Part shown: positions 1 through 62,745 of the stretch, one piece after another | How positions within the stretch are numbered: the stretch's first letter is position 1 | Layout of the letters: each line of letters begins with the position of its first letter | DNA from: Candidatus Hydrogenedentota bacterium | GTDB taxonomy: Bacteria; Hydrogenedentota; Hydrogenedentia; Hydrogenedentales; SLHB01 | Assembly (NCBI GenBank): GCA_016215105.1 | Contig: JACRLJ010000089.1 | Coordinates: forward strand, 7,096-69,840 | DNA length: 62,745 nucleotides | Direction of reading: 5' to 3' | Program-made: the position numbers and the translations under genes | Notes under the pieces: model-generated | What the model was told of the DNA's origin: nothing | What the model saw: the letters and a program-made list of their open reading frames with translations, nothing else | Databases searched by the model: none

Positions 1-2
1 CG

Positions 3-377
3 GCGCTGAGAACAAAGTTCCCGCTGATCGGCCTGTTTACTGTCGCCGCAGTGACGCTGGAGCTGACAGCGAACGTGCTCTTGTTCGCCGCATTCGGATG
101 GGCGGTTCCGTTCGCGGCGGTCGCGATGGCAAAATGCGCGCACGGTATTATTGCCGCGGTACCGTTTACACCGAGCATCAGCGGCGTTCCCTACGTGATG
201 ACGGCGGTGCTCTTGTATCAAACCGTCGGGGTCCCGTACGAGACGTTGATCGTGTCGCTCGCGGCGAAGGAAGCGTTCGCCAATGTCGTCTTCTGGACGT
301 CTTTTGGGGGCGCAACACTGGACATAGCGGGCCGAAGCAGCAAGACCATGCGGGCGGGTGGGTCACATAATGGGTGA
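3..377 (+). CDS. Flippase-like (UPF0104/AglD-type) membrane protein, C-terminal part
   Basis: The frame is open from the window edge, so the true start lies upstream. The visible part of about 124 residues is hydrophobic, with three likely membrane spans. It contains a Pro/Gly-rich stretch (AAVPFTPSISGVPYV) followed by a helix beginning TAVLLYQTVGV, which resembles the end of lysylphosphatidylglycerol-synthase/flippase-like membrane domains. Proteins of this class often sit in glycan-assembly loci and are thought to act on lipid-linked intermediates. The stop overlaps the start of the next glycosyltransferase gene, so the two are probably co-transcribed. The family call rests on pattern only; substrate unknown. 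Confidence 0.5.
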   Translation, partial: ALRTKFPLIGLFTVAAVTLELTANVLLFAAFGWAVPFAAVAMAKCAHGIIAAVPFTPSISGVPYVMTAVLLYQTVGVPYETLIVSLAAKEAFANVVFWTSFGGATLDIAGRSSKTMRAGGSHNG

Positions 378-879
378 AGCTACTACGTCGTCATCGCTCA
401 CGATCTGCTTGGTATGTTCTCATGGCGGGCATTTGGCGGAAATGCTGCAACTTGGCGACGCGTTCGCCGGACATGCCGTTTTCTACTTCTGTTACGACGC
501 GGATACCACGCGGCGTCTTCCGGATGCGTTCCGGGTTTCCAATCGCCCCTACAGTCCGTTCGAGTTTCTGCGCAATCTAGGACGGGCGATCCGGATCTTC
601 CGCCGCCGGCGCCCGGACTTAGTCGTATCGACGGGCGCGGAAATCGCGATACCGGTCGTTCTTGTGGCCAAAGTCTTCCGCACACCCGTCATCTACATCG
701 AGTGTGGCGCCCAGGTGGCGCGTCCTTCTGTGACGGGCCGCATCCTCTACTATTTGGCCGATGAATTCTATGTGCAATGGCCTGAACTCCTGCGCGCCTA
801 TGGTTCCCGCGCGCGCTTCGAGGGAAGCCTCGTGGACGAGGTGAAGTCGATACCGCGTCAAGGTGGCGCAGAGATATGA
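370..879 (+). CDS. Alg14/PssD-like glycosyltransferase subunit
   Basis: A protein of 169 residues beginning near ICLVCSHGGHLAEML, the glycine-rich SxGGH loop at the N-terminus of Alg14, PssD and CpsF-type proteins. In that family this half anchors the partner to the membrane and the two together transfer a sugar from a nucleotide donor to a lipid-linked acceptor. The segment PDLVVSTGAEIAIPVVLVAK is the matching second Rossmann strand-helix. An in-frame GTG lies four codons upstream at 358; ATG 370 is preferred because it overlaps the previous stop more tightly. The downstream gene, overlapping by ATGA, is the Alg13-like partner, which strongly supports the call. Confidence 0.85.
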   Translation: MGEATTSSSLTICLVCSHGGHLAEMLQLGDAFAGHAVFYFCYDADTTRRLPDAFRVSNRPYSPFEFLRNLGRAIRIFRRRRPDLVVSTGAEIAIPVVLVAKVFRTPVIYIECGAQVARPSVTGRILYYLADEFYVQWPELLRAYGSRARFEGSLVDEVKSIPRQGGAEI

Positions 880-1373
880 TTTACGCGACTCTGGGCACCA
901 TGTTCCTTGATTTCGCGCGGCTGGTCCGGGCGATGGACGCCATTGCGGAGGCGACGAATGAACACGTGATCGTGCAGACGGGACTGTGCCGAGTGACGCC
1001 GGTCCGTTGCGAGTATTTCGACTTCAAACCGCGGGACGAGGCGCAGCGGATTCAACGCGACGCGCGGGTTATCGTGTGTCACGCCGGTATTGGTTCCGTA
1101 ATGGACGCGCTCGAAGCGCGCCGGCCGTTCGTGGTCGTTCCTCGGCTCAAGCGGTTCGGGGAGCACTTGAACGACCATCAGTTGGATCTGGCGGAGGCCG
1201 TTCAACGCCGCGGGTGGGGGCGGATGGTGTTGGACATTGGGGACCTCGCGGCGGCCTGCGCGAATCCCTTGCCTGCGCCAGCGGACTATCTCCCGGCGCG
1301 GGAACCACTGCTTGCGGCCGTACGCCGAACGGTGGACCGCTTGGCCCAGAAGAAGGCGGGACGATGCGAGTAG
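876..1373 (+). CDS. Alg13/PssE-like glycosyltransferase subunit
   Basis: A protein of 165 residues starting MIYATLGTMFLDFARLVRAM and containing ARVIVCHAGIGSVMDALEAR and PFVVVPRLKRFGEHLNDHQ. These correspond to the donor-sugar binding C-terminal half of GT28-type enzymes (the HAGxGS turn and the NDHQ loop) typical of Alg13 and PssE. It overlaps the Alg14-like gene by four bases, as expected for obligate partners made in equal amounts. The complex probably adds the second sugar of a lipid-linked repeat unit on the inner face of the membrane. The donor sugar cannot be read from sequence. The reading frame overlaps the next glycosyltransferase by ten bases. Confidence 0.87.
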   Translation: MIYATLGTMFLDFARLVRAMDAIAEATNEHVIVQTGLCRVTPVRCEYFDFKPRDEAQRIQRDARVIVCHAGIGSVMDALEARRPFVVVPRLKRFGEHLNDHQLDLAEAVQRRGWGRMVLDIGDLAAACANPLPAPADYLPAREPLLAAVRRTVDRLAQKKAGRCE

Positions 1374-2356
1374 CCGTTGTCATACCCGCATTCAATGCGA
1401 AAACGACGCTTGACCGTTGTTTAGACGCCTGCCTGCGTCAGACCCGTCCGGCAGACGAAATCGTCGTTGTCGACGATGGTTCGACCGACGAAACGCCTCG
1501 CATCGCGGAGGCGCATGGAGTACACTGCATCGTGCAGCAGCGGCAAGGACCGGCGGCGGCGCGAAACGCCGGGACACGCGCCGCGCGCGCCGATATTGTG
1601 GTCTTCACCGACTCGGACTGTGTTCCCGAGCCTGAGTGGCTCGAACGCCTGTTGGATGGGTTCGCTCCGGGAGTGGCGGGCGTTGGCGGCGGCTACGGCA
1701 TCGAGAACAGCGGCTCCTGGCTGGCGCGCGCGGTCCACGAGGAGATTAGGACGCGGCACGCGGCGCTTGGTCTCGAAGTGGACTATTTGGGTTCGTTCAA
1801 CGTGGCGTACCGAAAGGAAGTTTTCGAAGCTGCGGGGGGCTTCGATGAGACATTTACTGCTGCGTCGGGAGAAGACAATGATTTGGCGTATCGGATTCAA
1901 GACGCGGGCGGGACTCTACGTTATGTGCGGAACGCACGGGTGGGGCATTTCCATCCCGAGCGCCTTTGGCCCTATCTGCGCACCCAGCAACGCCACGGAT
2001 ACTGGCGCATGAAGCTCTATCGGAAGCATCCGGGACGCGCCGCGCGTGGCGACAAGTACGCTGGCGCCGTGGACTTGATCTGTCCTCCGCTGTCGCTGGC
2101 GCTGGTGGCGGGGATAGGTGTGACAATTGCGTTATGTGCGCTGGGGCATGCCTTGCCGGCTGCAAATCTGATACTGTCAATTATCGTCATTGGATACGGG
2201 GCGATCCACGCGGTCCGGGCGTGGTGGATGGCGCGCCAAGCCGCCGATCTCTCGCTGCTTGGTTTTGCCGGGGTCGCGGTATTGCGGGATGTTGCGCGCG
2301 CGGTGGGGATGGTTCGAGGAATTTGGAGGTTTCACGTGGCGGGTTTGGAGTCGTAA
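1364..2356 (+). CDS. Family 2 glycosyltransferase with C-terminal membrane helices
   Basis: A 330-residue protein. The first 220 residues form a GT-A fold: AVVIPAFNA at the start, IVVVDDGSTDET as the nucleotide-binding Asp region, a DSDC metal-binding motif (DxD equivalent) and a GEDNDLAYRI acceptor/catalytic segment. The last 90 residues carry two or three hydrophobic helices, so the enzyme is probably membrane-bound. I place the start at ATG 1364, inside the end of the upstream gene, because the family N-terminus begins exactly there; the frame is open further upstream but that part looks unrelated. It belongs to the same overlapping operon as the Alg13/14-like pair. Sugar specificity unknown. 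Confidence 0.88.
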   Translation: MRVAVVIPAFNAKTTLDRCLDACLRQTRPADEIVVVDDGSTDETPRIAEAHGVHCIVQQRQGPAAARNAGTRAARADIVVFTDSDCVPEPEWLERLLDGFAPGVAGVGGGYGIENSGSWLARAVHEEIRTRHAALGLEVDYLGSFNVAYRKEVFEAAGGFDETFTAASGEDNDLAYRIQDAGGTLRYVRNARVGHFHPERLWPYLRTQQRHGYWRMKLYRKHPGRAARGDKYAGAVDLICPPLSLALVAGIGVTIALCALGHALPAANLILSIIVIGYGAIHAVRAWWMARQAADLSLLGFAGVAVLRDVARAVGMVRGIWRFHVAGLES

Positions 2357-3078
2357 TGGAGCCGCGCGTACTCATAATCATACCGGCCTACAACGAAGAG
2401 GACTCGATTGGGAACGTTCTTCAATCGATTCGAGACCACTGTCCTGAGTACGATGTAGTGGTAATCGATGACGGCTCGGCGGATGCTACAGCGCAGATCG
2501 TGGGACGCTTCGAGAACGTGGCCTTGGTGCGTCTGCCCTACAATTTGGGAATAGGCGCGTCGGTTCAGACAGGCTATAAGTATGCAATGCAAGAGGGGTA
2601 TGACATTGCGGTTCAATGCGACGCGGATGGTCAGCATCCCGTGGATCGTATTCCTTCCCTTGTTGCCCGAGTTACTGCCGGTGACGCGGATCTTATCATC
2701 GGATCTCGGTACGTGGCCGAAAGCGCGTACAAACCGTCGTTGGGCCGGCGCGTCGGCAAATCGATCTTGTCGAGGTTGGTGGATGCAGTTGTCGGAGGCG
2801 GCATAACGGATACCACCAGCGGGTTCCGGGCGGCGAATCGCAAGGTGATTGCGACGTTCGCGAAGTACTATCCGGATGACTATCCCGAGGCGGAGGCGCT
2901 GGTCATTGTACACAAGTCCGGGTTGAAGGCGGCTGAAACGGCGGTCGAGATGAACCCTCGCCAAGGAGGGAGGACGTCGATTCGCCTGCTACACGCCGTC
3001 TATTACATGATAAAAGTCGCGCTGGCGATATTCATTGACGTATTTAGGAAATTCACAAAGCACGTGGAGACCCGGTAG
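2356..3078 (+). CDS. Family 2 glycosyltransferase, dolichyl-phosphate-mannose-synthase type
   Basis: A soluble-type GT2 of 240 residues: IIIPAYNEEDSIGNVL, VVVIDDGSADAT, then the donor motif QCDADGQHPVDRIP and the acceptor segment DTTSGFRAANRKVI, all hallmarks of the DPM1/DPG-synthase subgroup that loads a sugar onto a polyprenyl phosphate. Start ATG 2356 shares its A with the preceding TAA stop, pointing to translational coupling. There is one weakly hydrophobic stretch near the C-terminus (YYMIKVALAIFIDVF). The following DUF2304 membrane protein is a frequent neighbour of this subgroup. Likely supplies activated sugar for the glycan assembled by this operon. Confidence 0.9.
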   Translation: MEPRVLIIIPAYNEEDSIGNVLQSIRDHCPEYDVVVIDDGSADATAQIVGRFENVALVRLPYNLGIGASVQTGYKYAMQEGYDIAVQCDADGQHPVDRIPSLVARVTAGDADLIIGSRYVAESAYKPSLGRRVGKSILSRLVDAVVGGGITDTTSGFRAANRKVIATFAKYYPDDYPEAEALVIVHKSGLKAAETAVEMNPRQGGRTSIRLLHAVYYMIKVALAIFIDVFRKFTKHVETR

Positions 3079-3080
3079 GC

Positions 3081-3458
3081 ATGGGTGAAGCACCGCAATT
3101 TGGCATCGAACTGTCGCATCGCGTGGCGTTGTTGACCGCGAGTTTGGCGCTGTTATGCCTAGTGCTGGAATTGGTTCGCCGGGGCTACCTGAAGGAACGC
3201 TACGCGTTGTTGTGGCTGGCGACGTCGGGAGTCGGCTTGCTGTTGGGATGTTTTCCCGGTCTCATCGTATTTATTTCGCCGATCCTGCAAGTTCAATACC
3301 TGACCGTTCTATTCATCCTTTCGTTTGTGTTCTTGTTGAGTATTGTTCTGGTGTTTACCGTCGTTATCTCTCGCTTGACCGAGCGGCATCGACAATTGAC
3401 GCAGGAGGTCGCGTTACTCGCCAACCGCCTGAAAAGACTGGAGAAGAAAAGTGAATAA
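3081..3458 (+). CDS. DUF2304-family small membrane protein
   Basis: A 125-residue protein with three predicted membrane helices (about residues 14-32, 41-63 and 72-95). It ends in a basic, coiled-coil-like tail (RHRQLTQEVALLANRLKRLE). An arrangement with a motif resembling LKERYALLWL after the first helix is characteristic of DUF2304 proteins. These usually follow GT2 polyprenyl-phosphate sugar synthases, as here, and are suspected to partner them at the membrane. It lies two bases after the GT2 stop. Function of the family is not established. Confidence 0.75.
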   Translation: MGEAPQFGIELSHRVALLTASLALLCLVLELVRRGYLKERYALLWLATSGVGLLLGCFPGLIVFISPILQVQYLTVLFILSFVFLLSIVLVFTVVISRLTERHRQLTQEVALLANRLKRLEKKSE

Positions 3459-3654
3459 GGGGGAGTGGATACGCAGAATCGGAATCGCCTTCTGGGGGGT
3501 GTGGATTGTTCTGTCGTTTGTCTTCTTCGAGATCCGATTCTCGAGGATCGTTTACGATCAGCAAAAAGAGGCTATCGACAGCGTATTGACGCGTCTTCAC
3601 TTGCTTCAGAGTCCGGCGGCGCCGGTCTTGCCGAGAGGTTCTCGCGAGCGATAG
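3451..3654 (+). CDS. Small single-pass membrane protein, unknown function
   Basis: A 67-residue open frame starting at GTG 3451, overlapping the end of the DUF2304 gene by eight bases. It has one clear hydrophobic helix (IGIAFWGVWIVLSFVFF) followed by a charged, possibly coiled-coil region. I do not recognise a family. The overlap, the plausible membrane topology and the position at the end of a glycan operon support translation. Its short length and its drift into arginine/proline-rich sequence at the end argue for caution. Confidence 0.45.
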   Translation: MNKGEWIRRIGIAFWGVWIVLSFVFFEIRFSRIVYDQQKEAIDSVLTRLHLLQSPAAPVLPRGSRER

Positions 3655-3779
3655 CGGCGAGCTGCTCACGAACGCCACACCGCGTTTTTCGGAAGACATC
3701 CGCGAGGGGATTGTGCTACGCTGACTCTAGACGAGCACGGCGGTGCGCTTTCCGCCAGAGACATGGGTGATAGGTGGCC

Positions 3780-4412
3780 ATGCGCTGGATTGATGTGAGT
3801 ATTCCAATGGGTCCCGGTATGACCGTTTGGCCGGGAGATCGGGCATTTGAATTCAGCGCCTCCAGCCGCATATCGGAAGGGGCGGGGTGCAACGTGTCCG
3901 AGGTGACGTTTGTTACGCACGCCGGCACCCACATGGACGCGCCGTGGCATTTCGAGGATGGGGGAAAGAAGTTGCACGAGATGGATTCGTCCGTCTTCTT
4001 TGGTGACGCATTGTTGATCGATCTTCCGGACGTAGATATCGTAACCGCGGGGGACTTGGGCTCAGCTCCTCTACCTCGCCGGGTCCTGTTCAAGACTCGC
4101 AATTCGACTCTCCCGGTAAATGGCCCGTTTGCCCGCGATTATGTGGCGTTATCGCCGGACGCCTCGCGGAGGTGTGTCGATGACGGGGTGAAGCTGGTCG
4201 GAGTGGATTACCTGTCCGTGGCGCCGTTTCATCAGCCGGGACAGGAAACTCATCATATTCTATTGGGCAATGACGTGCTGGTGGTCGAGGGGCTCGTACT
4301 GAAGGGGCTTCGGACTGGGACGTACCCATTTGTTGTTCTGCCGCTGCCGTTATTGGGGGCCGACGGAGCGCCGTGCAGAGCATTCATTGGAGATAGGGAT
4401 TTAGACTCATGA
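3780..4412 (+). CDS. Cyclase-family (kynurenine formamidase-like) metal-dependent hydrolase
   Basis: A 210-residue protein of the cyclase family (PF04199), a group that includes bacterial kynurenine formamidase. The metal-binding motif HAGTHMDAPWHF lies near residue 45, with a later HQPGQETHHILL segment matching the second His/Glu pair. Start ATG 3780 is chosen over GTG 3774 because it is the stronger codon and fits the family N-terminus (RWIDVSIPMGPGM). The stop overlaps the glgC start as ATGA. No kynurenine-pathway neighbours are visible, so the true substrate is open; other members hydrolyse amides or cyclic esters. Confidence 0.82.
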   Translation: MRWIDVSIPMGPGMTVWPGDRAFEFSASSRISEGAGCNVSEVTFVTHAGTHMDAPWHFEDGGKKLHEMDSSVFFGDALLIDLPDVDIVTAGDLGSAPLPRRVLFKTRNSTLPVNGPFARDYVALSPDASRRCVDDGVKLVGVDYLSVAPFHQPGQETHHILLGNDVLVVEGLVLKGLRTGTYPFVVLPLPLLGADGAPCRAFIGDRDLDS

Positions 4413-5632
4413 AGAATGTACTGGCTGTACTTCTGGCGGGCGGCGTCGGCGAACGCTTGCATCCGCTAACACGAAACCGCGCCAAACCCGCAGTGCCTTT
4501 CGGGGGGATATACCGCATCATCGATTTTACCTTGTCGAATTGCCTGAATTCGGAGTGCCGCAAGATCGAAGTACTGGTGCAATACAAGTCGCTTTCGCTT
4601 GGGCGGCACATCCGTTCCGGGTGGAATATCATGCACGCTGAACAGGATGAATTCATCGATGTCATTCCCCCGCAGAAACGGGTGAATGACAACTGGTACC
4701 TGGGAACAGCGGACGCGATTTATCAAAACCTGTACTCGATTGACGCCGCAACGCCCCGGCAGGTCCTGATTCTTTCGGGTGACCACATCTACAAGATGAA
4801 CTACATGAAGATGGTGGAGTTTCATCGCCAAGCCGGCGCGGATATGACGGTCGCGGCAATCGAGACACCCATATCTGAGGGTAGTCGGTTCGGCATCGTG
4901 GAGACCGACTCGTTCGGGCGCATCGTTGGGTTTGAGGAAAAGCCCAAGAATCCTAAGCCCATGCCGGGTAACTCGGACGTCGTGTTGGCTTCGATGGGTA
5001 TTTACGTCTTCAATGCGGACACGCTCAAGCGGGCATGCACGGATGACGCGGAACGCAAATCCTCTCATGACTTTGGCAAGGACATTATTCCGCGTCTCAT
5101 CGAGACCCATAGGGTCTTTGCCTACAATTTCCAGGACGAAAACAAAAAGGCGGCGAAGTATTGGCGCGATGTTGGAACGATTGACGCGTATTGGGAAGCG
5201 AACATGGACTTGGTCGAGGTCACCCCTTTGTTCAACCTTTACGACAAAGAGTGGCCGATGCGTACGCGAACGATCACAAGTCCGCCCGCGAAATTCGTGT
5301 TTGCGTCGGAAGGCCGGCGTTTCGGCGTGGCGATTGACTCCATTGTGAGTCCGGGGGTGATTATTAGCGGTGGGATGGTAAAACGCTCCGTGGTGTCTCC
5401 CGAGGTCCGAGTGAATAGCTACTCGCACGTCGAGGAATCCATTCTGTTCGACGGGGTGAACGTCGGGCGCCATGCGCGGCTCCGCAGAGTGATCGCGGAA
5501 AAGAACGTGCGTATACCGGAGGGCGCCGTGATCGGGTACGACTTGAACGAGGACGCAAAGCACTATCGTGTCACGGAGAGCGGGATCGTTGTCGTGGAGC
5601 AGATGGACGTTGTTGGCGCCGGGGGGAAATAG
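4409..5632 (+). CDS. glgC: Glucose-1-phosphate adenylyltransferase (ADP-glucose pyrophosphorylase)
   Basis: A 407-residue enzyme that makes ADP-glucose from ATP and glucose-1-phosphate, the committed step of bacterial glycogen synthesis. The N-terminal nucleotidyltransferase signature LLAGGVGERLHPLTRNRAKP, the regulatory/fold motif PFGGIYRIIDF, and GTADAIYQN and LSGDHIYKMNY are all present, followed by FVFASEGRR and a C-terminal left-handed beta-helix with hexapeptide-like turns. Length is normal. The start overlaps the cyclase stop by ATGA and the next gene, a debranching-type protein, starts four bases after the stop, so a glycogen-related operon is likely. No glycogen synthase or branching enzyme is in the window. 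Confidence 0.95.
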   Translation: MKNVLAVLLAGGVGERLHPLTRNRAKPAVPFGGIYRIIDFTLSNCLNSECRKIEVLVQYKSLSLGRHIRSGWNIMHAEQDEFIDVIPPQKRVNDNWYLGTADAIYQNLYSIDAATPRQVLILSGDHIYKMNYMKMVEFHRQAGADMTVAAIETPISEGSRFGIVETDSFGRIVGFEEKPKNPKPMPGNSDVVLASMGIYVFNADTLKRACTDDAERKSSHDFGKDIIPRLIETHRVFAYNFQDENKKAAKYWRDVGTIDAYWEANMDLVEVTPLFNLYDKEWPMRTRTITSPPAKFVFASEGRRFGVAIDSIVSPGVIISGGMVKRSVVSPEVRVNSYSHVEESILFDGVNVGRHARLRRVIAEKNVRIPEGAVIGYDLNEDAKHYRVTESGIVVVEQMDVVGAGGK

Positions 5633-5635
5633 GCG

Positions 5636-7528
5636 ATGAAGCGAGCGCCAATCGAGGCCTTGCGGAATTACGAGACTGCGAGCAGATTGGAATGGATCGA
5701 GAGTGACGGTGTAGGGGGAATTGCCGCTTCCTCCTGCATCGGCGCGAACACCCGCAAGCAACATGCGTTGCTGGCGTTGGAACTCGATCTGGTTGGACGC
5801 TGCGTTCTGGTGTCGAACATGCAGGAGACCGTATTCGACGGCGAGGCGTCTTTCGAGCTTTCCACGAATGCCTATAGCCGCGCCATTCATCCCACCGGTT
5901 TCCTCAATTTGGTGGATTTCTCTCCGGAACCTTGGCCGACGTGGCGATTCCAATTGGGCGGGATAACGCTGGAACGCCAATTCTTTCTCGCGCATGGCGA
6001 GCATACCGCCGTGCTAATCTACACGGTCGTCAACGGAAAGAGACCGCTGAGACTCGTGGCGCGGCCGATGCTCGCGTTCCGCAGTCAAAACATGGTGCGG
6101 CGGGCGCACGACTGGAACCCAGGGAACTGGCAAGTGTCGCGCGAGTTTACCGAATTCAGGCCGCTGGACGACTTTCCCGCGGTGTATATCGCCCATCCGA
6201 ACGCCGTCACGCACACGGTTCCGCTTTGGTACTACGATTTCCTCTACGAACGAGACCGCGAGTCGAACGTGGATTGCATCGAGGATTTGTTTTCTCCCGG
6301 CTACTTCGAGATTGAACTGGCGCCCGGGCAGCCGCGCGCGCTCGTGATATCGACACCTAGTCCACGCTCGACCAATCTTGCCGAGTACTATCTATCCGAG
6401 GAACGTACGCGCCGGAGCGGGCTTCGGACGTGCGCCACGGGCCGCGGCCCCGCCTTCGAATCGCTCGCGCGCTGCGCGGATCTGTTGGTTCACGAGAATC
6501 GAGAGGGAGACCCAAGCATTCTAGCGGGTCTGCCGTGGGGCGAGGCGGACTACCCATCCGGACTGCTGGCCATGCCCGGATTGTTGCTTAGCACACAGAG
6601 ATTCGAGTTGGCGCGTGACTATCTTCGCAGCGCCATTGCGGCGTGGGTCGATTCGTGGAATCCCTCGGCGTTTCAGTCCGTGATCGCGCCCAATCCGGTT
6701 GCTCTAGTGGACGGACCTTTGTGGATATTTGTCGCCGCGTGGCAATACTGGATCGCGACGGGGGACCGCGAGTTTCTCGCGAATGAACTGTACCCCAAGC
6801 TGGAGACCGTCGCGAGCGGATTCATGGAGCGACTTGGATATCAATGCAGCATTGAACCGTTGATTTCCGTTCGAAGGTCTGATCAGCAGGAAATAGTCCA
6901 CTTGACCACCAACGCGCTGTGGTACAACGCATTGGAGACGTTGGCGCAGTGGGCCTCGGCGCTGAAGCACGGTGGACACGCGGATTGGCGCAACCGATCC
7001 GAGCTGTGCCGGCGCGGGTTCCAACGGATATTTCTCTGCGGCGATGGTGCGACGCTGGCGAACGTGGTGTCGGAATCCGGGGGGTGGCGCGATGCCAGTC
7101 TTCGTTCGAGTCAGGTTCTGGCGATAGGGCTTCCATTCGCGGTTCTTATCGACGCCGATTCGGTCTTGTCACGGTTTCAAGCAGAGTTGGCGACTCCCGT
7201 TGGTTTGCGCTCGTTGTCTTGCCGCGATTCGGCGTATGTTGGCGACGGTTCGGATATCCGCTTTCTGCCGCGGCGCTGGTCGGGCAGCGTAGATCCGGCG
7301 TACTCTGGCCTTTATTGCGACTCGCTTATTCGCGCAGGGAAGAAACAGGCCGCACACGAACTGGTTGAATCTCTCAGGTCGGTAGTTTCGGGGCGCGGCG
7401 ACGGATTTCTTCCGGGCGCTTTCTCAGGGGATGCCCCGCACGGTCCTTGCGACTTTGTGGTCTCAGCGTGCGCCGTAGGGGAGGCGTTGCGTGTGTTCGT
7501 GCAATTCAACGAAGCCGCGTCAAAGTAA
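5636..7528 (+). CDS. Divergent glycogen debranching-type protein (amylo-alpha-1,6-glucosidase family)
   Basis: 630 residues. The N-terminal domain opens with RLEWIESDGVGGIAASS and TRKQHALLALEL, matching the GDE N-terminal domain (EW..xNGxGGxxSxTxxG..TRxxHxLL). The C-terminal (alpha/alpha)6 barrel is also recognisable (MPGLLLSTQRFELARDYL, TTNALWYNALETL, SSQVLAIGLPF, GLRSLS). However two highly conserved active-site segments differ: the usual WFxDWGRDT is LPWGEADYPSG (about residue 297), and the usual YHQGTVWPW is RRWSGSVDPAYSGLY (about 545). It may have altered specificity or be non-catalytic. Directly follows glgC and is probably co-transcribed with it. Presumed role: trimming glycogen branch points. 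Confidence 0.78.
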   Translation: MKRAPIEALRNYETASRLEWIESDGVGGIAASSCIGANTRKQHALLALELDLVGRCVLVSNMQETVFDGEASFELSTNAYSRAIHPTGFLNLVDFSPEPWPTWRFQLGGITLERQFFLAHGEHTAVLIYTVVNGKRPLRLVARPMLAFRSQNMVRRAHDWNPGNWQVSREFTEFRPLDDFPAVYIAHPNAVTHTVPLWYYDFLYERDRESNVDCIEDLFSPGYFEIELAPGQPRALVISTPSPRSTNLAEYYLSEERTRRSGLRTCATGRGPAFESLARCADLLVHENREGDPSILAGLPWGEADYPSGLLAMPGLLLSTQRFELARDYLRSAIAAWVDSWNPSAFQSVIAPNPVALVDGPLWIFVAAWQYWIATGDREFLANELYPKLETVASGFMERLGYQCSIEPLISVRRSDQQEIVHLTTNALWYNALETLAQWASALKHGGHADWRNRSELCRRGFQRIFLCGDGATLANVVSESGGWRDASLRSSQVLAIGLPFAVLIDADSVLSRFQAELATPVGLRSLSCRDSAYVGDGSDIRFLPRRWSGSVDPAYSGLYCDSLIRAGKKQAAHELVESLRSVVSGRGDGFLPGAFSGDAPHGPCDFVVSACAVGEALRVFVQFNEAASK

Positions 7529-7756
7529 CGAGCGCTCCCGGCTGTTACGCGTATTGAATCCGGAGGGTGGCATGACTAGCATTACGCCCGCTGTTCGCGA
7601 TCGGTGTCTTCCTGGGCCAGACTTGCAGCGTTTCTGCAATAGCGCTTTAGCCAGAAGACGCGGTAATTGACTCGAAACGTACGGAAGACATCTGTTTGCT
7701 TTCATTTACCGGCGGCGCGGCCGCAGTAGGAAAGTTGACAGCGTACCTGCATTGTC

Positions 7757-7789
7757 AGCGCCATCGATGCCTCTTTCTTCGATGGCGCT
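7757..7789 (+). promoter_or_regulatory. Hairpin in the leader of the 7.8-kb gene
   Basis: A perfect 11-bp inverted repeat (arms 7757-7767 and 7779-7789, AGCGCCATCGA and its complement) with an 11-base loop lies 27 bases before the GTG start at 7817. The intergenic stretch 7529-7816 otherwise shows nothing recognisable. With no T-run after it, it is a weak terminator for the glycogen genes and may instead act as a leader structure. Confidence 0.4.
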
Positions 7790-7816
7790 TACGGAGAAGC
7801 CACAGGAGTATTCGTT

Positions 7817-8770
7817 GTGAAGAGAGGCTGCCTTATTGCGTTGGGTGTAGTTGGCGGGCTGGTGGCGATCCTGCTTCTCGCGGCGCTGATTGCGGATCAG
7901 AAGTACGAGTTTCTATGGGCGTCCCCGGTGAATTCGCATAGCGCTCTCGTGGCTCAGGATACCTGCGTCCAGTTGGTTATACGGCCAGAGACCGCGCTTG
8001 CTCAGATTCCCAAGCTTTTCCCAAACTCCAAGGTTCCTCCCACGTTTCTCGGTCAGGTCTTGCCCTACGAGATTGCGTTGCTATGCTCGGCGGATTCGGG
8101 CGCCAAGAGCGCCGACGTGACGGTATTTGTAAATGACCGGCGATTGGGACCGATGATACGGCAGGCCGCGAACGCCTCAATGTTTCGAGGGGTGTTTCCG
8201 AGCGTCACGTGGACGTCCGAGAGTATGCAGCGCGAGAAACGCGGCAAGCTCATCTTGACTGGAGCGATTCCTATCGACAAGGCGACAAACGATGCGGTTA
8301 CCGGACATTGGAGCGCGCTTTCGTCGTTTAACAAGCCGCTGGAAGTTGATGCGAAACACTTGATTGAACTGGCGCTAGACAACCGATCTGGCGGAGTGTT
8401 TGCGTTGATGGCTTCGCTGCCGAAAGCGGGCAGCCCGGAGAGCGCCTCCTTTCGCGACGAAAACACCATTAAACTATTCGCGGGCGTTTCCGTTGCGCGC
8501 CTAACTGCGGACCTCGCGGAGGGTAATACAGCCACGGTCGACGTCGATATACAGACGAATCCCCAAGCGAACATGATATTTGCGCTGAAACTGCTGTTGG
8601 ATGGGGCCATTCCTCAACTCAATGAATCGCTGAAGCGATCGTACGGCGCCTCGATTGATGGCAAGTCTACGACTGAGGACAACACTATCAAGGGGCATTA
8701 TACGATTACCAACGTGGACCGAATCCTATCCGCGGCGAGCGGCGCGGGCGGGAAGGTAACCAGGGAATGA
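7817..8770 (+). CDS. Membrane-anchored protein of unknown function
   Basis: 317 residues starting at GTG 7817, preceded by AGGAG at a good distance. The N-terminus has one uncleaved-looking helix (IALGVVGGLVAILLLAALIA), so most of the protein is probably extracytoplasmic. The remainder is mixed alpha/beta with several threonine-rich strands and no cysteine cluster or catalytic motif I can name. Its stop overlaps the next gene as ATGA, so it is likely made with the exported WbsX/GH99-like protein. No family assigned. Confidence 0.7.
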   Translation: MKRGCLIALGVVGGLVAILLLAALIADQKYEFLWASPVNSHSALVAQDTCVQLVIRPETALAQIPKLFPNSKVPPTFLGQVLPYEIALLCSADSGAKSADVTVFVNDRRLGPMIRQAANASMFRGVFPSVTWTSESMQREKRGKLILTGAIPIDKATNDAVTGHWSALSSFNKPLEVDAKHLIELALDNRSGGVFALMASLPKAGSPESASFRDENTIKLFAGVSVARLTADLAEGNTATVDVDIQTNPQANMIFALKLLLDGAIPQLNESLKRSYGASIDGKSTTEDNTIKGHYTITNVDRILSAASGAGGKVTRE

Positions 8771-10005
8771 CTTCGAGCAGGATTTTGAGGCCAGCGTTTT
8801 GTTTGCTGGCGATAGGTTCTTGGCTGAGTTCAAGCGCGCTGCAGGCGAGGGCGGAAGACGTTCCTATGAAACCAAATTGCGAAATTGCGGCATACTACTT
8901 TCCAAATTACCATCCCGATCCGAGAAACGCGAAGTGGCATGGTCCCGGATGGACGGAGTGGAACTTGGTGAAGGCCGCCACGCCGCGCTTTGACGGGCAC
9001 CAACAGCCCAAGGTCCCGGCATGGGGGTACGAGGACGAATCGTTGCCGGAGGTCATGGAGCGCAAGATCGCCGCGGCGGCTGACCATGGCCTGACTGCAT
9101 TCATCTTCGACTGGTATTGGTACGAGGACGGTCCCTATCTGGAACGGGCCTTGGAGAAGGGGTTTCTGCAAGCTCGTAATGCGGATCGTCTCAAGTTTGC
9201 CGTGATGTGGGCCAACCACGAGTGGCAGGACATTCACCCCGCGCCGCGCAGCCGTCCGTATAACACGCTGGCCAAGGGAACAGTCTCGCCGAAAGCGTTC
9301 CGCGAGGCGACAAACCATATTATCAAGACCTACTTTCGACACCCGTCCTATTGGCGGGTCAACGGTGGCTTGTACTTCTCCATCTATGATCTGACGAGCC
9401 TGATCGCGGGGCTGGGTAGTGTCGAGACTGCTCGGGCCGAGTTGGACGGCTTTCGCGCACGGGTGCGCGAGGCGGGTTTGGGCGAACTCAATCTGAATGC
9501 CGTTGTCTGGGGCGTCACGATTCTGCCAGGCGAGAAGAAGGTCGAGGACATCAATGGCCTATTGGCTCAATTGGGGTTCGACAGCGTCACGTCCTATACC
9601 TGGGTACACCACCAGGGTCTTACAACGTTTCCAATATCGTCCTATGCCGCGATGCGCGACGCCTCGGTGAAGGACGCGGAACAGTTCCTGACGAAGTACA
9701 ACAGGTTGCCCTACTTCCCTAACGTGTCGATGGGATGGGATCCGAGTCCCCGTACGATTCAATCCGACGTCTACGAGAATCTTGGGTATACAATGACGCC
9801 TATCCTGGACGGCAACACGCCCGAAGCCTTCAAACAAGCGCTCATGCAATTCAAAGCGGTCCTCGACTGCCACCCCGACGCCCCGAAAATCCTCACGATT
9901 AACGCCTGGAACGAATGGACGGAGGGAAGCTACCTCGAGCCAGACATGCTGACCGGCATGGCCTACCTCGACGCGATCAAGGAAGTCTTTCCGCGGGAAC
10001 GTTGA
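8767..10005 (+). CDS. Exported WbsX/GH99-like domain protein
   Basis: 412 residues with a cleavable signal peptide (about residues 1-29, ending ALQARAEDV). The mature part starts EIAAYYFPNYHPDPRN and continues HGPGWTEWNLVKAATPRF, FIFDWYWYEDGPYLERAL and VMWANHEWQD, ending with TINAWNEWTEGSYLEPD. These are the conserved blocks of the WbsX (PF14307)/GH99-like family; GH99 enzymes are endo-alpha-mannosidases or mannanases, and WbsX homologues occur in polysaccharide clusters. The signal peptide suggests an extracytoplasmic glycan hydrolase rather than a biosynthetic transferase. Conserved Glu residues (NHEWQ, NEWTEG) are plausible catalytic acids. Overlaps the upstream gene by four bases. Confidence 0.85.
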   Translation: MTSSRILRPAFCLLAIGSWLSSSALQARAEDVPMKPNCEIAAYYFPNYHPDPRNAKWHGPGWTEWNLVKAATPRFDGHQQPKVPAWGYEDESLPEVMERKIAAAADHGLTAFIFDWYWYEDGPYLERALEKGFLQARNADRLKFAVMWANHEWQDIHPAPRSRPYNTLAKGTVSPKAFREATNHIIKTYFRHPSYWRVNGGLYFSIYDLTSLIAGLGSVETARAELDGFRARVREAGLGELNLNAVVWGVTILPGEKKVEDINGLLAQLGFDSVTSYTWVHHQGLTTFPISSYAAMRDASVKDAEQFLTKYNRLPYFPNVSMGWDPSPRTIQSDVYENLGYTMTPILDGNTPEAFKQALMQFKAVLDCHPDAPKILTINAWNEWTEGSYLEPDMLTGMAYLDAIKEVFPRER

Positions 10006-10014
10006 GGGTCAAGA

Positions 10015-10107
10015 GTAGGCCGGCTTTTCCAAAGCCGGATAGAGTTCGTACCACGATCGAGAGCAATAGGGCTGGCCCGCGTTCCGGTTTTGGAAAAACC
10101 GGACTAC
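10015..10107. repeat. Pair of related palindromes forming a larger inverted repeat
   Basis: Two short hairpins, 10020-10038 (CCGGCTTT/AAAGCCGG) and 10084-10102 (CCGGTTTT/AAAACCGG), lie 46 bases apart. Their flanks (GTAGGCCGG at 10015 and CCGGACTAC ending near 10107) are also roughly complementary, so the two can pair with each other. They follow the stop of the WbsX-like gene by ten bases and probably act as its terminator, or are a REP-like repeat. Confidence 0.55.
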
Positions 10108-10122
10108 CCTTCCACGCCCTCG

Positions 10123-10205
10123 TTCCCAAGTTGTACTTCGGAACGAACCGGCGAGCGCTTCGATCACGCTGAACCTGCATTCACGATGCGTCTGGCGCAG
10201 AGTTT
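10123..10205 (+). repeat. Diverged third copy of the 10-11.6 kb dispersed repeat
   Basis: This segment begins CTCGTTCCCAAGT and later has a GCATT....CTGGCGCAGAGTTT block. Both parts resemble, in the same order, the sequences around 11550-11640, where the second well-preserved copy of the repeat lies. The match is imperfect and by eye. Confidence 0.4.
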
Positions 10206-10241
10206 ACACGGGCGCTAATCAAGCGCTGGGAGGAAACGCTT

Positions 10242-10772
10242 GTGAAGCAATCTCGAACTGCGGTCAGCGTGGCGGTTCTGCTTCTTGGTGTCGCCTGCTC
10301 GTCCACAACAGACATTCACCAATTGACCTTGCGATCCGAGAAGCCCGTGACGAGCGACGAGAAGGGAACGCTGTGTTGGCTCCTTTACTCATTCGCGGAC
10401 GGGCAATTGAAAAGACCGCCTGATCCAGCCAAAGTCGACTTCATGTTGTTGTGGGATGGTGACGATTGTGCACAGGGAGCGCTCCTTGGCCGGGATGAGA
10501 ATTCAGGACACCTTTTCCATATTGGCCGCAAGTCGTGGCGCGAATTGAAGAACGCCACCCCGCCAACAGAAAGTTCAGAATCTGTTGCTGCGATCCCGCT
10601 TACCAAGGACAAGGAAGGACTGGCTTTCTGGGTAAAGACGAGCGGCGGAGAATACGTTCTGGCAAGAATTAGAAGAGTGGAGCCTGCTACTTTTTCGGAC
10701 CTTGTCGCAGGCAAGTCCGCGACAATCGATTTGGAATGGACCCGCTCTCAGATTCAGCCTGTAGGAAATTGA
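10242..10772 (+). CDS. Putative lipoprotein, unknown function
   Basis: 176 residues from GTG 10242, with a strong GGGAGGAA ribosome site just upstream. The N-terminus (VAVLLLGVACSS) is a typical lipoprotein signal with the lipid-modified cysteine at about residue 19. The rest contains a predicted beta-rich domain (LCWLLYSFADGQL, FMLLWDGDDCAQGALLG) with two further cysteines that could pair. No catalytic motif or named family is apparent. It is flanked by repeats on both sides and looks monocistronic. Confidence 0.7.
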   Translation: MKQSRTAVSVAVLLLGVACSSTTDIHQLTLRSEKPVTSDEKGTLCWLLYSFADGQLKRPPDPAKVDFMLLWDGDDCAQGALLGRDENSGHLFHIGRKSWRELKNATPPTESSESVAAIPLTKDKEGLAFWVKTSGGEYVLARIRRVEPATFSDLVAGKSATIDLEWTRSQIQPVGN

Positions 10773-11094
10773 AGCGACATACTACGAAATACAAGCGCCA
10801 CCCTGCCCAGGCGGATCAGTTCAACTCACCTTCAAGATCGTGTGTTCCCGTCGCGATTTCCCTTTCTCAAATCTGTGCCCATCTGAGAAATCTGTGGATC
10901 AATTTCCGTTTTCTTTTCCTCTTTCCGTGTGGTCCGTGTGTTCCGCGGTAGAACGAGTCCCGACCGCAGCGAATTTGCATTTGCCACACGCCCGGCGCAG
11001 AATCTCACCGGTCGCTGAACTATCGCGAGCCCGAATATGGACCTATCTCGAAAACACACAAACAGAAGCTAGCTCTCTGTACAGGAACTGAGTG
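10773..11094 (+). other. Non-coding stretch of 322 bases with one repeat copy
   Basis: No convincing gene. It contains the first well-preserved copy of a 49-base repeat (10972-11020) and a GTGTGGTCCGTGTG stretch just before it. No obvious promoter or hairpin was seen. Confidence 0.5.
10972..11020 (+). repeat. 49-base direct repeat, copy 1
   Basis: Begins with 28 bases (through TTGCCACACGCCCGGCGCA) that recur exactly at 11591-11618. After a more variable stretch of about 11 bases both copies end in GTCGCTGAAC. The two copies bracket the truncated GspF-type gene. Confidence 0.8.
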
Positions 11095-11460
11095 ATGACT
11101 GATACACAGTGCCATCCTGATTTGCAGCGGTTCTGGCAATTGCTTGCCGAAGGTTGGTGTGCCGGACAGCCTCTGCTTACAGCGTTGCGCTCGATACAGA
11201 AGACCCTGCCGCTCGAGCCTATGGGAAGGGTTGTAGGCCTCCTTGCAGACGAGATCGAGCAAGGACATTCCCTTTCAGCGGCGATGAAAACTCACCCGTC
11301 AGTTTTCGGCAAGGCCCATATTTGCCTGATTGAAGGGGGAGAACTTCTGGGCATAGTTGACCGTGTGTTACTGCTCATCTTGGAGTTTACGTGGAGATGT
11401 TCAACATGTGGCAATCTTCAGTTACCCGGCGCTAATAAGAATCGTACAGGAGGTCCCTAA
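11095..11460 (+). pseudogene. Truncated GspF/PilC-type (T2SSF domain) protein
   Basis: 121 residues. Residues 10-100 (LQRFWQLLAEGWCAGQPLLT, QGHSLSAAMKTHPSVFGKA, GGELLGIVDRVLLLILEF) match the first cytoplasmic half of a T2SSF domain, the inner-membrane platform repeat of type II secretion and type IV pilus systems. After that the family should continue into membrane helices, but here it runs into an unrelated 22-residue tail with two cysteines and stops. Full-length GspF is about 400 residues with two such domains. No other secretion gene lies nearby. It sits between two copies of a 49-base direct repeat. Either a decayed remnant or a free-standing half domain. GTG 11092 is an alternative start. 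Confidence 0.65.
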
Positions 11461-11590
11461 CCTGCGTATTTAGCGGTTCGAGGCCGCCGATGCGCGAAAC
11501 GTTGGGCCGGGCACACCCGCTGGCCGATCAACCGCCCTGGGTATCGCCCTCGTTTCCAAGTACGACTCCGCGAGCGCACCGACAGCGTCA

Positions 11591-11639
11591 AATTTGCATT
11601 TGCCACACGCCCGGCGCAAAATTTCCGCAGTCGCTGAAC
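11591..11639 (+). repeat. 49-base direct repeat, copy 2
   Basis: Same orientation as the copy at 10972-11020, with 28 identical bases at the left end and the shared GTCGCTGAAC at the right end. It ends 52 bases before the start of the next gene. Confidence 0.8.
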
Positions 11640-11691
11640 CAGCGCAAACCGGATTCCGCCCCCCACGGGGCCAAACGTCCAGGAGGTGGTT

Positions 11692-12267
11692 GTGGGTCTA
11701 ACTCCATCAACGATGGTCAAACTGGGAACTCCGGCTCCCGATTTTGAATTGCTGGACACCGAAGGCAATATTGTATCCCGCGCCGACTTCACGTCCTCAA
11801 AGGGCCTCCTGGTGATGTTCATCTGCAATCACTGCCCCTACGTCAAGCACGTCCGGGAAGAGCTGGTTCGGCTGGCCAAGGAGTATCAGGCGAAGGGCAT
11901 CGGAATCGTGGCCATCAGCTCCAACGACGCCGACCACTATCACGAGGACGGTCCCGAAATGATGGCCCAGACCGCCGCTACCTTCGGATTCACATTTCCG
12001 TATCTTTATGATGACACCCAGGAGGTGGCGAAGGCGTACCAGGCGGCGTGTACCCCCGACTTCTTCCTGTATGACCATAATCATAGACTCTGCTATCGTG
12101 GTCAGTTGGACGACAGCCGTCCCGGAAACGACGTGCCGGTTACGGGGAAAGACTTGCGGGAAGCGATTGACGGGCTTGTCACGGGTAAGACGATTAGTGG
12201 CAAGCAAAAACCGAGCATGGGCTGCAACATCAAGTGGAAAGCCGGCAACGCTCCCTCCTACGCGTAG
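11692..12267 (+). CDS. Thioredoxin-fold (AhpC/TSA-like) protein
   Basis: 191 residues from GTG 11692, placed just after a perfect AGGAGG at 11681-11686; GTG 11686 overlaps that ribosome site and is unlikely. It opens LGTPAPDFELLDTEGNIVSR, as in peroxiredoxin/TlpA proteins, and carries a CNHCPYVKH motif where thioredoxins have CxxC, a cis-Pro segment (ACTPDFFLYD) and a RGQLDDSRP block. This matches the widespread thioredoxin-family proteins with a CNHCPYV active site, presumed thiol peroxidases or oxidoreductases. No signal peptide, so cytoplasmic. Confidence 0.88.
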   Translation: MGLTPSTMVKLGTPAPDFELLDTEGNIVSRADFTSSKGLLVMFICNHCPYVKHVREELVRLAKEYQAKGIGIVAISSNDADHYHEDGPEMMAQTAATFGFTFPYLYDDTQEVAKAYQAACTPDFFLYDHNHRLCYRGQLDDSRPGNDVPVTGKDLREAIDGLVTGKTISGKQKPSMGCNIKWKAGNAPSYA

Positions 12268-12375
12268 GAGGACGAAAAGGGCGGCGGCAAGTGGATGGGT
12301 CAGGGGCAAGCCTAGTCGGGAACGCACTGGAGTTCTCTCTCCCGTCAATAGCCTCGCAACAAGGATGAGTGCGCT

Positions 12376-12846
12376 TTGCCAGACACAGTGAAACGACAAA
12401 TTCAAGCGTTGGTCGATCGGGAGACGGAAGGCTGGGATACGAAGAACCCCGACCTTTTCCTGGCGATGATCCACCCCGACATGGCTTGGCCTTGGCCACC
12501 AACGAGCGACGCACATGACCCCGCGGAGTGGGTATTTGTCCTGGGACGCTTCGATAGAGAACGATGGCGGAAGAACTGGCAGGGGCTCTTCGATAGCCAT
12601 CATCTGGTTCACAATCGGCGAATTACCGTGAAGATTGAAGTCTCTCACGACCAAGACGCGGCATTTGCCGTTGTTGATATTGACACACTCTGGCGGCACA
12701 AGGAGACAAACAAAGATAGCCTCTGGAAAGGTCGTGTCTGCAAGATATACACAAAGATGCCCACCGGAGAATGGAAATTCTACTTCCAAACGGGCGCATT
12801 GGACTTCTCGGGGAATTGGGGCACGGAAAGGACAGAGTCCAAATAA
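12376..12846 (+). CDS. SnoaL/NTF2-like fold protein
   Basis: 156 residues. The pattern RQIQALVDRETEGWDTKNPDLFLAMIHPDM at the start, a central WRKNWQGLFDSH and a C-terminal strand pair (AAFAVVDIDTLWRH, EWKFYFQTGALDF) fits the NTF2-like cone fold of SnoaL-type proteins. Members range from polyketide cyclases and ketosteroid isomerases to ligand-binding proteins, so the function is open. The start is set at TTG 12376 because AAGGA lies ten bases upstream; GTG 12388 is an alternative. It converges on thiL, with a strong palindrome between them. Confidence 0.68.
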   Translation: MPDTVKRQIQALVDRETEGWDTKNPDLFLAMIHPDMAWPWPPTSDAHDPAEWVFVLGRFDRERWRKNWQGLFDSHHLVHNRRITVKIEVSHDQDAAFAVVDIDTLWRHKETNKDSLWKGRVCKIYTKMPTGEWKFYFQTGALDFSGNWGTERTESK

Positions 12847-12858
12847 GCGAGGGCGGTT

Positions 12859-12921
12859 GTAACGCCGGCATCTTGCCGGCATCGCGGCGATAGGACTATG
12901 CCGGCAAGATGCCGGCGTTAC
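12859..12921. terminator. Perfect 24-bp palindrome between convergent genes
   Basis: Arms 12859-12882 and 12898-12921 are exact complements around a 15-base loop, and each arm itself contains the palindromic GCCGGC....GCCGGC pattern. It lies 13 bases after the NTF2-like stop and about 36 bases after the thiL stop on the other strand, so it can terminate both. The length and nested symmetry also fit a dispersed palindromic repeat. Confidence 0.75.
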
Positions 12922-12957
12922 ACGGGAATCTAGCGGCAGACTGCGACAGAAGTGAAT

Positions 12958-13938
12958 TTACTTCCGAAAGTGTTCGAAGCCGCGCAGGGGTGTTTCCTTT
13001 TCGTCAATGCGGACCCCGGCCCACCGGTCAGTGAACTCGCCGATGATGGTTACTGGCGTACGGAACTCGTGATGGAACCGGTGAAGCGTTTGTTCGGCCT
13101 CTTTGGGACTTAGCGAGAAGGCAAGCTCGAAGTCTTCACCGCCCGCCAATACGAAATCCAGAGGGTTCAGACCGTTCTCGGAGCAATACTGCGCGAGCGG
13201 CTCCGAAACGGGCAGAAGCTCGGTTTGAATGTTTACCCCAAGTTGGCTGGCGTCCGCGAGATGCGCCGCGTCCTGGAGCAGGCCGTCGCTAATATCAATG
13301 GCCGCGTGTACGGCGTAGCTTCGGCAAAGCCATTGTCCCTCGGCGATTCGCGGGCGCGGGTGGCAATGCGATATACGGAACGCCGAATGTTGTTTGCCGT
13401 GCTCGAAAGCGTGAAGTCCCGCGGAAGATTGGCCCAGGAACCCGGATACCGCGAGCAGGTCGCCAAGTTGCGCGCCGCCCCGCCGCAGGTAGCGCGAGCC
13501 AGTTGTCGTGCCAATGACCGTGACGTCCAGCGCGAGCGGACCGTGTGAGCGGCTAGTGTCGCCGCCAACGACCACGGCGCCAAATCGCGACATCGCGTTA
13601 CTGATGCCCCGGAAGACTTCCTCGATATAGTGCGCTTCGGTTTCGCCTGGACACGCCAGACCAATGAGACCGAAGAGGGGGGCGCCTCCCATTGCGGCAA
13701 TGTCGCTGAGGCTGGCGGCGGTGACTTTCCATCCAATCTCGTCGGGCCCCATCCACGTCTTCCGGAAGTCGATGTCTTCAATGGCCATGTCGCACGAGAC
13801 AAGCAAGAGCCGATCATGCACGCGCAGTACCGCGCAATCGTCGCCAATGCCTTCGACGACGCTGGGAGACGTTGGCAGAACGCGCGCAATTCTATCAATG
13901 AGCCCGAATTCGCCTATGTCGTTAATAGTGGTCTTCAC
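12958..13938 (-). CDS. thiL: Thiamine-monophosphate kinase
   Basis: 326 residues. ThiL phosphorylates thiamine monophosphate to the active cofactor. Motifs: VVEGIGDDCAVL (ATP/Mg-binding N-terminus), VSCDMAIEDIDFR (normally VxTDxLVEGVHF), VVGGDTSRS, AIDISDGLLQDAAHLA and FVLAGGEDFELAFSL. The start is set at GTG 13938, which overlaps the upstream TGA as GTGA; an ATG at 13968 would add ten residues that do not fit the family. It is coupled to the upstream NAD(P)HX dehydratase, so both probably form one cofactor-maintenance operon. Near-normal length. Confidence 0.92.
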   Translation of the reverse strand: MKTTINDIGEFGLIDRIARVLPTSPSVVEGIGDDCAVLRVHDRLLLVSCDMAIEDIDFRKTWMGPDEIGWKVTAASLSDIAAMGGAPLFGLIGLACPGETEAHYIEEVFRGISNAMSRFGAVVVGGDTSRSHGPLALDVTVIGTTTGSRYLRRGGAQLGDLLAVSGFLGQSSAGLHAFEHGKQHSAFRISHCHPRPRIAEGQWLCRSYAVHAAIDISDGLLQDAAHLADASQLGVNIQTELLPVSEPLAQYCSENGLNPLDFVLAGGEDFELAFSLSPKEAEQTLHRFHHEFRTPVTIIGEFTDRWAGVRIDEKETPLRGFEHFRK

Positions 13939-14831
13939 GATGAAGCGGACTCCGAAAGGCGCTTCCATGCCTCTGGTAGAAAGGTAATAACGTCGCCCGC
14001 TATCATGCCGCGTTCGGTCTTGGCCGCGGCGGCCAGATCACCGGCGAGCCCATGAAGGTAGACACCGAGTCGCGCCGCGTCCGAGGCGGGCATTCCTTGG
14101 GCTAATAGACCGCCAATAAACCCGGCCAGCACGTCGCCCGTACCGCCTTTGGCGAGGCCCGAATTTCCCGTCGTATTGATGTACACGGGGCCGCCGGGTT
14201 CCGCGATCACCGTGCGGTGTCCTTTGAGAACGAGGACGCATTCAAACGCGCGCGCGAACTCAGAGGCGATATGCTGACGCTTAGCCTGGATTTCCGAGAC
14301 CGGAAGACCCGTCAGGCGCGACATTTCACCCGGATGCGGAGTCAATACCCGCCGGGCGGGCGCAGACTTCAGAAGCTCGGGGTCTTTTCCCAGGCAGTTG
14401 AGCCCGTCAGCGTCGATCAGCAGCGGCTTCGCGCATTGCCGCGCAAAGTCTTGTACGAAGGCCTTGGTTTCGGCATGCTGCGAGAGACCGGGCCCCAGAA
14501 CGACGGCAGTGCGCGACGTGGACGCTTGGATAGCGGGGACCGCCGCCGTGTGAGCAAACGTCTCGGCCGGGGATTGAGGTAGACGCATCGTCATGATTTC
14601 GCTCGACGCCATCGCTGCGATATCCGCGAGCGAATGAGGTACCGCCAGGGTGACCAAGCCGACGCCGGAACGCGAAGCCGCCTCGGCGGCCAGGCGCGCG
14701 GCGCCGGTAAATCCCCGGGAGCCGGCAATAACAAGCACGTGACCGAAAACACCCTTGTGCGCGTCAGGGGGACGCGCCGGCGCCAGGGTACGCACGGATT
14801 CAAGATTGAGTTCTGAGATGCTCTGGGACAT
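13935..14831 (-). CDS. nnrD: ADP/ATP-dependent NAD(P)H-hydrate dehydratase
   Basis: 298 residues of the ribokinase-like NnrD family, which repairs damaged NADHX/NADPHX. Motifs: HKGVFGHVLVIAGSRGFTGA, VGLVTLAVP, LIDADGLN, LTPHPGEMSRL and the phosphate-binding GNSGLAKGGTGDVLAG. The N-terminal epimerase domain (NnrE), often fused in bacteria, is absent here. Start ATG 14831 is preferred over TTG 14870. It overlaps thiL by four bases. Confidence 0.9.
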   Translation of the reverse strand: MSQSISELNLESVRTLAPARPPDAHKGVFGHVLVIAGSRGFTGAARLAAEAASRSGVGLVTLAVPHSLADIAAMASSEIMTMRLPQSPAETFAHTAAVPAIQASTSRTAVVLGPGLSQHAETKAFVQDFARQCAKPLLIDADGLNCLGKDPELLKSAPARRVLTPHPGEMSRLTGLPVSEIQAKRQHIASEFARAFECVLVLKGHRTVIAEPGGPVYINTTGNSGLAKGGTGDVLAGFIGGLLAQGMPASDAARLGVYLHGLAGDLAAAAKTERGMIAGDVITFLPEAWKRLSESASS

Positions 14832-14994
14832 TAGGGAAGGGATCGTAATCTTATTCCCGATCGGGATCAAGGCGTGGCGTCAGAAAACGCTGGGCTGAAT
14901 CCTCCATTGAAAGGCATGGGCGCCACGCGTACTATACGGCGCCAGGGAGAAACGCCGAGCGCACGACCGAAGCAAGATTGGGCCGCGTAGTGCG

Positions 14995-17292
14995 TTGTGT
15001 CGCGCGCTCTGCAGTTTCACAGCGGGCTCGCCGCACACGTGTCAGGGGCTTTCCGTGCTCGGAGAAGCCACGCTTCAAACGGCTCAGCGCAACGGGCATT
15101 GGATCGTGAGCGTTATCCCCAGCGGAAACCACTACGAGGAAGACACGCTGGGTTTTCGCATAAACGACACAGTGGTCCGGCGCCGCCGGCGTCTTGTTGT
15201 CGAGCTCGACTACGTGGACGACGGCTACGGGGTCATCGCGGCCAAGCGCCTGATCAATCCGGAATTCAAGGGAGAGTGGCGTCCTGCCAGCCGGTCGGTT
15301 GCATATACGCGTCTGAATACGGGGAAATTGCGAACGGCGGCGTTCGAATTCGATGGCGAAGTGTCGGGAGAACTGGATTCGGGAAAGCCAGACGTGGTGT
15401 TTACCGGAACGAAGAGTGTTCGCGAGGTCCGGGTAATCGACGGCGCGACCGAGGACTACTGGTCCGGATTGCAGGCCAAGATTCCAGCGAAGATTACTCC
15501 GGCGGTGACGCTGCGCCGTCCGATGCAGGTGGTGTGCAGCGCGGGCGTTCAGGTGCTTGGCCGGAACGACGGGCCGAAGTCCTCGGTGGATATGTTGCGC
15601 GAGTATGCGCCGCTGGCCAAAGCGCTGGGCTTCAATGCGGTGGAGGCGTATGTCCGTTGGGATTTCGTCGAACCGGCGCCAGGACATTTTGACTGGAGTT
15701 TCTATGATGCGCTTGTTGACGAATTGCGCCGGTACGACCTCAAGCTTTTTCCGCTGCTGATCGTCGGGTCGGCCTATACGTTGCCTGATTGGTTCTACGA
15801 TTCGGACGAGAACGTCGGTTTCGTGTGCCTTGAGCACGGCCTGAGCAATCCAATCCAGAGCATCTGGAGTCCGTATCATCAGAAGCACGTGACTCGATTC
15901 CTTCAGGAATTCGGCAAGCACTACGAGCCAATGCGGTGTCTTCAAGGGGTGAGGTTGGGACCCTCGGGCAATTTTGGCGAATCCCAATATCCAGCGGCGG
16001 GGGACTGGGGGTATGGCGGGGCGAAGATGCACCTGCACATCGGAATGTGGGCCGGAGACGACTACGCCGCGGAGGACTTCCGTCAGTACTTGCGCGCGAA
16101 ATACGAGACCGACGAGGCGCTGCGCCGGGCGTGGGAGTCGGAGACCATTTCCTTTGAAGCCGCGCGGCCAATACTACCGGAACACTGTACGTCGAAGCGG
16201 CAGCGAATTGACGTGTATACGTGGTACAACGACTCCATGTCGAACTGGTGCGAGTGGTGGGCTATCGAGGCGCGTAAGGCGATGCCAAACACTCCGATTT
16301 ACCAATCGGCCGGCGGTTGGGGCGCGGCGGAGATCGGCACTGACTACACCGCTCAAGCGAAAAGCATGCTGAAAGTGAACGGCGGGATACGACTGACCAA
16401 TGAGCTCGACAGCTTTCACCAGTGCTACTACGCGACACGCTTAGGGGCCACGGCGGCGCGGCTGTACCAGATCCCAGTGGGTTTCGAGCCGGCTATGGGG
16501 CATACCGCGCGCGGGACTGCCGGGCGGATGTTCAATTGCATCACGAACAACGGGGATCACTTCTTCATCTATGGGGGGAACATCTTTGACCGCCAAACGT
16601 CTATTGAGAACTGGCTGAAGCACTATGGGTTGTTTGACGGCAGGCAGGCGCCCCGCGTCGAGGTCGCGCTGTACTATCCGCAGACGATGAACTTCCTTTC
16701 GCAAGATACGTTCCGCTATCTGAACGCGTGGGGGTTCAATCCGTATGCGAGAGAAATCCGGAATCAACTCGAAGTCGACTACCTAGACGACCGCCTAATC
16801 TCGGACGGCTTCCTTAGTCGGTACAAGGTGTTGATCTTCGCGTGGGGCAATCAAGTCGAATCCGGAGTGTTGAAGGAGATCGATGCGTGGTTGCGCAATG
16901 GCGGAACCGTGATTTTCCCGTGTTTCCTGCACACCACCCTGGCTACGGTCGAGGGCGACGACACCGTTTTCAAGAACTGGGACAAGGGTGACACGGGCAA
17001 AGGACAGTTCTTCCACTACCTTGGAGACGATGAGCCGCCTTCGCTGTATGCAGCGTTTGTGCGCGCGACGCTGCTCGGGCAAACTTCACCGTTATCGTCC
17101 CAGGTTAGGGCCGCGCTGGAATCCACACGGCCGGACAGCGTCTTTATCTCATGCGAGTCGGACGGCTCCTTGCTCGTGCTCAATTTCGGCGACGAACAGG
17201 CGGTGGTGGCGCATCCTGCGTTTGGGCGTGTGGAAATCGCGTCCTATTCCTTTCTTCAGGTCAAGTACGACGTGGCGAAAATGCACTCGTAG
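14995..17292 (+). CDS. Beta-galactosidase-like glycoside hydrolase (GH42/GH14 clan)
   Basis: About 765 residues as bounded here, but the N-terminus is uncertain: TTG 14995, GTG 15055 and a GTG near 15106 are possible and no ATG lies in frame. From about residue 200 a TIM barrel is visible: EYAPLAKALGFNAVEAYVRWDFVEP, then GVRLGPSGNFGESQYP with the likely acid/base Glu, then LTNELDSFHQ with a plausible nucleophile Glu, followed by an amidotransferase-like domain (LISDGFLSRYKVLIFAWG). This is the GH42 layout; the GPxGxxGE turn recalls beta-amylases as well. No signal peptide. Substrate unknown; probably a plant- or microbe-derived oligosaccharide. Confidence 0.7.
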   Translation: MCRALCSFTAGSPHTCQGLSVLGEATLQTAQRNGHWIVSVIPSGNHYEEDTLGFRINDTVVRRRRRLVVELDYVDDGYGVIAAKRLINPEFKGEWRPASRSVAYTRLNTGKLRTAAFEFDGEVSGELDSGKPDVVFTGTKSVREVRVIDGATEDYWSGLQAKIPAKITPAVTLRRPMQVVCSAGVQVLGRNDGPKSSVDMLREYAPLAKALGFNAVEAYVRWDFVEPAPGHFDWSFYDALVDELRRYDLKLFPLLIVGSAYTLPDWFYDSDENVGFVCLEHGLSNPIQSIWSPYHQKHVTRFLQEFGKHYEPMRCLQGVRLGPSGNFGESQYPAAGDWGYGGAKMHLHIGMWAGDDYAAEDFRQYLRAKYETDEALRRAWESETISFEAARPILPEHCTSKRQRIDVYTWYNDSMSNWCEWWAIEARKAMPNTPIYQSAGGWGAAEIGTDYTAQAKSMLKVNGGIRLTNELDSFHQCYYATRLGATAARLYQIPVGFEPAMGHTARGTAGRMFNCITNNGDHFFIYGGNIFDRQTSIENWLKHYGLFDGRQAPRVEVALYYPQTMNFLSQDTFRYLNAWGFNPYAREIRNQLEVDYLDDRLISDGFLSRYKVLIFAWGNQVESGVLKEIDAWLRNGGTVIFPCFLHTTLATVEGDDTVFKNWDKGDTGKGQFFHYLGDDEPPSLYAAFVRATLLGQTSPLSSQVRAALESTRPDSVFISCESDGSLLVLNFGDEQAVVAHPAFGRVEIASYSFLQVKYDVAKMHS

Positions 17293-17537
17293 GAAAATGG
17301 CAGAATCTTCCGCGTCGTTGGCTCGCGCATACTCGGCCGAGAGGCAGTCGCAAGGCAAATCAAGTATACTTATCGTCTGACTAGACCCCCGGCTGATCCG
17401 GAGGCCCAAGGAAGGTTCCCAGAAGCAGTCTGCGTTTGCCAACTGGGAACGCCGTCGCCTGTCACGTCGCGGAATCTTCACTACCGTTTCGACGAATAGG
17501 ATTAAGTGCCGCATCTACCGAGAATTGGAGTACGAAT

Positions 17538-18713
17538 ATGAGCAACGTATTGATTATTGGCGCGGGCGGGGTCGGCGGAGTCGTTACCCACAAGTGCGCC
17601 CAGGTTCCAGAAGTGTTTTCGGAGATCTGTTTGGCGAGCCGGACCTTGGAACGTTGCGAACGGATAAAGGCGCAATTGAGCCGTCCGATTCGTACGGCGA
17701 AGGTGGACGCGGACAAGCCTGCCGAAGTGGTGGCCCTCATCAAAGATTTCAGACCAGCGGTCGTGATCAATGTGGCCCTGCCGTACCAGGACTTGCCCAT
17801 TATGGACGCGTGCCTGGAGACTGGCGTCGATTATCTGGATACAGCAAACTATGAACCGCCGAACGAAGCGAAATTCTGTTATAAGTGGCAGTGGGACTAT
17901 CAAGACCGCTTCAAGCAGGCCGGGATCATGGCCCTGCTGGGCTGCGGGTTCGATCCCGGCGTGACGAACATCTTCTGCGCGCACGCGCAGAAACGCCATT
18001 TTGATGACATACACACGATCGACATTGTGGACTGCAATGCGGGCGATCACGGGCATCCGTTTGCCACGAATTTCAATCCCGAAATCAATATCCGTGAGGT
18101 AACCCAACGCGGAAAGTACTACGAGAACGGACAGTGGATCGAAATCGACCCGATGTCGGTGAAGATGTCATTCGACTACCCAGGCGTAGGGCCGAAAGAC
18201 TCCTACCTGCTGTACCACGAGGAGTTGGAGTCGCTGGCCAAGAACATCAAAGGCGTCCGGCGTATCCGGTTCTGGATGACCTTTGGCCAGGAGTACCTGA
18301 CGCATCTGCGCGTGTTGCAGAATGTCGGAATGACACGTATTGATCCTGTCGAATTTGAAGGACATCAGATCGTACCCCTCAAGTTTCTCAAGGCGCTGTT
18401 GCCCGATCCGTCGTCGTTGGGCGTGGGGTACAAAGGCAAGACGTGCATCGGGTGCGTGGTCGAGGGAATCAAGGACGGAAAGCCGAAGAAATACTTCGTC
18501 TACAACATCTGCGATCACGCGGAATGCTACAAAGAGGTCAAAGCGCAGGCGGTTTCGTATACCACGGGTGTGCCCGCGATGATCGGCGCGATGATGATGC
18601 TCACCGGAAAGTGGCGGGGGAAAGGCGTGTTCAACGTCGAGGAATTCGATCCCGCGCCGTTCATGGAGAAACTGAACCAGCACGGACTGCCCTGGATCGA
18701 AACGAATCTATGA
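17538..18713 (+). CDS. Carboxynorspermidine dehydrogenase (saccharopine-dehydrogenase family)
   Basis: 391 residues. The Rossmann start VLIIGAGGVGGVVTHKCAQ binds NADPH, and YLDTANYEPPNEAKF, GCGFDPGVTNIFCAHAQK and CNAGDHGHPFATNFNPEINI are typical of carboxy(nor)spermidine dehydrogenases (also called synthase). This enzyme joins aspartate semialdehyde to a diamine. The next gene overlaps by ATGA and is the matching decarboxylase, so the pair makes norspermidine or spermidine by the aspartate-semialdehyde route instead of the decarboxylated-SAM route. Start ATG 17538 matches the family N-terminus. Confidence 0.92.
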   Translation: MSNVLIIGAGGVGGVVTHKCAQVPEVFSEICLASRTLERCERIKAQLSRPIRTAKVDADKPAEVVALIKDFRPAVVINVALPYQDLPIMDACLETGVDYLDTANYEPPNEAKFCYKWQWDYQDRFKQAGIMALLGCGFDPGVTNIFCAHAQKRHFDDIHTIDIVDCNAGDHGHPFATNFNPEINIREVTQRGKYYENGQWIEIDPMSVKMSFDYPGVGPKDSYLLYHEELESLAKNIKGVRRIRFWMTFGQEYLTHLRVLQNVGMTRIDPVEFEGHQIVPLKFLKALLPDPSSLGVGYKGKTCIGCVVEGIKDGKPKKYFVYNICDHAECYKEVKAQAVSYTTGVPAMIGAMMMLTGKWRGKGVFNVEEFDPAPFMEKLNQHGLPWIETNL

Positions 18714-19846
18714 GCTTCGATCTGAATGACGTGCCCACGCCGTGTTACGTCTGCGACGAGTCACTCCTTGAGCAGAATCTGCGTCTCTTGGATTCCGTGC
18801 AACAACGGACCGGCTGCAAGATACTCCTGGCCCTCAAGGGATTTGCGATGTGGGCCACCTTTCCACTCGTGCGCAAGTATCTCAAGGGAGTCGCGGCAAG
18901 TTCTCCCCACGAAGCCCAACTCGGCGCCGAGGAGTTTGGCGGCGAGGTGCATGCCTACGCGCCGGCGTACAGCGACGCTGAACTCGCGGAAATCATCCGG
19001 TACGCCGACCATATTAGTTTCAATTCGGTGTCCCAATGGAACCGGTTCAAGCCGGTGGTTGCGGCGCAGCCGAAGAGTATCGGCTGCGCCTTGCGCGTGA
19101 ATCCGGAGCACTCGGAGGTGGAGGTCGCGCTCTACGATCCCTGCGCGCCGGGCTCGCGACTCGGCGTGACCTGCGATCAACTCGAAGGCGCAAATCTCGA
19201 TGGATTGACCGGTCTCCACTTTCACACCCTGTGCGAGAAAGACTCGGACGCGCTCGAACGCACCCTCCCTGTGGTCGAGGCGAAGTTTGCGGCGTACCTG
19301 GAGCGGGTGTCCTGGGTGAATTTCGGCGGGGGCCACCACATCACGCGGCCCGGATACGATGTAGATCGGTTGTGCCGAATCATTGACGGCTTCCGTGCCC
19401 GCCACGCGGTGGAGGTGTACCTGGAGCCGGGGGAGGCCATCGCGCTCAACACGGGGGTGCTGGTGGCGTCGGTGCTCGACATCGTTCACAATCGGGGCGA
19501 TATCGCGATTCTGGACACGTCGGCTACCGCGCATATGCCCGACGTGCTCGAAATGCCCTATCGTCCGAAAATCGAGGGCGCCGGCGCCCCGGGTGAATTC
19601 GCATACACCTATCGTTTGGGTGGCCTGACTTGCCTTGCTGGCGACGTGATCGGTGAGTACTCGTTCTCTGAGCCTCTGCGGGTAGGGTCGAAGTTGGTGT
19701 TCGGTGACATGGCGCACTACACGATGGTGAAGAACACCACATTCAACGGAGTGCGTCTGCCCTCAATCGCAACCTACCACCCCGGCGCCGGACTGCGTGT
19801 CGTACGGGAGTTTGGGTACGAGGATTACAAGTCCCGCTTGTCTTGA
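18710..19846 (+). CDS. nspC: Carboxynorspermidine/carboxyspermidine decarboxylase
   Basis: 378 residues of the alanine-racemase-fold, PLP-dependent decarboxylase family. The PLP lysine is in LLALKGFAMW (K43); GVAASSPHEAQLGAEEFGGE, LRVNPEHSEV, LTGLHFHTLCEKD, WVNFGGGHHITRPGYD, EVYLEPGEAI and FGDMAHYTMVKNTTFNGV are standard NspC blocks. It releases CO2 from carboxynorspermidine/carboxyspermidine to give the polyamine. Start ATG 18710 overlaps the dehydrogenase stop. The operon may extend to the UROD-type gene 68 bases later. Confidence 0.94.
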   Translation: MSFDLNDVPTPCYVCDESLLEQNLRLLDSVQQRTGCKILLALKGFAMWATFPLVRKYLKGVAASSPHEAQLGAEEFGGEVHAYAPAYSDAELAEIIRYADHISFNSVSQWNRFKPVVAAQPKSIGCALRVNPEHSEVEVALYDPCAPGSRLGVTCDQLEGANLDGLTGLHFHTLCEKDSDALERTLPVVEAKFAAYLERVSWVNFGGGHHITRPGYDVDRLCRIIDGFRARHAVEVYLEPGEAIALNTGVLVASVLDIVHNRGDIAILDTSATAHMPDVLEMPYRPKIEGAGAPGEFAYTYRLGGLTCLAGDVIGEYSFSEPLRVGSKLVFGDMAHYTMVKNTTFNGVRLPSIATYHPGAGLRVVREFGYEDYKSRLS

Positions 19847-19914
19847 ACGAGTTCCTGCTGCAGCCGAAGGATCTTCTTGGGGGTGAACGGTCCGAAGGAG
19901 CGGAGAAGGGAATC

Positions 19915-21063
19915 ATGACGTCTCGCGAGAGGGTGTTGACTTCGTTGCGATTCATGGAACCGGATCGCGTGCCCTACTTCGAGCAAGGGGTCGCGTCGAA
20001 ACCGGCCTCCGAAGTGTTAGGCCGGAAGGCTCATACTGGGGGTGGCGGCTTTCGCCGGCTCGGTGTGGAAGCGGCGTTAGCGGGGCCGAACGCGTACGAG
20101 CAATACGTCGAAGCGTTCTTCGAGGACTGGTGTGCGCTGGTTGAGGCGCTGGACTTCGACGTCGTGTCGCTGCCTTGGGCCGGTGGCGGCAAACCCGCCC
20201 GGAAGCTGGACGAATTCACGTATTTCTTCGGCGACTTGGACTGTGCGTGGCGAGTGGAGCAATTCAATCCAGCTTCCGACACGTTTGCTACAATCGACTC
20301 GTCATTGCGTCATCAGGGGGCGTTACAGGAAATCGCGTCGCATGTTCAGGACCTTGCCGGGCAACACGCGGCCCGTTCCGTGCTCACCGCGGAGTCGTTT
20401 CCTCTACTGCGGCGGCTAATCGAACGGTTCGGGACGCGGCGTGCGATTGCTGACGGCCCATGTCTCGCTATCCCCATGGAGGCGGCATGGTGGGAGGCCA
20501 TGCTCGAGTTACCCGAAGTGGTCCAGCGGTATCTCGATATTCAGGCTGACCAAGCGTGCGAGATGATCGACGTGATGGCGCAGATGGGGGTGGACATGAT
20601 CTGGGGTGGGGGTGATTTGGCGTCCAACAGCGGCCCGGCGTATTCCGCGGCGCATTTTCGCCAATTCATGCTGGCGCCGCTACAGCGGATGACGGCGGCG
20701 TGTGCGCGGCACGGCATTCCGTACATATTTAGGACCGACGGAGTCATTTGGCCCATCGCTCAGGAACTCTTCGTCGAGTCCGGGGTGCGCGGCTACGGGG
20801 AGATCGACCGTCAAGCCGGGATGAAACTCGAGGATGTCCGGCGGCGCCTGCCGCACCTCATTCTTTGGGGCAACGTGGACTGCGGGCGCACTCTGACGTT
20901 CGGCGCACAGAATGAAGTTGCTGCGGAAACGCGTGGGTGTATCGATGCGGCGGCCGCGGGCGGCGGTTATATTCTCGGTTCCTCCAACGTAATCCACTCA
21001 GAAATCCCTGCTCGGAACCTACTGGCCATGATCGAGATGTGCCGGGAGTACGGGCGGTATTGA
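19915..21063 (+). CDS. Uroporphyrinogen-decarboxylase-family protein (possible methyltransferase)
   Basis: 382 residues beginning MTSRERVLTSLRFMEPDRVP, the standard start of the UROD superfamily group that includes corrinoid methyltransferases MtaA/MtbA/CmuA as well as HemE. The (beta/alpha)8 elements are visible (MGVDMIWGGGDLA, HGIPYIFRTDGVIWPI, LILWGNVDCGRTL, AAGGGYILGSSNVIHSEIP). The typical HemE signature is absent, so a methyl-transfer or unknown role is more likely than haem synthesis. Start ATG 19915 follows GGAGAAGGG; a longer in-frame start at 19843 is less likely. No corrinoid protein gene is adjacent. Confidence 0.82.
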   Translation: MTSRERVLTSLRFMEPDRVPYFEQGVASKPASEVLGRKAHTGGGGFRRLGVEAALAGPNAYEQYVEAFFEDWCALVEALDFDVVSLPWAGGGKPARKLDEFTYFFGDLDCAWRVEQFNPASDTFATIDSSLRHQGALQEIASHVQDLAGQHAARSVLTAESFPLLRRLIERFGTRRAIADGPCLAIPMEAAWWEAMLELPEVVQRYLDIQADQACEMIDVMAQMGVDMIWGGGDLASNSGPAYSAAHFRQFMLAPLQRMTAACARHGIPYIFRTDGVIWPIAQELFVESGVRGYGEIDRQAGMKLEDVRRRLPHLILWGNVDCGRTLTFGAQNEVAAETRGCIDAAAAGGGYILGSSNVIHSEIPARNLLAMIEMCREYGRY

Positions 21064-21232
21064 TCCGGCGCTGTGGTTTGCAGCAATGCGCCGCTGCTAC
21101 GTTTGGCGCCGGCGAAATGAAGCGCTGCGCGATGTAACCCTTGTGCGGCCCGCGGGGTACATAGGGGAGAATGGCTGATGAATAGCTGGCGCTGTATTTC
21201 GATACCGGTGGCCCCGGTGGGAGGTTATTCGC

Positions 21233-22273
21233 GTGGACGCAGCAGCAATTGGCGGGGATTCGGCGGCGCACCGAGAAACCACAACCCAGCTGGTGGCGGC
21301 GAGGCTGTTCGCCGGTCTAATCGTCCTGGTGACGGCGGAGGTATTCTCGGGGGCCTCGTTGAGGGCCGGGCTGTGGCATCCGTGGACCTTGCTGGTTACG
21401 TATTGGCTGTACTTTGCGCATTTCTTCTTCTTTACCACGCTCGCCGTGTGGACGGGTAGGACTTCGCTGGCGTCGCTGTATTTGTGGGGAGTGCTGTATG
21501 GGCTATACGAGTCCTGGATAACGAAAGTCATCTGGAGCGGGTACGACGGCGCCGGCTCGGTCGCCTTGGGACGCATCGGGCCTTTCGGCTATTCCGAAAT
21601 TAGCATGGTATTCTGCTATCATCCGGTCGCATCCTTCATCGTGCCACTGGCGATTCTTAGCCTGATCTCGCCAACAGTGCGCGCGTTGTTTCCCAGTCTG
21701 GCTTGGCTTACGGGAAAGAGCAGGACCGCACGCGCGATTCAGGTGTATCTGACGATAAGCTTCGCGACTACAATGGCGATGAACTCCGGCGGATTCGTGA
21801 ATCTACTTCTGAATCTGGCGTTTGTCTCCTTCCTCTTGTACGCCGCGTTACGATTAGGGGGGCCAGCGCTTTCCGAGCCGGGCAGAGACGCAGTTGTGGT
21901 ATTTGGCCGGCGCGGGTTCGTCGGATTGTGTGTCTATCTACTGCTGCTCTACGGATTGACGTATCGTTTTATCCGGCCTGAAGGGTTGCCCTCAATCCCC
22001 ATTCAGCTGCTTACTTTCGTATTGTACGCGCTCGCGATTGCCGGTCTGGTGCGGCATCGAAGGGAAGCGCCACGAACGGACACTTCGGTACCGGTAGACG
22101 GGCGCGAACGAAGGATCATCGTAGCGCTGGGCGCAGCGTTGTTCGGTGTGGCGCTATGCTTGTCGGTATTCGCGGGAACGCTGGCGCTGACTTTGGCCAC
22201 GGCTGTACACTTGGCCCTGTGGCCGCCTCTTGGTCTCGTCCTGACACTCCTGGCGGTGGCTGCAACGAAGTGA
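21233..22273 (+). CDS. Polytopic membrane protein, unknown function
   Basis: 346 residues from GTG 21233, with eight to nine predicted helices spread through the length (AARLFAGLIVLVTAEVF, TLLVTYWLYFAHFFFF, VASFIVPLAILSLI, FVNLLLNLAFVSFLLY, FVGLCVYLLLLYGL, LLTFVLYALAIAGLV, IIVALGAALFGVALCL, VHLALWPPLGLVLTLL). No transporter or enzyme motif recognised. Just past the stop another frame encodes a markedly proline-rich sequence, so the true C-terminus could be longer if a frameshift exists here (see findings). Confidence 0.7.
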   Translation: MDAAAIGGDSAAHRETTTQLVAARLFAGLIVLVTAEVFSGASLRAGLWHPWTLLVTYWLYFAHFFFFTTLAVWTGRTSLASLYLWGVLYGLYESWITKVIWSGYDGAGSVALGRIGPFGYSEISMVFCYHPVASFIVPLAILSLISPTVRALFPSLAWLTGKSRTARAIQVYLTISFATTMAMNSGGFVNLLLNLAFVSFLLYAALRLGGPALSEPGRDAVVVFGRRGFVGLCVYLLLLYGLTYRFIRPEGLPSIPIQLLTFVLYALAIAGLVRHRREAPRTDTSVPVDGRERRIIVALGAALFGVALCLSVFAGTLALTLATAVHLALWPPLGLVLTLLAVAATK

Positions 22274-22438
22274 AGCCACGAGAGCCTGAGCGACCTCCTG
22301 CTGCGCATCCCCACCCACCCCAACAAGGATATCCACCTGCTCCTGCCCGACCCGTGGAAGGCCAACCTCCCCCCCCGAAGCAACCGCCCCGTTCAAGCTG
22401 TAACCCGCAACCACGTCACGCGCAAACAGGACCTGGGT

Positions 22439-23212
22439 TCACCAGACGTTTACATACAAAACAAGAAGCGCCACCGCAACAAGCGACAACTGAAACGCGG
22501 GGCTTGCTAGAATATGTCTCGCAAAAGAGTCGCGAATCACCCGCTCCGTACCAGTTATGCTTTGCAGTCTATGCCTAAGCACACCAAGATCCGCGATTTC
22601 GGAAAAACGTAGAAATCCCCCGACGGAAAGACCTAGATCGATGGCCCTTGTGTGCGGACTGGGCCACTTATCCTCGTATACGCGCATACTCGCTATCTCC
22701 CGCCACGGCACGAGAATAATTGTACTTCTTAGTAGGGATCTCCACCACGACAGCAGACCCCCTTCAGTCTTGGCACTTCTGGACTCTACCTCATATACGT
22801 CGTACCTAGACGAGAGAAACGGATATCCTGGAATCGTTTCGACGCGCACGCCTTCTGGACACAATACTATGTTACCTATGGGACCAGTCGCTACCGAGTG
22901 CCACAGAGAGTAGAAGAACATACAACCGACCACAAAACCCAGTCCTGGATGAACGTGAGCCAAGAGCTCGTCCAGGTAGACTGGCGCAGTCATCTCACCC
23001 CACGGTAAGTGGTGAGCCAATCCCAGCCAATTCAAGATGGACTGCACACCATAAACGAAGATGCTTCCTAGAAAAACCCCCCCACTCAGAACCAAGTAAC
23101 CGTACACGATAGAGAGCCATTTGAGGTGTACAGAATCTCTCCATACCCGATTCGGCGAGAAAACGTGTCCGCCGCTTTCGACTTGGGCTTGCTCCTTCTC
23201 TCCAGTATCCAT
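22439..23212 (-). CDS. Membrane protein of unknown function
   Basis: 257 residues from ATG 23212, which has GGAGGA eleven bases before it; an alternative ATG at 23263 would add 17 residues. Three likely membrane helices are present near residues 34-60 (IVYGYLVLSGGVFLGSIFVYG), 90-110 (LGFVVGCMFFYSLWH) and at the C-terminus (FQLSLVAVALLVLYVNV). Between them lies a soluble region with an IVLVPWREIASMRVYEDKW strand pattern reminiscent of PH-like bacterial membrane domains, but this is only a resemblance. Lower GC than neighbouring genes. Divergent or isolated; function not assigned. Confidence 0.65.
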   Translation of the reverse strand: MDTGEKEQAQVESGGHVFSPNRVWRDSVHLKWLSIVYGYLVLSGGVFLGSIFVYGVQSILNWLGLAHHLPWGEMTAPVYLDELLAHVHPGLGFVVGCMFFYSLWHSVATGPIGNIVLCPEGVRVETIPGYPFLSSRYDVYEVESRSAKTEGGLLSWWRSLLRSTIILVPWREIASMRVYEDKWPSPHTRAIDLGLSVGGFLRFSEIADLGVLRHRLQSITGTERVIRDSFARHILASPAFQLSLVAVALLVLYVNVW

Positions 23213-23276
23213 GGCCTGAACTGTCCTCCCGGGGCGACAAAGTCCGATTAGGAAGCCGAGCATTTGCGTCGAACTT

Positions 23277-23486
23277 CTATGTGCTTTTTAGGGAGACCTC
23301 ACGCACGGGGTGCAGTCGTTCGCTTCGTTCCACCACAGTCTTCGTGAGGGACTCTTGGTCAAGAGGATTCTGATTTGACTGAAGGCACCCAGAATTGCCG
23401 CGCAGCACGACGTCCCGTGAGGGACGCGCAACCAGGTAGCTGACAACCGAAGTCTCCAGATATACACGCGGTCTGGTCAGATTCAT
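23277..23486 (-). pseudogene. PIN-domain (VapC-like) toxin remnant
   Basis: 69 residues starting MNLTRPRVYLETSVVSYLVA, then RPSRDVVLRGN. This is the N-terminus of PIN-domain RNases, including the first catalytic acid (E in YLETS) and the RPSRD loop. Immediately after, the family should continue with an NQ..T..WW helix, but the sequence becomes unrelated and stops, missing the other catalytic acids; complete PIN proteins are about 130-150 residues. Upstream GGAGCAC could serve as a ribosome site. No antitoxin gene is recognisable next to it. Confidence 0.6.
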
Positions 23487-23773
23487 GTCCCATGTGCTCC
23501 CTTCTTCAGGATCACGTGGGTAGCGTTGGCTACTCTACGAAAAGCTATTTCGAGAATTCAAACGCACAACTTGCCTAATTCCGTTTACGGCGTCATTCGC
23601 GCTACACCAGCGTTGGGCATCGGTAACACGCCGCGAAATCTTCGTCTGAGCGGAGGTGACAATCAGGCTTGTCGTGGTCGAAGACGACTTCTAGTGAACG
23701 GATTGCCGGTGATGTATTCTAATCTCCAGCTATACGGCTCCAGAGCGGGTGAACACGATGGGAGGAGGCTGCA

Positions 23774-24532
23774 ATGAGCGACGTTTCCGATCTGACCGGG
23801 TATGTTTCGGCGGGGCGTCAAATCCTGGTGTTCACCGGCGCCGGAATTTCCACGGGGAGCGGTATACCGGATTTTCGAGGGCCGGGGGGCGTGTGGTCGA
23901 AGCGGAAGCCGGTATATTTCCAGGACTTCATGGCGTCGGAAGCGGCGCGGGTCGAGTACTGGGAGTACAAACTGGAAGGGTGGCCAGCGATGGCGGCGGC
24001 ACGGCCAAACGCGGTCCACGCCGCAGTCGTGCGCCTGGAGCAAGCGGGAAAAGTGGAAAAGGTCGTTACCCAGAACATCGATGGGCTACATTCGCTGGCG
24101 GGTACGAGCGCGGACTTCTTGGTCGAAGTTCATGGGACGAATTCTCTGGTCGAGTGCGTACAGTGTCATAGGCGGAGCGAGCCGGGACCGCACTTTGAAT
24201 TCTTCGCGACGCATCGTACTACTCCTCTATGCGCGTGCGGGGGCTACTTGAAGATGGCGACGATTAGTTTTGGGCAAGACCTCGATCCGAAGACGATGGA
24301 GCGGGCGTACGACGCCGCGTCGAAGGCGGACCTGGTAGTCGCGTTGGGGTCGACCCTGTCGGTGTACCCGGCGGCCTCGATTCCGCTGACGGCGGCGAAA
24401 CGGGGCGTTCCATACGTGATCGTGAATCGCGGCGCTACAGAACACGACGGGGAAGCGTGCGTTTCATTACGGATAGAGGGGGATGTCGGAGCGGTGTTTC
24501 CCGCCGCGGTAGATATGGCGTTGGGAACGTGA
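23774..24532 (+). CDS. SIR2-family NAD-dependent protein deacylase (sirtuin)
   Basis: 252 residues. The NAD-binding GAGIST (residues 22-27) and GIPDFRGPGGVW, the TQNIDGLH motif (99-106) and the catalytic His in VEVHG (H120) are all intact. A zinc ribbon is formed by CVQC (128-131) and a later CAC (two-residue spaced variant, CACGG). The sirtuin removes acyl groups from lysines using NAD and may regulate metabolic enzymes in the cytoplasm. Start ATG 23774 has GGAGG upstream. The normal second zinc pair is CxxC, so the CxC spacing here is unusual. Confidence 0.92.
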   Translation: MSDVSDLTGYVSAGRQILVFTGAGISTGSGIPDFRGPGGVWSKRKPVYFQDFMASEAARVEYWEYKLEGWPAMAAARPNAVHAAVVRLEQAGKVEKVVTQNIDGLHSLAGTSADFLVEVHGTNSLVECVQCHRRSEPGPHFEFFATHRTTPLCACGGYLKMATISFGQDLDPKTMERAYDAASKADLVVALGSTLSVYPAASIPLTAAKRGVPYVIVNRGATEHDGEACVSLRIEGDVGAVFPAAVDMALGT

Positions 24533-24618
24533 CAGGACGGGAAGCCTGTGGGCGACTTTGGTGTTTACGTTGATCCCGTCGGTTCGGAACGGAAACAAAC
24601 TGAGAAGGAGAGCATTCC

Positions 24619-25218
24619 ATGCCCAAGGTACTTGTTCTTTACTACTCCATGTACGGCCACATTGAAACCATGGCCGGCGCCGTCGCCGAAGGAGCCCGCG
24701 AGGTGGTCGGCGTCGAAGTCTCCGTGAAACGCGTCCCCGAGACCATGCCAGAGGAGTCGGCCAAACGGCACGGCGTCAAACTCGACCAAGCCGCGCCCAT
24801 TGCGGCGCCGGCCGAATTGGCCGATTACGACGCCATCATCTTCGGTACGCCGACGCGTTTTGGAAACATGGCCGCCCAGATGCGGAACTTTCTGGACCAA
24901 ACGGGCGGCCTGTGGGTGAAGGGGGCGTTGGTTGGCAAGGTAGCGAGCGTGTTCACGAGCACCGGCACGGGCGGCGGCAACGAGACCACGATCCTTACGT
25001 TCATCCCAACGCTCCTGCATCACGGGTTTATTTACGTGGGGCTGCCTTATACGTGCCCTGAATTGACGGACATTAGCGAACTCAAAGGCGGCGGGCCCCT
25101 CGGCGCGGGTACCATCGCGGGCGCGGACGGCTCGCGCAAGCCCAGCGCCAAGGAGCTCGCGCAGGCGCGTTACCAGGGGAAGCACGTCGCCAGCATTGCC
25201 GCAAAGCTGAAGGGATAG
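24619..25218 (+). CDS. wrbA: NAD(P)H:quinone oxidoreductase type IV (WrbA)
   Basis: 199 residues. Flavodoxin-like start [42 protein letters not shown] around the FMN, and [24 protein letters not shown]. Members are tetrameric FMN enzymes that reduce quinones in two electrons, protecting against oxidative stress. The usual TGTQHGG loop reads TGTGGGN here, a modest change near the cofactor. Start ATG 24619 has a GAGAAGGAG site. Length standard. Confidence 0.93.
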
Positions 25219-25392
25219 CGGAACCCAATACCCAGTTCGGCCAAGGGGAACTGGAAACCCGCAATTAGGGGTATAATGAGCTTAGAGAACGGATCGTGCA
25301 GGCCGTCCGGGCGTAGCGCCGGAGGGGTTCTGGCGTTAGCTCGGCTCGGCTGGTTGAAGACGCCGCCGGGTGATGGCGGGGAGGTTTTGGCC

Positions 25393-26013
25393 ATGGCAAC
25401 GAGCGCCGGAGTCTTTCTTACACGAGAAGAGGAGCGGGTGTTGCTGCAGATCGCGCGCGATGCAATGCAGGATTGCGTGACGCACGGGAATTTGCGGGAC
25501 CTTGGCAACTACAGGCTCACCCAGACATTGTGCGAGCGGCACGGGGTCTTCGTCACGATGCGGTGCGCCGGGCATCTCCGGGGGAGGGCGGGTTCGGTGA
25601 ACTGCGACAAGCCCCTGGCGCAAGCCCTCCAGGCCTTCGCTGTCCAGGCGACGTTGCACGATGAAGAATATCGCCCCGTGGCGCCCAACGAGACGGACGA
25701 CATTGATATCGAGATTACCGTGGTTCGTCCGGGGGAGAGCGCAGACAAGTCGCTCGCTCCGGTCGAGGACCTGGACGACATCGAGGCGGGACGCGATGGA
25801 CTGTACCTGGAGCGCATGGAGCCGTGGACGGCTGCGGTAGTGTTGCCGCAAGAGGCCCGCGCACACCGATGGGATGAGGCGCATTGCCTGTCGGCGTTGT
25901 GCAAAAAAGCGAGTGTGCAGGCGGGCGCGTGGAAATCAACTGGCGCGCACGTATACCGGTTTGGAACCCAAGTGTTTAGCGAACGCCACCATTCCGACTA
26001 TGCGAACTGGTAG
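25393..26013 (+). CDS. AMMECR1-like protein (AmmeMemoRadiSam system protein A type), divergent
   Basis: 206 residues from ATG 25393, which has GGGGAGG nine bases upstream. ERVLLQIARDAMQDCV, GVFVTMRCAGHLRGRAGSV, ALQAFAVQATLHDEEYRPV and CLSALCKKASVQAG follow the AMMECR1 fold in order. The family's invariant LRGCIG is LRGRAG here (residues 62-67), replacing the cysteine. Cellular function of the family is unclear; in bacteria it co-occurs with a MEMO-like and a radical-SAM protein, neither of which is in the window. Standalone gene. Confidence 0.82.
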   Translation: MATSAGVFLTREEERVLLQIARDAMQDCVTHGNLRDLGNYRLTQTLCERHGVFVTMRCAGHLRGRAGSVNCDKPLAQALQAFAVQATLHDEEYRPVAPNETDDIDIEITVVRPGESADKSLAPVEDLDDIEAGRDGLYLERMEPWTAAVVLPQEARAHRWDEAHCLSALCKKASVQAGAWKSTGAHVYRFGTQVFSERHHSDYANW

Positions 26014-26319
26014 GATGCTGGAGCGCAGGGACTTGGGCGCTGCGTAGGCGGCGATGGTAAATGCGCGGGGAGGAATGTCAAACGCCGCGTTTCGTGAATT
26101 TGACACGATTTGCGGGGTTTGTTAAGCTATTTGTCACACTTTTCCTCTTCTTCTTCCGGGGTTGGATCGTTATCGAGCGTCCCCACAGGAGAGTTTTTTG
26201 GGGCGTTTCGGAAATGGGCCGGTCCCTTTTTCTTTTGCTTAGGGCGGTACTGGGATTTGCGTTGATGCGGCTTGGACGCATTGTTGTCCGCGAAGTTCGC
26301 GGATACTGAGGAGTTTGGC
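26014..26319 (+). promoter_or_regulatory. serA upstream region of 306 bases
   Basis: A non-coding stretch with lower GC and pyrimidine-rich runs (about 26131-26160, 26220-26240) between the AMMECR1-like gene and serA. A short 17-base palindrome (26287-26303, TCCGCGAA.TTCGCGGA) lies 17 bases before the serA start and just before its GAGGAG, where it could act as an operator or leader hairpin. No known riboswitch was recognised. Confidence 0.35.
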
Positions 26320-27900
26320 ATGCCACGAATACTGGTCCTGGATAATCTTAGCGAAGAAGGCGTCGAAATTCTGCGCGCCGCGCCAGGGTTTGAGGTAGAC
26401 GTGAAGCCGGCGCAGAAACCGGAACAATTAGCGCAGATTCTTCCTGATTATGACGGTTTGGTGGTGCGTAGCGCGACGAAAGTCACTGCGGAGTCGCTGA
26501 AAAATGCGAAGAAACTGAAGGTGATCGGGCGCGCGGGCGTTGGGACCGACAATGTCGATAAGGACGCCGCGACCAATCTGGGAATCGTCGTAATGAACAC
26601 GCCGGGGGGCAACACCATATCCACGTGCGAACACACGTTCGCGCTATTGTTTGCGCTGTGCCGGAACATTCCGAAGGCCCACGCCACCATGATGGAAGGC
26701 CGCTGGGATCGCAAGAACTTCATGGGCACGGAGTTGTGCGGCAAGACGCTCGGGGTGCTCGGCGTGGGACGTATAGGCGGGGCCGTGGCGAAACGCGCGC
26801 AGGCCTTCGAGATGAAGGTCATCGCATTTGACCCAATACTGACGCAGATGAAGGCGGATGCCTTAGGCGTGGAACTGGTGTCGCTCGATGAACTTATCGA
26901 GCGGTCGGATTTTATCAGCGTCCATGCGCCGAAGACGGAGAAGACGAATAATCTGATCAAGGCGGCGGAATTGCGGCGAATGAAGCCAACGTGCCGCATC
27001 GTGAATTGCGCGCGGGGCGGAATCATCAATGAAGCCGACTTGGCCCAGGCGTTGTGGGACAAGGTAATTGCCGGCGCCGCGTTGGACGTGTATACCAGCG
27101 AGCCGTTGGAGAACAACCCCTTCCTCGGGCTCGATAACGTAGTGACCACCCCGCATCTGGCGGCTTCGACGGACGAAGCGCAGCTGACGGTGGCCGTGGA
27201 TATCGCGAAACAAATCGTTGACTACCTGACGACGGGCGCCATTATCAACGCGGTGAACGTGCCGAGCTTGGACAGCGAGCAGCGCAAGACGCTTCAGCCG
27301 TTGTTGTACTTGGCGGAGAAGCTGGGACGCTTCCAATCGGGATTCATGCGCGGCCGGCCAATCTCCATCGAGATCGAGTACGCCGGCGACTTAGGCGTGA
27401 CTGATACCTACCCGATTAGCGCGGCGGTGATGACGGGATTCCTGTCCCCGCTGGTGGAGTCGGTCAACGCGGTGAGCGCGCCGGTGATGCTGAAGCACCA
27501 CGGAATCGAGTCGAAGGAGACGCGGCGCGCGATCGAATCGAACTATACCTTTGAAATCGGGGTTACGGTCACGACGGATCAAGAGACGCACCGTGTGGCG
27601 GGGACCTTATTCAGCAAGGATGATCCGCGGATTTGCCTGATTGACGATATTCGCATGGACGCGCATCCGGAAGGGTGGATTCTGGTGTGCCTAAACGAGG
27701 ACAAGCCCAAGACCATAGGGACGGTGGCGTGTATCCTTGGGGACGCCGGAATCAACATCGCGAATCTGACGCTGGGCCGCGTGGCCCGCGGCGGGTTGGC
27801 GACGACCTTGTTGAACTTGGATGAAGCAGTGCCGGAAGCGGTATTGGACAAGGTTCGCAAATCGCCGCACGTCAAAGAAGTGCGGTTGGTCGCATTATGA
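26320..27900 (+). CDS. serA: D-3-phosphoglycerate dehydrogenase, long form
   Basis: 526 residues, the long type with three parts: NAD-binding/substrate domains (VVRSATKVTAESL, IGRAGVGTDNVD, GVLGVGRIGGAVAKR, VNCARGGIINEADL, TPHLAASTDEAQ), the ASB domain (INAVNVPSL onwards) and a C-terminal ACT domain (GTVACILGDAGINIANLTLG) that binds serine in many homologues. It makes 3-phosphohydroxypyruvate, the first step of serine synthesis. Start ATG 26320 follows GAGGAG; an in-frame ATG at 26272 lies before it. Complete and typical. Confidence 0.95.
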   Translation: MPRILVLDNLSEEGVEILRAAPGFEVDVKPAQKPEQLAQILPDYDGLVVRSATKVTAESLKNAKKLKVIGRAGVGTDNVDKDAATNLGIVVMNTPGGNTISTCEHTFALLFALCRNIPKAHATMMEGRWDRKNFMGTELCGKTLGVLGVGRIGGAVAKRAQAFEMKVIAFDPILTQMKADALGVELVSLDELIERSDFISVHAPKTEKTNNLIKAAELRRMKPTCRIVNCARGGIINEADLAQALWDKVIAGAALDVYTSEPLENNPFLGLDNVVTTPHLAASTDEAQLTVAVDIAKQIVDYLTTGAIINAVNVPSLDSEQRKTLQPLLYLAEKLGRFQSGFMRGRPISIEIEYAGDLGVTDTYPISAAVMTGFLSPLVESVNAVSAPVMLKHHGIESKETRRAIESNYTFEIGVTVTTDQETHRVAGTLFSKDDPRICLIDDIRMDAHPEGWILVCLNEDKPKTIGTVACILGDAGINIANLTLGRVARGGLATTLLNLDEAVPEAVLDKVRKSPHVKEVRLVAL

Positions 27901-28058
27901 TTTCTTTGTCGGAGACTCCCGTGCTGTTTGCGTACGCGTTGCTGACTAAGAAGTCACACCATAGGCTATTTGACCGCGGATAATCCGCGTAACACACGCC
28001 TCGGGGTGTAGCCTGGGCGCCATAGAATCTAACGACGGAAAAGGCAAGGAAAAGGACA

Positions 28059-29291
28059 ATGGGCAACTACAAATTCGTGAAGGTACCGGCAGGCGACAAG
28101 ATTACGGTGAAAGATGGCGTATTGCAGACGCCGGACAAGCCCATTATTGGATTCAGCGAAGGCGACGGCACGGGGCCCGACATTTGGCGGGCGTCGCAGG
28201 CCGTGTTCGACGCCGTCGTAAAGCACTGCTACGGCGGCAAGCGCCAAATCGCGTGGATGGAGCTTTACGCGGGTGAAAAGGCCAATTCAGTCTGTGGCAC
28301 GTATTTCCCGGAAGAGACCCTGGACGCGGTCCGCGAATTTACCGTGGCAATCAAAGGTCCGCTGACGACACCGATCGGCGGCGGCTTCCGCAGTCTTAAC
28401 GTCGCCATGCGGCAACAGTTGGATCTGTTCGCGTGTGTGCGGCCGGTGCGCCATTTTGAAGGTGTGCCGAGCCCGGTTCGCGAACCGGAGAAGGTGGATA
28501 TGGTCATCTTCCGCGAGAACACCGAGGACGTGTACGCGGGGTTGGAAGTGAAAGAGGGGAGCCCGGAGGCGAAGAAGTTCCTCGAATTCGCGAAGAAGGA
28601 GTTCGGCTGGAATATTCGTCCGGACTCCGGTATTGGATTCAAGCCGATAAGCCTCACGGGGTCGAAGCGCCTGATTCGCTCTGCGATTCAGTATGCGCTT
28701 AAGCACAAGCAGAAGACGGTGACCTTGGTGCATAAGGGGAACATTCAAAAGTTTACCGAAGGCGCCTTCATGAAGTGGGGCTACGAACTCGTGAAAGAAG
28801 AGTTCTCCGACGTCGCGGTCGGTTGGGACGACTGCGGTGGCGACCCTAAGGGTAAGTTGCTCGTCAAGGACTGCATTGCGGACATCTTCCTACAGCAGAT
28901 TCTGACGCGCCCGCTCGAATTCGACGTGGTAGCGACCCTGAACTTGAACGGTGACTATTTCAGCGACGCGTTGGCGGCGCAGGTGGGCGGAATCGGCATC
29001 GCGCCGGGCGCAAATATTAACTACGCGAACGGAGTCGCGGTCTTTGAAGCCACGCACGGCACGGCGCCGAAGTACGCGAATCAGGACAAGGTGAATCCGT
29101 GCAGCGTGATTCTGTCCGGCGTAATGATGTTTGAACACATGGGCTGGACCGAGGTCTCCGACGCTATCACGAATGCGCTGGTGAAGACGTTCAAGGCGAA
29201 GACCGTCACGTATGATTTTGCTCGACTGATGGAAGGGGCCACGCTGTTGAAGTGCAGCGAGTTTGGCGCCGCGATCATTCGTAATCTGTAA
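28059..29291 (+). CDS. icd: NADP-dependent isocitrate dehydrogenase
   Basis: 410 residues. Catalysed step: isocitrate to 2-oxoglutarate in the TCA cycle. Isocitrate-binding [14 protein letters not shown] includes the serine that is phosphorylated in Escherichia coli; REN and [20 protein letters not shown] follow, then the NADP specificity motif [14 protein letters not shown] (Lys-Tyr) and [12 protein letters not shown] (Tyr and Arg for the 2'-phosphate). All NADP determinants known from E. coli Icd are present. Start ATG 28059 follows AAGGAAAAGG. An IR hairpin lies 20 bases after the stop. Confidence 0.96.
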
Positions 29292-29311
29292 GCCCAAATC
29301 GAGACGTTGGC

Positions 29312-29366
29312 GGGACTGGCCCCCTATTTCGTACTGCGCCTTAGTGCGAAATAGGGGGTCAGTCCC
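29312..29366. repeat. Hairpin (REP-like) after icd, GGGACTG type
   Basis: Arms 29312-29335 and 29343-29366 are complementary at 22 of 24 positions, starting GGGACTG and containing CCCCCTATTTCG. The same GGGAC(A/T)G...CCTATTTC pattern forms the ends of the RAYT unit at 38.6 kb, and similar hairpins occur at 43.0 and 54.6 kb. It probably also terminates icd. Confidence 0.8.
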
Positions 29367-29554
29367 CTTCCCCGATGACTCTCGCGACTATAGTGCGGAT
29401 TCTTTATTCTGCTGGACTTCAGCGCCTCAGTAACGCGCCAATCACCGAATTTAGGATAAAAAGTGGAAAACGCGTTTCTGGGCTGACTTTTACGGAATCT
29501 GCTTGACCTCTGGGACCTTGTATGGCACAATCTGTCCGGCGCAGAGGCGGAGAT

Positions 29555-30346
29555 ATGACTGGAGAGAACCCGAGCGACGGGGGCGGCGAGTTTGCTGCGC
29601 TTCGTGAGCTCAAATCAAACGAAGTACTTACCGCGTTGAAGCAGCTCTACAGGTATGCGCAGGTGGGGCGCTGCGTCAGCAGTGTCACGCATGACGTGAA
29701 CAATCTGCAGGGCGCCGTTCTGGCGTATGCTGAGCTTGTCCAGTTAGACACTCAACTCAGTGACGAATCCCGGCGCATGCTGGGCGAGGTCATGGAGGCG
29801 GCGCGCCGGTGCAGTTCGCTGGTCAACAATCTGACCTCAGTGGCCCGGAAAGAGCGCCTCGATATTACTCTCATCGAGCCCGCTGCGCTGGTGACGCACA
29901 TACTGGATCTTCGCCGCTACGACCTCAAAGTCGCGCGAATCTCGCTCGAGGAAGAATATGAGAAGGGGATTCCGTCGCTTGTGGTGCTCAAGCCGAGACT
30001 CGAGCAAGCCATCATCTACCTGATGAGTAATGCGGTCGAGGCGCTCGAGAATTCGGCGGAACGGCGCGTGCGCGTACAACTCAAGGCCCGCGAAGGCTGG
30101 GTAGACATAGAAGTCTGGAATTCGGGGCCGCCAGTTCCCGAGTCGGACCGCGAAGCAATTTTCCTGCCGTTCTTTAGCGCCAAAGGCGGGGGGCATCTCG
30201 GCCTCGGATTGCACTTGGCGCAAGAAATCGTCAAGCTCCACGAGGGCAATCTAATCTATGATCCGTCGCGAGGATTCGTGATCGAACTGCCGCGTGCGAA
30301 CAGCTTGGCAAAGAGCGCGCAGGACTCGCCCGGGAACTCTGCCTGA
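29555..30346 (+). CDS. Soluble orphan histidine kinase
   Basis: 263 residues with no membrane span or PAS/GAF sensor. The H-box is SSVTHDVNNLQGAVLAYAEL (phosphorylatable His46 at the start, 29555 numbering; the motif is closest to HisKA/HWE-like HDVNN variants). The ATPase part has an N-box YLMSNAVEALENSAE, and the G-boxes WNSGPPVP and GGGHLGLGLHLAQEIV. Such kinases usually act downstream of chemoreceptor-like or unlinked sensors. No response regulator is nearby. Start ATG 29555 is chosen over 29522 because only it has a GGAG site, but spacing is short. Confidence 0.8.
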   Translation: MTGENPSDGGGEFAALRELKSNEVLTALKQLYRYAQVGRCVSSVTHDVNNLQGAVLAYAELVQLDTQLSDESRRMLGEVMEAARRCSSLVNNLTSVARKERLDITLIEPAALVTHILDLRRYDLKVARISLEEEYEKGIPSLVVLKPRLEQAIIYLMSNAVEALENSAERRVRVQLKAREGWVDIEVWNSGPPVPESDREAIFLPFFSAKGGGHLGLGLHLAQEIVKLHEGNLIYDPSRGFVIELPRANSLAKSAQDSPGNSA

Positions 30347-30371
30347 GAGCGCGAAATCCAATCCTGGCCTT

Positions 30372-31052
30372 TCATCCGCCCTGTGGTACGGCGTAGAGGT
30401 ACCAAATCCGGACTTTCGCGGTGCAGGTGAGTCGGCGTATGTCCGGCTGTTGTGCTTTGGACGCGGCATCCTGGTTCCAGACCAAGCTGACTACGCTGGC
30501 GCTTTCGATCCCGATAATCTGCGTCTTCATGGCGATGGCGATCGCCTCGGCGCCTGGATAGGCCTTTTCCGTAGCGAGCGTCACGGCGGCCTGCTCGACG
30601 GACTTCGTGTTCTCCACGCCAAGTAGGGGGCCGTCTACCTCGCATTTTAGCGCCAATGCGACCGCGAGAATGTCGTCGCATAACTTGGCGAACTGCTTTG
30701 GGCCTTCCTCATTGTTCTTGAAGGCCACAGCACTGAAGCGCAGTTTGGCGGACCGAAACGTGGTGAGATTGGCCGCGTTGGGGATGGCTAAATTCGAGAA
30801 TTCCAGCGCCGATGCCGTGAGCTGGCGTGTCTCCAACTCTTTGCGAAGCGCAGGCTCAAAACCCTGACTGCCCTCCGCGGATTCCGCCAAAGACTTGCCC
30901 GTGCCGCGCTGATGAATCCAGAACTCCACGAAGTCCGGGGCGACCTCGACGACTCCGGAGCCGGCGCTGTCAATGGTTGGACTTGGAGGAGTGGCCGCAA
31001 CGGCCATTCCAGACAGCGTCAACGCGAGTAAGACCGATGTGAAGCGCCTCAT
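30372..31052 (-). CDS. SIMPL-domain (DUF541) exported protein
   Basis: 226 residues from ATG 31052, with GGAGGA before it. The signal peptide (MRRFTSVLLALTLSGMAVAA) suggests export. The mature protein opens IDSAGSGVVEVAPDFVEFWI, the conserved SIMPL beta-strand start (usually GxGxVxVxPDxAxxxxGV), and carries a lipase-fold-like alternation of helices and strands with LKCEVDGPLLGVENTKSVEQA. SIMPL proteins oligomerise at the cell envelope and take part in stress or signalling in some bacteria; here the role is unknown. It is followed by PIG-L on the same strand. Confidence 0.75.
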   Translation of the reverse strand: MRRFTSVLLALTLSGMAVAATPPSPTIDSAGSGVVEVAPDFVEFWIHQRGTGKSLAESAEGSQGFEPALRKELETRQLTASALEFSNLAIPNAANLTTFRSAKLRFSAVAFKNNEEGPKQFAKLCDDILAVALALKCEVDGPLLGVENTKSVEQAAVTLATEKAYPGAEAIAIAMKTQIIGIESASVVSLVWNQDAASKAQQPDIRRLTCTAKVRIWYLYAVPQGG

Positions 31053-31120
31053 CTTGAAAGATCCTCCCTCCAGAACCAGCCAGCGCCGCGTCCAACGGGC
31101 GCGCACAAGGCTACCCGGTC

Positions 31121-31945
31121 CTAACGTTTTCGGACGTTTTTGAAGAACGGAAACAAGCGCCGAATTTCCTCGCGAGACGGCTGATGGCCGTATTCGGAGA
31201 TTTCGAAAAATTCAGCGAACTTGATTTGACTTGCGCGAGCCTTTCCGTACCACGATTCCAGAGCTGCGCGGCCGGACTTGGACTTCGTCACGAAGTAAGG
31301 GGCATACGTCTTGCGCAGCCAAGTCTTGCGCGCCTTCAGTTCCTTGGGGACTTCCCCGAGTTTGCCCGCCAACCAGGGAAGCCACTCGTACACTTGAGAT
31401 TCCATGGCGTCCAGCATCTCGAACTTCGTGTCCATAACATCGCTGACGTCCACGGCAATGTGGGGATGGAATGGCGCCGGTTTGGTGAACGAGTCGGCCA
31501 AATAAAGAAAAACCGGGTTTCTGCGCAACGCCGGTGTCTCGGAGCAGAAATGGGGCACCGCGACCATGAACGCCGCGTCCTGGACCAGCAGCGACGTGTA
31601 CCGATGGTCGGGGTGGTAATCGTTCGGGCGGTGGGTCAGCACAATATCCGCGTTGTGCGTGCGAATGATACGAACCACCTCTTTGCGGGCCTCGAGCGTA
31701 GGCTGCAATTCGCCGTCATGGTAGCCAAGCACCAGCGTCTTGACTCCGCCTCGTTCGGCGGAAACGTGCGACTCCGCCAAGCGCCGGCGGGCAAGTTCGC
31801 CCCCCGCCATCTGGTGATGGCCGATGTCGCCGTTGGTCGTGGAGACAAAAAGCACGTTATGGCCCAGCCGGGCCCATTTCGCCGCAACGCCACCGGCGAA
31901 GAACTCGCAGTCATCGGGATGTGCGCCGATACAAACGACGTTCAT
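31121..31945 (-). CDS. PIG-L/LmbE-family deacetylase
   Basis: 274 residues beginning MNVVCIGAHPDDCEFFAGG, with the zinc-binding AHPDD(C)E (residues 8-14) and the second metal segment HPDHR after RPNDYHPD. Members deacetylate GlcNAc-type substrates such as GlcNAc-PI or bacillithiol/mycothiol precursors. Its start overlaps the stop of the upstream lipoprotein gene by four bases, so both belong to one minus-strand operon. The precise substrate is unknown; it is the typical LmbE-like length. Confidence 0.9.
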   Translation of the reverse strand: MNVVCIGAHPDDCEFFAGGVAAKWARLGHNVLFVSTTNGDIGHHQMAGGELARRRLAESHVSAERGGVKTLVLGYHDGELQPTLEARKEVVRIIRTHNADIVLTHRPNDYHPDHRYTSLLVQDAAFMVAVPHFCSETPALRRNPVFLYLADSFTKPAPFHPHIAVDVSDVMDTKFEMLDAMESQVYEWLPWLAGKLGEVPKELKARKTWLRKTYAPYFVTKSKSGRAALESWYGKARASQIKFAEFFEISEYGHQPSREEIRRLFPFFKNVRKR

Positions 31946-32601
31946 TTTGCTTCCGGGGCGCGATTAAACTTGACCACAAACGGATTGCTGAACAGAACGC
32001 TCATGTTCTCGGGTGAAGCCGTGGCGGTATCGGGATTCACAGAGGCGGCGTCGGTTCCAGCGGGGAGTAGAAGGGCGTCGGCCTTTATGCCCACGAAGAC
32101 CGATTCTGGAGTCCCCTCCAAATGCGGCATGATGTCGATCTTCGTCTCCGCAATTTCGTTTCGCAGAAAAGAAACGCATTTGAAGGGCTGGATCACTTTC
32201 TCCCCCTTTTCGCCCAGCGCGACCGAGCCTCGCAACACGACGGGGGCCTCAGGGCCTTTGTTGTCCAGGACGACGAAAAGTCTGACCCACAGGTGTTCGG
32301 GGAATGGCGGAGAAACTGTAATGGTCGAGCTGTTGATGAGTTTGTTGGATCGCGTCAGTTCCTTAACCTCTACGTTTGCGGCCTTTGACTCGTCCGCTAG
32401 AGTCATCTGCAAGTGAACACATTGCTCGACGTCCCCAATATTGTAGTTAAGCGCAGTCTTGATCACGGGTGTCCCGCCGGGGCGGGACGCCGGCGCGTTA
32501 GGCGTTACGGCTTTGGGCTGTGCTGGCGCCTCGTTCTGTTGACGAGGGGCACAGGCTACAAGGGCGCAGGTCACTACTAAGGCAAGCGCAAGCGGTTTCA
32601 T
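31942..32601 (-). CDS. Putative lipoprotein, unknown function
   Basis: 219 residues starting MKPLALALVVTCALVACAPR, a lipoprotein signal with the lipidated Cys at about 17. The rest resembles a beta-sandwich extracytoplasmic domain (VQLQMTLADESKAANVEVKEL, VRLFVVLDNKGPEAPVVLRG, IDIMPHLEGTPES). No family identified. Translationally coupled to the PIG-L gene by ATGA; that context suggests, but does not prove, a link to envelope glycan modification. Confidence 0.72.
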   Translation of the reverse strand: MKPLALALVVTCALVACAPRQQNEAPAQPKAVTPNAPASRPGGTPVIKTALNYNIGDVEQCVHLQMTLADESKAANVEVKELTRSNKLINSSTITVSPPFPEHLWVRLFVVLDNKGPEAPVVLRGSVALGEKGEKVIQPFKCVSFLRNEIAETKIDIMPHLEGTPESVFVGIKADALLLPAGTDAASVNPDTATASPENMSVLFSNPFVVKFNRAPEAK

Positions 32602-32806
32602 GATAACGATTTCCTATCGATAGCTTCTTGACGGTTAACCTAAGGCGGACGAGCCGCAACGACATAGTTTACAGCGTGACTTCTTTCTCAGCAACTTCGT
32701 TGTGATTAGCATGGACGCCGCTAGATAATACACTGCTCGGAGAGCCGCTGATTCATTTTCGCGAATCGCTCCTTGATGGCCGGGCGCGCCGCTCGAAATC
32801 GAGGAC

Positions 32807-33550
32807 TCAAGACAGCGGACGTATCATAGCAGCCGCAGGGGCCGGATTCATAACGTTCGCCGGCAAGGGGGATGGCACTGTCGCGTGGCGTAGCGCAGCG
32901 AGAAAGGCGTCTTGGTTTGCGTAATCATCCACAAACACCGTGGCGCCGCCCGAGCGAAGTCTATCTCGGCAAGACTCCCGGGTTATCGCTACGAAGCGCA
33001 TCCCGAGCGCCGCTGATGTGACGGCGTCCCACAATCCGTCTCCCACGTAGACGATGTCCGCCGTCACGGCGTCTGCGCGCGCCATCGCGATCCGCGCGAT
33101 GTCCGCTCGGGAGCGCGCATCGTTCGCATATCCGCCCGGAATACCCGCGGCGTCGACGCCGATGCACTTGAGCTTGAATGTGGCGGTGGCTCGCATGCCG
33201 CCCGTCGACAAAGCGACGGTGTAATCGGGGTGGGCGCACAGTCGTTCGATGATCGCCCTTGCCCCGGGAATCTCGGCGAATCCGGCGGGATTCGCGGCGT
33301 GCTCTTCCTCGATCTCCCGAAGAAAGCGTTGTTCAAAATGCTCCAGTTCGTGCTCATTCAGAGCAGCGCGGCCCGTCCGTTGAAGGGTCTCGTCAATGAT
33401 GCCGATATCCGTGACATGGGTATAGGTGTGCCAGTCCGTGGTGGGAAGGGGAATTCCGAATACCTGTTCGAACGCCCGAGCGTAGCATCGCGCGTCCGAA
33501 TCGGTGGTCGCAGTCAAGGTTCCGTCGATGTCGAAAAGGACAAGAGTCAT
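32807..33550 (-). CDS. HAD-superfamily hydrolase (phosphatase-type)
   Basis: 247 residues. HAD motif I FDIDGTLTAT holds the nucleophile Asp7 and acid Asp9; motif II is LSTGGMRA (Ser/Thr position), motif III probably KLKCIGV, and motif IV GDGLWD gives the last metal ligands. The cap region (residues 18-80, helical) places it with small-molecule phosphatases such as phosphoglycolate-like enzymes. It follows the lipoprotein and PIG-L genes on the same strand with a 205-base gap and no clear promoter in between. Substrate unknown. Confidence 0.88.
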   Translation of the reverse strand: MTLVLFDIDGTLTATTDSDARCYARAFEQVFGIPLPTTDWHTYTHVTDIGIIDETLQRTGRAALNEHELEHFEQRFLREIEEEHAANPAGFAEIPGARAIIERLCAHPDYTVALSTGGMRATATFKLKCIGVDAAGIPGGYANDARSRADIARIAMARADAVTADIVYVGDGLWDAVTSAALGMRFVAITRESCRDRLRSGGATVFVDDYANQDAFLAALRHATVPSPLPANVMNPAPAAAMIRPLS

Positions 33551-33561
33551 GTGGTACCAGT

Positions 33562-33873
33562 TCAGAGTTTTGCGTCCGGGGGAGGTGATGTCTGCTGGGA
33601 CTTACGGAGGTCCCTGCGGAGAGTCTCGTCGCCGAGGGTCTGCTGGTAGATGGCGCGCTCTCCCATGATGTATTGAAGCCGGATATAACGGATGTCAATC
33701 AAGACAATGGCCAGAGTTATGACGAATAGGACCAGGAAAACAGTCCAATAGACGGCCATCAGAAGTAACGAATGGCGCAGAGCCTCGGACTCTGCGCCAA
33801 ACCACGCCATCAATCCGCAACCGCCCAAAGTGAGGGTTGCGGCTCTACGCCATATGCGTTGCGTTACCTTCAC
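33562..33873 (-). CDS. Small membrane protein, unknown function
   Basis: 103 residues with two likely helices (AATLTLGGCGLMAWFG and SLLLMAVYWTVFLVLFVITLAIVLIDI), followed by a charged C-terminus (ERAIYQQTLGDETLRRDLRKS) that could be cytoplasmic. It sits 11 bases before the HAD gene and 9 after the glycine-zipper lipoprotein gene, consistent with a minus-strand operon. No family recognised; translation supported by context and coherent topology. Confidence 0.6.
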   Translation of the reverse strand: MKVTQRIWRRAATLTLGGCGLMAWFGAESEALRHSLLLMAVYWTVFLVLFVITLAIVLIDIRYIRLQYIMGERAIYQQTLGDETLRRDLRKSQQTSPPPDAKL

Positions 33874-33882
33874 GATCCCGAA

Positions 33883-34251
33883 CTAGCGGTCCGGAACCCA
33901 GACTCGCTCCTCGTAGGTCTCGCCGGACTCATTGCGGACGCGGCGGGTCTCGTAGTGTCCCGTTACCACCGGGTCCTGGCTGCGAGTCGTCGTACGCGGC
34001 GGTGCGGACGCTTGGCTTCGAGCCTTTTCCTGCTGGTCACCGATGAGCGCGCCCGCGAGCGCGCCAGCGCCGGCGCCGATGAGCGCGCCGTTACCCGCAT
34101 GGCCAGACTGGTTGCCGATGATCGCTCCGGTGCCCGCGCCTAGCGCGCCACCGATAAGGGCACCATTCTGGACGCGCGTGGTTTCGCACCCGACGAGAAA
34201 CAGACCCATCGAGGCGATGACGGCTACCGACAAAATCGAGATCAATTTCAT
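33883..34251 (-). CDS. Glycine-zipper lipoprotein
   Basis: 122 residues from ATG 34251, with a perfect GGAGGT six bases before it. Signal peptide with a VGC lipobox (Cys22). Residues 30-75 contain repeated GAxxGGxxGAxxG patterns (GALIGGALGAGTGAIIG, GNGALIGAGAGALAGALIG), the glycine-zipper typical of YMGG-like/17-kDa-type outer-membrane-associated proteins. The C-terminal part (TGHYETRRVRNESGETYEERVWVP) resembles the tail of such proteins. Probably inserted in or attached to the outer membrane. First gene of a minus-strand set. Confidence 0.82.
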   Translation of the reverse strand: MKLISILSVAVIASMGLFLVGCETTRVQNGALIGGALGAGTGAIIGNQSGHAGNGALIGAGAGALAGALIGDQQEKARSQASAPPRTTTRSQDPVVTGHYETRRVRNESGETYEERVWVPDR

Positions 34252-35044
34252 TGTGTACCTCCACATATTGGGGTTACTTTAGCAACCCCCTTGATTCTAC
34301 CACAATTTACAGGTTTTGCGGCAAGAATACTTCGGTAGACGTATAGACGAAAACAGACTCCCGTGCATTCATTTCGCCGTGAATAACGGTAAAACATTGA
34401 AGCTAATGAGCTTACGCTACTCCGCGCCGCACCAGGCGCCACGCGTCACGCGTCACGCGTCACACATAATTCTACCGTCACAGGGCGGAAATCTAACAAC
34501 CAGGCCGTTGCCTCTTGGCTAGCAACAACACAACGCGGACCAAGCGGCCGCCGCCGGCAAAGTGCCTAGAGGCGCGGCCAGAAAGCCTCCGCATAGTAAG
34601 ACTCCGCACGAGCCGATGCTACTACTGAACAACTTACAGACGCTTTCTGGCCGCGCCGCGTCAAGAAGTTGACTTCCTGGCCGGATTCCCAGGAGTGTGA
34701 CTCCGAATCGGTCAAGGCTTCGGTGTGAGAGTTTGCTCCCACGTGTTTCGTCGCCCATTCGCGGCATTCGCGTCCAAGCACAAGACTCCGTCAAGATGAC
34801 TCATTACACTATGAAGGCAACACCGCGGCAAGGGACGAAATTTCGCTCGTGCGGATTCCCGCAGTGCCGGTGTCGTAGGTGGCCGGGGCGGGATACGTGC
34901 GAGAAGGCGGCGGGGTTGCGGCTGTACGCGAAGACGGGTATTGTAGCAGCGGATTTCGCGGCGGTAAGTCTTCTTGGGCTCTTCGCTGCGCTTTGGAATG
35001 GACAGCGCTTAGTTGGGGGATAGCCCCGGAAAGGCAGGCACGTG
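34252..35044. other. Repeat-rich non-coding block, about 790 bases
   Basis: Only small unconvincing frames. It contains a threefold ACGCGTC tandem (34441-34461), a perfect 16-bp inverted repeat with 55-base spacing (34571-34586 and 34642-34657, GGCGCGGCCAGAAAGC), and one copy of a dispersed 51-base repeat (34761-34811) whose inverted partner is at 54520-54570. Several other symmetrical GC-rich blocks are visible. It separates divergently arranged genes and contains no tRNA or CRISPR. Confidence 0.6.
34761..34811 (+). repeat. Dispersed 51-base repeat, copy 1
   Basis: Shares GCGGCAT, the exact run TCCAAGCACAAGACTCCGTCAA and ACTCA.TACACTA with the reverse complement of 54520-54570. Translated in one frame both would read RGI(R/L)VQAQDSV, but neither belongs to a real gene. 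Confidence 0.8.
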
Positions 35045-35519
35045 ATGAGAACAACCGTTGACAAAGAACGTTCGCGCATCTTGCGGGAATCGTTGGGGGC
35101 GTCGAACTGGTTGGTGGGCTGCAGTATCGCGGCGGCGATATTTCTGGTGATCCTCGTCGTTCGGCGAGCAAAAGATTCGGGTTGTCGAGGTGTTCGACAG
35201 GAACTACACGAAATGGAATGACGAGAAGAAGATTCCCGATGCGCAGGCTGCGGTGTTCTCCGATTTGCACGAGGTGAGCCAGCGTGAGGACGCGTCATTC
35301 TGGGTTGTGATGCTGTGCTTTGGGACTGCAAACACCGTTTTGGAAGACGGGAAGGTCACAGACGACGAGGCCAAGTCCATGAAGGATGTTGCGGACTTTG
35401 TGAAAGAAAAACCGGGCGCGGGCTTGGTGGAATTCGGCAACTTCTTCCAGTCGCACCCCGATATCGAGAAAGCGTTCAAGTCGATGCAGCAGCGCCATGC
35501 GCCCGCGCCGACGCAATAA
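35045..35519 (+). pseudogene. Frameshifted small membrane-anchored protein gene
   Basis: Frame 2 from ATG 35045 gives a basic N-terminus and a membrane helix (VGCSIAAAIFLVILVV), then ends at 35219 in another 20 or so residues. Frame 0 is open from just after a TGA at 35148 and continues sensibly (GEQKIRVVEVFDRNYTKWND, DASFWVVMLCFGTANTVL) to the stop at 35519. Removing one T in GTCGTTCGGC (35156-35165) would join the two into a protein of about 157 residues. So this is either a decayed gene or a one-base sequence error. Family unknown. A GTG/ATG pair at 35042/35045 gives the start. Confidence 0.62.
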
Positions 35520-35527
35520 CAGCGCGC

Positions 35528-36226
35528 TTAGCTCGTGATATTGAGCAACTCGCCCAGGAGGTCGGATTGGGCGCGAAAGGCGTTGAGATTGGCCCGGGCC
35601 GCGTGAACGTTGATGAGTGAGTTCACCATTTCGGTGGAGAGGTCAACATTCGAGCCCGCAAGCGCGCCCGAGAGGACCGGGGCTTCGGTCGAAACAGGAT
35701 TCGCGGCGCCCGAGGCGCCGGTTTCCCGAAATAGGCCGTTTCCCAACGCAGACAGACCGCCCGGGTTGGGGAATTGAAAGACCTGAATCTGCCCGGCGAC
35801 CTGGGGCGCTAGTTGACCGGGAACCGTGGCGTTGACCGTGCCGTCGCGGAGGACGGTTACGCTGGTGGCGTTGGCGGGAACCGCTATGGGCGGCTCGAGT
35901 TGGGCGCCGCCGCTGGTAACGACTTGGCCTTGCGCGTTGAGGCCAAAGTGTCCCGAACGCGTGTAGGCCGTGGCGCCATCGGGCAGCGTGACGCGGAAGA
36001 ATCCCGATTCGGGAGCGAGGTCGAGCGGAGCGCCGGTGAACTCGAGCGGCCCCGGCGTGGAATCGCGAGTTACCGCGCCCACAAACGTCCCGCCGCCGGG
36101 CGCGTCAACCGACAGCGCCGTAGACGCCTGAAATCCCGGAGTGGCGAGATTCGCGATGTTGTTCGCGGTGACGTCGTTTCTCCGAAACGAGGCGATGATG
36201 CCGGACGCTGAGATGAAAAGACCCAT
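35528..36226 (-). CDS. Flagellar-rod/hook-type protein (FlgF/FlgG/FlgE family), orphan
   Basis: 232 residues. N-terminus LFISASGIIASFRRNDVTANNIANLATPGF is the flagellar basal-body rod signature, and the C-terminal NVDLSTEMVNSLINVHAARANLNAFRAQS with a trailing leucine-rich helix is the matching FlgG/FlgE-type C-terminal domain. The central region (LDLAPESGFFRVTLPDG, YTRSGHFGLNAQGQVV) fits FlgF/FlgG. No other flagellar gene lies in this window, so the gene stands alone or belongs to a remote cluster. Could be structural for a flagellum elsewhere in the genome. Confidence 0.85.
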   Translation of the reverse strand: MGLFISASGIIASFRRNDVTANNIANLATPGFQASTALSVDAPGGGTFVGAVTRDSTPGPLEFTGAPLDLAPESGFFRVTLPDGATAYTRSGHFGLNAQGQVVTSGGAQLEPPIAVPANATSVTVLRDGTVNATVPGQLAPQVAGQIQVFQFPNPGGLSALGNGLFRETGASGAANPVSTEAPVLSGALAGSNVDLSTEMVNSLINVHAARANLNAFRAQSDLLGELLNITS

Positions 36227-36376
36227 ACCTTGACTCCACAGGCTTTCGCTAGCGCTACCGAATTATACCACCGAATTGAACGTTGCGGCGGCCTGATCGA
36301 GTAGAATGCGTGTGGACATCGGCGCACGACGGTCTAGCTTTGAGACGTGTGCGCCACCGTAACGAAGGAGCAACAG

Positions 36377-37267
36377 ATGCGCGAACTCGTTGGCGTTTGG
36401 ACGTGCGTGGTCCTGACTTGCGGATGGGCCATGGCGGTTCCAGGCGAATTGCTTACCACCAAGGTGACGGCGGTTCTTGACGGCAATACCCTTGAGATTG
36501 CGGATGCCGCGCATCCCGGACAGTCCGTGAAAGTGGTCCTGTACGGGGTGGACTGTCCCGAGTTGGGGCAGCGCAGCGGGGGAGAGGCGCGCGACTATGT
36601 GAACACGTTGTGTTTGGGATTGACGGTGACGATTCAAACGCATAGAGTCAGCAAAGCCAACACCGTACTTGGCGAGGTCACGCTTCCGAGCGGCGTAGAC
36701 CTGAATAGGCGTCTGCTCGAGCGGGGGCTAGCGTGGCTGGCGTCCGACGTGCCGTCTGACCCGGAGTTGGCGGAAGTGGAACAGCAGGCGCGGGCCGCCA
36801 AACGCGGGCTTTGGCAGGAATCGAATCCGACCCCGCCGTGGGAGTACCGCAAATCTCACCCGATGACGCAGAGTGCGGGAGTGGCGCCACAGAGCGGGGG
36901 AACGGCGCCGCCACCTTCCAGCAAAGCGTCTGCGACGGGCCAGACGGCTATCCAGGTAAGCCGATCCGCGGTCGAGCAGGCCTGGGACGCGCACGGGATT
37001 GAGATGCTCGCAGCGTCCGGGGCCGTTCCGTATGTCGATGCGTCGGGCGTCATGGCGGGCGCGCTGGTGCCAAGGGCCAGCGCCGTGCCGCTGGCCCGGC
37101 AACTGGGACTGCGCGACGGCGATGTGGTGCTGTCCGTAAACGGTGTGACGCTGAAAGGGTTGGACCTGACGGCCGCCGCGAAAGAGTTGGAGAACAAAAC
37201 GCAATACCGCGCGGAAATCCTGCGCGGCGGCGCCATTGTCGTCCTGAACTACTCCGTTACGAAATAG
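36377..37267 (+). CDS. Exported SNase-like (degenerate) plus PDZ domain protein
   Basis: 296 residues from ATG 36377, with AGGAG seven bases upstream. Signal peptide about residues 1-22. Residues 28-150 follow the staphylococcal-nuclease fold (VTAVLDGNTLEIA, LYGVDCPE, LNRRLLERGLAWLAS, AAKRGLWQE). However several active-site positions differ: DGDT is DGNT, the Arg that precedes LxxxD (R35) is Val, and the YGR arginine (R87) is Thr. D59 and E62 (D40/E43 equivalents) remain. After a Pro/Ser linker, residues 215-296 form a PDZ domain (RQLGLRDGDVVLSVNGVTLK). Probably a binding protein rather than a nuclease. Confidence 0.8.
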   Translation: MRELVGVWTCVVLTCGWAMAVPGELLTTKVTAVLDGNTLEIADAAHPGQSVKVVLYGVDCPELGQRSGGEARDYVNTLCLGLTVTIQTHRVSKANTVLGEVTLPSGVDLNRRLLERGLAWLASDVPSDPELAEVEQQARAAKRGLWQESNPTPPWEYRKSHPMTQSAGVAPQSGGTAPPPSSKASATGQTAIQVSRSAVEQAWDAHGIEMLAASGAVPYVDASGVMAGALVPRASAVPLARQLGLRDGDVVLSVNGVTLKGLDLTAAAKELENKTQYRAEILRGGAIVVLNYSVTK

Positions 37268-37327
37268 GTTCGACGGCGGCAGTACGCTGGTAGCGGCTGC
37301 TTGATTTTGAATTGAACGGGAACATCC

Positions 37328-38620
37328 ATGTCATTTGGGATAGCCACAACTTTGAAACGATCGTCTTGCCTCCGATTCATAACCGCCTTGCTTCTGACTC
37401 CACTCGCGGTGATTCACGCGGATGAAGCGAGATCCGTAGCGCCGCATCTCGTCACTAATCCTGCCTCTCCGGCCATGCTCGCCGGATCCTGGCTGCCGGA
37501 CGACACGCAGCGGATCGACTTCGACAAGCTACCGCGCGTGCAAAGCCAGCACGCGGTCATAAGCGATGTCCGCGCGGCAGGAAGTTCGTCGGGTACAACT
37601 GACAAGAAGAGCGGCGGCGTGAACCAACACAACTACCTCGCCCATTTCGACGGTCAGTTTTGGGCTATGTGGAGCGATGGACCGGGTGTGGAAGATCAAG
37701 TCGGCCAGCGGGTCAAATTCGCTTCCAGTTCCGATGGCTTGATATGGAGCGCGCCGCAGTTTCTTACACCAGCGCCGCCGAACTCAGGACCTGATTCTCC
37801 GCACTACGGCACGCGCACAGACAGAGGTTTCCGATACATTTCCCGTGGCTTCTGGAAACGTGATGGCGAGTTACTCGCGCTCGCTTCCCTCGACGAAGCC
37901 GCCGCGTTCTTCGGTCCGAGCCTGGAACTCCACGCCTTTCGTCTCAAGACCGCAACCACGACCTGGGAAGATGCCGGAATCGTCTACAAGAACGCCATCA
38001 ACAACTTCCCGCCAGTCAAGCTGCGCACTGGCGACTGGATGATGTCTCGGCGCGCTTTCGATTACAAAACGACGGGCGTGCAATTCCTCGTCGGCGGCGT
38101 GAAGGCGCTGGACCAATGGGAATCCTTCCCCGTGCTCGGCACTAGATCGGAATTGAAGGCCGAAGAGCCCGACTGGTGGATTCTCCCAAATCACGACCTC
38201 GCCGCCGTCTTCCGGGATAATCGCCACAGCGGATTCCTCTATCGCTCCATATCCACCGATGACGGTCGCACCTGGAGTATACCCGTCAAAACCAATTTCC
38301 CCGACGCCACGTCAAAGTTCAACGGCCTGCGCCTCGACGACGGCCGCTATGTCCTGGTCTCTAACCCAAACCCCAGGAAGCGCGACCCGCTCACGCTCGC
38401 TATCAGCCCCGACGGTCTTGTCTTTACGAAGATGCTCTACCTTGTCGGCGGTCGTCAAGTTGACTACCCAAATGTCATCGAGCACGAAGGGATTCTGTAC
38501 ATCGCCTTCTCCGGGGGAAAGCAGACTGTGGAGATGCTGAAAGTGAGTCTACGCGATGCCGACACGGTCTCTATGCCGGAAACGCCATTGCTCGGCCCAC
38601 CCCCGCCAGTGGTAAAATAG
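37328..38620 (+). CDS. Exported sialidase-like (BNR-repeat) protein
   Basis: 430 residues with an N-terminal signal sequence (LRFITALLLTPLAVIHA). An Asp-box (SISTDDGRTWS, about residue 310) and bladed beta-propeller features (FASSSDGLIWSAPQFL, LAISPDGLVF) point to the exo-alpha-sialidase/BNR superfamily. Such enzymes release terminal sialic or related sugars; with only one clear Asp-box the enzyme identity is unproved. The stop TAG (38618-38620) is formed by the first bases of the RAYT terminal repeat, so the end could have been set by that insertion. Confidence 0.75.
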   Translation: MSFGIATTLKRSSCLRFITALLLTPLAVIHADEARSVAPHLVTNPASPAMLAGSWLPDDTQRIDFDKLPRVQSQHAVISDVRAAGSSSGTTDKKSGGVNQHNYLAHFDGQFWAMWSDGPGVEDQVGQRVKFASSSDGLIWSAPQFLTPAPPNSGPDSPHYGTRTDRGFRYISRGFWKRDGELLALASLDEAAAFFGPSLELHAFRLKTATTTWEDAGIVYKNAINNFPPVKLRTGDWMMSRRAFDYKTTGVQFLVGGVKALDQWESFPVLGTRSELKAEEPDWWILPNHDLAAVFRDNRHSGFLYRSISTDDGRTWSIPVKTNFPDATSKFNGLRLDDGRYVLVSNPNPRKRDPLTLAISPDGLVFTKMLYLVGGRQVDYPNVIEHEGILYIAFSGGKQTVEMLKVSLRDADTVSMPETPLLGPPPPVVK

Positions 38621-39381
38621 GGACAGCCACCTATTTCCGAGTCGTTCGCGATGGGTTGCTCGCTTTCTTCGGGCGGCCTACCGGCAAGGCGCGCAGGCGG
38701 CGTCCCAGTTTGTGCTCGAGTTTGCTCAAGAATGAGTCGCTCGCGAGTGGTCGGCCCGTCTGCGTGTTGAGGCGTAACGCCGCCAGCGCGGGGCGATCGT
38801 CGGCGCCGGTGAGCGCCTCCCTCCAGTTCATACCGGCCACTAACTCGTTCCATGCCGCCAAGTCGAGCGCAAGCGATGGGTCCGGTCCGCCGGTATGCGT
38901 TCGCGCGCTCGACCAGCGGTAGGTCCACGGGACGCGGGTCATCCTGGCCCGCACGGGGTTGCGTTCGACGTAGCGCATCGCTTTCAAGGCGTATTCGTCG
39001 TCCATGGGACACGAATGAAACCGGCCCTGCCACAGGTGGCCGCTGCGTCCATGGAGGCGGTTGATGTGCTGCGTGTAGATGAAATGGGTGCGCCCCACCG
39101 CGAGATTCAACGACTCTTCCTGTTTGGGAACCAGGACCAGATGGACGTGATTGGTCATCAGACAGTACCCCAACACTGTGGCGCCGTACTTCTCGCACTG
39201 CCGGCGCAAGATTTCCAGGTATGCGATCCGGTCCCCGTCCACGAAGAACACGTCCTGCTGGTTGTTCCCCCGCTGCGTAACGTGATGGGGAAGCCCCGGT
39301 ATGACGACGCGCGCTTGTCTTGGCATGGCAAAACCCTAACCGAAAACCACCGCAGTGTCAATAAATAGGTGGCTGTCCCTA
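38618..39381 (-). mobile_element. RAYT (REP-associated tyrosine transposase) unit with perfect TIRs
   Basis: A 764-base unit bounded by perfect 19-base inverted repeats (38618-38636 and 39363-39381, beginning TAGGGACAGCCACCTATTT). It encloses one transposase gene on the minus strand. Both the transposase stop (38631-38633) and the flanking sialidase stop lie inside the left repeat. Single-copy, domesticated-looking units of this kind are typical of RAYTs, which are linked to dispersed REP palindromes. Related hairpins are at 29.3, 43.0 and 54.6 kb. Confidence 0.9.
38631..39326 (-). CDS. RAYT / Y1_Tnp-family transposase
   Basis: 231 residues starting MPRQARVVIPGLPHHVTQRG. The HUH motif NHVHLVL holds His60 and His62; the candidate catalytic tyrosine is Y119 in MRYVERNPVRA, the standard rYIexNPvrA block of REP-associated transposases. 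GHLWQGRFHS and YRWSSAR complete the family pattern. RAYTs nick single-stranded REP hairpins via a 5'-phosphotyrosine. Length exceeds the core IS200/605 TnpA (about 150 residues) because of a C-terminal basic region, as usual for RAYTs. Intact, no frameshift. Confidence 0.93.
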   Translation of the reverse strand: MPRQARVVIPGLPHHVTQRGNNQQDVFFVDGDRIAYLEILRRQCEKYGATVLGYCLMTNHVHLVLVPKQEESLNLAVGRTHFIYTQHINRLHGRSGHLWQGRFHSCPMDDEYALKAMRYVERNPVRARMTRVPWTYRWSSARTHTGGPDPSLALDLAAWNELVAGMNWREALTGADDRPALAALRLNTQTGRPLASDSFLSKLEHKLGRRLRALPVGRPKKASNPSRTTRK

Positions 39382-39783
39382 GTTTGACGCTGGTTGAAAA
39401 AGCGGTGGATCTGGGCCCTCATGCGAAAGAGCTTTCCAATGATGAACTGAAGAAAGCACGGCAAGATTGGCTTGAACTGGATTACTTCCAGACCTGGGCT
39501 AGTAATCTCAGCTCATTTCGGCGTATCGATGCCAACTCGTCTCTGGGTGAAGAGCTTATTGCGCCTGCAACTGTCTAGCGAAAACGGTTCGGCGTTCAAA
39601 GGGTGCATATATATTTGTTTCGCCTCGTCAACTCACAGCGTCCAATCCGCTCCGACATCCCCGAACCCAACGACGGTCCCTCAATACCAACCTCGCCCAC
39701 CCAATACCCGTTTTTCTTTGTTTCACTCTTCTTCCGTAAGAGGAATGAAAGTCCCGGCGCCCCGCAGTCGTTGGAATCGATAT

Positions 39784-41052
39784 CTAGGGTTCGATCCGAT
39801 CGAGGCCGTTCATGTAGGGACGAAGGGCGTTGGGGATCACGACAGAGCCGTCTTTCTGTTGGTAGTTCTCTATGATGGCGACCAGGGTGCGTCCTACGGC
39901 GAGGCCGGAACCGTTCAGGGTGTGGACGAGTTCGGGCTTCTTGTCTCTGCGGAAGCGGATGTTGGCCCGGCGGGCTTGGAAGTCGGTGCAGTTCGAGCAG
40001 GAACTGATTTCGCGGTAGCAGTTTTGTCCCGGTAGCCATACTTCGAGGTCGTGGGTCATGGCCGCGCAGAATCCATAGTCGCCGCTGGGGAGTGTGACGA
40101 CGCGGTAGGGCAGTTCGAGTCCTTGCAGGACGGCTTCCGCGTCGCGGGTGAGGCTTTCGAGTTCATCCCAGGATTGTTCGGGCGTGGTGAATTTGTAGAG
40201 TTCGACTTTATCGAACTGGTGCTGCCGGAGCATGCCGCGCGTGTCTTTGCCGTAGGAACCGGCCTCGCTTCGGAAGGAGGGGGTGTACGCCGCGTATTTG
40301 ATGGGGAGCCTATCCGCTTCGATGATTTCGTCGCGGTGGAGATTGGTGAGGGGCACTTCCGCGGTGGGTACGAGCCATAGGTCGCGGTCGCGGACCTTGA
40401 ACGCCTCCTGCTCGAACTTGGGCAACTGGCCGGCGCCTTCCATGCTTGAACCAAGAACGAGGAATGGCGGCAGGATTTCGGTGTAGCCGTGCTTGAGCGT
40501 GTGCAGATCGAGCATGTAGGTGATGAGGGCGCGTTCGAGGCGGGCGCCGGCGCCGCGCAACACGGTGAATCGCGCGCCGGAGACTTTGGCGCCGCCGTCG
40601 AAGTCGAGAATGCCCAGGCTTTGGCCGAGGTCCACGTGGTCTTTCGGCTCAAAGTCGAAGGATCTCGGTTCGCGCCACGTTCGTTCAAGGCGGTTGGCTG
40701 ACTCGTCGTCGCCGTCGGGGACTTCGTCCGCAGGGATATTGGGAACGAGCATCCATTGTGCGCGCAGGGCCGCGTCCATTTCGCGTTCACGTTCCTCGAG
40801 GGCCTTGACCTTGTCGCTCACTTCTTTCATGGCGGCGATGGCCGCGGAGGCGTCTTGCTTGGCGCGTTTCGCTTGCGCAATTTCGCCTGAGGCGCGGTTT
40901 TGTTCGGCGCGAAGCTGCTCCATTTCGTACACCAGAGATCTCCGCGACGCGTCCAGCGCGATGATCTCGTCCAGTGCGATGGCGGAGCGGCGGCGCGCGA
41001 GCGCGGCGCGTAGGACGTCAGGGTTTTCTCGCAAGAGCTTCATGTCGAGCAT
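39784..41052 (-). CDS. serS: Seryl-tRNA synthetase
   Basis: 422 residues. The N-terminal coiled-coil arm (residues 25-105, charged heptads such as [20 protein letters not shown]) contacts the long variable arm of tRNA-Ser. Class II motifs follow: motif 2 region [25 protein letters not shown], motif 3 [20 protein letters not shown], and the serine-binding TAEVPL. Start ATG 41052 with AAGGA nine bases before it; the TTG two codons earlier is ignored. Normal length. Downstream gap 41059-41261 holds a small hairpin (41142-41161). Confidence 0.96.
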
Positions 41053-41141
41053 AGACAACTTCCTTCAATTTGGCCTAGTTGACGTTCTACCCTGCCTCTA
41101 GGGTGCGACTTATGTGCTTCTAGGGCGGAGTCATGTGTAAG

Positions 41142-41161
41142 AGTGAAGCAGATTCTTCACT
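41142..41161. terminator. Hairpin between serS and parB
   Basis: A 7-bp perfect inverted repeat (AGTGAAG/CTTCACT, arms 41142-41148 and 41155-41161) in the 200-base gap between two minus-strand genes; could end the parA-parB transcript. No T-run on the appropriate strand, so weak. Confidence 0.35.
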
Positions 41162-41261
41162 TCGTTCAGAATGACACGTTACGGAAGCCGTTGTGAATCA
41201 GTCATTCGACACCAGCACGATGCGGTCGGCGAGGACGCCGACCCTCCCGGCCACGGGGCGA

Positions 41262-42158
41262 TTACTTTGGGCCCGTGCGGAGTATCGCGAGTATGCGTTC
41301 GAAATCATCGAGGTTGAAGTATTCGATCTCGATCTTGCCGCGATTCCTGGGCGAAGTGCGTAAGGTGACGCGTGTGCCCAATCTCCGGCGGAGGTCATCC
41401 TCGATTTCCTGTATATTCGCGTCTTTTGGGACGTGCTTTTTCGCGGAGGGTTGGGGCGGCGCCGCGAGCTTCTCCGTTTGGCGCACCGACAAGCCTTGGT
41501 CGATGACCTTGCGGCAGGCGGTGCGTTGCGCCTCGGGCGTCGGCAAGGCGAGCAAGGCGCGGGCGTGTCCCATGGTGATTGAACCGTCGGCCAGTTTCGC
41601 CTGCACGTCCGGGGGGAGATTGAGCAGGCGGAGGGTGTTCGTCACCGTTACACGGTTCTTGCCGACTTGGGAAGCCAATTCCTCTTGGGTCCAGGAGCAC
41701 TCCTCCATGAGCGCCTTGTAGCCCACGGCGAGTTCGATGGCGTTGAGGTCTTCGCGTTGAATATTCTCGATGAGCCCGAACTTGAGCATGTCGGCGTCGG
41801 GGACATCGCGGGCGATCGCGGGGATATGTTCCAAGTCGGCCATGATGCTGGCGCGTACCCGGCGTTCGCCGCTGACCAATTGGTAGACGTCACCGGCCTT
41901 GCGGACGATCACCGGCTCTTGAACGCCGTCCCGGCGAATGGACTCGGCCAACTCCTGCAACGCTTCTTCGTTGAAAACGGAGCGCGGCTGCTTCGGATTC
42001 GGCTCGATGAGGCGCGGGTCGAGCTGGAGGACCTGGTCACCGGCAGGAAGGCTCTCGATCGCGACGGACGCAGCGGCGGGCTGCGGCGCAGGGTCCGCCA
42101 TGGGGACGATGAGCGCGCCGAGGCCTTTGCCGAGCCCTTTCTTCTTGCCGCTAAGCAC
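41262..42158 (-). CDS. parB: Chromosome-partitioning protein ParB
   Basis: 298 residues. N-terminal GLGKGLGALI, then the LIEPNPKQPR start of the CTPase domain, box II GERRVRAS (residues 97-104; usually GERRxRA), and the IENIQREDLNAIELA helix that begins the central helix-turn-helix (LASQVGKNRVTVTNTLRLL), and a short dimerisation C-terminus. ParB binds parS and loads SMC or ParA-guided segregation. It overlaps parA by eight bases. I saw no convincing parS consensus in the window. Confidence 0.95.
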   Translation of the reverse strand: MLSGKKKGLGKGLGALIVPMADPAPQPAAASVAIESLPAGDQVLQLDPRLIEPNPKQPRSVFNEEALQELAESIRRDGVQEPVIVRKAGDVYQLVSGERRVRASIMADLEHIPAIARDVPDADMLKFGLIENIQREDLNAIELAVGYKALMEECSWTQEELASQVGKNRVTVTNTLRLLNLPPDVQAKLADGSITMGHARALLALPTPEAQRTACRKVIDQGLSVRQTEKLAAPPQPSAKKHVPKDANIQEIEDDLRRRLGTRVTLRTSPRNRGKIEIEYFNLDDFERILAILRTGPK

Positions 42159-42909
42159 GGGAGACCATTTCCCGGGCGAGCGCGAGATACGCGCGGGCGC
42201 CGGCGGATTTGAGGTCGTAGAAGATGATTGGTTTACCGAAGCTTGGCGCTTCGCTCAAGGTCACGTTACGTGGAATCACCGTTTCGTATACTTTCTCGCC
42301 GAGATGCGTCCGCACATCGGCCACCACCTGTTCGGACAGGTTGGTGTGCTGATACATGGTCAGGAGCACCCCGTGCAATTGAAGGGCCGGGTTGAGCCCG
42401 TCCCTCACCAACTTGATGGTTTGAAGCAGTTCGCTGAGGCCTTCCAGGGCATAATACTCGCACTGCAAGGGAATCATGACGCCCGTGGCGGCCACAAGCC
42501 CGTTTAGTGTAATCAATCCGAGCGACGGAGGGCAATCCACAAAGATGTAATCGTAACTTTCCTTGATTTCGTGCAAGCTGCGCCGCAGGCGATGCTCGCG
42601 TTCTTCCATTTCCACCAGTTCGACGTTGGCGCCGGCCAGTTGCTTGTTCGAGGGGACAATGCCCAGGTTCTCCATGAGAGTGGGGGCAATGATGTCTCGC
42701 AGCGGCACGTCGTCCACCAGCGCGTCGTAGAGCGAGTGGGTGACGGCGTTCTTGTCGATTCCGAGGCCGCTGGTGGCGTTACCCTGGGGGTCGAGATCGA
42801 CCAAAAGCACGCGGCGACCGGCCGCGGCCAGACATGCGGACAGGTTGACGGCGGTGGTGGTTTTGCCAACGCCCCCCTTCTGGTTGGCTATCGCGATGAT
42901 GTCTCCCAT
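42151..42909 (-). CDS. parA: Chromosome-partitioning ATPase ParA
   Basis: 252 residues. Deviant Walker A KGGVGKTT (residues 11-18) with the signature lysine at the start, Walker A' LLVDLDPQGNATSGLG, and the Walker B segment DYIFVDCPPSLGLITLN. ParA dimers bind DNA and move ParB-parS complexes during chromosome segregation. Short N-terminus, so it is the chromosomal Soj type rather than a plasmid form. First gene of the parAB pair; an 8-base overlap couples it to parB. The start is ATG 42909. Confidence 0.96.
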   Translation of the reverse strand: MGDIIAIANQKGGVGKTTTAVNLSACLAAAGRRVLLVDLDPQGNATSGLGIDKNAVTHSLYDALVDDVPLRDIIAPTLMENLGIVPSNKQLAGANVELVEMEEREHRLRRSLHEIKESYDYIFVDCPPSLGLITLNGLVAATGVMIPLQCEYYALEGLSELLQTIKLVRDGLNPALQLHGVLLTMYQHTNLSEQVVADVRTHLGEKVYETVIPRNVTLSEAPSFGKPIIFYDLKSAGARAYLALAREMVSRA

Positions 42910-42993
42910 ATGAACCGCGAATAATACGGTCCTGACGGCGACAAGTCAAAATAGCGCGGCTGATTGGCCGGACAGGCCGGGAACTACTGGAGA

Positions 42994-43048
42994 GGGACAG
43001 ACACCGAATTTCGCGCCAAACCGCCGCGCGAATTTCAATGTCAGTCCC
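42994..43048. repeat. REP-like hairpin, GGGACAGAC type
   Basis: Arms 42994-43015 and 43027-43048 are complementary at 18 of 22 positions; outer ends read GGGAC(A/T)GACA, inner ends AATTCGCG/CGCGAATTT. It lies between parA and the DUF1569 gene and ends ten bases before the latter's stop codon. Shares its GGGAC(A/T)G outer sequence with the RAYT terminal repeats. Confidence 0.75.
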
Positions 43049-43057
43049 AAGCGGCGG

Positions 43058-43510
43058 TTAGACGCCAAATTGGGCGAGGTGGTGCTCGAAATGGCGGATG
43101 TGCATTTTGTCCCAGCCGTCGATTCCGATGTCACCGAAAAAGGGGTGGGGTTCGGGGGTCATTTCGCCGGCCTGGACGAGGTCGAGGTACTGGTTGAGAA
43201 CGGCGTGGAAGGTTTCGAGGTCGGCGTGTTCCTGCGATCGTTGGGCGTCAATGGCCCGTTTTGGAAGCCGGATGTTTCGGGGGATCTTGACAAAACCGTG
43301 CATGATTAGCGGACCGAGGATGTTTTTTGCGAACCAGCCACCGGTTACCTTGGTCTTTCCGGCGTGGCCCATCGAGTATTTGACGGTCATGACGAGGTGT
43401 TGCACGAGTTCTTGCGGGGACATCGAGCCCCACTTGGGTTCGGCGTCGGCGGGGATACGCCGCACGCGTTGGATGAGGTCGTTGACGTAATCGTGGTCCA
43501 AGTGGCGCAT
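43058..43510 (-). CDS. DUF1569 (DinB-like fold) protein
   Basis: 150 residues from ATG 43510, with AAGGA upstream; an ATG at 43552 would add 14 residues but lacks a ribosome site. MSPQELVQHLVMTVKYSMGH, LIMHGFVKIPRNIRLPKR and GWDKMHIRHFEHHLAQFG are DUF1569 blocks. The His residues in the first and last segments correspond to the DinB metal site. DinB-like enzymes include thiol transferases; the function of DUF1569 members is not established. Isolated gene between parA and a non-coding stretch. Confidence 0.82.
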   Translation of the reverse strand: MRHLDHDYVNDLIQRVRRIPADAEPKWGSMSPQELVQHLVMTVKYSMGHAGKTKVTGGWFAKNILGPLIMHGFVKIPRNIRLPKRAIDAQRSQEHADLETFHAVLNQYLDLVQAGEMTPEPHPFFGDIGIDGWDKMHIRHFEHHLAQFGV

Positions 43511-43996
43511 GATGATGGGTTCCTTTTTTCTAAACAGGTCGCGCTCATTCACTGCTAAATCCGGACTGGCTCACCACCTCCGCTGGTGAGAACTCGCCGG
43601 GTGACGCCGTATTCGCTTTCTCGGGAGAGACATGCTCACGGCGCCGTCCTGGGGCGTTAGCGAAAAACCTGACGCGTTCGCGGCGAGCGTTCCGCGCATT
43701 AGGGCAGGCCGTCGCACGTTGGCAGCGGACTCTTCGCTATCGCTCAGAATGACGCGTTGGCCGTCGAGTCTCCGATCCCTAAAAGTCTGGCCCTTTCCTG
43801 AACTTTCCTTGGATGCCTCGCGCATTATCGGCCAGAGTGGGGAGGTGGAGCAAGGCGGACTTCTGTCCGGCGCGCTGACGAGGGGCCGTGGCGCGAAGTT
43901 TGACCGCGTGCGGGGCGGCCAGTACTATGGACTTGGAGTAGACGGGTTGGTCGAACTTGGCGCCATGAACATGCGGATGGCTCGGAAGGGCGTGGA
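43511..43996. other. Non-coding stretch of about 490 bases
   Basis: A small perfect hairpin (43570-43590, CTCACCA/TGGTGAG, 7-base loop) follows the DUF1569 start. The phrase ACTCTTCGCTATCGCTCAGAATGA (43731 onwards, read here in short pieces) resembles a phrase at 41153. A frame of 122 residues (43632-44000) overlaps the next start by four bases but looks random. No tRNA or promoter recognised. Confidence 0.4.
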
Positions 43997-44962
43997 ATGA
44001 CGGAACTGGCGAAACTGAAAAGCTTGTCGGAGTGGTCTAAGTTACGAAACGCTTTCGAGTCTAAGGTCCTTGCGCAGATGGGGACCCTGCCGAAGGAGCG
44101 CGGAGAGCTCCAAACGAAAGTTCTGGACGAGGTCCAGTTTTCGGGTTACACGCGGAGGCGCGTCAATTACTTCATAGACGAATGGGAGCGGGTGTCGGCG
44201 TGGCTTTTTGTTCCGGACGGGAAAGAGGAAGTACCAGCGATACTGTGTTGTCACCAGGCGACTCCGCACGGGAAGGACGAGCCCGCTGGGCTGGCGGGGG
44301 AGCCGGAACTCGCGTATGCGCGGCATTATGCGGAGATGGGATACGTGACCCTGGCCCCAGACTGCCTGACGACGGGCGACCGGGTTTCCCACGGTCTGGA
44401 ACCATTCAATGCGGCGGCATTCTACAAGGAAAACCCGCGGCAGTCGATCATGGGCAAGATGCTGTGGGATCACATGTATGCGATTGATTTGTTGTGCGAG
44501 ACGAAGCGGGTGGACAGCGCGCGGCTTGGCGTGGTAGGGCACGGCCTGGGCGCGCAAAACGCTCTGTTTTTGGTTTCGTTTGACGAACGGGTTCAGGTGT
44601 GCGTGGCGAGTTGCGGTTTCACGCGTTTGCGCGAGGACACGCGTCCCGATCCGTGGCGTCCGGAGGATGGATTGCTGTGTTTTCCGAAACTCAAGGACTT
44701 GGTGAAGAAAGGCGAGTATCCGTTCGACCTCGAGGAATTGCTGGCCTTGGCGGCGCCGAGTCCAACGATGCTGATCACGGCGCTTAACGACGTGACGATT
44801 CCGAACACGAAGAGTTGTGACAAGGCCGTGGAATATGCGAAGAAGGTGTACAAGCTGCTGGGAGCGGCGTCGGCGTTGCGCAACTATACCCATACCAGCG
44901 GCCACCGGATGCCTCCTGACGGGCTTCAGGAGTCTGATGAGTGGTTCGAACGCTGGCTTTGA
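43997..44962 (+). CDS. Alpha/beta hydrolase-fold protein lacking the nucleophile serine
   Basis: 321 residues of the dienelactone/acetyl-xylan-esterase-like alpha/beta fold: VSAWLFVPDGKEEVPAILC, LGVVGHGLGAQNALFLVSFD, VASCGFTRLREDTR, AAPSPTMLITALNDV, YTHTSGHRMPPDG. Asp265 and His303 fit the catalytic acid and histidine. The nucleophile elbow, GHSLG in relatives, is GHGLG (Gly183), due to GGC where AGC would give Ser. So the protein is either inactive, sequence-altered, or uses another mechanism. It is followed by the MoxR operon after 72 bases. Confidence 0.8.
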   Translation: MTELAKLKSLSEWSKLRNAFESKVLAQMGTLPKERGELQTKVLDEVQFSGYTRRRVNYFIDEWERVSAWLFVPDGKEEVPAILCCHQATPHGKDEPAGLAGEPELAYARHYAEMGYVTLAPDCLTTGDRVSHGLEPFNAAAFYKENPRQSIMGKMLWDHMYAIDLLCETKRVDSARLGVVGHGLGAQNALFLVSFDERVQVCVASCGFTRLREDTRPDPWRPEDGLLCFPKLKDLVKKGEYPFDLEELLALAAPSPTMLITALNDVTIPNTKSCDKAVEYAKKVYKLLGAASALRNYTHTSGHRMPPDGLQESDEWFERWL

Positions 44963-45034
44963 CAGCACAATCACGCGGCGGGAGGTAGTAGGGCTGACCG
45001 GCGCGGAAGAAGTACGCGGCATCTGGAGAAACGA

Positions 45035-45982
45035 ATGAATTCACACGTCTCGGAGCAAGTTCAAAAGCTGATCAACAATGTCGAGGAGGTTATTTTCGGG
45101 AAGCGAGAGGTCGTCAAGTTATGCGTCGCGGGTTTGCTGGCGCGGGGCCATTTGTTGATCGAAGATATCCCCGGAATAGGGAAGACGACGCTGGCGCAGG
45201 GGTTGGCGCGGTCAATCGACAGTTCGTTCAACCGAATACAGTTTACGAGCGACATGCTGCCGTCGGACATATTGGGGGTATCGGTCCTGAACCCGCGGAC
45301 GAATGAGTTTGAATTTCGCGCGGGGCCGATCTTCGCGAGCATACTGTTGGCGGACGAGATCAACCGCACGCCTCCCAAGAGTCAGAGCGCTCTATTGGAA
45401 GCCATGAGCGAGGCCCATGTGACCGTTGACGGGGCTACGCACGCGCTTCCGAGGCCGTTCATGGTTTTGGCCACGCAGAACCCGATTGAGTATGAAGGGA
45501 CCTACACGCTTCCGGAATCTCAGTTGGATCGCTTTATGCTGCGAATCGAGATTGGGTATCCGCCGGAATTGGATGAGCTTCATATCATGCGGCGGCGCGA
45601 TCCGGTCGCGGCGCTGGAGCAGTTGAAGCCGGCGCTTTCCGCGCAGGAAGTGATTGAATTGCAGAACGAAGCCGGACAGGTTCGCGTGGAAGACAGCGTT
45701 GCGCGCTACATGCTCGACTTGGTTCTTGCGACGCGGACCAGCGAGCTGGTTCAATTGGGGGCCAGTCCTCGCGGTTCGGTGGCGTTGTACGAGGCGTGCC
45801 AAGCCCGGGCGATGGTGGAAGGGAGGCACTACGTTACGCCGGATGATGTGAAGATGATGGCGGAGCCGGTGTTGGCGCATCGCTTGATCGTAAAGACGCG
45901 CGGGAACACGCCTATCGCAGGCGCGCGAGAACGGTCGCGGGCCATACAAGAGGTGATCAAGCGCGTCCCGATACCCGTTTAG
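45035..45982 (+). CDS. MoxR-family AAA ATPase
   Basis: 315 residues. Walker A GIPGIGKTTLAQGLA variant (the loop reads GIGKTT), Walker B ILLADEINRTPPKSQSALLEAMSE and sensor-1 ATQNPIEYEGTYTLPESQLDRF are classic MoxR features. MoxR ATPases act as chaperones that assemble or activate enzymes and often work with a DUF58 (VWA-like) and a transglutaminase partner, exactly the next two genes. First of a likely operon of three. Cytoplasmic. Confidence 0.95.
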   Translation: MNSHVSEQVQKLINNVEEVIFGKREVVKLCVAGLLARGHLLIEDIPGIGKTTLAQGLARSIDSSFNRIQFTSDMLPSDILGVSVLNPRTNEFEFRAGPIFASILLADEINRTPPKSQSALLEAMSEAHVTVDGATHALPRPFMVLATQNPIEYEGTYTLPESQLDRFMLRIEIGYPPELDELHIMRRRDPVAALEQLKPALSAQEVIELQNEAGQVRVEDSVARYMLDLVLATRTSELVQLGASPRGSVALYEACQARAMVEGRHYVTPDDVKMMAEPVLAHRLIVKTRGNTPIAGARERSRAIQEVIKRVPIPV

Positions 45983-46049
45983 GTCTATCGTCGGCCGATT
46001 TTGCGCAGATGACCATGGAATTGCGGCGTAATCGCCATCGGGAGGTACT

Positions 46050-47120
46050 GTGCTCCAAGTCGTAGCGACGCGGCGGAAATTGCGCGGCTCAGGCTGGGTG
46101 TTTCTTTTTGTCGCGGCGCTCATACTTTTCGCGGCCTGGAACACCGGGCTCAACCTTCTCTATGTTCTTGTTGGCGGCATGGTCAGCTTCATCGTTCTTT
46201 CATCGTTTCTGTCTCGGTGGAATCTGCGGAAAGTGACCGTGAAGCGGGAAGCTCCGCCGAGTGTACACCGGCTGGAGCCGTTCATGGTTGTGATTGGCAT
46301 GGAGAATCACAAGCGATTCATGCCCGCTGTATCGGTGCGCGTTGAGAGCGTTGAAACCGGCCAGCCCACGGTCGGTTTTGCGCCGGTCATCGCTGCGCGG
46401 CGCGCGGCGGTGTTGCGGATAGCGCAACGCTGCGAGCGGCGCGGCATTCATACGCTTCCGCCCCTCGAGTTGGTCAGCCCCCATCCGTTTGGGTTGGGAG
46501 AAGTGCGCCGGCGGTATCGGGACAATTCGGAAGTGGTGGTGTATCCGCGTGTGTTGCCGCTTAACTCTCCGTTGCGGGATTTCGTATCGGAAAGCGGTCA
46601 GATTCCGGCTCCGATTCAAGATGAGACGAACGAATACTTCAGTCTTCGCGAATACGTGTCCGGAGACGACATACGCCGGATTGCGTGGAAGGCGAGCGCG
46701 CGATTGCGCAAGTGGCTGGTTCGCGAGCACCAGCGCGAAATATCCCGTGAGATCGCGATAGATTTTGATACGCGGGCGCCTGGGAAGTCCGACTCGGCCG
46801 AGGATATCTTTGAAGAGTCGGTTGAACTTGTGGCGTCACTTTCGGTGGCGCTTATGGAACGTCACTACTATGTCTCGATTGTGACACCGGATGGGGCGCT
46901 TCCGCTGGGCACGGGGAAGGGCCACGTGGTGCGGATGCTCGAATTTCTCGCTCGTGTGGAGCCGTCGAAGTCAGGTTCGCGCGTCGAGGCGTTCGGTTAC
47001 CACAGCGAGTCTCCCGGCCGTGTGGTGCTGCATGTTTCGGCGAATCCGGAGCATTGGGGCACGCAAGGCGCAGGCATGCGCAGCCGGGTGCTCGATCCGC
47101 GGGAGGTGGCGCGTGCCTAG
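46050..47120 (+). CDS. DUF58-domain membrane protein
   Basis: 356 residues from GTG 46050. Two N-terminal helices (VFLFVAALILFAAW, LLYVLVGGMVSFIVLSSFL) precede a soluble part. The DUF58 hallmark YVSGDDIRRIAWKASARLRKW (usually YxxGDDxRxIDWxxxAR) is near residue 210, then a VWA-like remainder (EDIFEESVELVASLSVALME). Family members partner MoxR ATPases. The last eight bases overlap the next gene's GTG start. The D in IDW is Ala here. Confidence 0.9.
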   Translation: MLQVVATRRKLRGSGWVFLFVAALILFAAWNTGLNLLYVLVGGMVSFIVLSSFLSRWNLRKVTVKREAPPSVHRLEPFMVVIGMENHKRFMPAVSVRVESVETGQPTVGFAPVIAARRAAVLRIAQRCERRGIHTLPPLELVSPHPFGLGEVRRRYRDNSEVVVYPRVLPLNSPLRDFVSESGQIPAPIQDETNEYFSLREYVSGDDIRRIAWKASARLRKWLVREHQREISREIAIDFDTRAPGKSDSAEDIFEESVELVASLSVALMERHYYVSIVTPDGALPLGTGKGHVVRMLEFLARVEPSKSGSRVEAFGYHSESPGRVVLHVSANPEHWGTQGAGMRSRVLDPREVARA

Positions 47121-49296
47121 GCGGGGCATCCAGATCGCGCTGCGGCTGAGCAGCGGTGTATTCATCTTGTCCGGCTTTGCCGCGTTGCTCACGACGGGGG
47201 ATCATGGCCCTGGGTACATCGTACTCGCACTGGTCTTGCTTATTCTTGCGCCGCTGGGAGAGTGGCTTGATTCGCGATACGTGGCGTACCGGATTATCAG
47301 CACAACGATTGCGATAGGCTACGCGGTAACGCTGGTGGTCCCGCTTGTACAGTACGGTTTGCTCGAAGCGGTAACCCGTCTGATCGTGTTCGTTCTGGGG
47401 TATCTCCTTCTACATCGCAAGCGGGAGCACGAGTACTACCAGGTGTTCTTGATGACGTTCTTTCTCCTGCTTTCGGCGTGCGCTCGATTTCCGGATGCGG
47501 CCATCGGGCTGGTGCTGCCGGTGTTTCTGGTCAGCGCGGTGTGGGCCTTCCTCTCGCTTCAGCTTCGCGTCGAATCCGATCGCGGTGGAGCCGGCGAAGG
47601 GGTCGAGATTGTTCCGCTTGACTATGGAAGGGGGAAGCGAGCCGCCGGTGGATCGACGCATTCTGTCCGGGCGCTTTTCGTTTCCGCGGCCGCCGTGTCA
47701 CTTATGAGTTTGCTCATCGCCAGTGGCGTGTTTCTGGCGACGCCGCGCGTTGGCGCCGGTTTCCTGTCAGCGGATTACGTATCCGACGGTTCGGCCATCA
47801 GCGGGCTCGCGAACGAGGTGAATCTATCCGCGGGCGGACCGATATCGTCGAACAATCGCGCGGTGATGACCGCGCAGTTTCCTGATGAGCCGGGCGGACG
47901 GTTCGATCCGGAGCGGATGTACTGGCGCGCGGCCCCGCACGCGCTGTACGGGGGGAATATGTGGGGAGCGTGGGAGGCCGATTCGCGTATCGGGGATGAA
48001 CGGCGCCGCATTCAATACACCGTCGAGTCGCCGGGTGTGCTTGCGCGAACGGAGTCCGGTCACGGGAGAAAGGTGAAACAGGTCATTTTCGCGGACGACG
48101 CGGACACGCAGTCCGTGGTGTGTTTGGAGATTCCCATCCGTGTTGAAGCGCCCGGTCAGCCGATAGGTTGGAGTACGCGATTCGACAATTCGGTCGCCGC
48201 GCGCGACCAGGCGCGGCACAATCTGAAGTATACGGTGATTTCGGAGCAGGATTCGCCGCAGGAAGACGTACTTCGGCGGTGTAAGGACACCTATGCGGCG
48301 GCTATGAACACATTCACCTATGGCCAGCTAGCGTATCAGGATCTCAGTCCAAAGAGCATTGAATTGGTGAAGCAGATTACCGCGGGTAAGACCACTCCGT
48401 ACGACAAGACGGTTGCGATACGAGACTATCTTCAGTCAAGCAGTTTTTTCTATACGATCAACCCTCCGCCGCTGCCCACGGAGCATCCGGTAGACACCTT
48501 CTTGAACAGCACGCGGATCGGGCATTGCGAATTGTTTGCCGGGGCGATGGCGCTGATGGTGCGCAGCCAAGGGATTCCCGCGCGTGTGGTGAAGGGATAT
48601 CGGGGTGGCGAATGGAACCCGAGTGACCTGTCTTACACGATACGGGCGTCCATGGCCCACCTGTGGGTCGAGGTGTACTTTCTGGGGTATGGCTGGGTCA
48701 CCTTCGATCCATCGCCTCTAAATGAGGGAAGCGAAGCCGCAACCGTCAGTTGGCTGTCGAAAACCGTTTCTCGGTACTCGATGCGCTCCAAGATGTTGTG
48801 GTATCAGTATGTCATCGGTTACAACCCGCGGCGGCTGTTTGTGAATCTCAACTCGTGGAGTTTGCGGGCGCTGGCTGGTGGGTCGGGTTCGTCGAACAGC
48901 CGGGACGGGGCAGCCGGCGGGGCATCTCCGATGGGTGGGGCGGCTTTACTCGTGCTGGAAACCGCGCTGGGGTTGGGCGCGGTCTTGCTCGCGTGGAAAA
49001 TCTGGACGCGGCTTCATGCGTCGCGATCCACGTTGTCCGAAGATCAGACTCGCGCGATTCGCCTGTTTCGGCGCCTACGGGCAAAGGCGCAACGGTTGGG
49101 GGTAGATTGCCGTGGCAAGACCGCGGAAGAAATGGGCCGGGAGTTTGTGCGGCTGGGCTGGATAGGCGCGGACGAGGCCAACGCCGTGATTAGGACGTAC
49201 AGCGACGCCCGCTTTGGCGGCAAGCCGCTGCCGGTGGACGAGTATCGGAAGTGGCTGCACACAGTGCGGAGCTTGAGGCTGGGCGCGCCGGGTTAG
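47113..49296 (+). CDS. Membrane transglutaminase-like protein (TgpA type)
   Basis: 727 residues from GTG 47113, where the family N-terminus begins; the frame extends upstream but over the previous gene. Five to six membrane helices lie in the first 230 residues, then a periplasmic segment, then the transglutaminase domain with the catalytic Cys in GHCELFAGAMALMVRSQGIP (about residue 470), the His in AHLWVEVYF and the Asp in TFDPSP. Near the C-terminus is another helix and a cytoplasmic tail (DUF4129-like). With MoxR and DUF58 it forms the frequent MoxR-DUF58-TgpA trio, whose substrate is unknown. Confidence 0.93.
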   Translation: MPRRGIQIALRLSSGVFILSGFAALLTTGDHGPGYIVLALVLLILAPLGEWLDSRYVAYRIISTTIAIGYAVTLVVPLVQYGLLEAVTRLIVFVLGYLLLHRKREHEYYQVFLMTFFLLLSACARFPDAAIGLVLPVFLVSAVWAFLSLQLRVESDRGGAGEGVEIVPLDYGRGKRAAGGSTHSVRALFVSAAAVSLMSLLIASGVFLATPRVGAGFLSADYVSDGSAISGLANEVNLSAGGPISSNNRAVMTAQFPDEPGGRFDPERMYWRAAPHALYGGNMWGAWEADSRIGDERRRIQYTVESPGVLARTESGHGRKVKQVIFADDADTQSVVCLEIPIRVEAPGQPIGWSTRFDNSVAARDQARHNLKYTVISEQDSPQEDVLRRCKDTYAAAMNTFTYGQLAYQDLSPKSIELVKQITAGKTTPYDKTVAIRDYLQSSSFFYTINPPPLPTEHPVDTFLNSTRIGHCELFAGAMALMVRSQGIPARVVKGYRGGEWNPSDLSYTIRASMAHLWVEVYFLGYGWVTFDPSPLNEGSEAATVSWLSKTVSRYSMRSKMLWYQYVIGYNPRRLFVNLNSWSLRALAGGSGSSNSRDGAAGGASPMGGAALLVLETALGLGAVLLAWKIWTRLHASRSTLSEDQTRAIRLFRRLRAKAQRLGVDCRGKTAEEMGREFVRLGWIGADEANAVIRTYSDARFGGKPLPVDEYRKWLHTVRSLRLGAPG

Positions 49297-49349
49297 GAAA
49301 TCGGGCGCGAGGGGGGACAGGGGCCCGCCGAGTTTCGCTATTCCGGCGA

Positions 49350-50645
49350 TTAGTGGCTGGTCTTTTCGCGTTTTTTGGCCGAGGTGGTGGCTGGCGCGGC
49401 TTTGCTTTCGATTGGCGACTTCGCAAGCAGCAGCGCGACGGAGTTGGTTCCCCACAATGCCACTCCGAGATCGGCGCGTCCGCTCTTATCGAAATCCGCG
49501 GCGCACAGCGCTCGCGGGTGTCCCTCCTTGAAGGGGTAGGACTCCCGTTCAAATTGCTGCGGGATGCCCGCGTTCGGGGAATCGTTTGTCAAGAGAATGA
49601 CTTGGTTCGACGCGAAACACGCCGCGGCAATGTCCTTGCGCTTGTCCCCGTTGAAGTCCTCAACCAGGATATCTCGAATCTCGTGCTCGATGGAGCGATG
49701 ATCCTTTCCCAAATGAATCTCCTGCGAAAGCGGGAAGTCAACGCCGCCCTCGCCGTAAAAAATCACGATGGAATCATCGGCGCTGCAATGGGAAACGATG
49801 AGGTCCGGCTTGTCGTCGCCGTTGACGTCGGCGATTCGGATCTTGTGTGGAAGGTTTCCGCGGCTCGAGAAGTGGTTTACTTCAGTGAATCCTCCGGCGC
49901 CATCGCCTTTCCAGATGGCAACCGTTCCGCTGGAATACATGGTGGTAACGACGTCCAGTTTCCCATCCCCGTCGAGGTCGGCCGCCGCGATATCTCGTGG
50001 ACCACCCGCCGCGGGAAAGAATTTCGGCTCGCCAAAATGGGTCTTGTCATTTCCGGGAAGGTAGACCAGGGAATCGCAACTCCAGGCCGTGGCGATCACA
50101 TCTCTGAACCCGTCGTGGCTGAAGTCGGCAATCGCGATCGAGGTGATTCCCGGTTTGGCGAACACGGGCTGATCGTCGGCGTCGCGTTGTTTGGTGTAGG
50201 GCAACCCGTCGGAAGGAATCGCGAATTGGTCGGGTTCGAATAGGTTTTCGCCGATGTTGCGGAAGAGCGTTACCGCCTGCTTGTTCGACGCGAGAAAACT
50301 GCCGACGACAATGTCCAGCGCCTTGAGCGCGTCAATATTCGCGATGACGACGGAGTAGGGGGCGAATCCCGCGCGCAACGGCGGTTGTGAGATGTAAAGG
50401 AGGTCGCCTTGCGCCACCAGGAACGACAATTCGTCGTTGGCGGGACGCTCGTCACGCGGGCTGGATAGGTTTCCAATATCGCACGTGATAATCTCGGGCC
50501 AGCCGTCACCATTAAGATCGCCGGCGGCGATAGCGGACGGGTTGGGACCCACCTGGTAGGACCTGGGATGGCGCGTAAATGTCTCCGGCCCGGCTGCTGC
50601 GGCGCCGATGAGAAGGATACCGATAGAGAAAAGAAGTGGCTTCAC
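49350..50645 (-). CDS. Exported FG-GAP/VCBS-repeat protein
   Basis: 431 residues with a signal peptide (LLFSIGILLIGAAAAG). Six calcium-binding-type repeats are readable: DLNGDGWPEI, DFSHDGFRDV, DLDGDGKLDV, DVNGDDKPDL, DFNGDKRKDI and DFDKSGRADL, spaced about 55-65 residues, making a beta-propeller like FG-GAP/integrin-alpha repeats. Likely a secreted or surface-bound protein; function unknown. The last motif has lost one Asp. Start ATG 50645 follows AAGGAAAC. It lies nine bases downstream of pdxA on the same strand. Confidence 0.85.
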   Translation of the reverse strand: MKPLLFSIGILLIGAAAAGPETFTRHPRSYQVGPNPSAIAAGDLNGDGWPEIITCDIGNLSSPRDERPANDELSFLVAQGDLLYISQPPLRAGFAPYSVVIANIDALKALDIVVGSFLASNKQAVTLFRNIGENLFEPDQFAIPSDGLPYTKQRDADDQPVFAKPGITSIAIADFSHDGFRDVIATAWSCDSLVYLPGNDKTHFGEPKFFPAAGGPRDIAAADLDGDGKLDVVTTMYSSGTVAIWKGDGAGGFTEVNHFSSRGNLPHKIRIADVNGDDKPDLIVSHCSADDSIVIFYGEGGVDFPLSQEIHLGKDHRSIEHEIRDILVEDFNGDKRKDIAAACFASNQVILLTNDSPNAGIPQQFERESYPFKEGHPRALCAADFDKSGRADLGVALWGTNSVALLLAKSPIESKAAPATTSAKKREKTSH

Positions 50646-50654
50646 AAAGTTTCC

Positions 50655-52208
50655 TTACTTCGTTGTGTTCGGACGGCGCCGCGCAAACTCGGCGGCGAGC
50701 CGCAGCGCGGCGAGTAGGCTTTCCTCGCGGGCGACACCTTTTCCGGCGATGTCATAGGCGGTGCCGTGGTCTACGGAGGTGCGGACGATTGGGATTCCCA
50801 GCGTAACGTTGACACCTTCGTCCATTGCGATGAGTTTGAGCGGCACGTGGCCTTGATCGTGATACATGGCGACCACCAGATCGAATTCGCCGTCCCGCAT
50901 TCGCCGGAAGATCGAGTCTGCCGGGTACGGACCCGAACAGTCGATGCCTTCGGCCTGGGCGGCGCGAATGGCCGGTTCGATCTCGTCGATCTCTTCGCGG
51001 CCGAAGGCGCCGGCTTCTCCGGCGTGAGGGTTGAGTCCGGCGACGGCGATGTGGCGGCGCGGCAAATCCAGACGGCATAACGCATCGTGCGCCACACGAA
51101 TCGTAGTGAGGATGCGGTCCTTCTTCACTTGGTCGATAGCGTCTCTCATTGACAGATGCGTGGTGATATGGACGATACGCATGTTCCCCGCGAAGAGGCT
51201 CATGGTATAGTCCGGCGCGCCTGTCATTTCGGCGATAAGTTCGGTATGGCCGTTGTAGTGGTATCCCGCCTTGTGGATGCCTTCCTTATTGATGGGGCAG
51301 GTGACGATGCCGTCCACGACGCCATCCATCGCGAGACGAACCGCGGCTTTGGTCCATTCGACGGCGGCTCGGCCTGCTTCGGGGTCAAGTTGGCCGGGAT
51401 GATGTGGCGGCGCAGAGATTCCGGCTTCGTAGACTGGAACAGTGGAGAAGCGTTCGATCGCTGGAATGCCAGCGAAACGTTCGAAGCCTGGAATTGCAAG
51501 TAAGCGCTCTAGTGCCGCGACTGTGGTGTCTCGTAGGTCGTAGTACATTTCGAGCGCACTGTTGATTTCCTTCGGCGTGGCGACTTGAACGTCCACCGGC
51601 CGATCCAGCAGACGCTCCAGATTATCCAGTAAACTTGTGTTCGTGGGGTCTTCTGTTGCGACTACGAGCCGGCCTGCGTTTTCCGCGACCGGAATCACTC
51701 GGTAGACCTGGGCGACGGCAGGATCAATGAGGCGGAGCACCTCGTCTGGAATCTTTTGTTTTGATAGGCTTACGAGGGGAATATTGAGGTTCTCCGCCAA
51801 CCTTTCGCTGTAATCATTCCCTTTGTAGGTTCCTTTAGGAGTGTAGCCTGAGAAGGTTACTAACCTGCGAACGGAATCGGATGACATGCTCTCCTGGGTG
51901 GAACGGATTGATTCATCTTTATCCGGAGTGGAGTCGTGAGCTTTGCCGTCCTCTCGGGTCTGCCCAGGAGACGAATCGTCACGGGTATCGTCGAGTTCTG
52001 CGCGCGATACGTTGTCAATTCTTCGGAGAAGCGGGCGGTAGGGAGTGAATTCCTGGGCGGATTCGAGTGCATGGATGTCTCCGACTACCAGCGGCACGCA
52101 GACATTGTGGATCTCCGGATGTCCGAGCGCCTTAGCCAAGATTTCGGGACCGACGCCATTTACATCACCCATCGTGATGGCCAGTATGGGTTTTCTCTCT
52201 TGGGTCAT
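50655..52208 (-). CDS. pdxA: 4-hydroxythreonine-4-phosphate dehydrogenase with inserted MshEN/T2SSE_N-like domain
   Basis: One uninterrupted frame of 517 residues; PdxA is normally about 330. Residues 1-60 (AITMGDVNGVGPEIL, LVVGDIHAL) and 265-517 (IVTCPINKEGIHKAG, GHTELIAEM, LNPHAGEAGAFG, YHDQGHVPLKL, RTSVDHGTAYD) are PdxA, with the three metal histidines H321, H395 and H450 present. Between lie about 170 residues: a charged, low-complexity linker (67-105), then at 133-223 a segment (RLAENLNIPLVSLSKQKIP, VIPVAENAGRLVVATEDP, DVQVATPKEINSALEMYYD) matching the GspE/PilB N-terminal (T2SSE_N/MshEN) domain. PdxA makes the vitamin B6 precursor AHAP. The insert may be regulatory. Confidence 0.9.
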   Translation of the reverse strand: MTQERKPILAITMGDVNGVGPEILAKALGHPEIHNVCVPLVVGDIHALESAQEFTPYRPLLRRIDNVSRAELDDTRDDSSPGQTREDGKAHDSTPDKDESIRSTQESMSSDSVRRLVTFSGYTPKGTYKGNDYSERLAENLNIPLVSLSKQKIPDEVLRLIDPAVAQVYRVIPVAENAGRLVVATEDPTNTSLLDNLERLLDRPVDVQVATPKEINSALEMYYDLRDTTVAALERLLAIPGFERFAGIPAIERFSTVPVYEAGISAPPHHPGQLDPEAGRAAVEWTKAAVRLAMDGVVDGIVTCPINKEGIHKAGYHYNGHTELIAEMTGAPDYTMSLFAGNMRIVHITTHLSMRDAIDQVKKDRILTTIRVAHDALCRLDLPRRHIAVAGLNPHAGEAGAFGREEIDEIEPAIRAAQAEGIDCSGPYPADSIFRRMRDGEFDLVVAMYHDQGHVPLKLIAMDEGVNVTLGIPIVRTSVDHGTAYDIAGKGVAREESLLAALRLAAEFARRRPNTTK

Positions 52209-52221
52209 TCGCTCTTTTCGT

Positions 52222-52851
52222 TCAGTTTGCGTCTAGCGCGTCGTAGACCGCCAAGGCCATGAGCATATGTCCATTGCTCGAAGGATGTACCCCGTCCGCG
52301 GTCCACTTGCGACTTGGATTGGCGTGGATTGCGTTCCAGAAGGCGCGATTGATCGGAACCAGGGTCGCCTTGAATTCGGCGGCCAGGGCGTTCACACACT
52401 GCACATAGGGGCCTGTCAGTTTGTTGTGAGGGGTGTCGAGCGTTTCGCCGTTGATGCCCGGTTCGAGCAGGAGTAACTTGCAGTGCAATTCTTTCACAAC
52501 GGGCGTCAGCAAACGGCGGTAGGTCGCCTCGAATTCGTCAATCATGACCTCGTCAGGATTGCGGGGGGTCTGTAATTGCCGCCACACGTCGTTAACACCA
52601 ATGCTGATACTGAGCCAGGTGGGACGATGCGCCAAGACATCGCTTTGCCAGCGCCGGTCGAGATCACGGATAGTATCGCCGCCAATACCCTGGTTTACGA
52701 CGTCCACGACAAGACTGGGATGCCGGGCAGCGAGCACGTCTCGGAACATGCGAACATAGCCTTGGCCGAGCCCATCCGGGTCCTCCCGGCGCCCAGCGTC
52801 GGTAATACTATCGCCAATAAAGAGGATCTTGTCTCCGGATTGCAGTCTCAT
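52222..52851 (-). CDS. GDSL/SGNH-family lipase or esterase
   Basis: 209 residues from ATG 52851, with AAAGGA five bases upstream (a longer start at 52917 is possible). SGNH blocks: FIGDSITD with nucleophile Ser, NQGIGGDTI (Gly), SIGVNDVWR (Asn) and DGVHPSSNGH with the catalytic Asp/His. Small cytoplasmic members hydrolyse esters of sugars or lipids. It starts directly upstream of the pdxA start on the same strand (13 bases), so both may be co-transcribed. No signal peptide. Confidence 0.9.
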   Translation of the reverse strand: MRLQSGDKILFIGDSITDAGRREDPDGLGQGYVRMFRDVLAARHPSLVVDVVNQGIGGDTIRDLDRRWQSDVLAHRPTWLSISIGVNDVWRQLQTPRNPDEVMIDEFEATYRRLLTPVVKELHCKLLLLEPGINGETLDTPHNKLTGPYVQCVNALAAEFKATLVPINRAFWNAIHANPSRKWTADGVHPSSNGHMLMALAVYDALDAN

Positions 52852-53038
52852 GCGTGTCCTTTCCTTTGTGCGGGTTGGGGGGCCGATCTTGACGAAATCC
52901 GGATCGAATTGCAACACGGTGCTCTACTCCAGCGCGTCGCCGGTGTCCTCGCGTTTGGAGCGGGTACGCAAGAATGAGGGCGCAATGCGGTACAATGCGG
53001 GCGTGTTGTTTATCCCACTCAAGGAGTACCAGTAGAAA

Positions 53039-54268
53039 ATGCCGGGTAATTCGGTCTGGCTTCGAGCCACGAATCGCATTCTGTGGCTGATTATGGCCGG
53101 GGGAGTGTTGTTTTTGTGCATGGCGCAATCGGATTACTTACTCGCGCCAAAGGCTTGGGAAGAGGCGGGGCATTGGGTCTATCGGGCGGCATTCTTCATT
53201 ATCCTTCCGTTTCGATTGTTGGTGATGTTCTTTCTTCCGCGAGTGGACCACCATTTCAGCTTGCTTCATCTGGTGGTTTCCTGCTTTGGCACGCCGTTCT
53301 TCTTGTGGCTGATGGGGAGCGCGGCGCGCGCGGCGTTCCCGCCGCGAAGGCCGCCGGAGAACCCGGCGGGGCAATCTGAGCAACCAGCCGTCATCGGTCG
53401 GCGCCAATTCCTGGCGCGTTCAACCGTCAGCATGGTCGGGACAGCGGCCGGCACGCTCGGAGGATACGCGTCATTTGTCGAACCGGAACGGCTTCATGTC
53501 CGAAGGTATCAACAGCAGATTCTGGACTTGCCGGATGAACTTCAGGGCCTGACCCTGATTCACGTATCCGACACGCATTACGGTCCTTATACTTCGATGG
53601 CTTTCTTGGAACGCGTCATTGAAGTCGCGAATGCGCAGCGCGGTGACCTTATCGTGTTGACGGGAGATTACGTGCATCTAACTCCACGAGCCATTAAAGA
53701 CGGGATAGCGGTACTCGATGGTCTGCGGGGGAGCCTGGGCCGGGTGGCGGTCCTCGGAAATCACGACCACTGGGAGGGGGCTAACGAGTGCAGAAGGGAG
53801 TTCCGGCGCCTCGGGATTCCACTGATCGACAATGATCGGCGCTTTCTCACGCCGGATGGTTTGGAAGAGAGACCGCGCCGGGGACGCTCGATATGTGTCG
53901 CGGGCGTGGGGGATCTATGGACCGACAAAGTCTCGATGTCGGACGCGTTGCACGGTGTGTCCGCGGACATGCCCCGAATCCTCTTGTCCCATAATCCCGA
54001 CGTGGCGGAGAGTCTCGACCTGGAATATCGGGTCGATCTCATGTTGAGCGGTCATACGCACGGCGGCCAGGTGCGGCTGCCGGCGATGGGCGTACCGGTA
54101 CATATGAGCAAGTACGGGACGAAATACTTGGGCGGACGTTGCAGCGGACCTCGGTGTCCGGTCCTGGTGTCTCGCGGGATAGGACTGGCTGGCATTCCGT
54201 CGCGATTTCGGGTTCCGCCGGAGCTCAGCGTCATCACGTTGGCGCGCGCGCACACGATATTGGCGTGA
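53039..54268 (+). CDS. Membrane-anchored metallophosphoesterase
   Basis: 409 residues. N-terminal part has three likely helices (LWLIMAGGVLFLCMA, AFFIILPFRLLVMFFL, LHLVVSCFGTPFFLWL), then a RRQFLARSTV twin-arginine-like motif at 121-125 followed by another hydrophobic stretch. The catalytic domain keeps all five metallophosphoesterase motifs: SDTHYG (177-182), GDYVH, GNHDHW, LSHNPD and SGHTHGGQ. These resemble the YkuE/YaeI group, thought to hydrolyse lipid- or nucleotide-linked phosphoesters. Start ATG 53039 has AAGGAG upstream. The Tat-like motif after membrane helices is unusual but seen in relatives. Confidence 0.9.
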   Translation: MPGNSVWLRATNRILWLIMAGGVLFLCMAQSDYLLAPKAWEEAGHWVYRAAFFIILPFRLLVMFFLPRVDHHFSLLHLVVSCFGTPFFLWLMGSAARAAFPPRRPPENPAGQSEQPAVIGRRQFLARSTVSMVGTAAGTLGGYASFVEPERLHVRRYQQQILDLPDELQGLTLIHVSDTHYGPYTSMAFLERVIEVANAQRGDLIVLTGDYVHLTPRAIKDGIAVLDGLRGSLGRVAVLGNHDHWEGANECRREFRRLGIPLIDNDRRFLTPDGLEERPRRGRSICVAGVGDLWTDKVSMSDALHGVSADMPRILLSHNPDVAESLDLEYRVDLMLSGHTHGGQVRLPAMGVPVHMSKYGTKYLGGRCSGPRCPVLVSRGIGLAGIPSRFRVPPELSVITLARAHTILA

Positions 54269-54519
54269 GTCACGCTTCGGCGGTTGGCGCCGAGTAGGAT
54301 TGTTGAGTTGCCTCGAGGTTGGGACTTGAGATTTGAGATCTGAGATTTGAAATCTGAGCAGGGTAGAGCTGGTCCGATCTTGGTTCCTGAATTGCAATGA
54401 TCGGGGGAAATCGTTAGAGTTCCGGGCACAAGAATGATGGAAAGGTCTCATTGCCCGCGTTGTTCTTGTGCGAAGCCTGCAATAAGTTGGGCAGGATGTC
54501 AGACCAACGACTCTGTCAC

Positions 54520-54570
54520 TAGTGTAGTGAGTTACGTTGACGGAGTCTTGTGCTTGGACTAGGATGCCGC
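54520..54570 (-). repeat. Dispersed 51-base repeat, copy 2 (inverted)
   Basis: Reverse complement of this stretch matches 34761-34811 in three long runs (GCGGCAT; TCCAAGCACAAGACTCCGTCAA; ACTCA.TACACTA). It abuts the REP-like hairpin at 54569-54632. Confidence 0.8.
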
Positions 54571-54632
54571 GAAAAGCAGGGACAGACAGGCTTTTCAAAC
54601 TGCCGAAAAGCGAGTCAGTCCCCGTTTTTCGC
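54569..54632. repeat. REP-like hairpin, GGGACAGAC type, next to the 51-base repeat
   Basis: Arms 54569-54596 and 54605-54632 are complementary at 23 of 28 positions, with an eight-base loop. Outer ends share GGGAC(A/T)GAC with the hairpin at 42994-43048 and with the RAYT ends. The arm is bounded by GCGAAAA and CTTTTC blocks. Confidence 0.78.
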
Positions 54633-54759
54633 TTGAGCCCCGTGTTCATTTAAGGCGCTTCGATTTTGGTTCACAACACTATACCGATTTAGGTGATGCG
54701 GCGGGACGACTTGGCGTGGGGGACACGCCCATTCACATCGAACGGAAGGTAGAAGATAC

Positions 54760-56619
54760 ATGTGCGGAGTAGCAGGGATTATCGAGCGCGCCGGACGGAC
54801 TCCGGAAGAGCGTCGTTTGAGCGCGATGCTGTCGTGCATTGCTCACCGTGGCCCGGATGACGAGGGGACGTACATCCACGAGCGTGTGGGACTCGGACAC
54901 CGCCGCTTGAGTATTCTGGACGTGTCTACTCGTGGTCATCAGCCCATGGCCAATCCTTCCAAGGACTTGTGGATCGTTTATAACGGTGAGGTATACAACT
55001 TTCAGGAACTGCGGGCGCAACTGCCGCAGGATCCGCCTTACGTCAGCACGAGCGATACGGAAGTCCTGCTTCGCGCGTATCAGGAGTGGGGCGTGGAGAG
55101 TTTGCAGCGTTTCAATGGAATGTATGCGTTCGCAATACTTGACCTGCGGAAGCAGGAATTAATTCTGGCGCGCGATCCTTTTGGGATCAAGCCGCTGTAT
55201 TACGCGCAGGACGGGGATAGGTTCTATTTTTCGAGCGAGATCAAGTCCATGTTGGCGGGGGGCTTGGCGCCGCGTTTCAATCGTTCCGCTGGCACGGCGT
55301 GGGCGATGACCGGTTGGAACAGTGACGACGATTCGATGTTTGAGGGCGTGAAACGTGTTCCACAGGGCGCGTATATTCGGTATAGCCTCGTTGATGACAC
55401 AGTAAGTGTCCACAAATACTACACGCCGAAGCCGGCATGGGATCGCGCGGAGTCCATCGGAGATCGCGAAGAAGATTGGGTCGAAGCAATCAAGACGGAA
55501 CTAGTTCGCTCCGTGAAGGACCAACTGGTGAGCGATGTGCCGGTCGGCACCTACTGCAGCGGCGGAATAGACAGCAGCCTGTTGACGGCGATCGCGGCCA
55601 AGTATCATCCGGAAATACTCGCGTTCAACGTGGCCAACCCGGAAGTGAACGAACTTGACGAGGCGCCGTTTGCGTCGGCCGTGGCCAAGCACCTCGGCGT
55701 AAAGCTCCACACGTTCTCGCTGACGCCGAAATCGTTTCGTGATGCGCTTGTGGAGAGCATCAGTGTTTCGGAAGACCCATTGCCGTTCGTGAATACCGTT
55801 CCACTGGTGCTGGTGTCGAAGCTCGCGCGGGAACTTGGCGTGAAGGTGTTGCTGTCGGGCGAAGGGGCCGACGAATTGTTTGGTGGTTATGTGGGCTTGT
55901 TTCGGCGTCATGCGTTCCACCGCGTTGCTCAGTCCACCGGCCCGCTCGAGCCGCTCAGCCTGCGCGCCTCCGACATGTTGACTCGCTTCACCAGCCGCAT
56001 GGGCGTAGCCGGCGTGCGGGGAGACGGTTTGGGAATGAACGAAGTTTTGTGCGGGCGGTTGAGGGAGTGGATTCTTCGCAAGCGAGGCGAGGAACTCTTC
56101 TCGCGGTACGCGAATCCGCTGGATCGCTGGCTGGCGGCAACGCTTTATGGCCAATTGCAGACGTATCTGCTTCCGCTATTGAATCGCGCGGATCGAGCCG
56201 GCATGGCTGCGTCCATCGAGGGGCGTGTTCCTTTTCTTGACGTGCCGCTGGTCGAATTGGCGTTGGCGACCCCGCCGAAGTACAAGGTAGCCGTCAAAGG
56301 TCTAAAGCCTATCGGCAAGAGCGTATTGAAGAAAGTCGCCGCGCAGTTCTTGCCGCACGACATCGTTTACCGCAAGAAGATGGGGTTTTCTGTTCCGGCT
56401 AGCTACTACCTTGGTCCGTGGCCGCAGTCGTGGATCGAAGACGGCTTTGTCGTCAATGAGTACCGGCTGAACGGCGCCGATATGAACGAGTGGCTGGGTC
56501 AGCTCAATGAACAGACCGCGTGCTGGATGATCTCGCTGGAGATTTGGGGGCAGATGTTCATGCGGGGCCGTTCGATCGACGAGGTGTCAGCGGAGTACTT
56601 GCGGGCGATGGCCACGTAG
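54760..56619 (+). CDS. asnB: Asparagine synthase (glutamine-hydrolysing)
   Basis: 619 residues. The start MCGVAGIIERAGRTPEERR has the Cys2 glutaminase nucleophile; HRGPDDEGTY and GHRRLSILD follow. The synthetase domain has the PP-motif YCSGGIDSSLLTA and GEGADELFGGY for ATP/aspartate-AMP formation. It makes asparagine from aspartate, ATP and glutamine. Some similar proteins act in cell-wall or glycan tailoring, but the length and motifs here are standard AsnB. Start ATG 54760 has GGAAGG upstream. Isolated from other amino-acid genes. Confidence 0.95.
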   Translation: MCGVAGIIERAGRTPEERRLSAMLSCIAHRGPDDEGTYIHERVGLGHRRLSILDVSTRGHQPMANPSKDLWIVYNGEVYNFQELRAQLPQDPPYVSTSDTEVLLRAYQEWGVESLQRFNGMYAFAILDLRKQELILARDPFGIKPLYYAQDGDRFYFSSEIKSMLAGGLAPRFNRSAGTAWAMTGWNSDDDSMFEGVKRVPQGAYIRYSLVDDTVSVHKYYTPKPAWDRAESIGDREEDWVEAIKTELVRSVKDQLVSDVPVGTYCSGGIDSSLLTAIAAKYHPEILAFNVANPEVNELDEAPFASAVAKHLGVKLHTFSLTPKSFRDALVESISVSEDPLPFVNTVPLVLVSKLARELGVKVLLSGEGADELFGGYVGLFRRHAFHRVAQSTGPLEPLSLRASDMLTRFTSRMGVAGVRGDGLGMNEVLCGRLREWILRKRGEELFSRYANPLDRWLAATLYGQLQTYLLPLLNRADRAGMAASIEGRVPFLDVPLVELALATPPKYKVAVKGLKPIGKSVLKKVAAQFLPHDIVYRKKMGFSVPASYYLGPWPQSWIEDGFVVNEYRLNGADMNEWLGQLNEQTACWMISLEIWGQMFMRGRSIDEVSAEYLRAMAT

Positions 56620-57395
56620 TTCAACCGAGCGCGCCGCATTCTTGTGTCTCTCCAAATCCAGTCAGATCGGCCGGTCCTGCCGCAGTTCGTCGGTCCTAAA
56701 CGGATTCATTTCGCCGAATCTAAGTGAATTGGCTCTGATTTGAATGTATGAGTGGGGAGAAATTATTGAGGGTGTTTTGGACGAATTCGAGATCGCAGAG
56801 CGCAGGTTGCGCGGGCGCGCAGGAATTTTTGCTCGCGGCGCGATTTCCGCAGAGTCGCATGCACGAGACTGACAAGGGGTTATGCCGTTCGGAAAAAACG
56901 TGCTTGACTTTTTCGTTGTTCATGATGCAAACTCGCTGTTCGTAACGTCTCGAAAACCCCTAATTTTACGGGGCGAAACGCGTTTGTGAATAACTTGTGG
57001 ATAACTTGTTCGTGGCGGATTGTTAGGGCTGGGTTAGCTTCGTTATCAGCGTTGCTCTTGCGCAAAGCGCCGATGACACTGATTACGAAGTCAAGCGGTT
57101 GACTACGTCGCTTCGGCGGGGTTGGCTTGGGTCGCCGGGCGTCCGCGAAATCATTGAGCGTTGGTACTTCTCCTTTTGTTCATCGATACAAACGCAGTGA
57201 GCGCATCGGGCGGATTGTTGCAGCGAGCGGATGCGCGATGGGGTGGGAAGTGGGTGGCGTTTTCGGGAGTCAAGGAAATACGAGGACACGTTTGCGGCCA
57301 GTGATGGCGCGTAGCGCCGGCCGAGTGGGAAGACTGAGAGCAGTCATCTGCCGCAGCGTGTTTAGGCGAATGATATGCATGCGATAGGAGAGACC
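56620..57395. other. Candidate origin region upstream of dnaA (about 780 bases)
   Basis: Two perfect DnaA-box matches lie close together in the same orientation: 56985-56993 (TTATTCACA reverse) and 56996-57004 (TTATCCACA reverse). A/T-rich patches flank them (about 56740-56780, 56895-56930, 56960-56970). No other boxes were found by eye within the 780 bases. The region is free of genes and sits just before dnaA, the usual site of oriC or of the autoregulated dnaA promoter. Confidence 0.6.
56985..57004 (-). promoter_or_regulatory. Pair of DnaA boxes
   Basis: TGTGAATAA and TGTGGATAA, 11 bases from start to start, both matching TTWTNCACA on the minus strand. The second is the textbook high-affinity sequence TTATCCACA. 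Confidence 0.7.
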
Positions 57396-58757
57396 ATGCC
57401 GCCGAGAGAATCGGATTTGTGGGAATTGGCGCAAGGAAAAATAAGAAGTATTCTCGATGAGCACAGCTACAAGAACTGGTTTTCGCAGACACGATTGGAG
57501 TCGTGCGAAGACGGTTGTCTGATCGTTGGGGCGCCAAGTCAGTTCTTTGCGGACTGGCTTCGGGATCATTACTCCGATACAGTGAGTCAGTGCGCGCGCG
57601 AGGTCATTCCCGAATTTCGAGAAATTCGTTTCATTGTTTCGGCGGATGGCGCTGGACTGCCCGCGACTGCGGGGCGCGAGAATGGCGCTGCGGCGCCGGC
57701 GAAGCGAAAAGCACTGGCGTTCTCGCCGAAGTTCGAGGGATTCAATCCGCGATACACCTTCGATCGCTTTGTGGTCGGCGCGGGAAATCGTTTCGCGCAT
57801 GCGGCGGCGAAAGCGGTGGCCGAATCACCGGCGCGAGCCTACAATCCGCTGTTCCTGTACGGCGGGACAGGACTGGGCAAGACGCACCTGATGCAGGCGA
57901 TTGGACAAGAGATCCTCGAGCGCAACCCGAACGCGAATATCGAGTTCGTTTCGTCCGAGCATTTTACGAATCAGCTCATCGAGAGCATTGCAAAGAAATC
58001 CACGCAGCGGTTTCGCGCGAAGTATCGCAAGGTGGATGTGTTACTTATTGACGACATTCATTTCATTGCCGGCAAAGAAGCGACACAAGAAGAATTCTTC
58101 CATACCTTCAACGCGTTGTTTGACATGCACAAACAACTTGTGTTGGCGAGTGATCGGGGCCCGAAGGAAATTCAGGGACTCGAGGAACGATTGGTGTCCC
58201 GGTTCGAGTGGGGACTGGTGACCGACATCCAGCCGCCGGATGTTGAGACGCGCATGGCGATTCTGCACAACCGGGCCGCTCAGGAGACTCAGACCGTTCC
58301 GCAAGATGTTATCAAGTACATCGCGGGCGCGATCACGACGAACATACGCGAACTCGAGGGTGCGCTCATCACGGTATTGGCGTACAGCAAACTTACGGAG
58401 CGAAAGATCAGCATTGATGTTGTCGATGAGGTGCTTCGGGATCTGATTGGACGTGACAAGCTCAAACTGGTCACGATTGAGGCGATTCAGCGGGCTGTTG
58501 CCGAGTATTTCGATGTGCGGATCGCGGATTTACGGGGCCGGAGCCGGCAGCGCCAAGTGGCGTATCCGCGCCAGATCGGAATGTACCTGTGCAAGACCAT
58601 GATCTCGAATCTTTCGTTGAATGAAGTGGGGGAGGCGTTCGGGGGAAAGGATCACACGACGGTGCTTTATGCGTGCCAGAAGGTGTCGAAAGAGGCGCAG
58701 AGCAACTCCGAGACCAAGAACACGCTAATGCGCTTGGAGAAGGTGATCCGTTCGTAA
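57396..58757 (+). CDS. dnaA: Chromosomal replication initiator DnaA
   Basis: 453 residues. The N-terminal domain (WELAQGKIRSILDEHSYKNW) is followed by a short linker, then the AAA+ domain: NPRYTFDRFVVG, GGTGLGKTHLMQAIG (Walker A, 156-164), VLLIDDIHFIAGKEATQEEF (Walker B), VLASDRGPKEIQGLEERL and the NIRELEGAL box. The DNA-binding C-terminus carries the signature GGKDHTTVLYACQKV (RxHTTVLYA in most). Start ATG 57396 has AGGAGAG upstream; ATG 57375 would add seven residues. DnaA-ATP melts oriC. The DnaA boxes upstream fit autoregulation or oriC. Confidence 0.97.
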   Translation: MPPRESDLWELAQGKIRSILDEHSYKNWFSQTRLESCEDGCLIVGAPSQFFADWLRDHYSDTVSQCAREVIPEFREIRFIVSADGAGLPATAGRENGAAAPAKRKALAFSPKFEGFNPRYTFDRFVVGAGNRFAHAAAKAVAESPARAYNPLFLYGGTGLGKTHLMQAIGQEILERNPNANIEFVSSEHFTNQLIESIAKKSTQRFRAKYRKVDVLLIDDIHFIAGKEATQEEFFHTFNALFDMHKQLVLASDRGPKEIQGLEERLVSRFEWGLVTDIQPPDVETRMAILHNRAAQETQTVPQDVIKYIAGAITTNIRELEGALITVLAYSKLTERKISIDVVDEVLRDLIGRDKLKLVTIEAIQRAVAEYFDVRIADLRGRSRQRQVAYPRQIGMYLCKTMISNLSLNEVGEAFGGKDHTTVLYACQKVSKEAQSNSETKNTLMRLEKVIRS

Positions 58758-58761
58758 GTGT

Positions 58762-59573
58762 CTATCCCTCTACGACGGGGTTCGAGAGGACGCCAATCTG
58801 CGGTACGACGACCTCAACCGTGTCACCGGGCCGGATCGGGCCGATGCCTTCCGGGGTACCAGTGGAGATGATATCGCCGGGTTCAAGCGTGAATAAGCAG
58901 GAAATGTAGCTAATCATCTTCGGCAGAGAAAAAAGAAAATGGGCGGTGTTGCTATGCTGGCGGACCTCGCCATTGACCCGGCATTCGATATCCAGTTCGA
59001 CGGGCCAGGGGATTTCGTCCGGTAGGACAAGGTAGGGGCCGAGCGGACAGAACGTGTCCAAGCTCTTCGAACGAAACCAAGGGTGGCCTTTCTCGATGTC
59101 TTTCTTCTGCATTTGCAGCGCGGTCCCGCGAGCTCCGCTTCGTGGTCCACTTGTCCGTAGTCGGGCCGTACGATGATGGGTTGACCGTGGCCGATGCACG
59201 AGCGGGGAGATTTCGAGAAGAGTATCGGTTCTTTGGGGGCGTCATGGCCGGTTTCGGCGGCATGCGCGGCGTAGTTCCTGCCCATGGCAAAGATCTGCTT
59301 GGGGCGGAACGGCAGCAGAAGGTTGGGCTCTCCTGGAAGCTGGTAGGTGGCCAAGAGATCGTGCTGCTCAAGACACGCCACCACTTTTTCCAGGTTTTCG
59401 GGCGTGAGCAAGTCCGCCTCGAGAAACGGCTCGATATGGTGTACGGGTTGAGGCTTCACGCCGTACGTAAGCCATTGGTACGTCGGATACGCGCCGGAAA
59501 GATCGAGCCAGCGGTTGCGCGCGTAGAGGGCCACGACGGGATCCGCTTCGGTCGAGACGAGTGCGACTTTCAT
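58762..59573 (-). pseudogene. FAH-family (fumarylacetoacetate hydrolase-like) gene with internal deletion and frameshift
   Basis: The N-terminal part (MKVALVSTEADPVVALYARN to GQVDHEAELA) begins at 59573 in one frame. The C-terminal part (LQMQKKDIEKGHPWFRSKS, DTFCPLGPYLVLPDEIPWP, ISTGTPEGIGPIRPGD) ends at 58762 in another. Relatives have about 28-31 codons between EAELA and the second block, including the GYTxxNDVTAR segment; here they are missing and the frames do not match. So an internal deletion has disabled the gene. Homologues use Mg-dependent C-C bond cleavage or act as oxaloacetate decarboxylases. The stop lies four bases past dnaA's stop. Confidence 0.8.
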
Positions 59574-59774
59574 GGCGAGTCTCCTTTTGTGCTACCGGCT
59601 GAGTATATCAAAAGGATTACGTCACAGGGGGATCTTCCTTTCATGTTAGAATACGACGTTCAATCATCCTCGGAAAGTCCTGGGGCGAACCTTTGGCGCG
59701 CAATGGTGTCAAAGGAGTTGGTACGGACGATCACGGACAGACACGGATACGAAAAAACGCGTAGGAGGGCTGGC

Positions 59775-61208
59775 ATGCGAATAACGGGTATGGTTCTTGG
59801 GTGTTTGGTGGCTCTTCAAGCGCTGCTCGTCGCGAAGAATGCGGCTTCCGCCGGCGCGACGGACACAACGCTGGCCGATCAGACCGATATTGCGCTGACG
59901 GCCTACAACAACGGGATTGGATTGGTGCGGGACACGCGCGAGGTCAGCCTGTCCGAGGGGGAAATGCAGCTTCGGTTCATGGATGTGGCGCAACAGGTTC
60001 GGCCCGAGACCGTTGGGTTGAGGTCCGTAGCCAGGCCGGGTTCGATTGCCATTCTCGAACAAAACTATGAATATGACTTGATGACGCCCGCCAAGATGAT
60101 GGAGAAGTACGTTGGCAAAGACATAAAACTCGTAAACCTGGACAAGCGTGTCGGATTGACCGAAGTGGGGGCGAGCTTGCTGAGTGTAAACGAGGGGCCG
60201 GTGTATAAGGTGGGCGAGCGGATCTATCTGGGCCATCCGGCGAACGTCGTCCTACCGGAGATTCCTGCCAACCTGGTCGCTAAGCCTTCCTTGATTTGGA
60301 CGGTCTCGAACACGGCGCCGGACCAGAAGTTGGAACTGACGTATCTGACAAACGGGGTGACCTGGAAGGCCGACTACGTGTTGACGTTGGCCAAAGACGA
60401 GAAGTCGCTGGACCTGACAGCGTGGGTGACAATGAACAACCAATCCGGAGCCACGTACACCAACGCCCAACTCAAACTGGTCGCCGGAGAGGTGAACCTG
60501 GCGCCACAGGTCGTTGACGGCGGTGGCGGACTCGAAGTGCATGACTTGACGGTGCAATACGATAAGGCTCCCGAGGAGATGCCCCGCGAAGAGGCGTTTG
60601 GCGAGTATCACCTCTACACCGTACCACGGCGAACCACAATCAAGGAAAACCAGTCCAAGCAGATCATGCTTCTCGAAGCGCCAGGGGTGAAATGCGCGAA
60701 GAAATACGAGTACCGGGGCGAGGAATCTTTCTACAGTCAGCAGATGGAACCGACTGAGAATGAGCACGTTCCGGTGTATCTCGAATTCGAGAACAAGAAG
60801 GAAAACCAGGTAGGACTGCCTTTGCCCGCCGGTGTAATGCGGATCTATCAGGAAGACAGCGGGGGAATGCTCCAATTCACGGGTGAGGACACCGTCAAAC
60901 ACACGCCGAAGGATGAAAAGGTAACCTTACATATGGGTGATGCGTTTGATCTGGTAGCGTCGCGGGTGCAGAAGGACTTCAATCAGGTGGCGAGTAATCT
61001 CACCGAATCGGCGTATGAGATTACGTTGCGGAATCACAAGGACACGGACGTCGTGGTGGACGTCGTTGAGCCGATGCCGGGCGATTGGAGAATAATCGAG
61101 AAATCGCAGGAGTTCACGAAAAAGGATGCGCGGACGGCGGTGTTTTCCGTGCCGGTGAAGAAAGACGGAGAAGCGAAGGTAACATATCGGGTGCAGGTGA
61201 AGTTCTGA
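59775..61208 (+). CDS. DUF4139-domain exported protein, copy 1
   Basis: 477 residues from ATG 59775, with GGAGGG before it; the frame is open upstream but that part looks non-coding. Signal peptide (GMVLGCLVALQALLVAKNAASA). The mature part opens TDIALTAYNNGIGLVRDTRE and then LSEGEMQLRFMDVAQQVRPE, and has the beta-rich DUF4139 core (TYLTNGVTWKADYVLTLAK, GEYHLYTVPRRTTIKEN, LPLPAGVMRIYQED). Function unknown; homologues are often in the outer envelope of diderm bacteria. Tandem with a close paralogue 200 bases downstream. Confidence 0.85.
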   Translation: MRITGMVLGCLVALQALLVAKNAASAGATDTTLADQTDIALTAYNNGIGLVRDTREVSLSEGEMQLRFMDVAQQVRPETVGLRSVARPGSIAILEQNYEYDLMTPAKMMEKYVGKDIKLVNLDKRVGLTEVGASLLSVNEGPVYKVGERIYLGHPANVVLPEIPANLVAKPSLIWTVSNTAPDQKLELTYLTNGVTWKADYVLTLAKDEKSLDLTAWVTMNNQSGATYTNAQLKLVAGEVNLAPQVVDGGGGLEVHDLTVQYDKAPEEMPREEAFGEYHLYTVPRRTTIKENQSKQIMLLEAPGVKCAKKYEYRGEESFYSQQMEPTENEHVPVYLEFENKKENQVGLPLPAGVMRIYQEDSGGMLQFTGEDTVKHTPKDEKVTLHMGDAFDLVASRVQKDFNQVASNLTESAYEITLRNHKDTDVVVDVVEPMPGDWRIIEKSQEFTKKDARTAVFSVPVKKDGEAKVTYRVQVKF

Positions 61209-61408
61209 GAAACTCTACTCCACGTCGCGGCCAACGGCAGGGCGACCGGGAGGGCGGGGCCGGGAGGGCGGCTGTCCTCAGCCGCCAGTCCACGCGCAAG
61301 AACCGCGTAGATCGGGAACCGCCGGTCCACGCGCGAAGACGCTGGTAAAAAAAAGGCTTCAAATAGGAATCTATCCACAGAGAGTACGGAATCCAAGGAG
61401 AGGGCCGA
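61209..61408. repeat. Spacer between the DUF4139 paralogues with tandem and hairpin repeats
   Basis: A 14-base tandem (61245-61258 and 61259-61272, CCGGGAGGGCGG core) leads into an 8-bp hairpin (61267-61274/61279-61286, GGCGGCTG). A second direct repeat (61281-61303 and 61319-61341, GTCCACGCGC core) follows. A run of eight A lies at about 61347-61354. It may terminate copy 1. Confidence 0.55.
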
Positions 61409-62745
61409 ATGATGAAAAAGATGATGATTGTGGCGATGTGTTTGACGGCGCTGGGCGCGTGGGGCGAGTTGCAGAATGTGGCGCCCGGTGAAAGAGTCAA
61501 TCAACCCAATGGGCCGGGTTTTGCTCTTGGGCAGAACGTTCATGTTGGTGCGGCTTCGGGACCAGTCATGCGTCTAGCAGCGGACACGGCGCCGGTTGCG
61601 GCGCCCGTTGCCAAAACGGAGGCCAAAGTGACAACAACCGCGACGAACGAGACCTCGCTCGCCGACCAAACCGATATTGAGGTGACGGTGTACAACAGCA
61701 ACTTGGGGTTGGTGCGTGACCGCCGTAAAGTAAAACTGCAGAGTGGGGAACTGTCGCTGAAGTTCATGGACGTCGCACAGCAGATTCGACCGGAAACGGT
61801 CAGCCTGCGCTCCATCTCCGACCCCGGCAAGATCGCCATTCTCGAACAGAATTACGAATACGATCTCATGAGCCCGGCGAAGCTCATGGAGAAGTACGTC
61901 GGGAAGCCCGTGCAACTGCTCAATTTCAGTAAGGAAATCGGCTTTGAGAAGGTGGATGCGGAACTTCTGAGCATAAACGATGGCCCCGTGTACAAGGTCA
62001 ATAATCAGATCTATCTCGGCCATCCCGGTACGGTGGTGCTGCCTCAGGTACCGGAGAATCTTATCGCCAAGCCTTCGCTAATCTGGCAGCTCCAGAACAG
62101 CGGGGCGGATCAGGATATCGAAGTGACCTACTTGACGGGCGGCATCAATTGGAACGCGGACTATGTGGTGACGCTGGACAAAGGCGAAGCGAAGCTCGAC
62201 CTCGCGGGGTGGGTCACGCTGAACAATCAGTCTGGCGCGACCTACACGAATGCGCAACTGAAGTTGGTCGCGGGCGAAGTGAACCTCGCGCCACAACCGC
62301 AGGTGAGACGGGAAATAATGGAAAAGGGTGCAATCGCGCCTGCGGGGATGGCTCCGCCACCGATGAAGCAGGAAGCGTTTGGGGAGTATCATCTCTATAC
62401 GCTTCCCCGCAGGACCACTATAAAGCAGAATCAAGCGAAGCAGGTCAGTCTGTTGACCGCGACGGCGGTTGGAGTCAAGAAGATCTACGAGTACCGGGGC
62501 GATCTCCAGTATTTCAGCCAGCCTGTGCCGCCGATGAAGGACCAGAAGGTCGGTGTTTACTTGAAGTTCGCGAACAAGAAGGACAATCAGTTGGGCATGC
62601 CGCTACCGGCGGGCGTCATGCGTGTATACCAGGAAGACAGCGACGGAATGCTGCAATTCTCCGGCGAGGACCGCATCCAGCACACCCCGAAAGACGAGGA
62701 CGTGCGGATTAAGCTCGGAAATGCGTTCGACGTGGTCGGCGAACG
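61409..62745 (+). CDS. DUF4139-domain exported protein, copy 2 (runs off the window)
   Basis: About 445 residues are visible from ATG 61409 (ATG 61412 also possible; AAGGAGAGG upstream). The frame has no stop before the window end. Signal peptide region VAMCLTALGAWG, then a linker of about 60 residues not found in copy 1 (GPGFALGQNVHVGAASGPV). The DUF4139 part is closely parallel to copy 1 (TDIEVTVYNSNLGLVRDRR, FMDVAQQIRPETVSLRS, YLTGGINWNADYVVTLDKG, GEYHLYTLPRRTTIKQNQ). Tandem duplication with divergence. Confidence 0.88.
   Translation, partial: MMKKMMIVAMCLTALGAWGELQNVAPGERVNQPNGPGFALGQNVHVGAASGPVMRLAADTAPVAAPVAKTEAKVTTTATNETSLADQTDIEVTVYNSNLGLVRDRRKVKLQSGELSLKFMDVAQQIRPETVSLRSISDPGKIAILEQNYEYDLMSPAKLMEKYVGKPVQLLNFSKEIGFEKVDAELLSINDGPVYKVNNQIYLGHPGTVVLPQVPENLIAKPSLIWQLQNSGADQDIEVTYLTGGINWNADYVVTLDKGEAKLDLAGWVTLNNQSGATYTNAQLKLVAGEVNLAPQPQVRREIMEKGAIAPAGMAPPPMKQEAFGEYHLYTLPRRTTIKQNQAKQVSLLTATAVGVKKIYEYRGDLQYFSQPVPPMKDQKVGVYLKFANKKDNQLGMPLPAGVMRVYQEDSDGMLQFSGEDRIQHTPKDEDVRIKLGNAFDVVGE

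Follow-up and report, generated by a model that had tools for sequence, protein, structure and literature searches.

The gene pdxA of a 'Ca. Hydrogenedentota' genome, located within the window (the whole analysed stretch of 62,745 nucleotides), contains an in-frame insert homologous to the N-terminal region of the type IV pilus ATPase PilB. Probably, a segment of pilB was copied in frame into the only pdxA of this genome, the enzyme remained in working order, and the insert is tolerated by it and does not serve as a c-di-GMP sensor. The presence of the insertion, its homology to PilB, the intact PdxA parts and the conserved locus were established by sequence comparison. The gene and its enzyme parts are as follows:

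50655..52208, minus strand: pdxA with the inserted MshEN/ND1 domain, 517 amino acids (open reading frame, PdxA and MshEN Pfam matches, PdxA equivalog)
51981..52208, minus strand: PdxA N-terminal part, residues ~1-76 (alignment with the ordinary PdxA of relatives; AlphaFold pLDDT mostly >90)
50655..51440, minus strand: PdxA C-terminal part, residues 257-517 and the stop codon (Pfam, alignment; AlphaFold pLDDT mostly >90)
51156..51158, minus strand: metal-binding histidine H351 (invariant column)
51024..51026, minus strand: metal-binding histidine H395 (invariant column)
50859..50861, minus strand: metal-binding histidine H450 (invariant column)

Translation gave an uninterrupted frame of 517 codons exactly at positions 50655-52208 of the minus strand; an earlier note on this DNA, made from the sequence alone, had described the same stop-free frame, leaving the strand unstated. 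The same note had recognized PdxA on both sides of a foreign domain, which holds true, but its limits, residues 1-60 and from about 265, are replaced by ~1-76 and ~257 according to the alignment. The Pfam family PF04166 (PdxA) matches residues 255-505 with an E-value of 3e-102, the score for the NCBIfam equivalog TIGR00557 is 350 bits at a cut-off of 290.35, which places the protein in PdxA, and in a sequence search of the PDB the PdxA structure 4jqp was matched in two stretches, residues 6-74 and 261-512. In the family alignment, 72 of 73 near-invariant PdxA columns are kept, as well as all three metal histidines, as had been noted earlier; H351, H395 and H450 are presumably the equivalents of H166, H211 and H266 of E. 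coli PdxA. Mean identity of residues 257-507 to the family members is 0.678, which falls within the range of the members themselves (0.629-0.691); together with the retention of the near-invariant columns, this indicates that the enzyme part is not decaying. The PdxA search of the host genome revealed this copy as the sole PdxA. PdxJ was found in the genome, while the PdxS family is absent from the assembly, which is ~95% complete.

The immediate neighbourhood of pdxA is represented by two genes:

52222..52917, minus strand: GDSL-like hydrolase gene directly upstream of pdxA (Pfam; same position in two of the eight relatives examined, L195 and L196)
49350..50645, minus strand: FG-GAP repeat protein gene directly downstream of pdxA (Pfam; also follows pdxA in all eight relatives examined)

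The gene order MoxR-DUF58-TgpA-FG-GAP-PdxA is common to the host and its relatives, and in some of them GDSL and dnaA are also present; genes of MoxR, DUF58, TgpA-transglutaminase and dnaA were found near pdxA in most of the eight loci with contigs reaching far enough. Accordingly, the single copy of pdxA, the presence of PdxJ, the absence of PdxS, the kept residues and the conserved locus show that pdxA is native and vertically inherited, and that the enzyme carrying the insert is very probably functional in vitamin B6 synthesis.

The insert and its parts are arranged as follows, in the order of the protein:

51441..51980, minus strand: insert, residues ~77-256, ~540 bp, lacking in all other PdxA compared (alignments, phylum searches)
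51918..51980, minus strand: polar low-complexity linker, residues 77-97 (sequence; pLDDT mostly <50)
51510..51917, minus strand: homologue of the PilB N-terminus, residues 98-233, comprising a degraded ND0 arm and ND1 (blastp, tree)
51789..51917, minus strand: degraded ND0, or c-di-GMP-binding arm, residues 98-140, strict and relaxed motifs absent (motif scan, alignment)
51528..51788, minus strand: MshEN Pfam domain, i.e., the MshEN_C / ND1 core, residues 141-227 (PF05157, E 6e-21)
51441..51509, minus strand: C-terminal linker of the insert, residues 234-256, with the near-repeat IPGFERF/IPAIERF (sequence)

The T2SSE_N/MshEN domain that had been proposed for residues ~133-223 was detected by Pfam within the ~180 inserted residues, with a score of 74.6 bits at a gathering cut-off of 23.1; this match is far beyond chance. 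The NCBIfam PilB model matches residues 125-231 of the protein, and PilB chains in the PDB match residues 96-226 in a sequence search. The T2SSE ATPase domain (PF00437) was not found, since no Pfam family other than PdxA and MshEN scores above the cut-off in this protein; no intein-type domain was detected by Pfam.

Alignment with PdxA of related genomes and of further GTDB loci showed a clean insertion: in PdxA of the relatives, the columns equivalent to residues ~76 and ~257 either follow each other directly or have a few residues between them, and not a single PdxA residue was lost. Residues 56-76, directly before the insert, are the fastest-changing part of PdxA, with a mean identity of ~20% versus 56% and 66% in the flanking regions. 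Repeats around the insertion are short, and neither a target-site duplication nor a mobile-element signature was found there; the Rfam search of the region matched neither introns nor other RNAs, and the promoter and terminator scans gave nothing above chance. The near-repeat IPGFERF/IPAIERF in the 3' linker possibly arose by a small tandem duplication. A compensated frameshift was considered for the aberrant residues 113-135, but the other two frames contain no PilB-like reading by eye, and the stretch was therefore taken to have diverged in frame and to have gained an insertion of 5 residues.

The structure of the full chain was predicted by AlphaFold with an alignment of 50 PdxA homologues, containing no homologues of the insert. 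In the model, 280 residues have a pLDDT of at least 90, essentially within the two PdxA parts, and the insert is placed between the helix of residues 69-74 and the strand of residues 257-260, in agreement with the earlier proposal that it occupies a loop of PdxA; the enzyme parts look intact. The Foldseek search with the full-chain model ranked PdxA structures first, with TM-scores by target of 0.83-0.90 among the top eleven. The pLDDT of the insert is ~30-65, and this low confidence is explained by the absence of insert homologues from the alignment; folded alone, the insert gave a pLDDT of 43. The order of its predicted elements is alpha/beta, as in MshEN_C, a likeness based on the known fold and the description of ND1 in PMC8389850.

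The two parts of the PilB-like region have changed differently. The nearest PilBs were taken as the ancestral state, residues 141-233 as the core and residues 95-140 as the arm, and substitutions were compared with a neutral simulation without stops. Conserved columns were kept in 28 of 40 cases in the core and in 4 of 21 in the arm (Fisher p 0.0003). Core substitutions are conservative relative to the simulation (mean BLOSUM62 +0.30 versus -0.66, sd 0.36, p ~0.002), while those in the arm are indistinguishable from it (p 0.44). Within the core, conserved columns are not better kept than variable ones (28/40 versus 17/28, p 0.45). The data therefore point to selection on the core without proving it; the absence of stops in the insert says little, since selection on the downstream PdxA alone would remove them. 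The ND1 core appears to have changed as if it still had to fold.

The main functional alternative is protein docking, in which ND1 would attach PdxA to a PilM-like partner or another platform protein of type IV pili, as ND1 of PilB/EpsE does. In solved complexes, ND1 contacts GspL/EpsL, the paralogues of PilM, and, mostly, PilZ (PMC8389850). PilM-family genes are present in the genome, with a weak match ~2.5 kb from its own pilB on contig C18, and the conservative change of the ND1 core speaks for docking. At the same time, the fusion is absent from all related genomes, and no need for B6 synthesis placed at the pilus base is known; docking by analogy with PilB is unlikely. A fuller version, in which the docking domain of the pilus ATPase holds or controls PdxA at the type IV pilus machinery by protein contact, independently of c-di-GMP, is decidedly doubtful.

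With regard to the origin of the insert, the blastp search with residues 98-233 showed 46% identity to the host's own PilB and ~40-49% to PilB of relatives. PilB homologous to the insert occurs across the phylum, including the host's own copy, and in most genomes of the phylum one and the same PilB is the top match to the insert query; outside the window, the matches are mainly PilB/GspE-type frames and a few short MshEN frames. A maximum-likelihood tree places the insert within the PilBs of its own family, next to the host's own PilB, with support of 95/76 and 90/66 for the nested branches. Its terminal branch is 2.88 versus 0.39 for the own PilB, and because long-branch effects were flagged by the tree program, the exact placement was taken as moderate evidence. 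A search of viral contigs for relatives of MshEN or PilB, meant to enlarge the alignment for structure prediction, revealed none.

Instead of the lineage's own pilB, the source could have been a diverged paralogue or an MshEN gene standing by itself. Such a stand-alone gene exists in genome G027 (L191, with 39% identity to the insert), and the long branch of the insert would fit this origin. However, the tree separates L191 from the PilB group, in which the insert is nested, and homology of the insert to PilB runs past MshEN into the beginning of the PilB linker (DTTVAAL versus DTTVESM), making this source quite unlikely. Most likely, the donor was the lineage's own PilB, the ATPase of type IV pili, and not GspE; of the GspE/PilB-type origin named in the earlier note, blastp and tree uphold PilB. 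The simplest history would be the copying of a pilB segment into pdxA within the lineage, followed by fast change.

The distribution of the insert was analysed in 68 genomes of 'Ca. Hydrogenedentota'; PdxA was found in 62 of them, one in each, and the insert is absent from PdxA of all 61 other genomes. The best 80 PdxA loci from GTDB species genomes also lack it, as their match spans are all below 1.1 kb. No further genome of the host's genus was present among the phylum and GTDB searches, and the insert is known from one genome. Accordingly, PdxA-MshEN is a domain insertion specific to this lineage and made up of known parts, and not the conserved architecture that had been envisaged for related genomes.

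Such a distribution would also be expected if the insert were a misjoined piece of another gene or strain, as the relatives have ordinary PdxA and the assembly is fragmented (171 contigs, 95.2% complete, 2.6% contaminated). The earlier note had named exactly these two circumstances, ordinary relatives and a local assembly join, as grounds for dropping the fusion; the former was found, but the latter is very improbable, since the frame is kept across both junctions over 517 codons with no loss of PdxA residues, and no near-identical copy of the insert occurs elsewhere in the assembly (best protein identity 46-48%). In addition, the GC content of the insert (0.54) resembles that of the PdxA N-terminal part (0.56), and the contrast between arm and core is unlike a piece of intact PilB.

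The least probable explanation is regulation of PdxA by c-di-GMP, suggested by the binding of this nucleotide by MshEN in many proteins with diverse fused outputs (PMC5013675), because binding requires two 24-residue motifs in the N-terminal arm (PMC5013675), the scan of the whole PdxA protein with the motif definition of the same paper gave zero strict and zero relaxed matches, confirming the motif loss noticed earlier, the changes in the arm look neutral, and even the PilBs of the phylum, the parental family, keep at most the second motif.

According to the preferred reading, that of a tolerated PilB-derived insert, a piece of pilB encoding ND0-ND1 (MshEN) would have been copied in frame into the native, sole pdxA, at a place where PdxA has a loop that evolves fast and varies in length. 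Most likely, the enzyme can still fold with this loop enlarged and makes vitamin B6; the inserted ND1 core would have been preserved as an alpha/beta domain capable of folding, and the ND0 arm, which binds c-di-GMP in MshE, apparently decayed. The retention of the core and the decay of the arm suggest that the insert is most probably an additional domain that the structure tolerates; it would serve at most for protein docking and not as a c-di-GMP sensor. The protein is best read as a working PdxA that bears a folded ND1 domain in a loop permissive to insertion.

This case represents a traceable, probable move of a whole domain within one lineage, out of one native gene and into the interior of a second, which encodes a probably essential enzyme. 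Both the donor family and the acceptor are known, as are the insertion point and relatives with an uninterrupted gene. The case also reveals that, with MshEN freed from the ATPase, ND1 is retained and the c-di-GMP arm lost. If docking is true, a new link between B6 synthesis and the pilus machinery would be represented; if there is no docking, the insert would be a gauge of the tolerance of a core enzyme loop.

Other genes with MshEN were also found in the genomes studied. The host genome contains a 791-residue frame (L014, G000:C24:95203-95412, minus strand) joining MshEN (residues 146-215 of the translated part) to a DnaA-type ATPase domain (residues 554-710 of the same part), a combination that was seen only in part and looks unusual. 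In the same genome, MshEN is present in a Ser/Thr protein kinase (L001), which has two c-di-GMP motifs of the relaxed form, in three HDOD proteins (L008, L010 and L016) and in several T2SSE ATPases. The stand-alone gene L191 (positions 117-605, minus strand, G027:C150) is a frame of 163 residues in which MshEN is the sole domain, and it is related to the PilB group; a second short MshEN frame, L192 in G060, looks frameshifted.

Compared with known systems, the protein is similar to PdxA, 4-hydroxythreonine-4-phosphate dehydrogenase (PF04166/TIGR00557; E. coli 1PS6, Burkholderia 4JQP, Klebsiella 6E85), in the full enzyme sequence, the metal histidines, the near-invariant positions, the predicted fold and the gene neighbourhood typical of its phylum, but differs in ~180 extra residues in the loop between the helix 69-74 and the strand 257-260. 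The insert shares with MshEN/T2SSE_N (PF05157; X. citri PilB, Geobacter PilB 5TSG, V. cholerae MshE 5HTL) the sequence of the ND1 (MshEN_C) core and homology over most of the N-terminal region; unlike in PilB and MshE, the domain is located inside a metabolic enzyme, has lost the c-di-GMP motifs of ND0 and is accompanied by no ATPase domain. Its closest group in the tree is the PilB of Hydrogenedentota, represented in the host by its own copy (G000:C18, L005/L137), with 46% identity over residues 98-233; PilB, however, is a pilus ATPase with a 628-residue frame, and many PilBs of relatives keep the second c-di-GMP motif. A report of MshEN inside a biosynthetic enzyme was not found in a non-exhaustive literature search. 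In other MshEN fusions, namely, with kinase, HDOD, receiver and the glycosyltransferase NfrB, MshEN is likewise a module joined to other domains, but in those scanned it adjoins the other domain or occupies one end of it, and the outputs belong to signalling or secretion.
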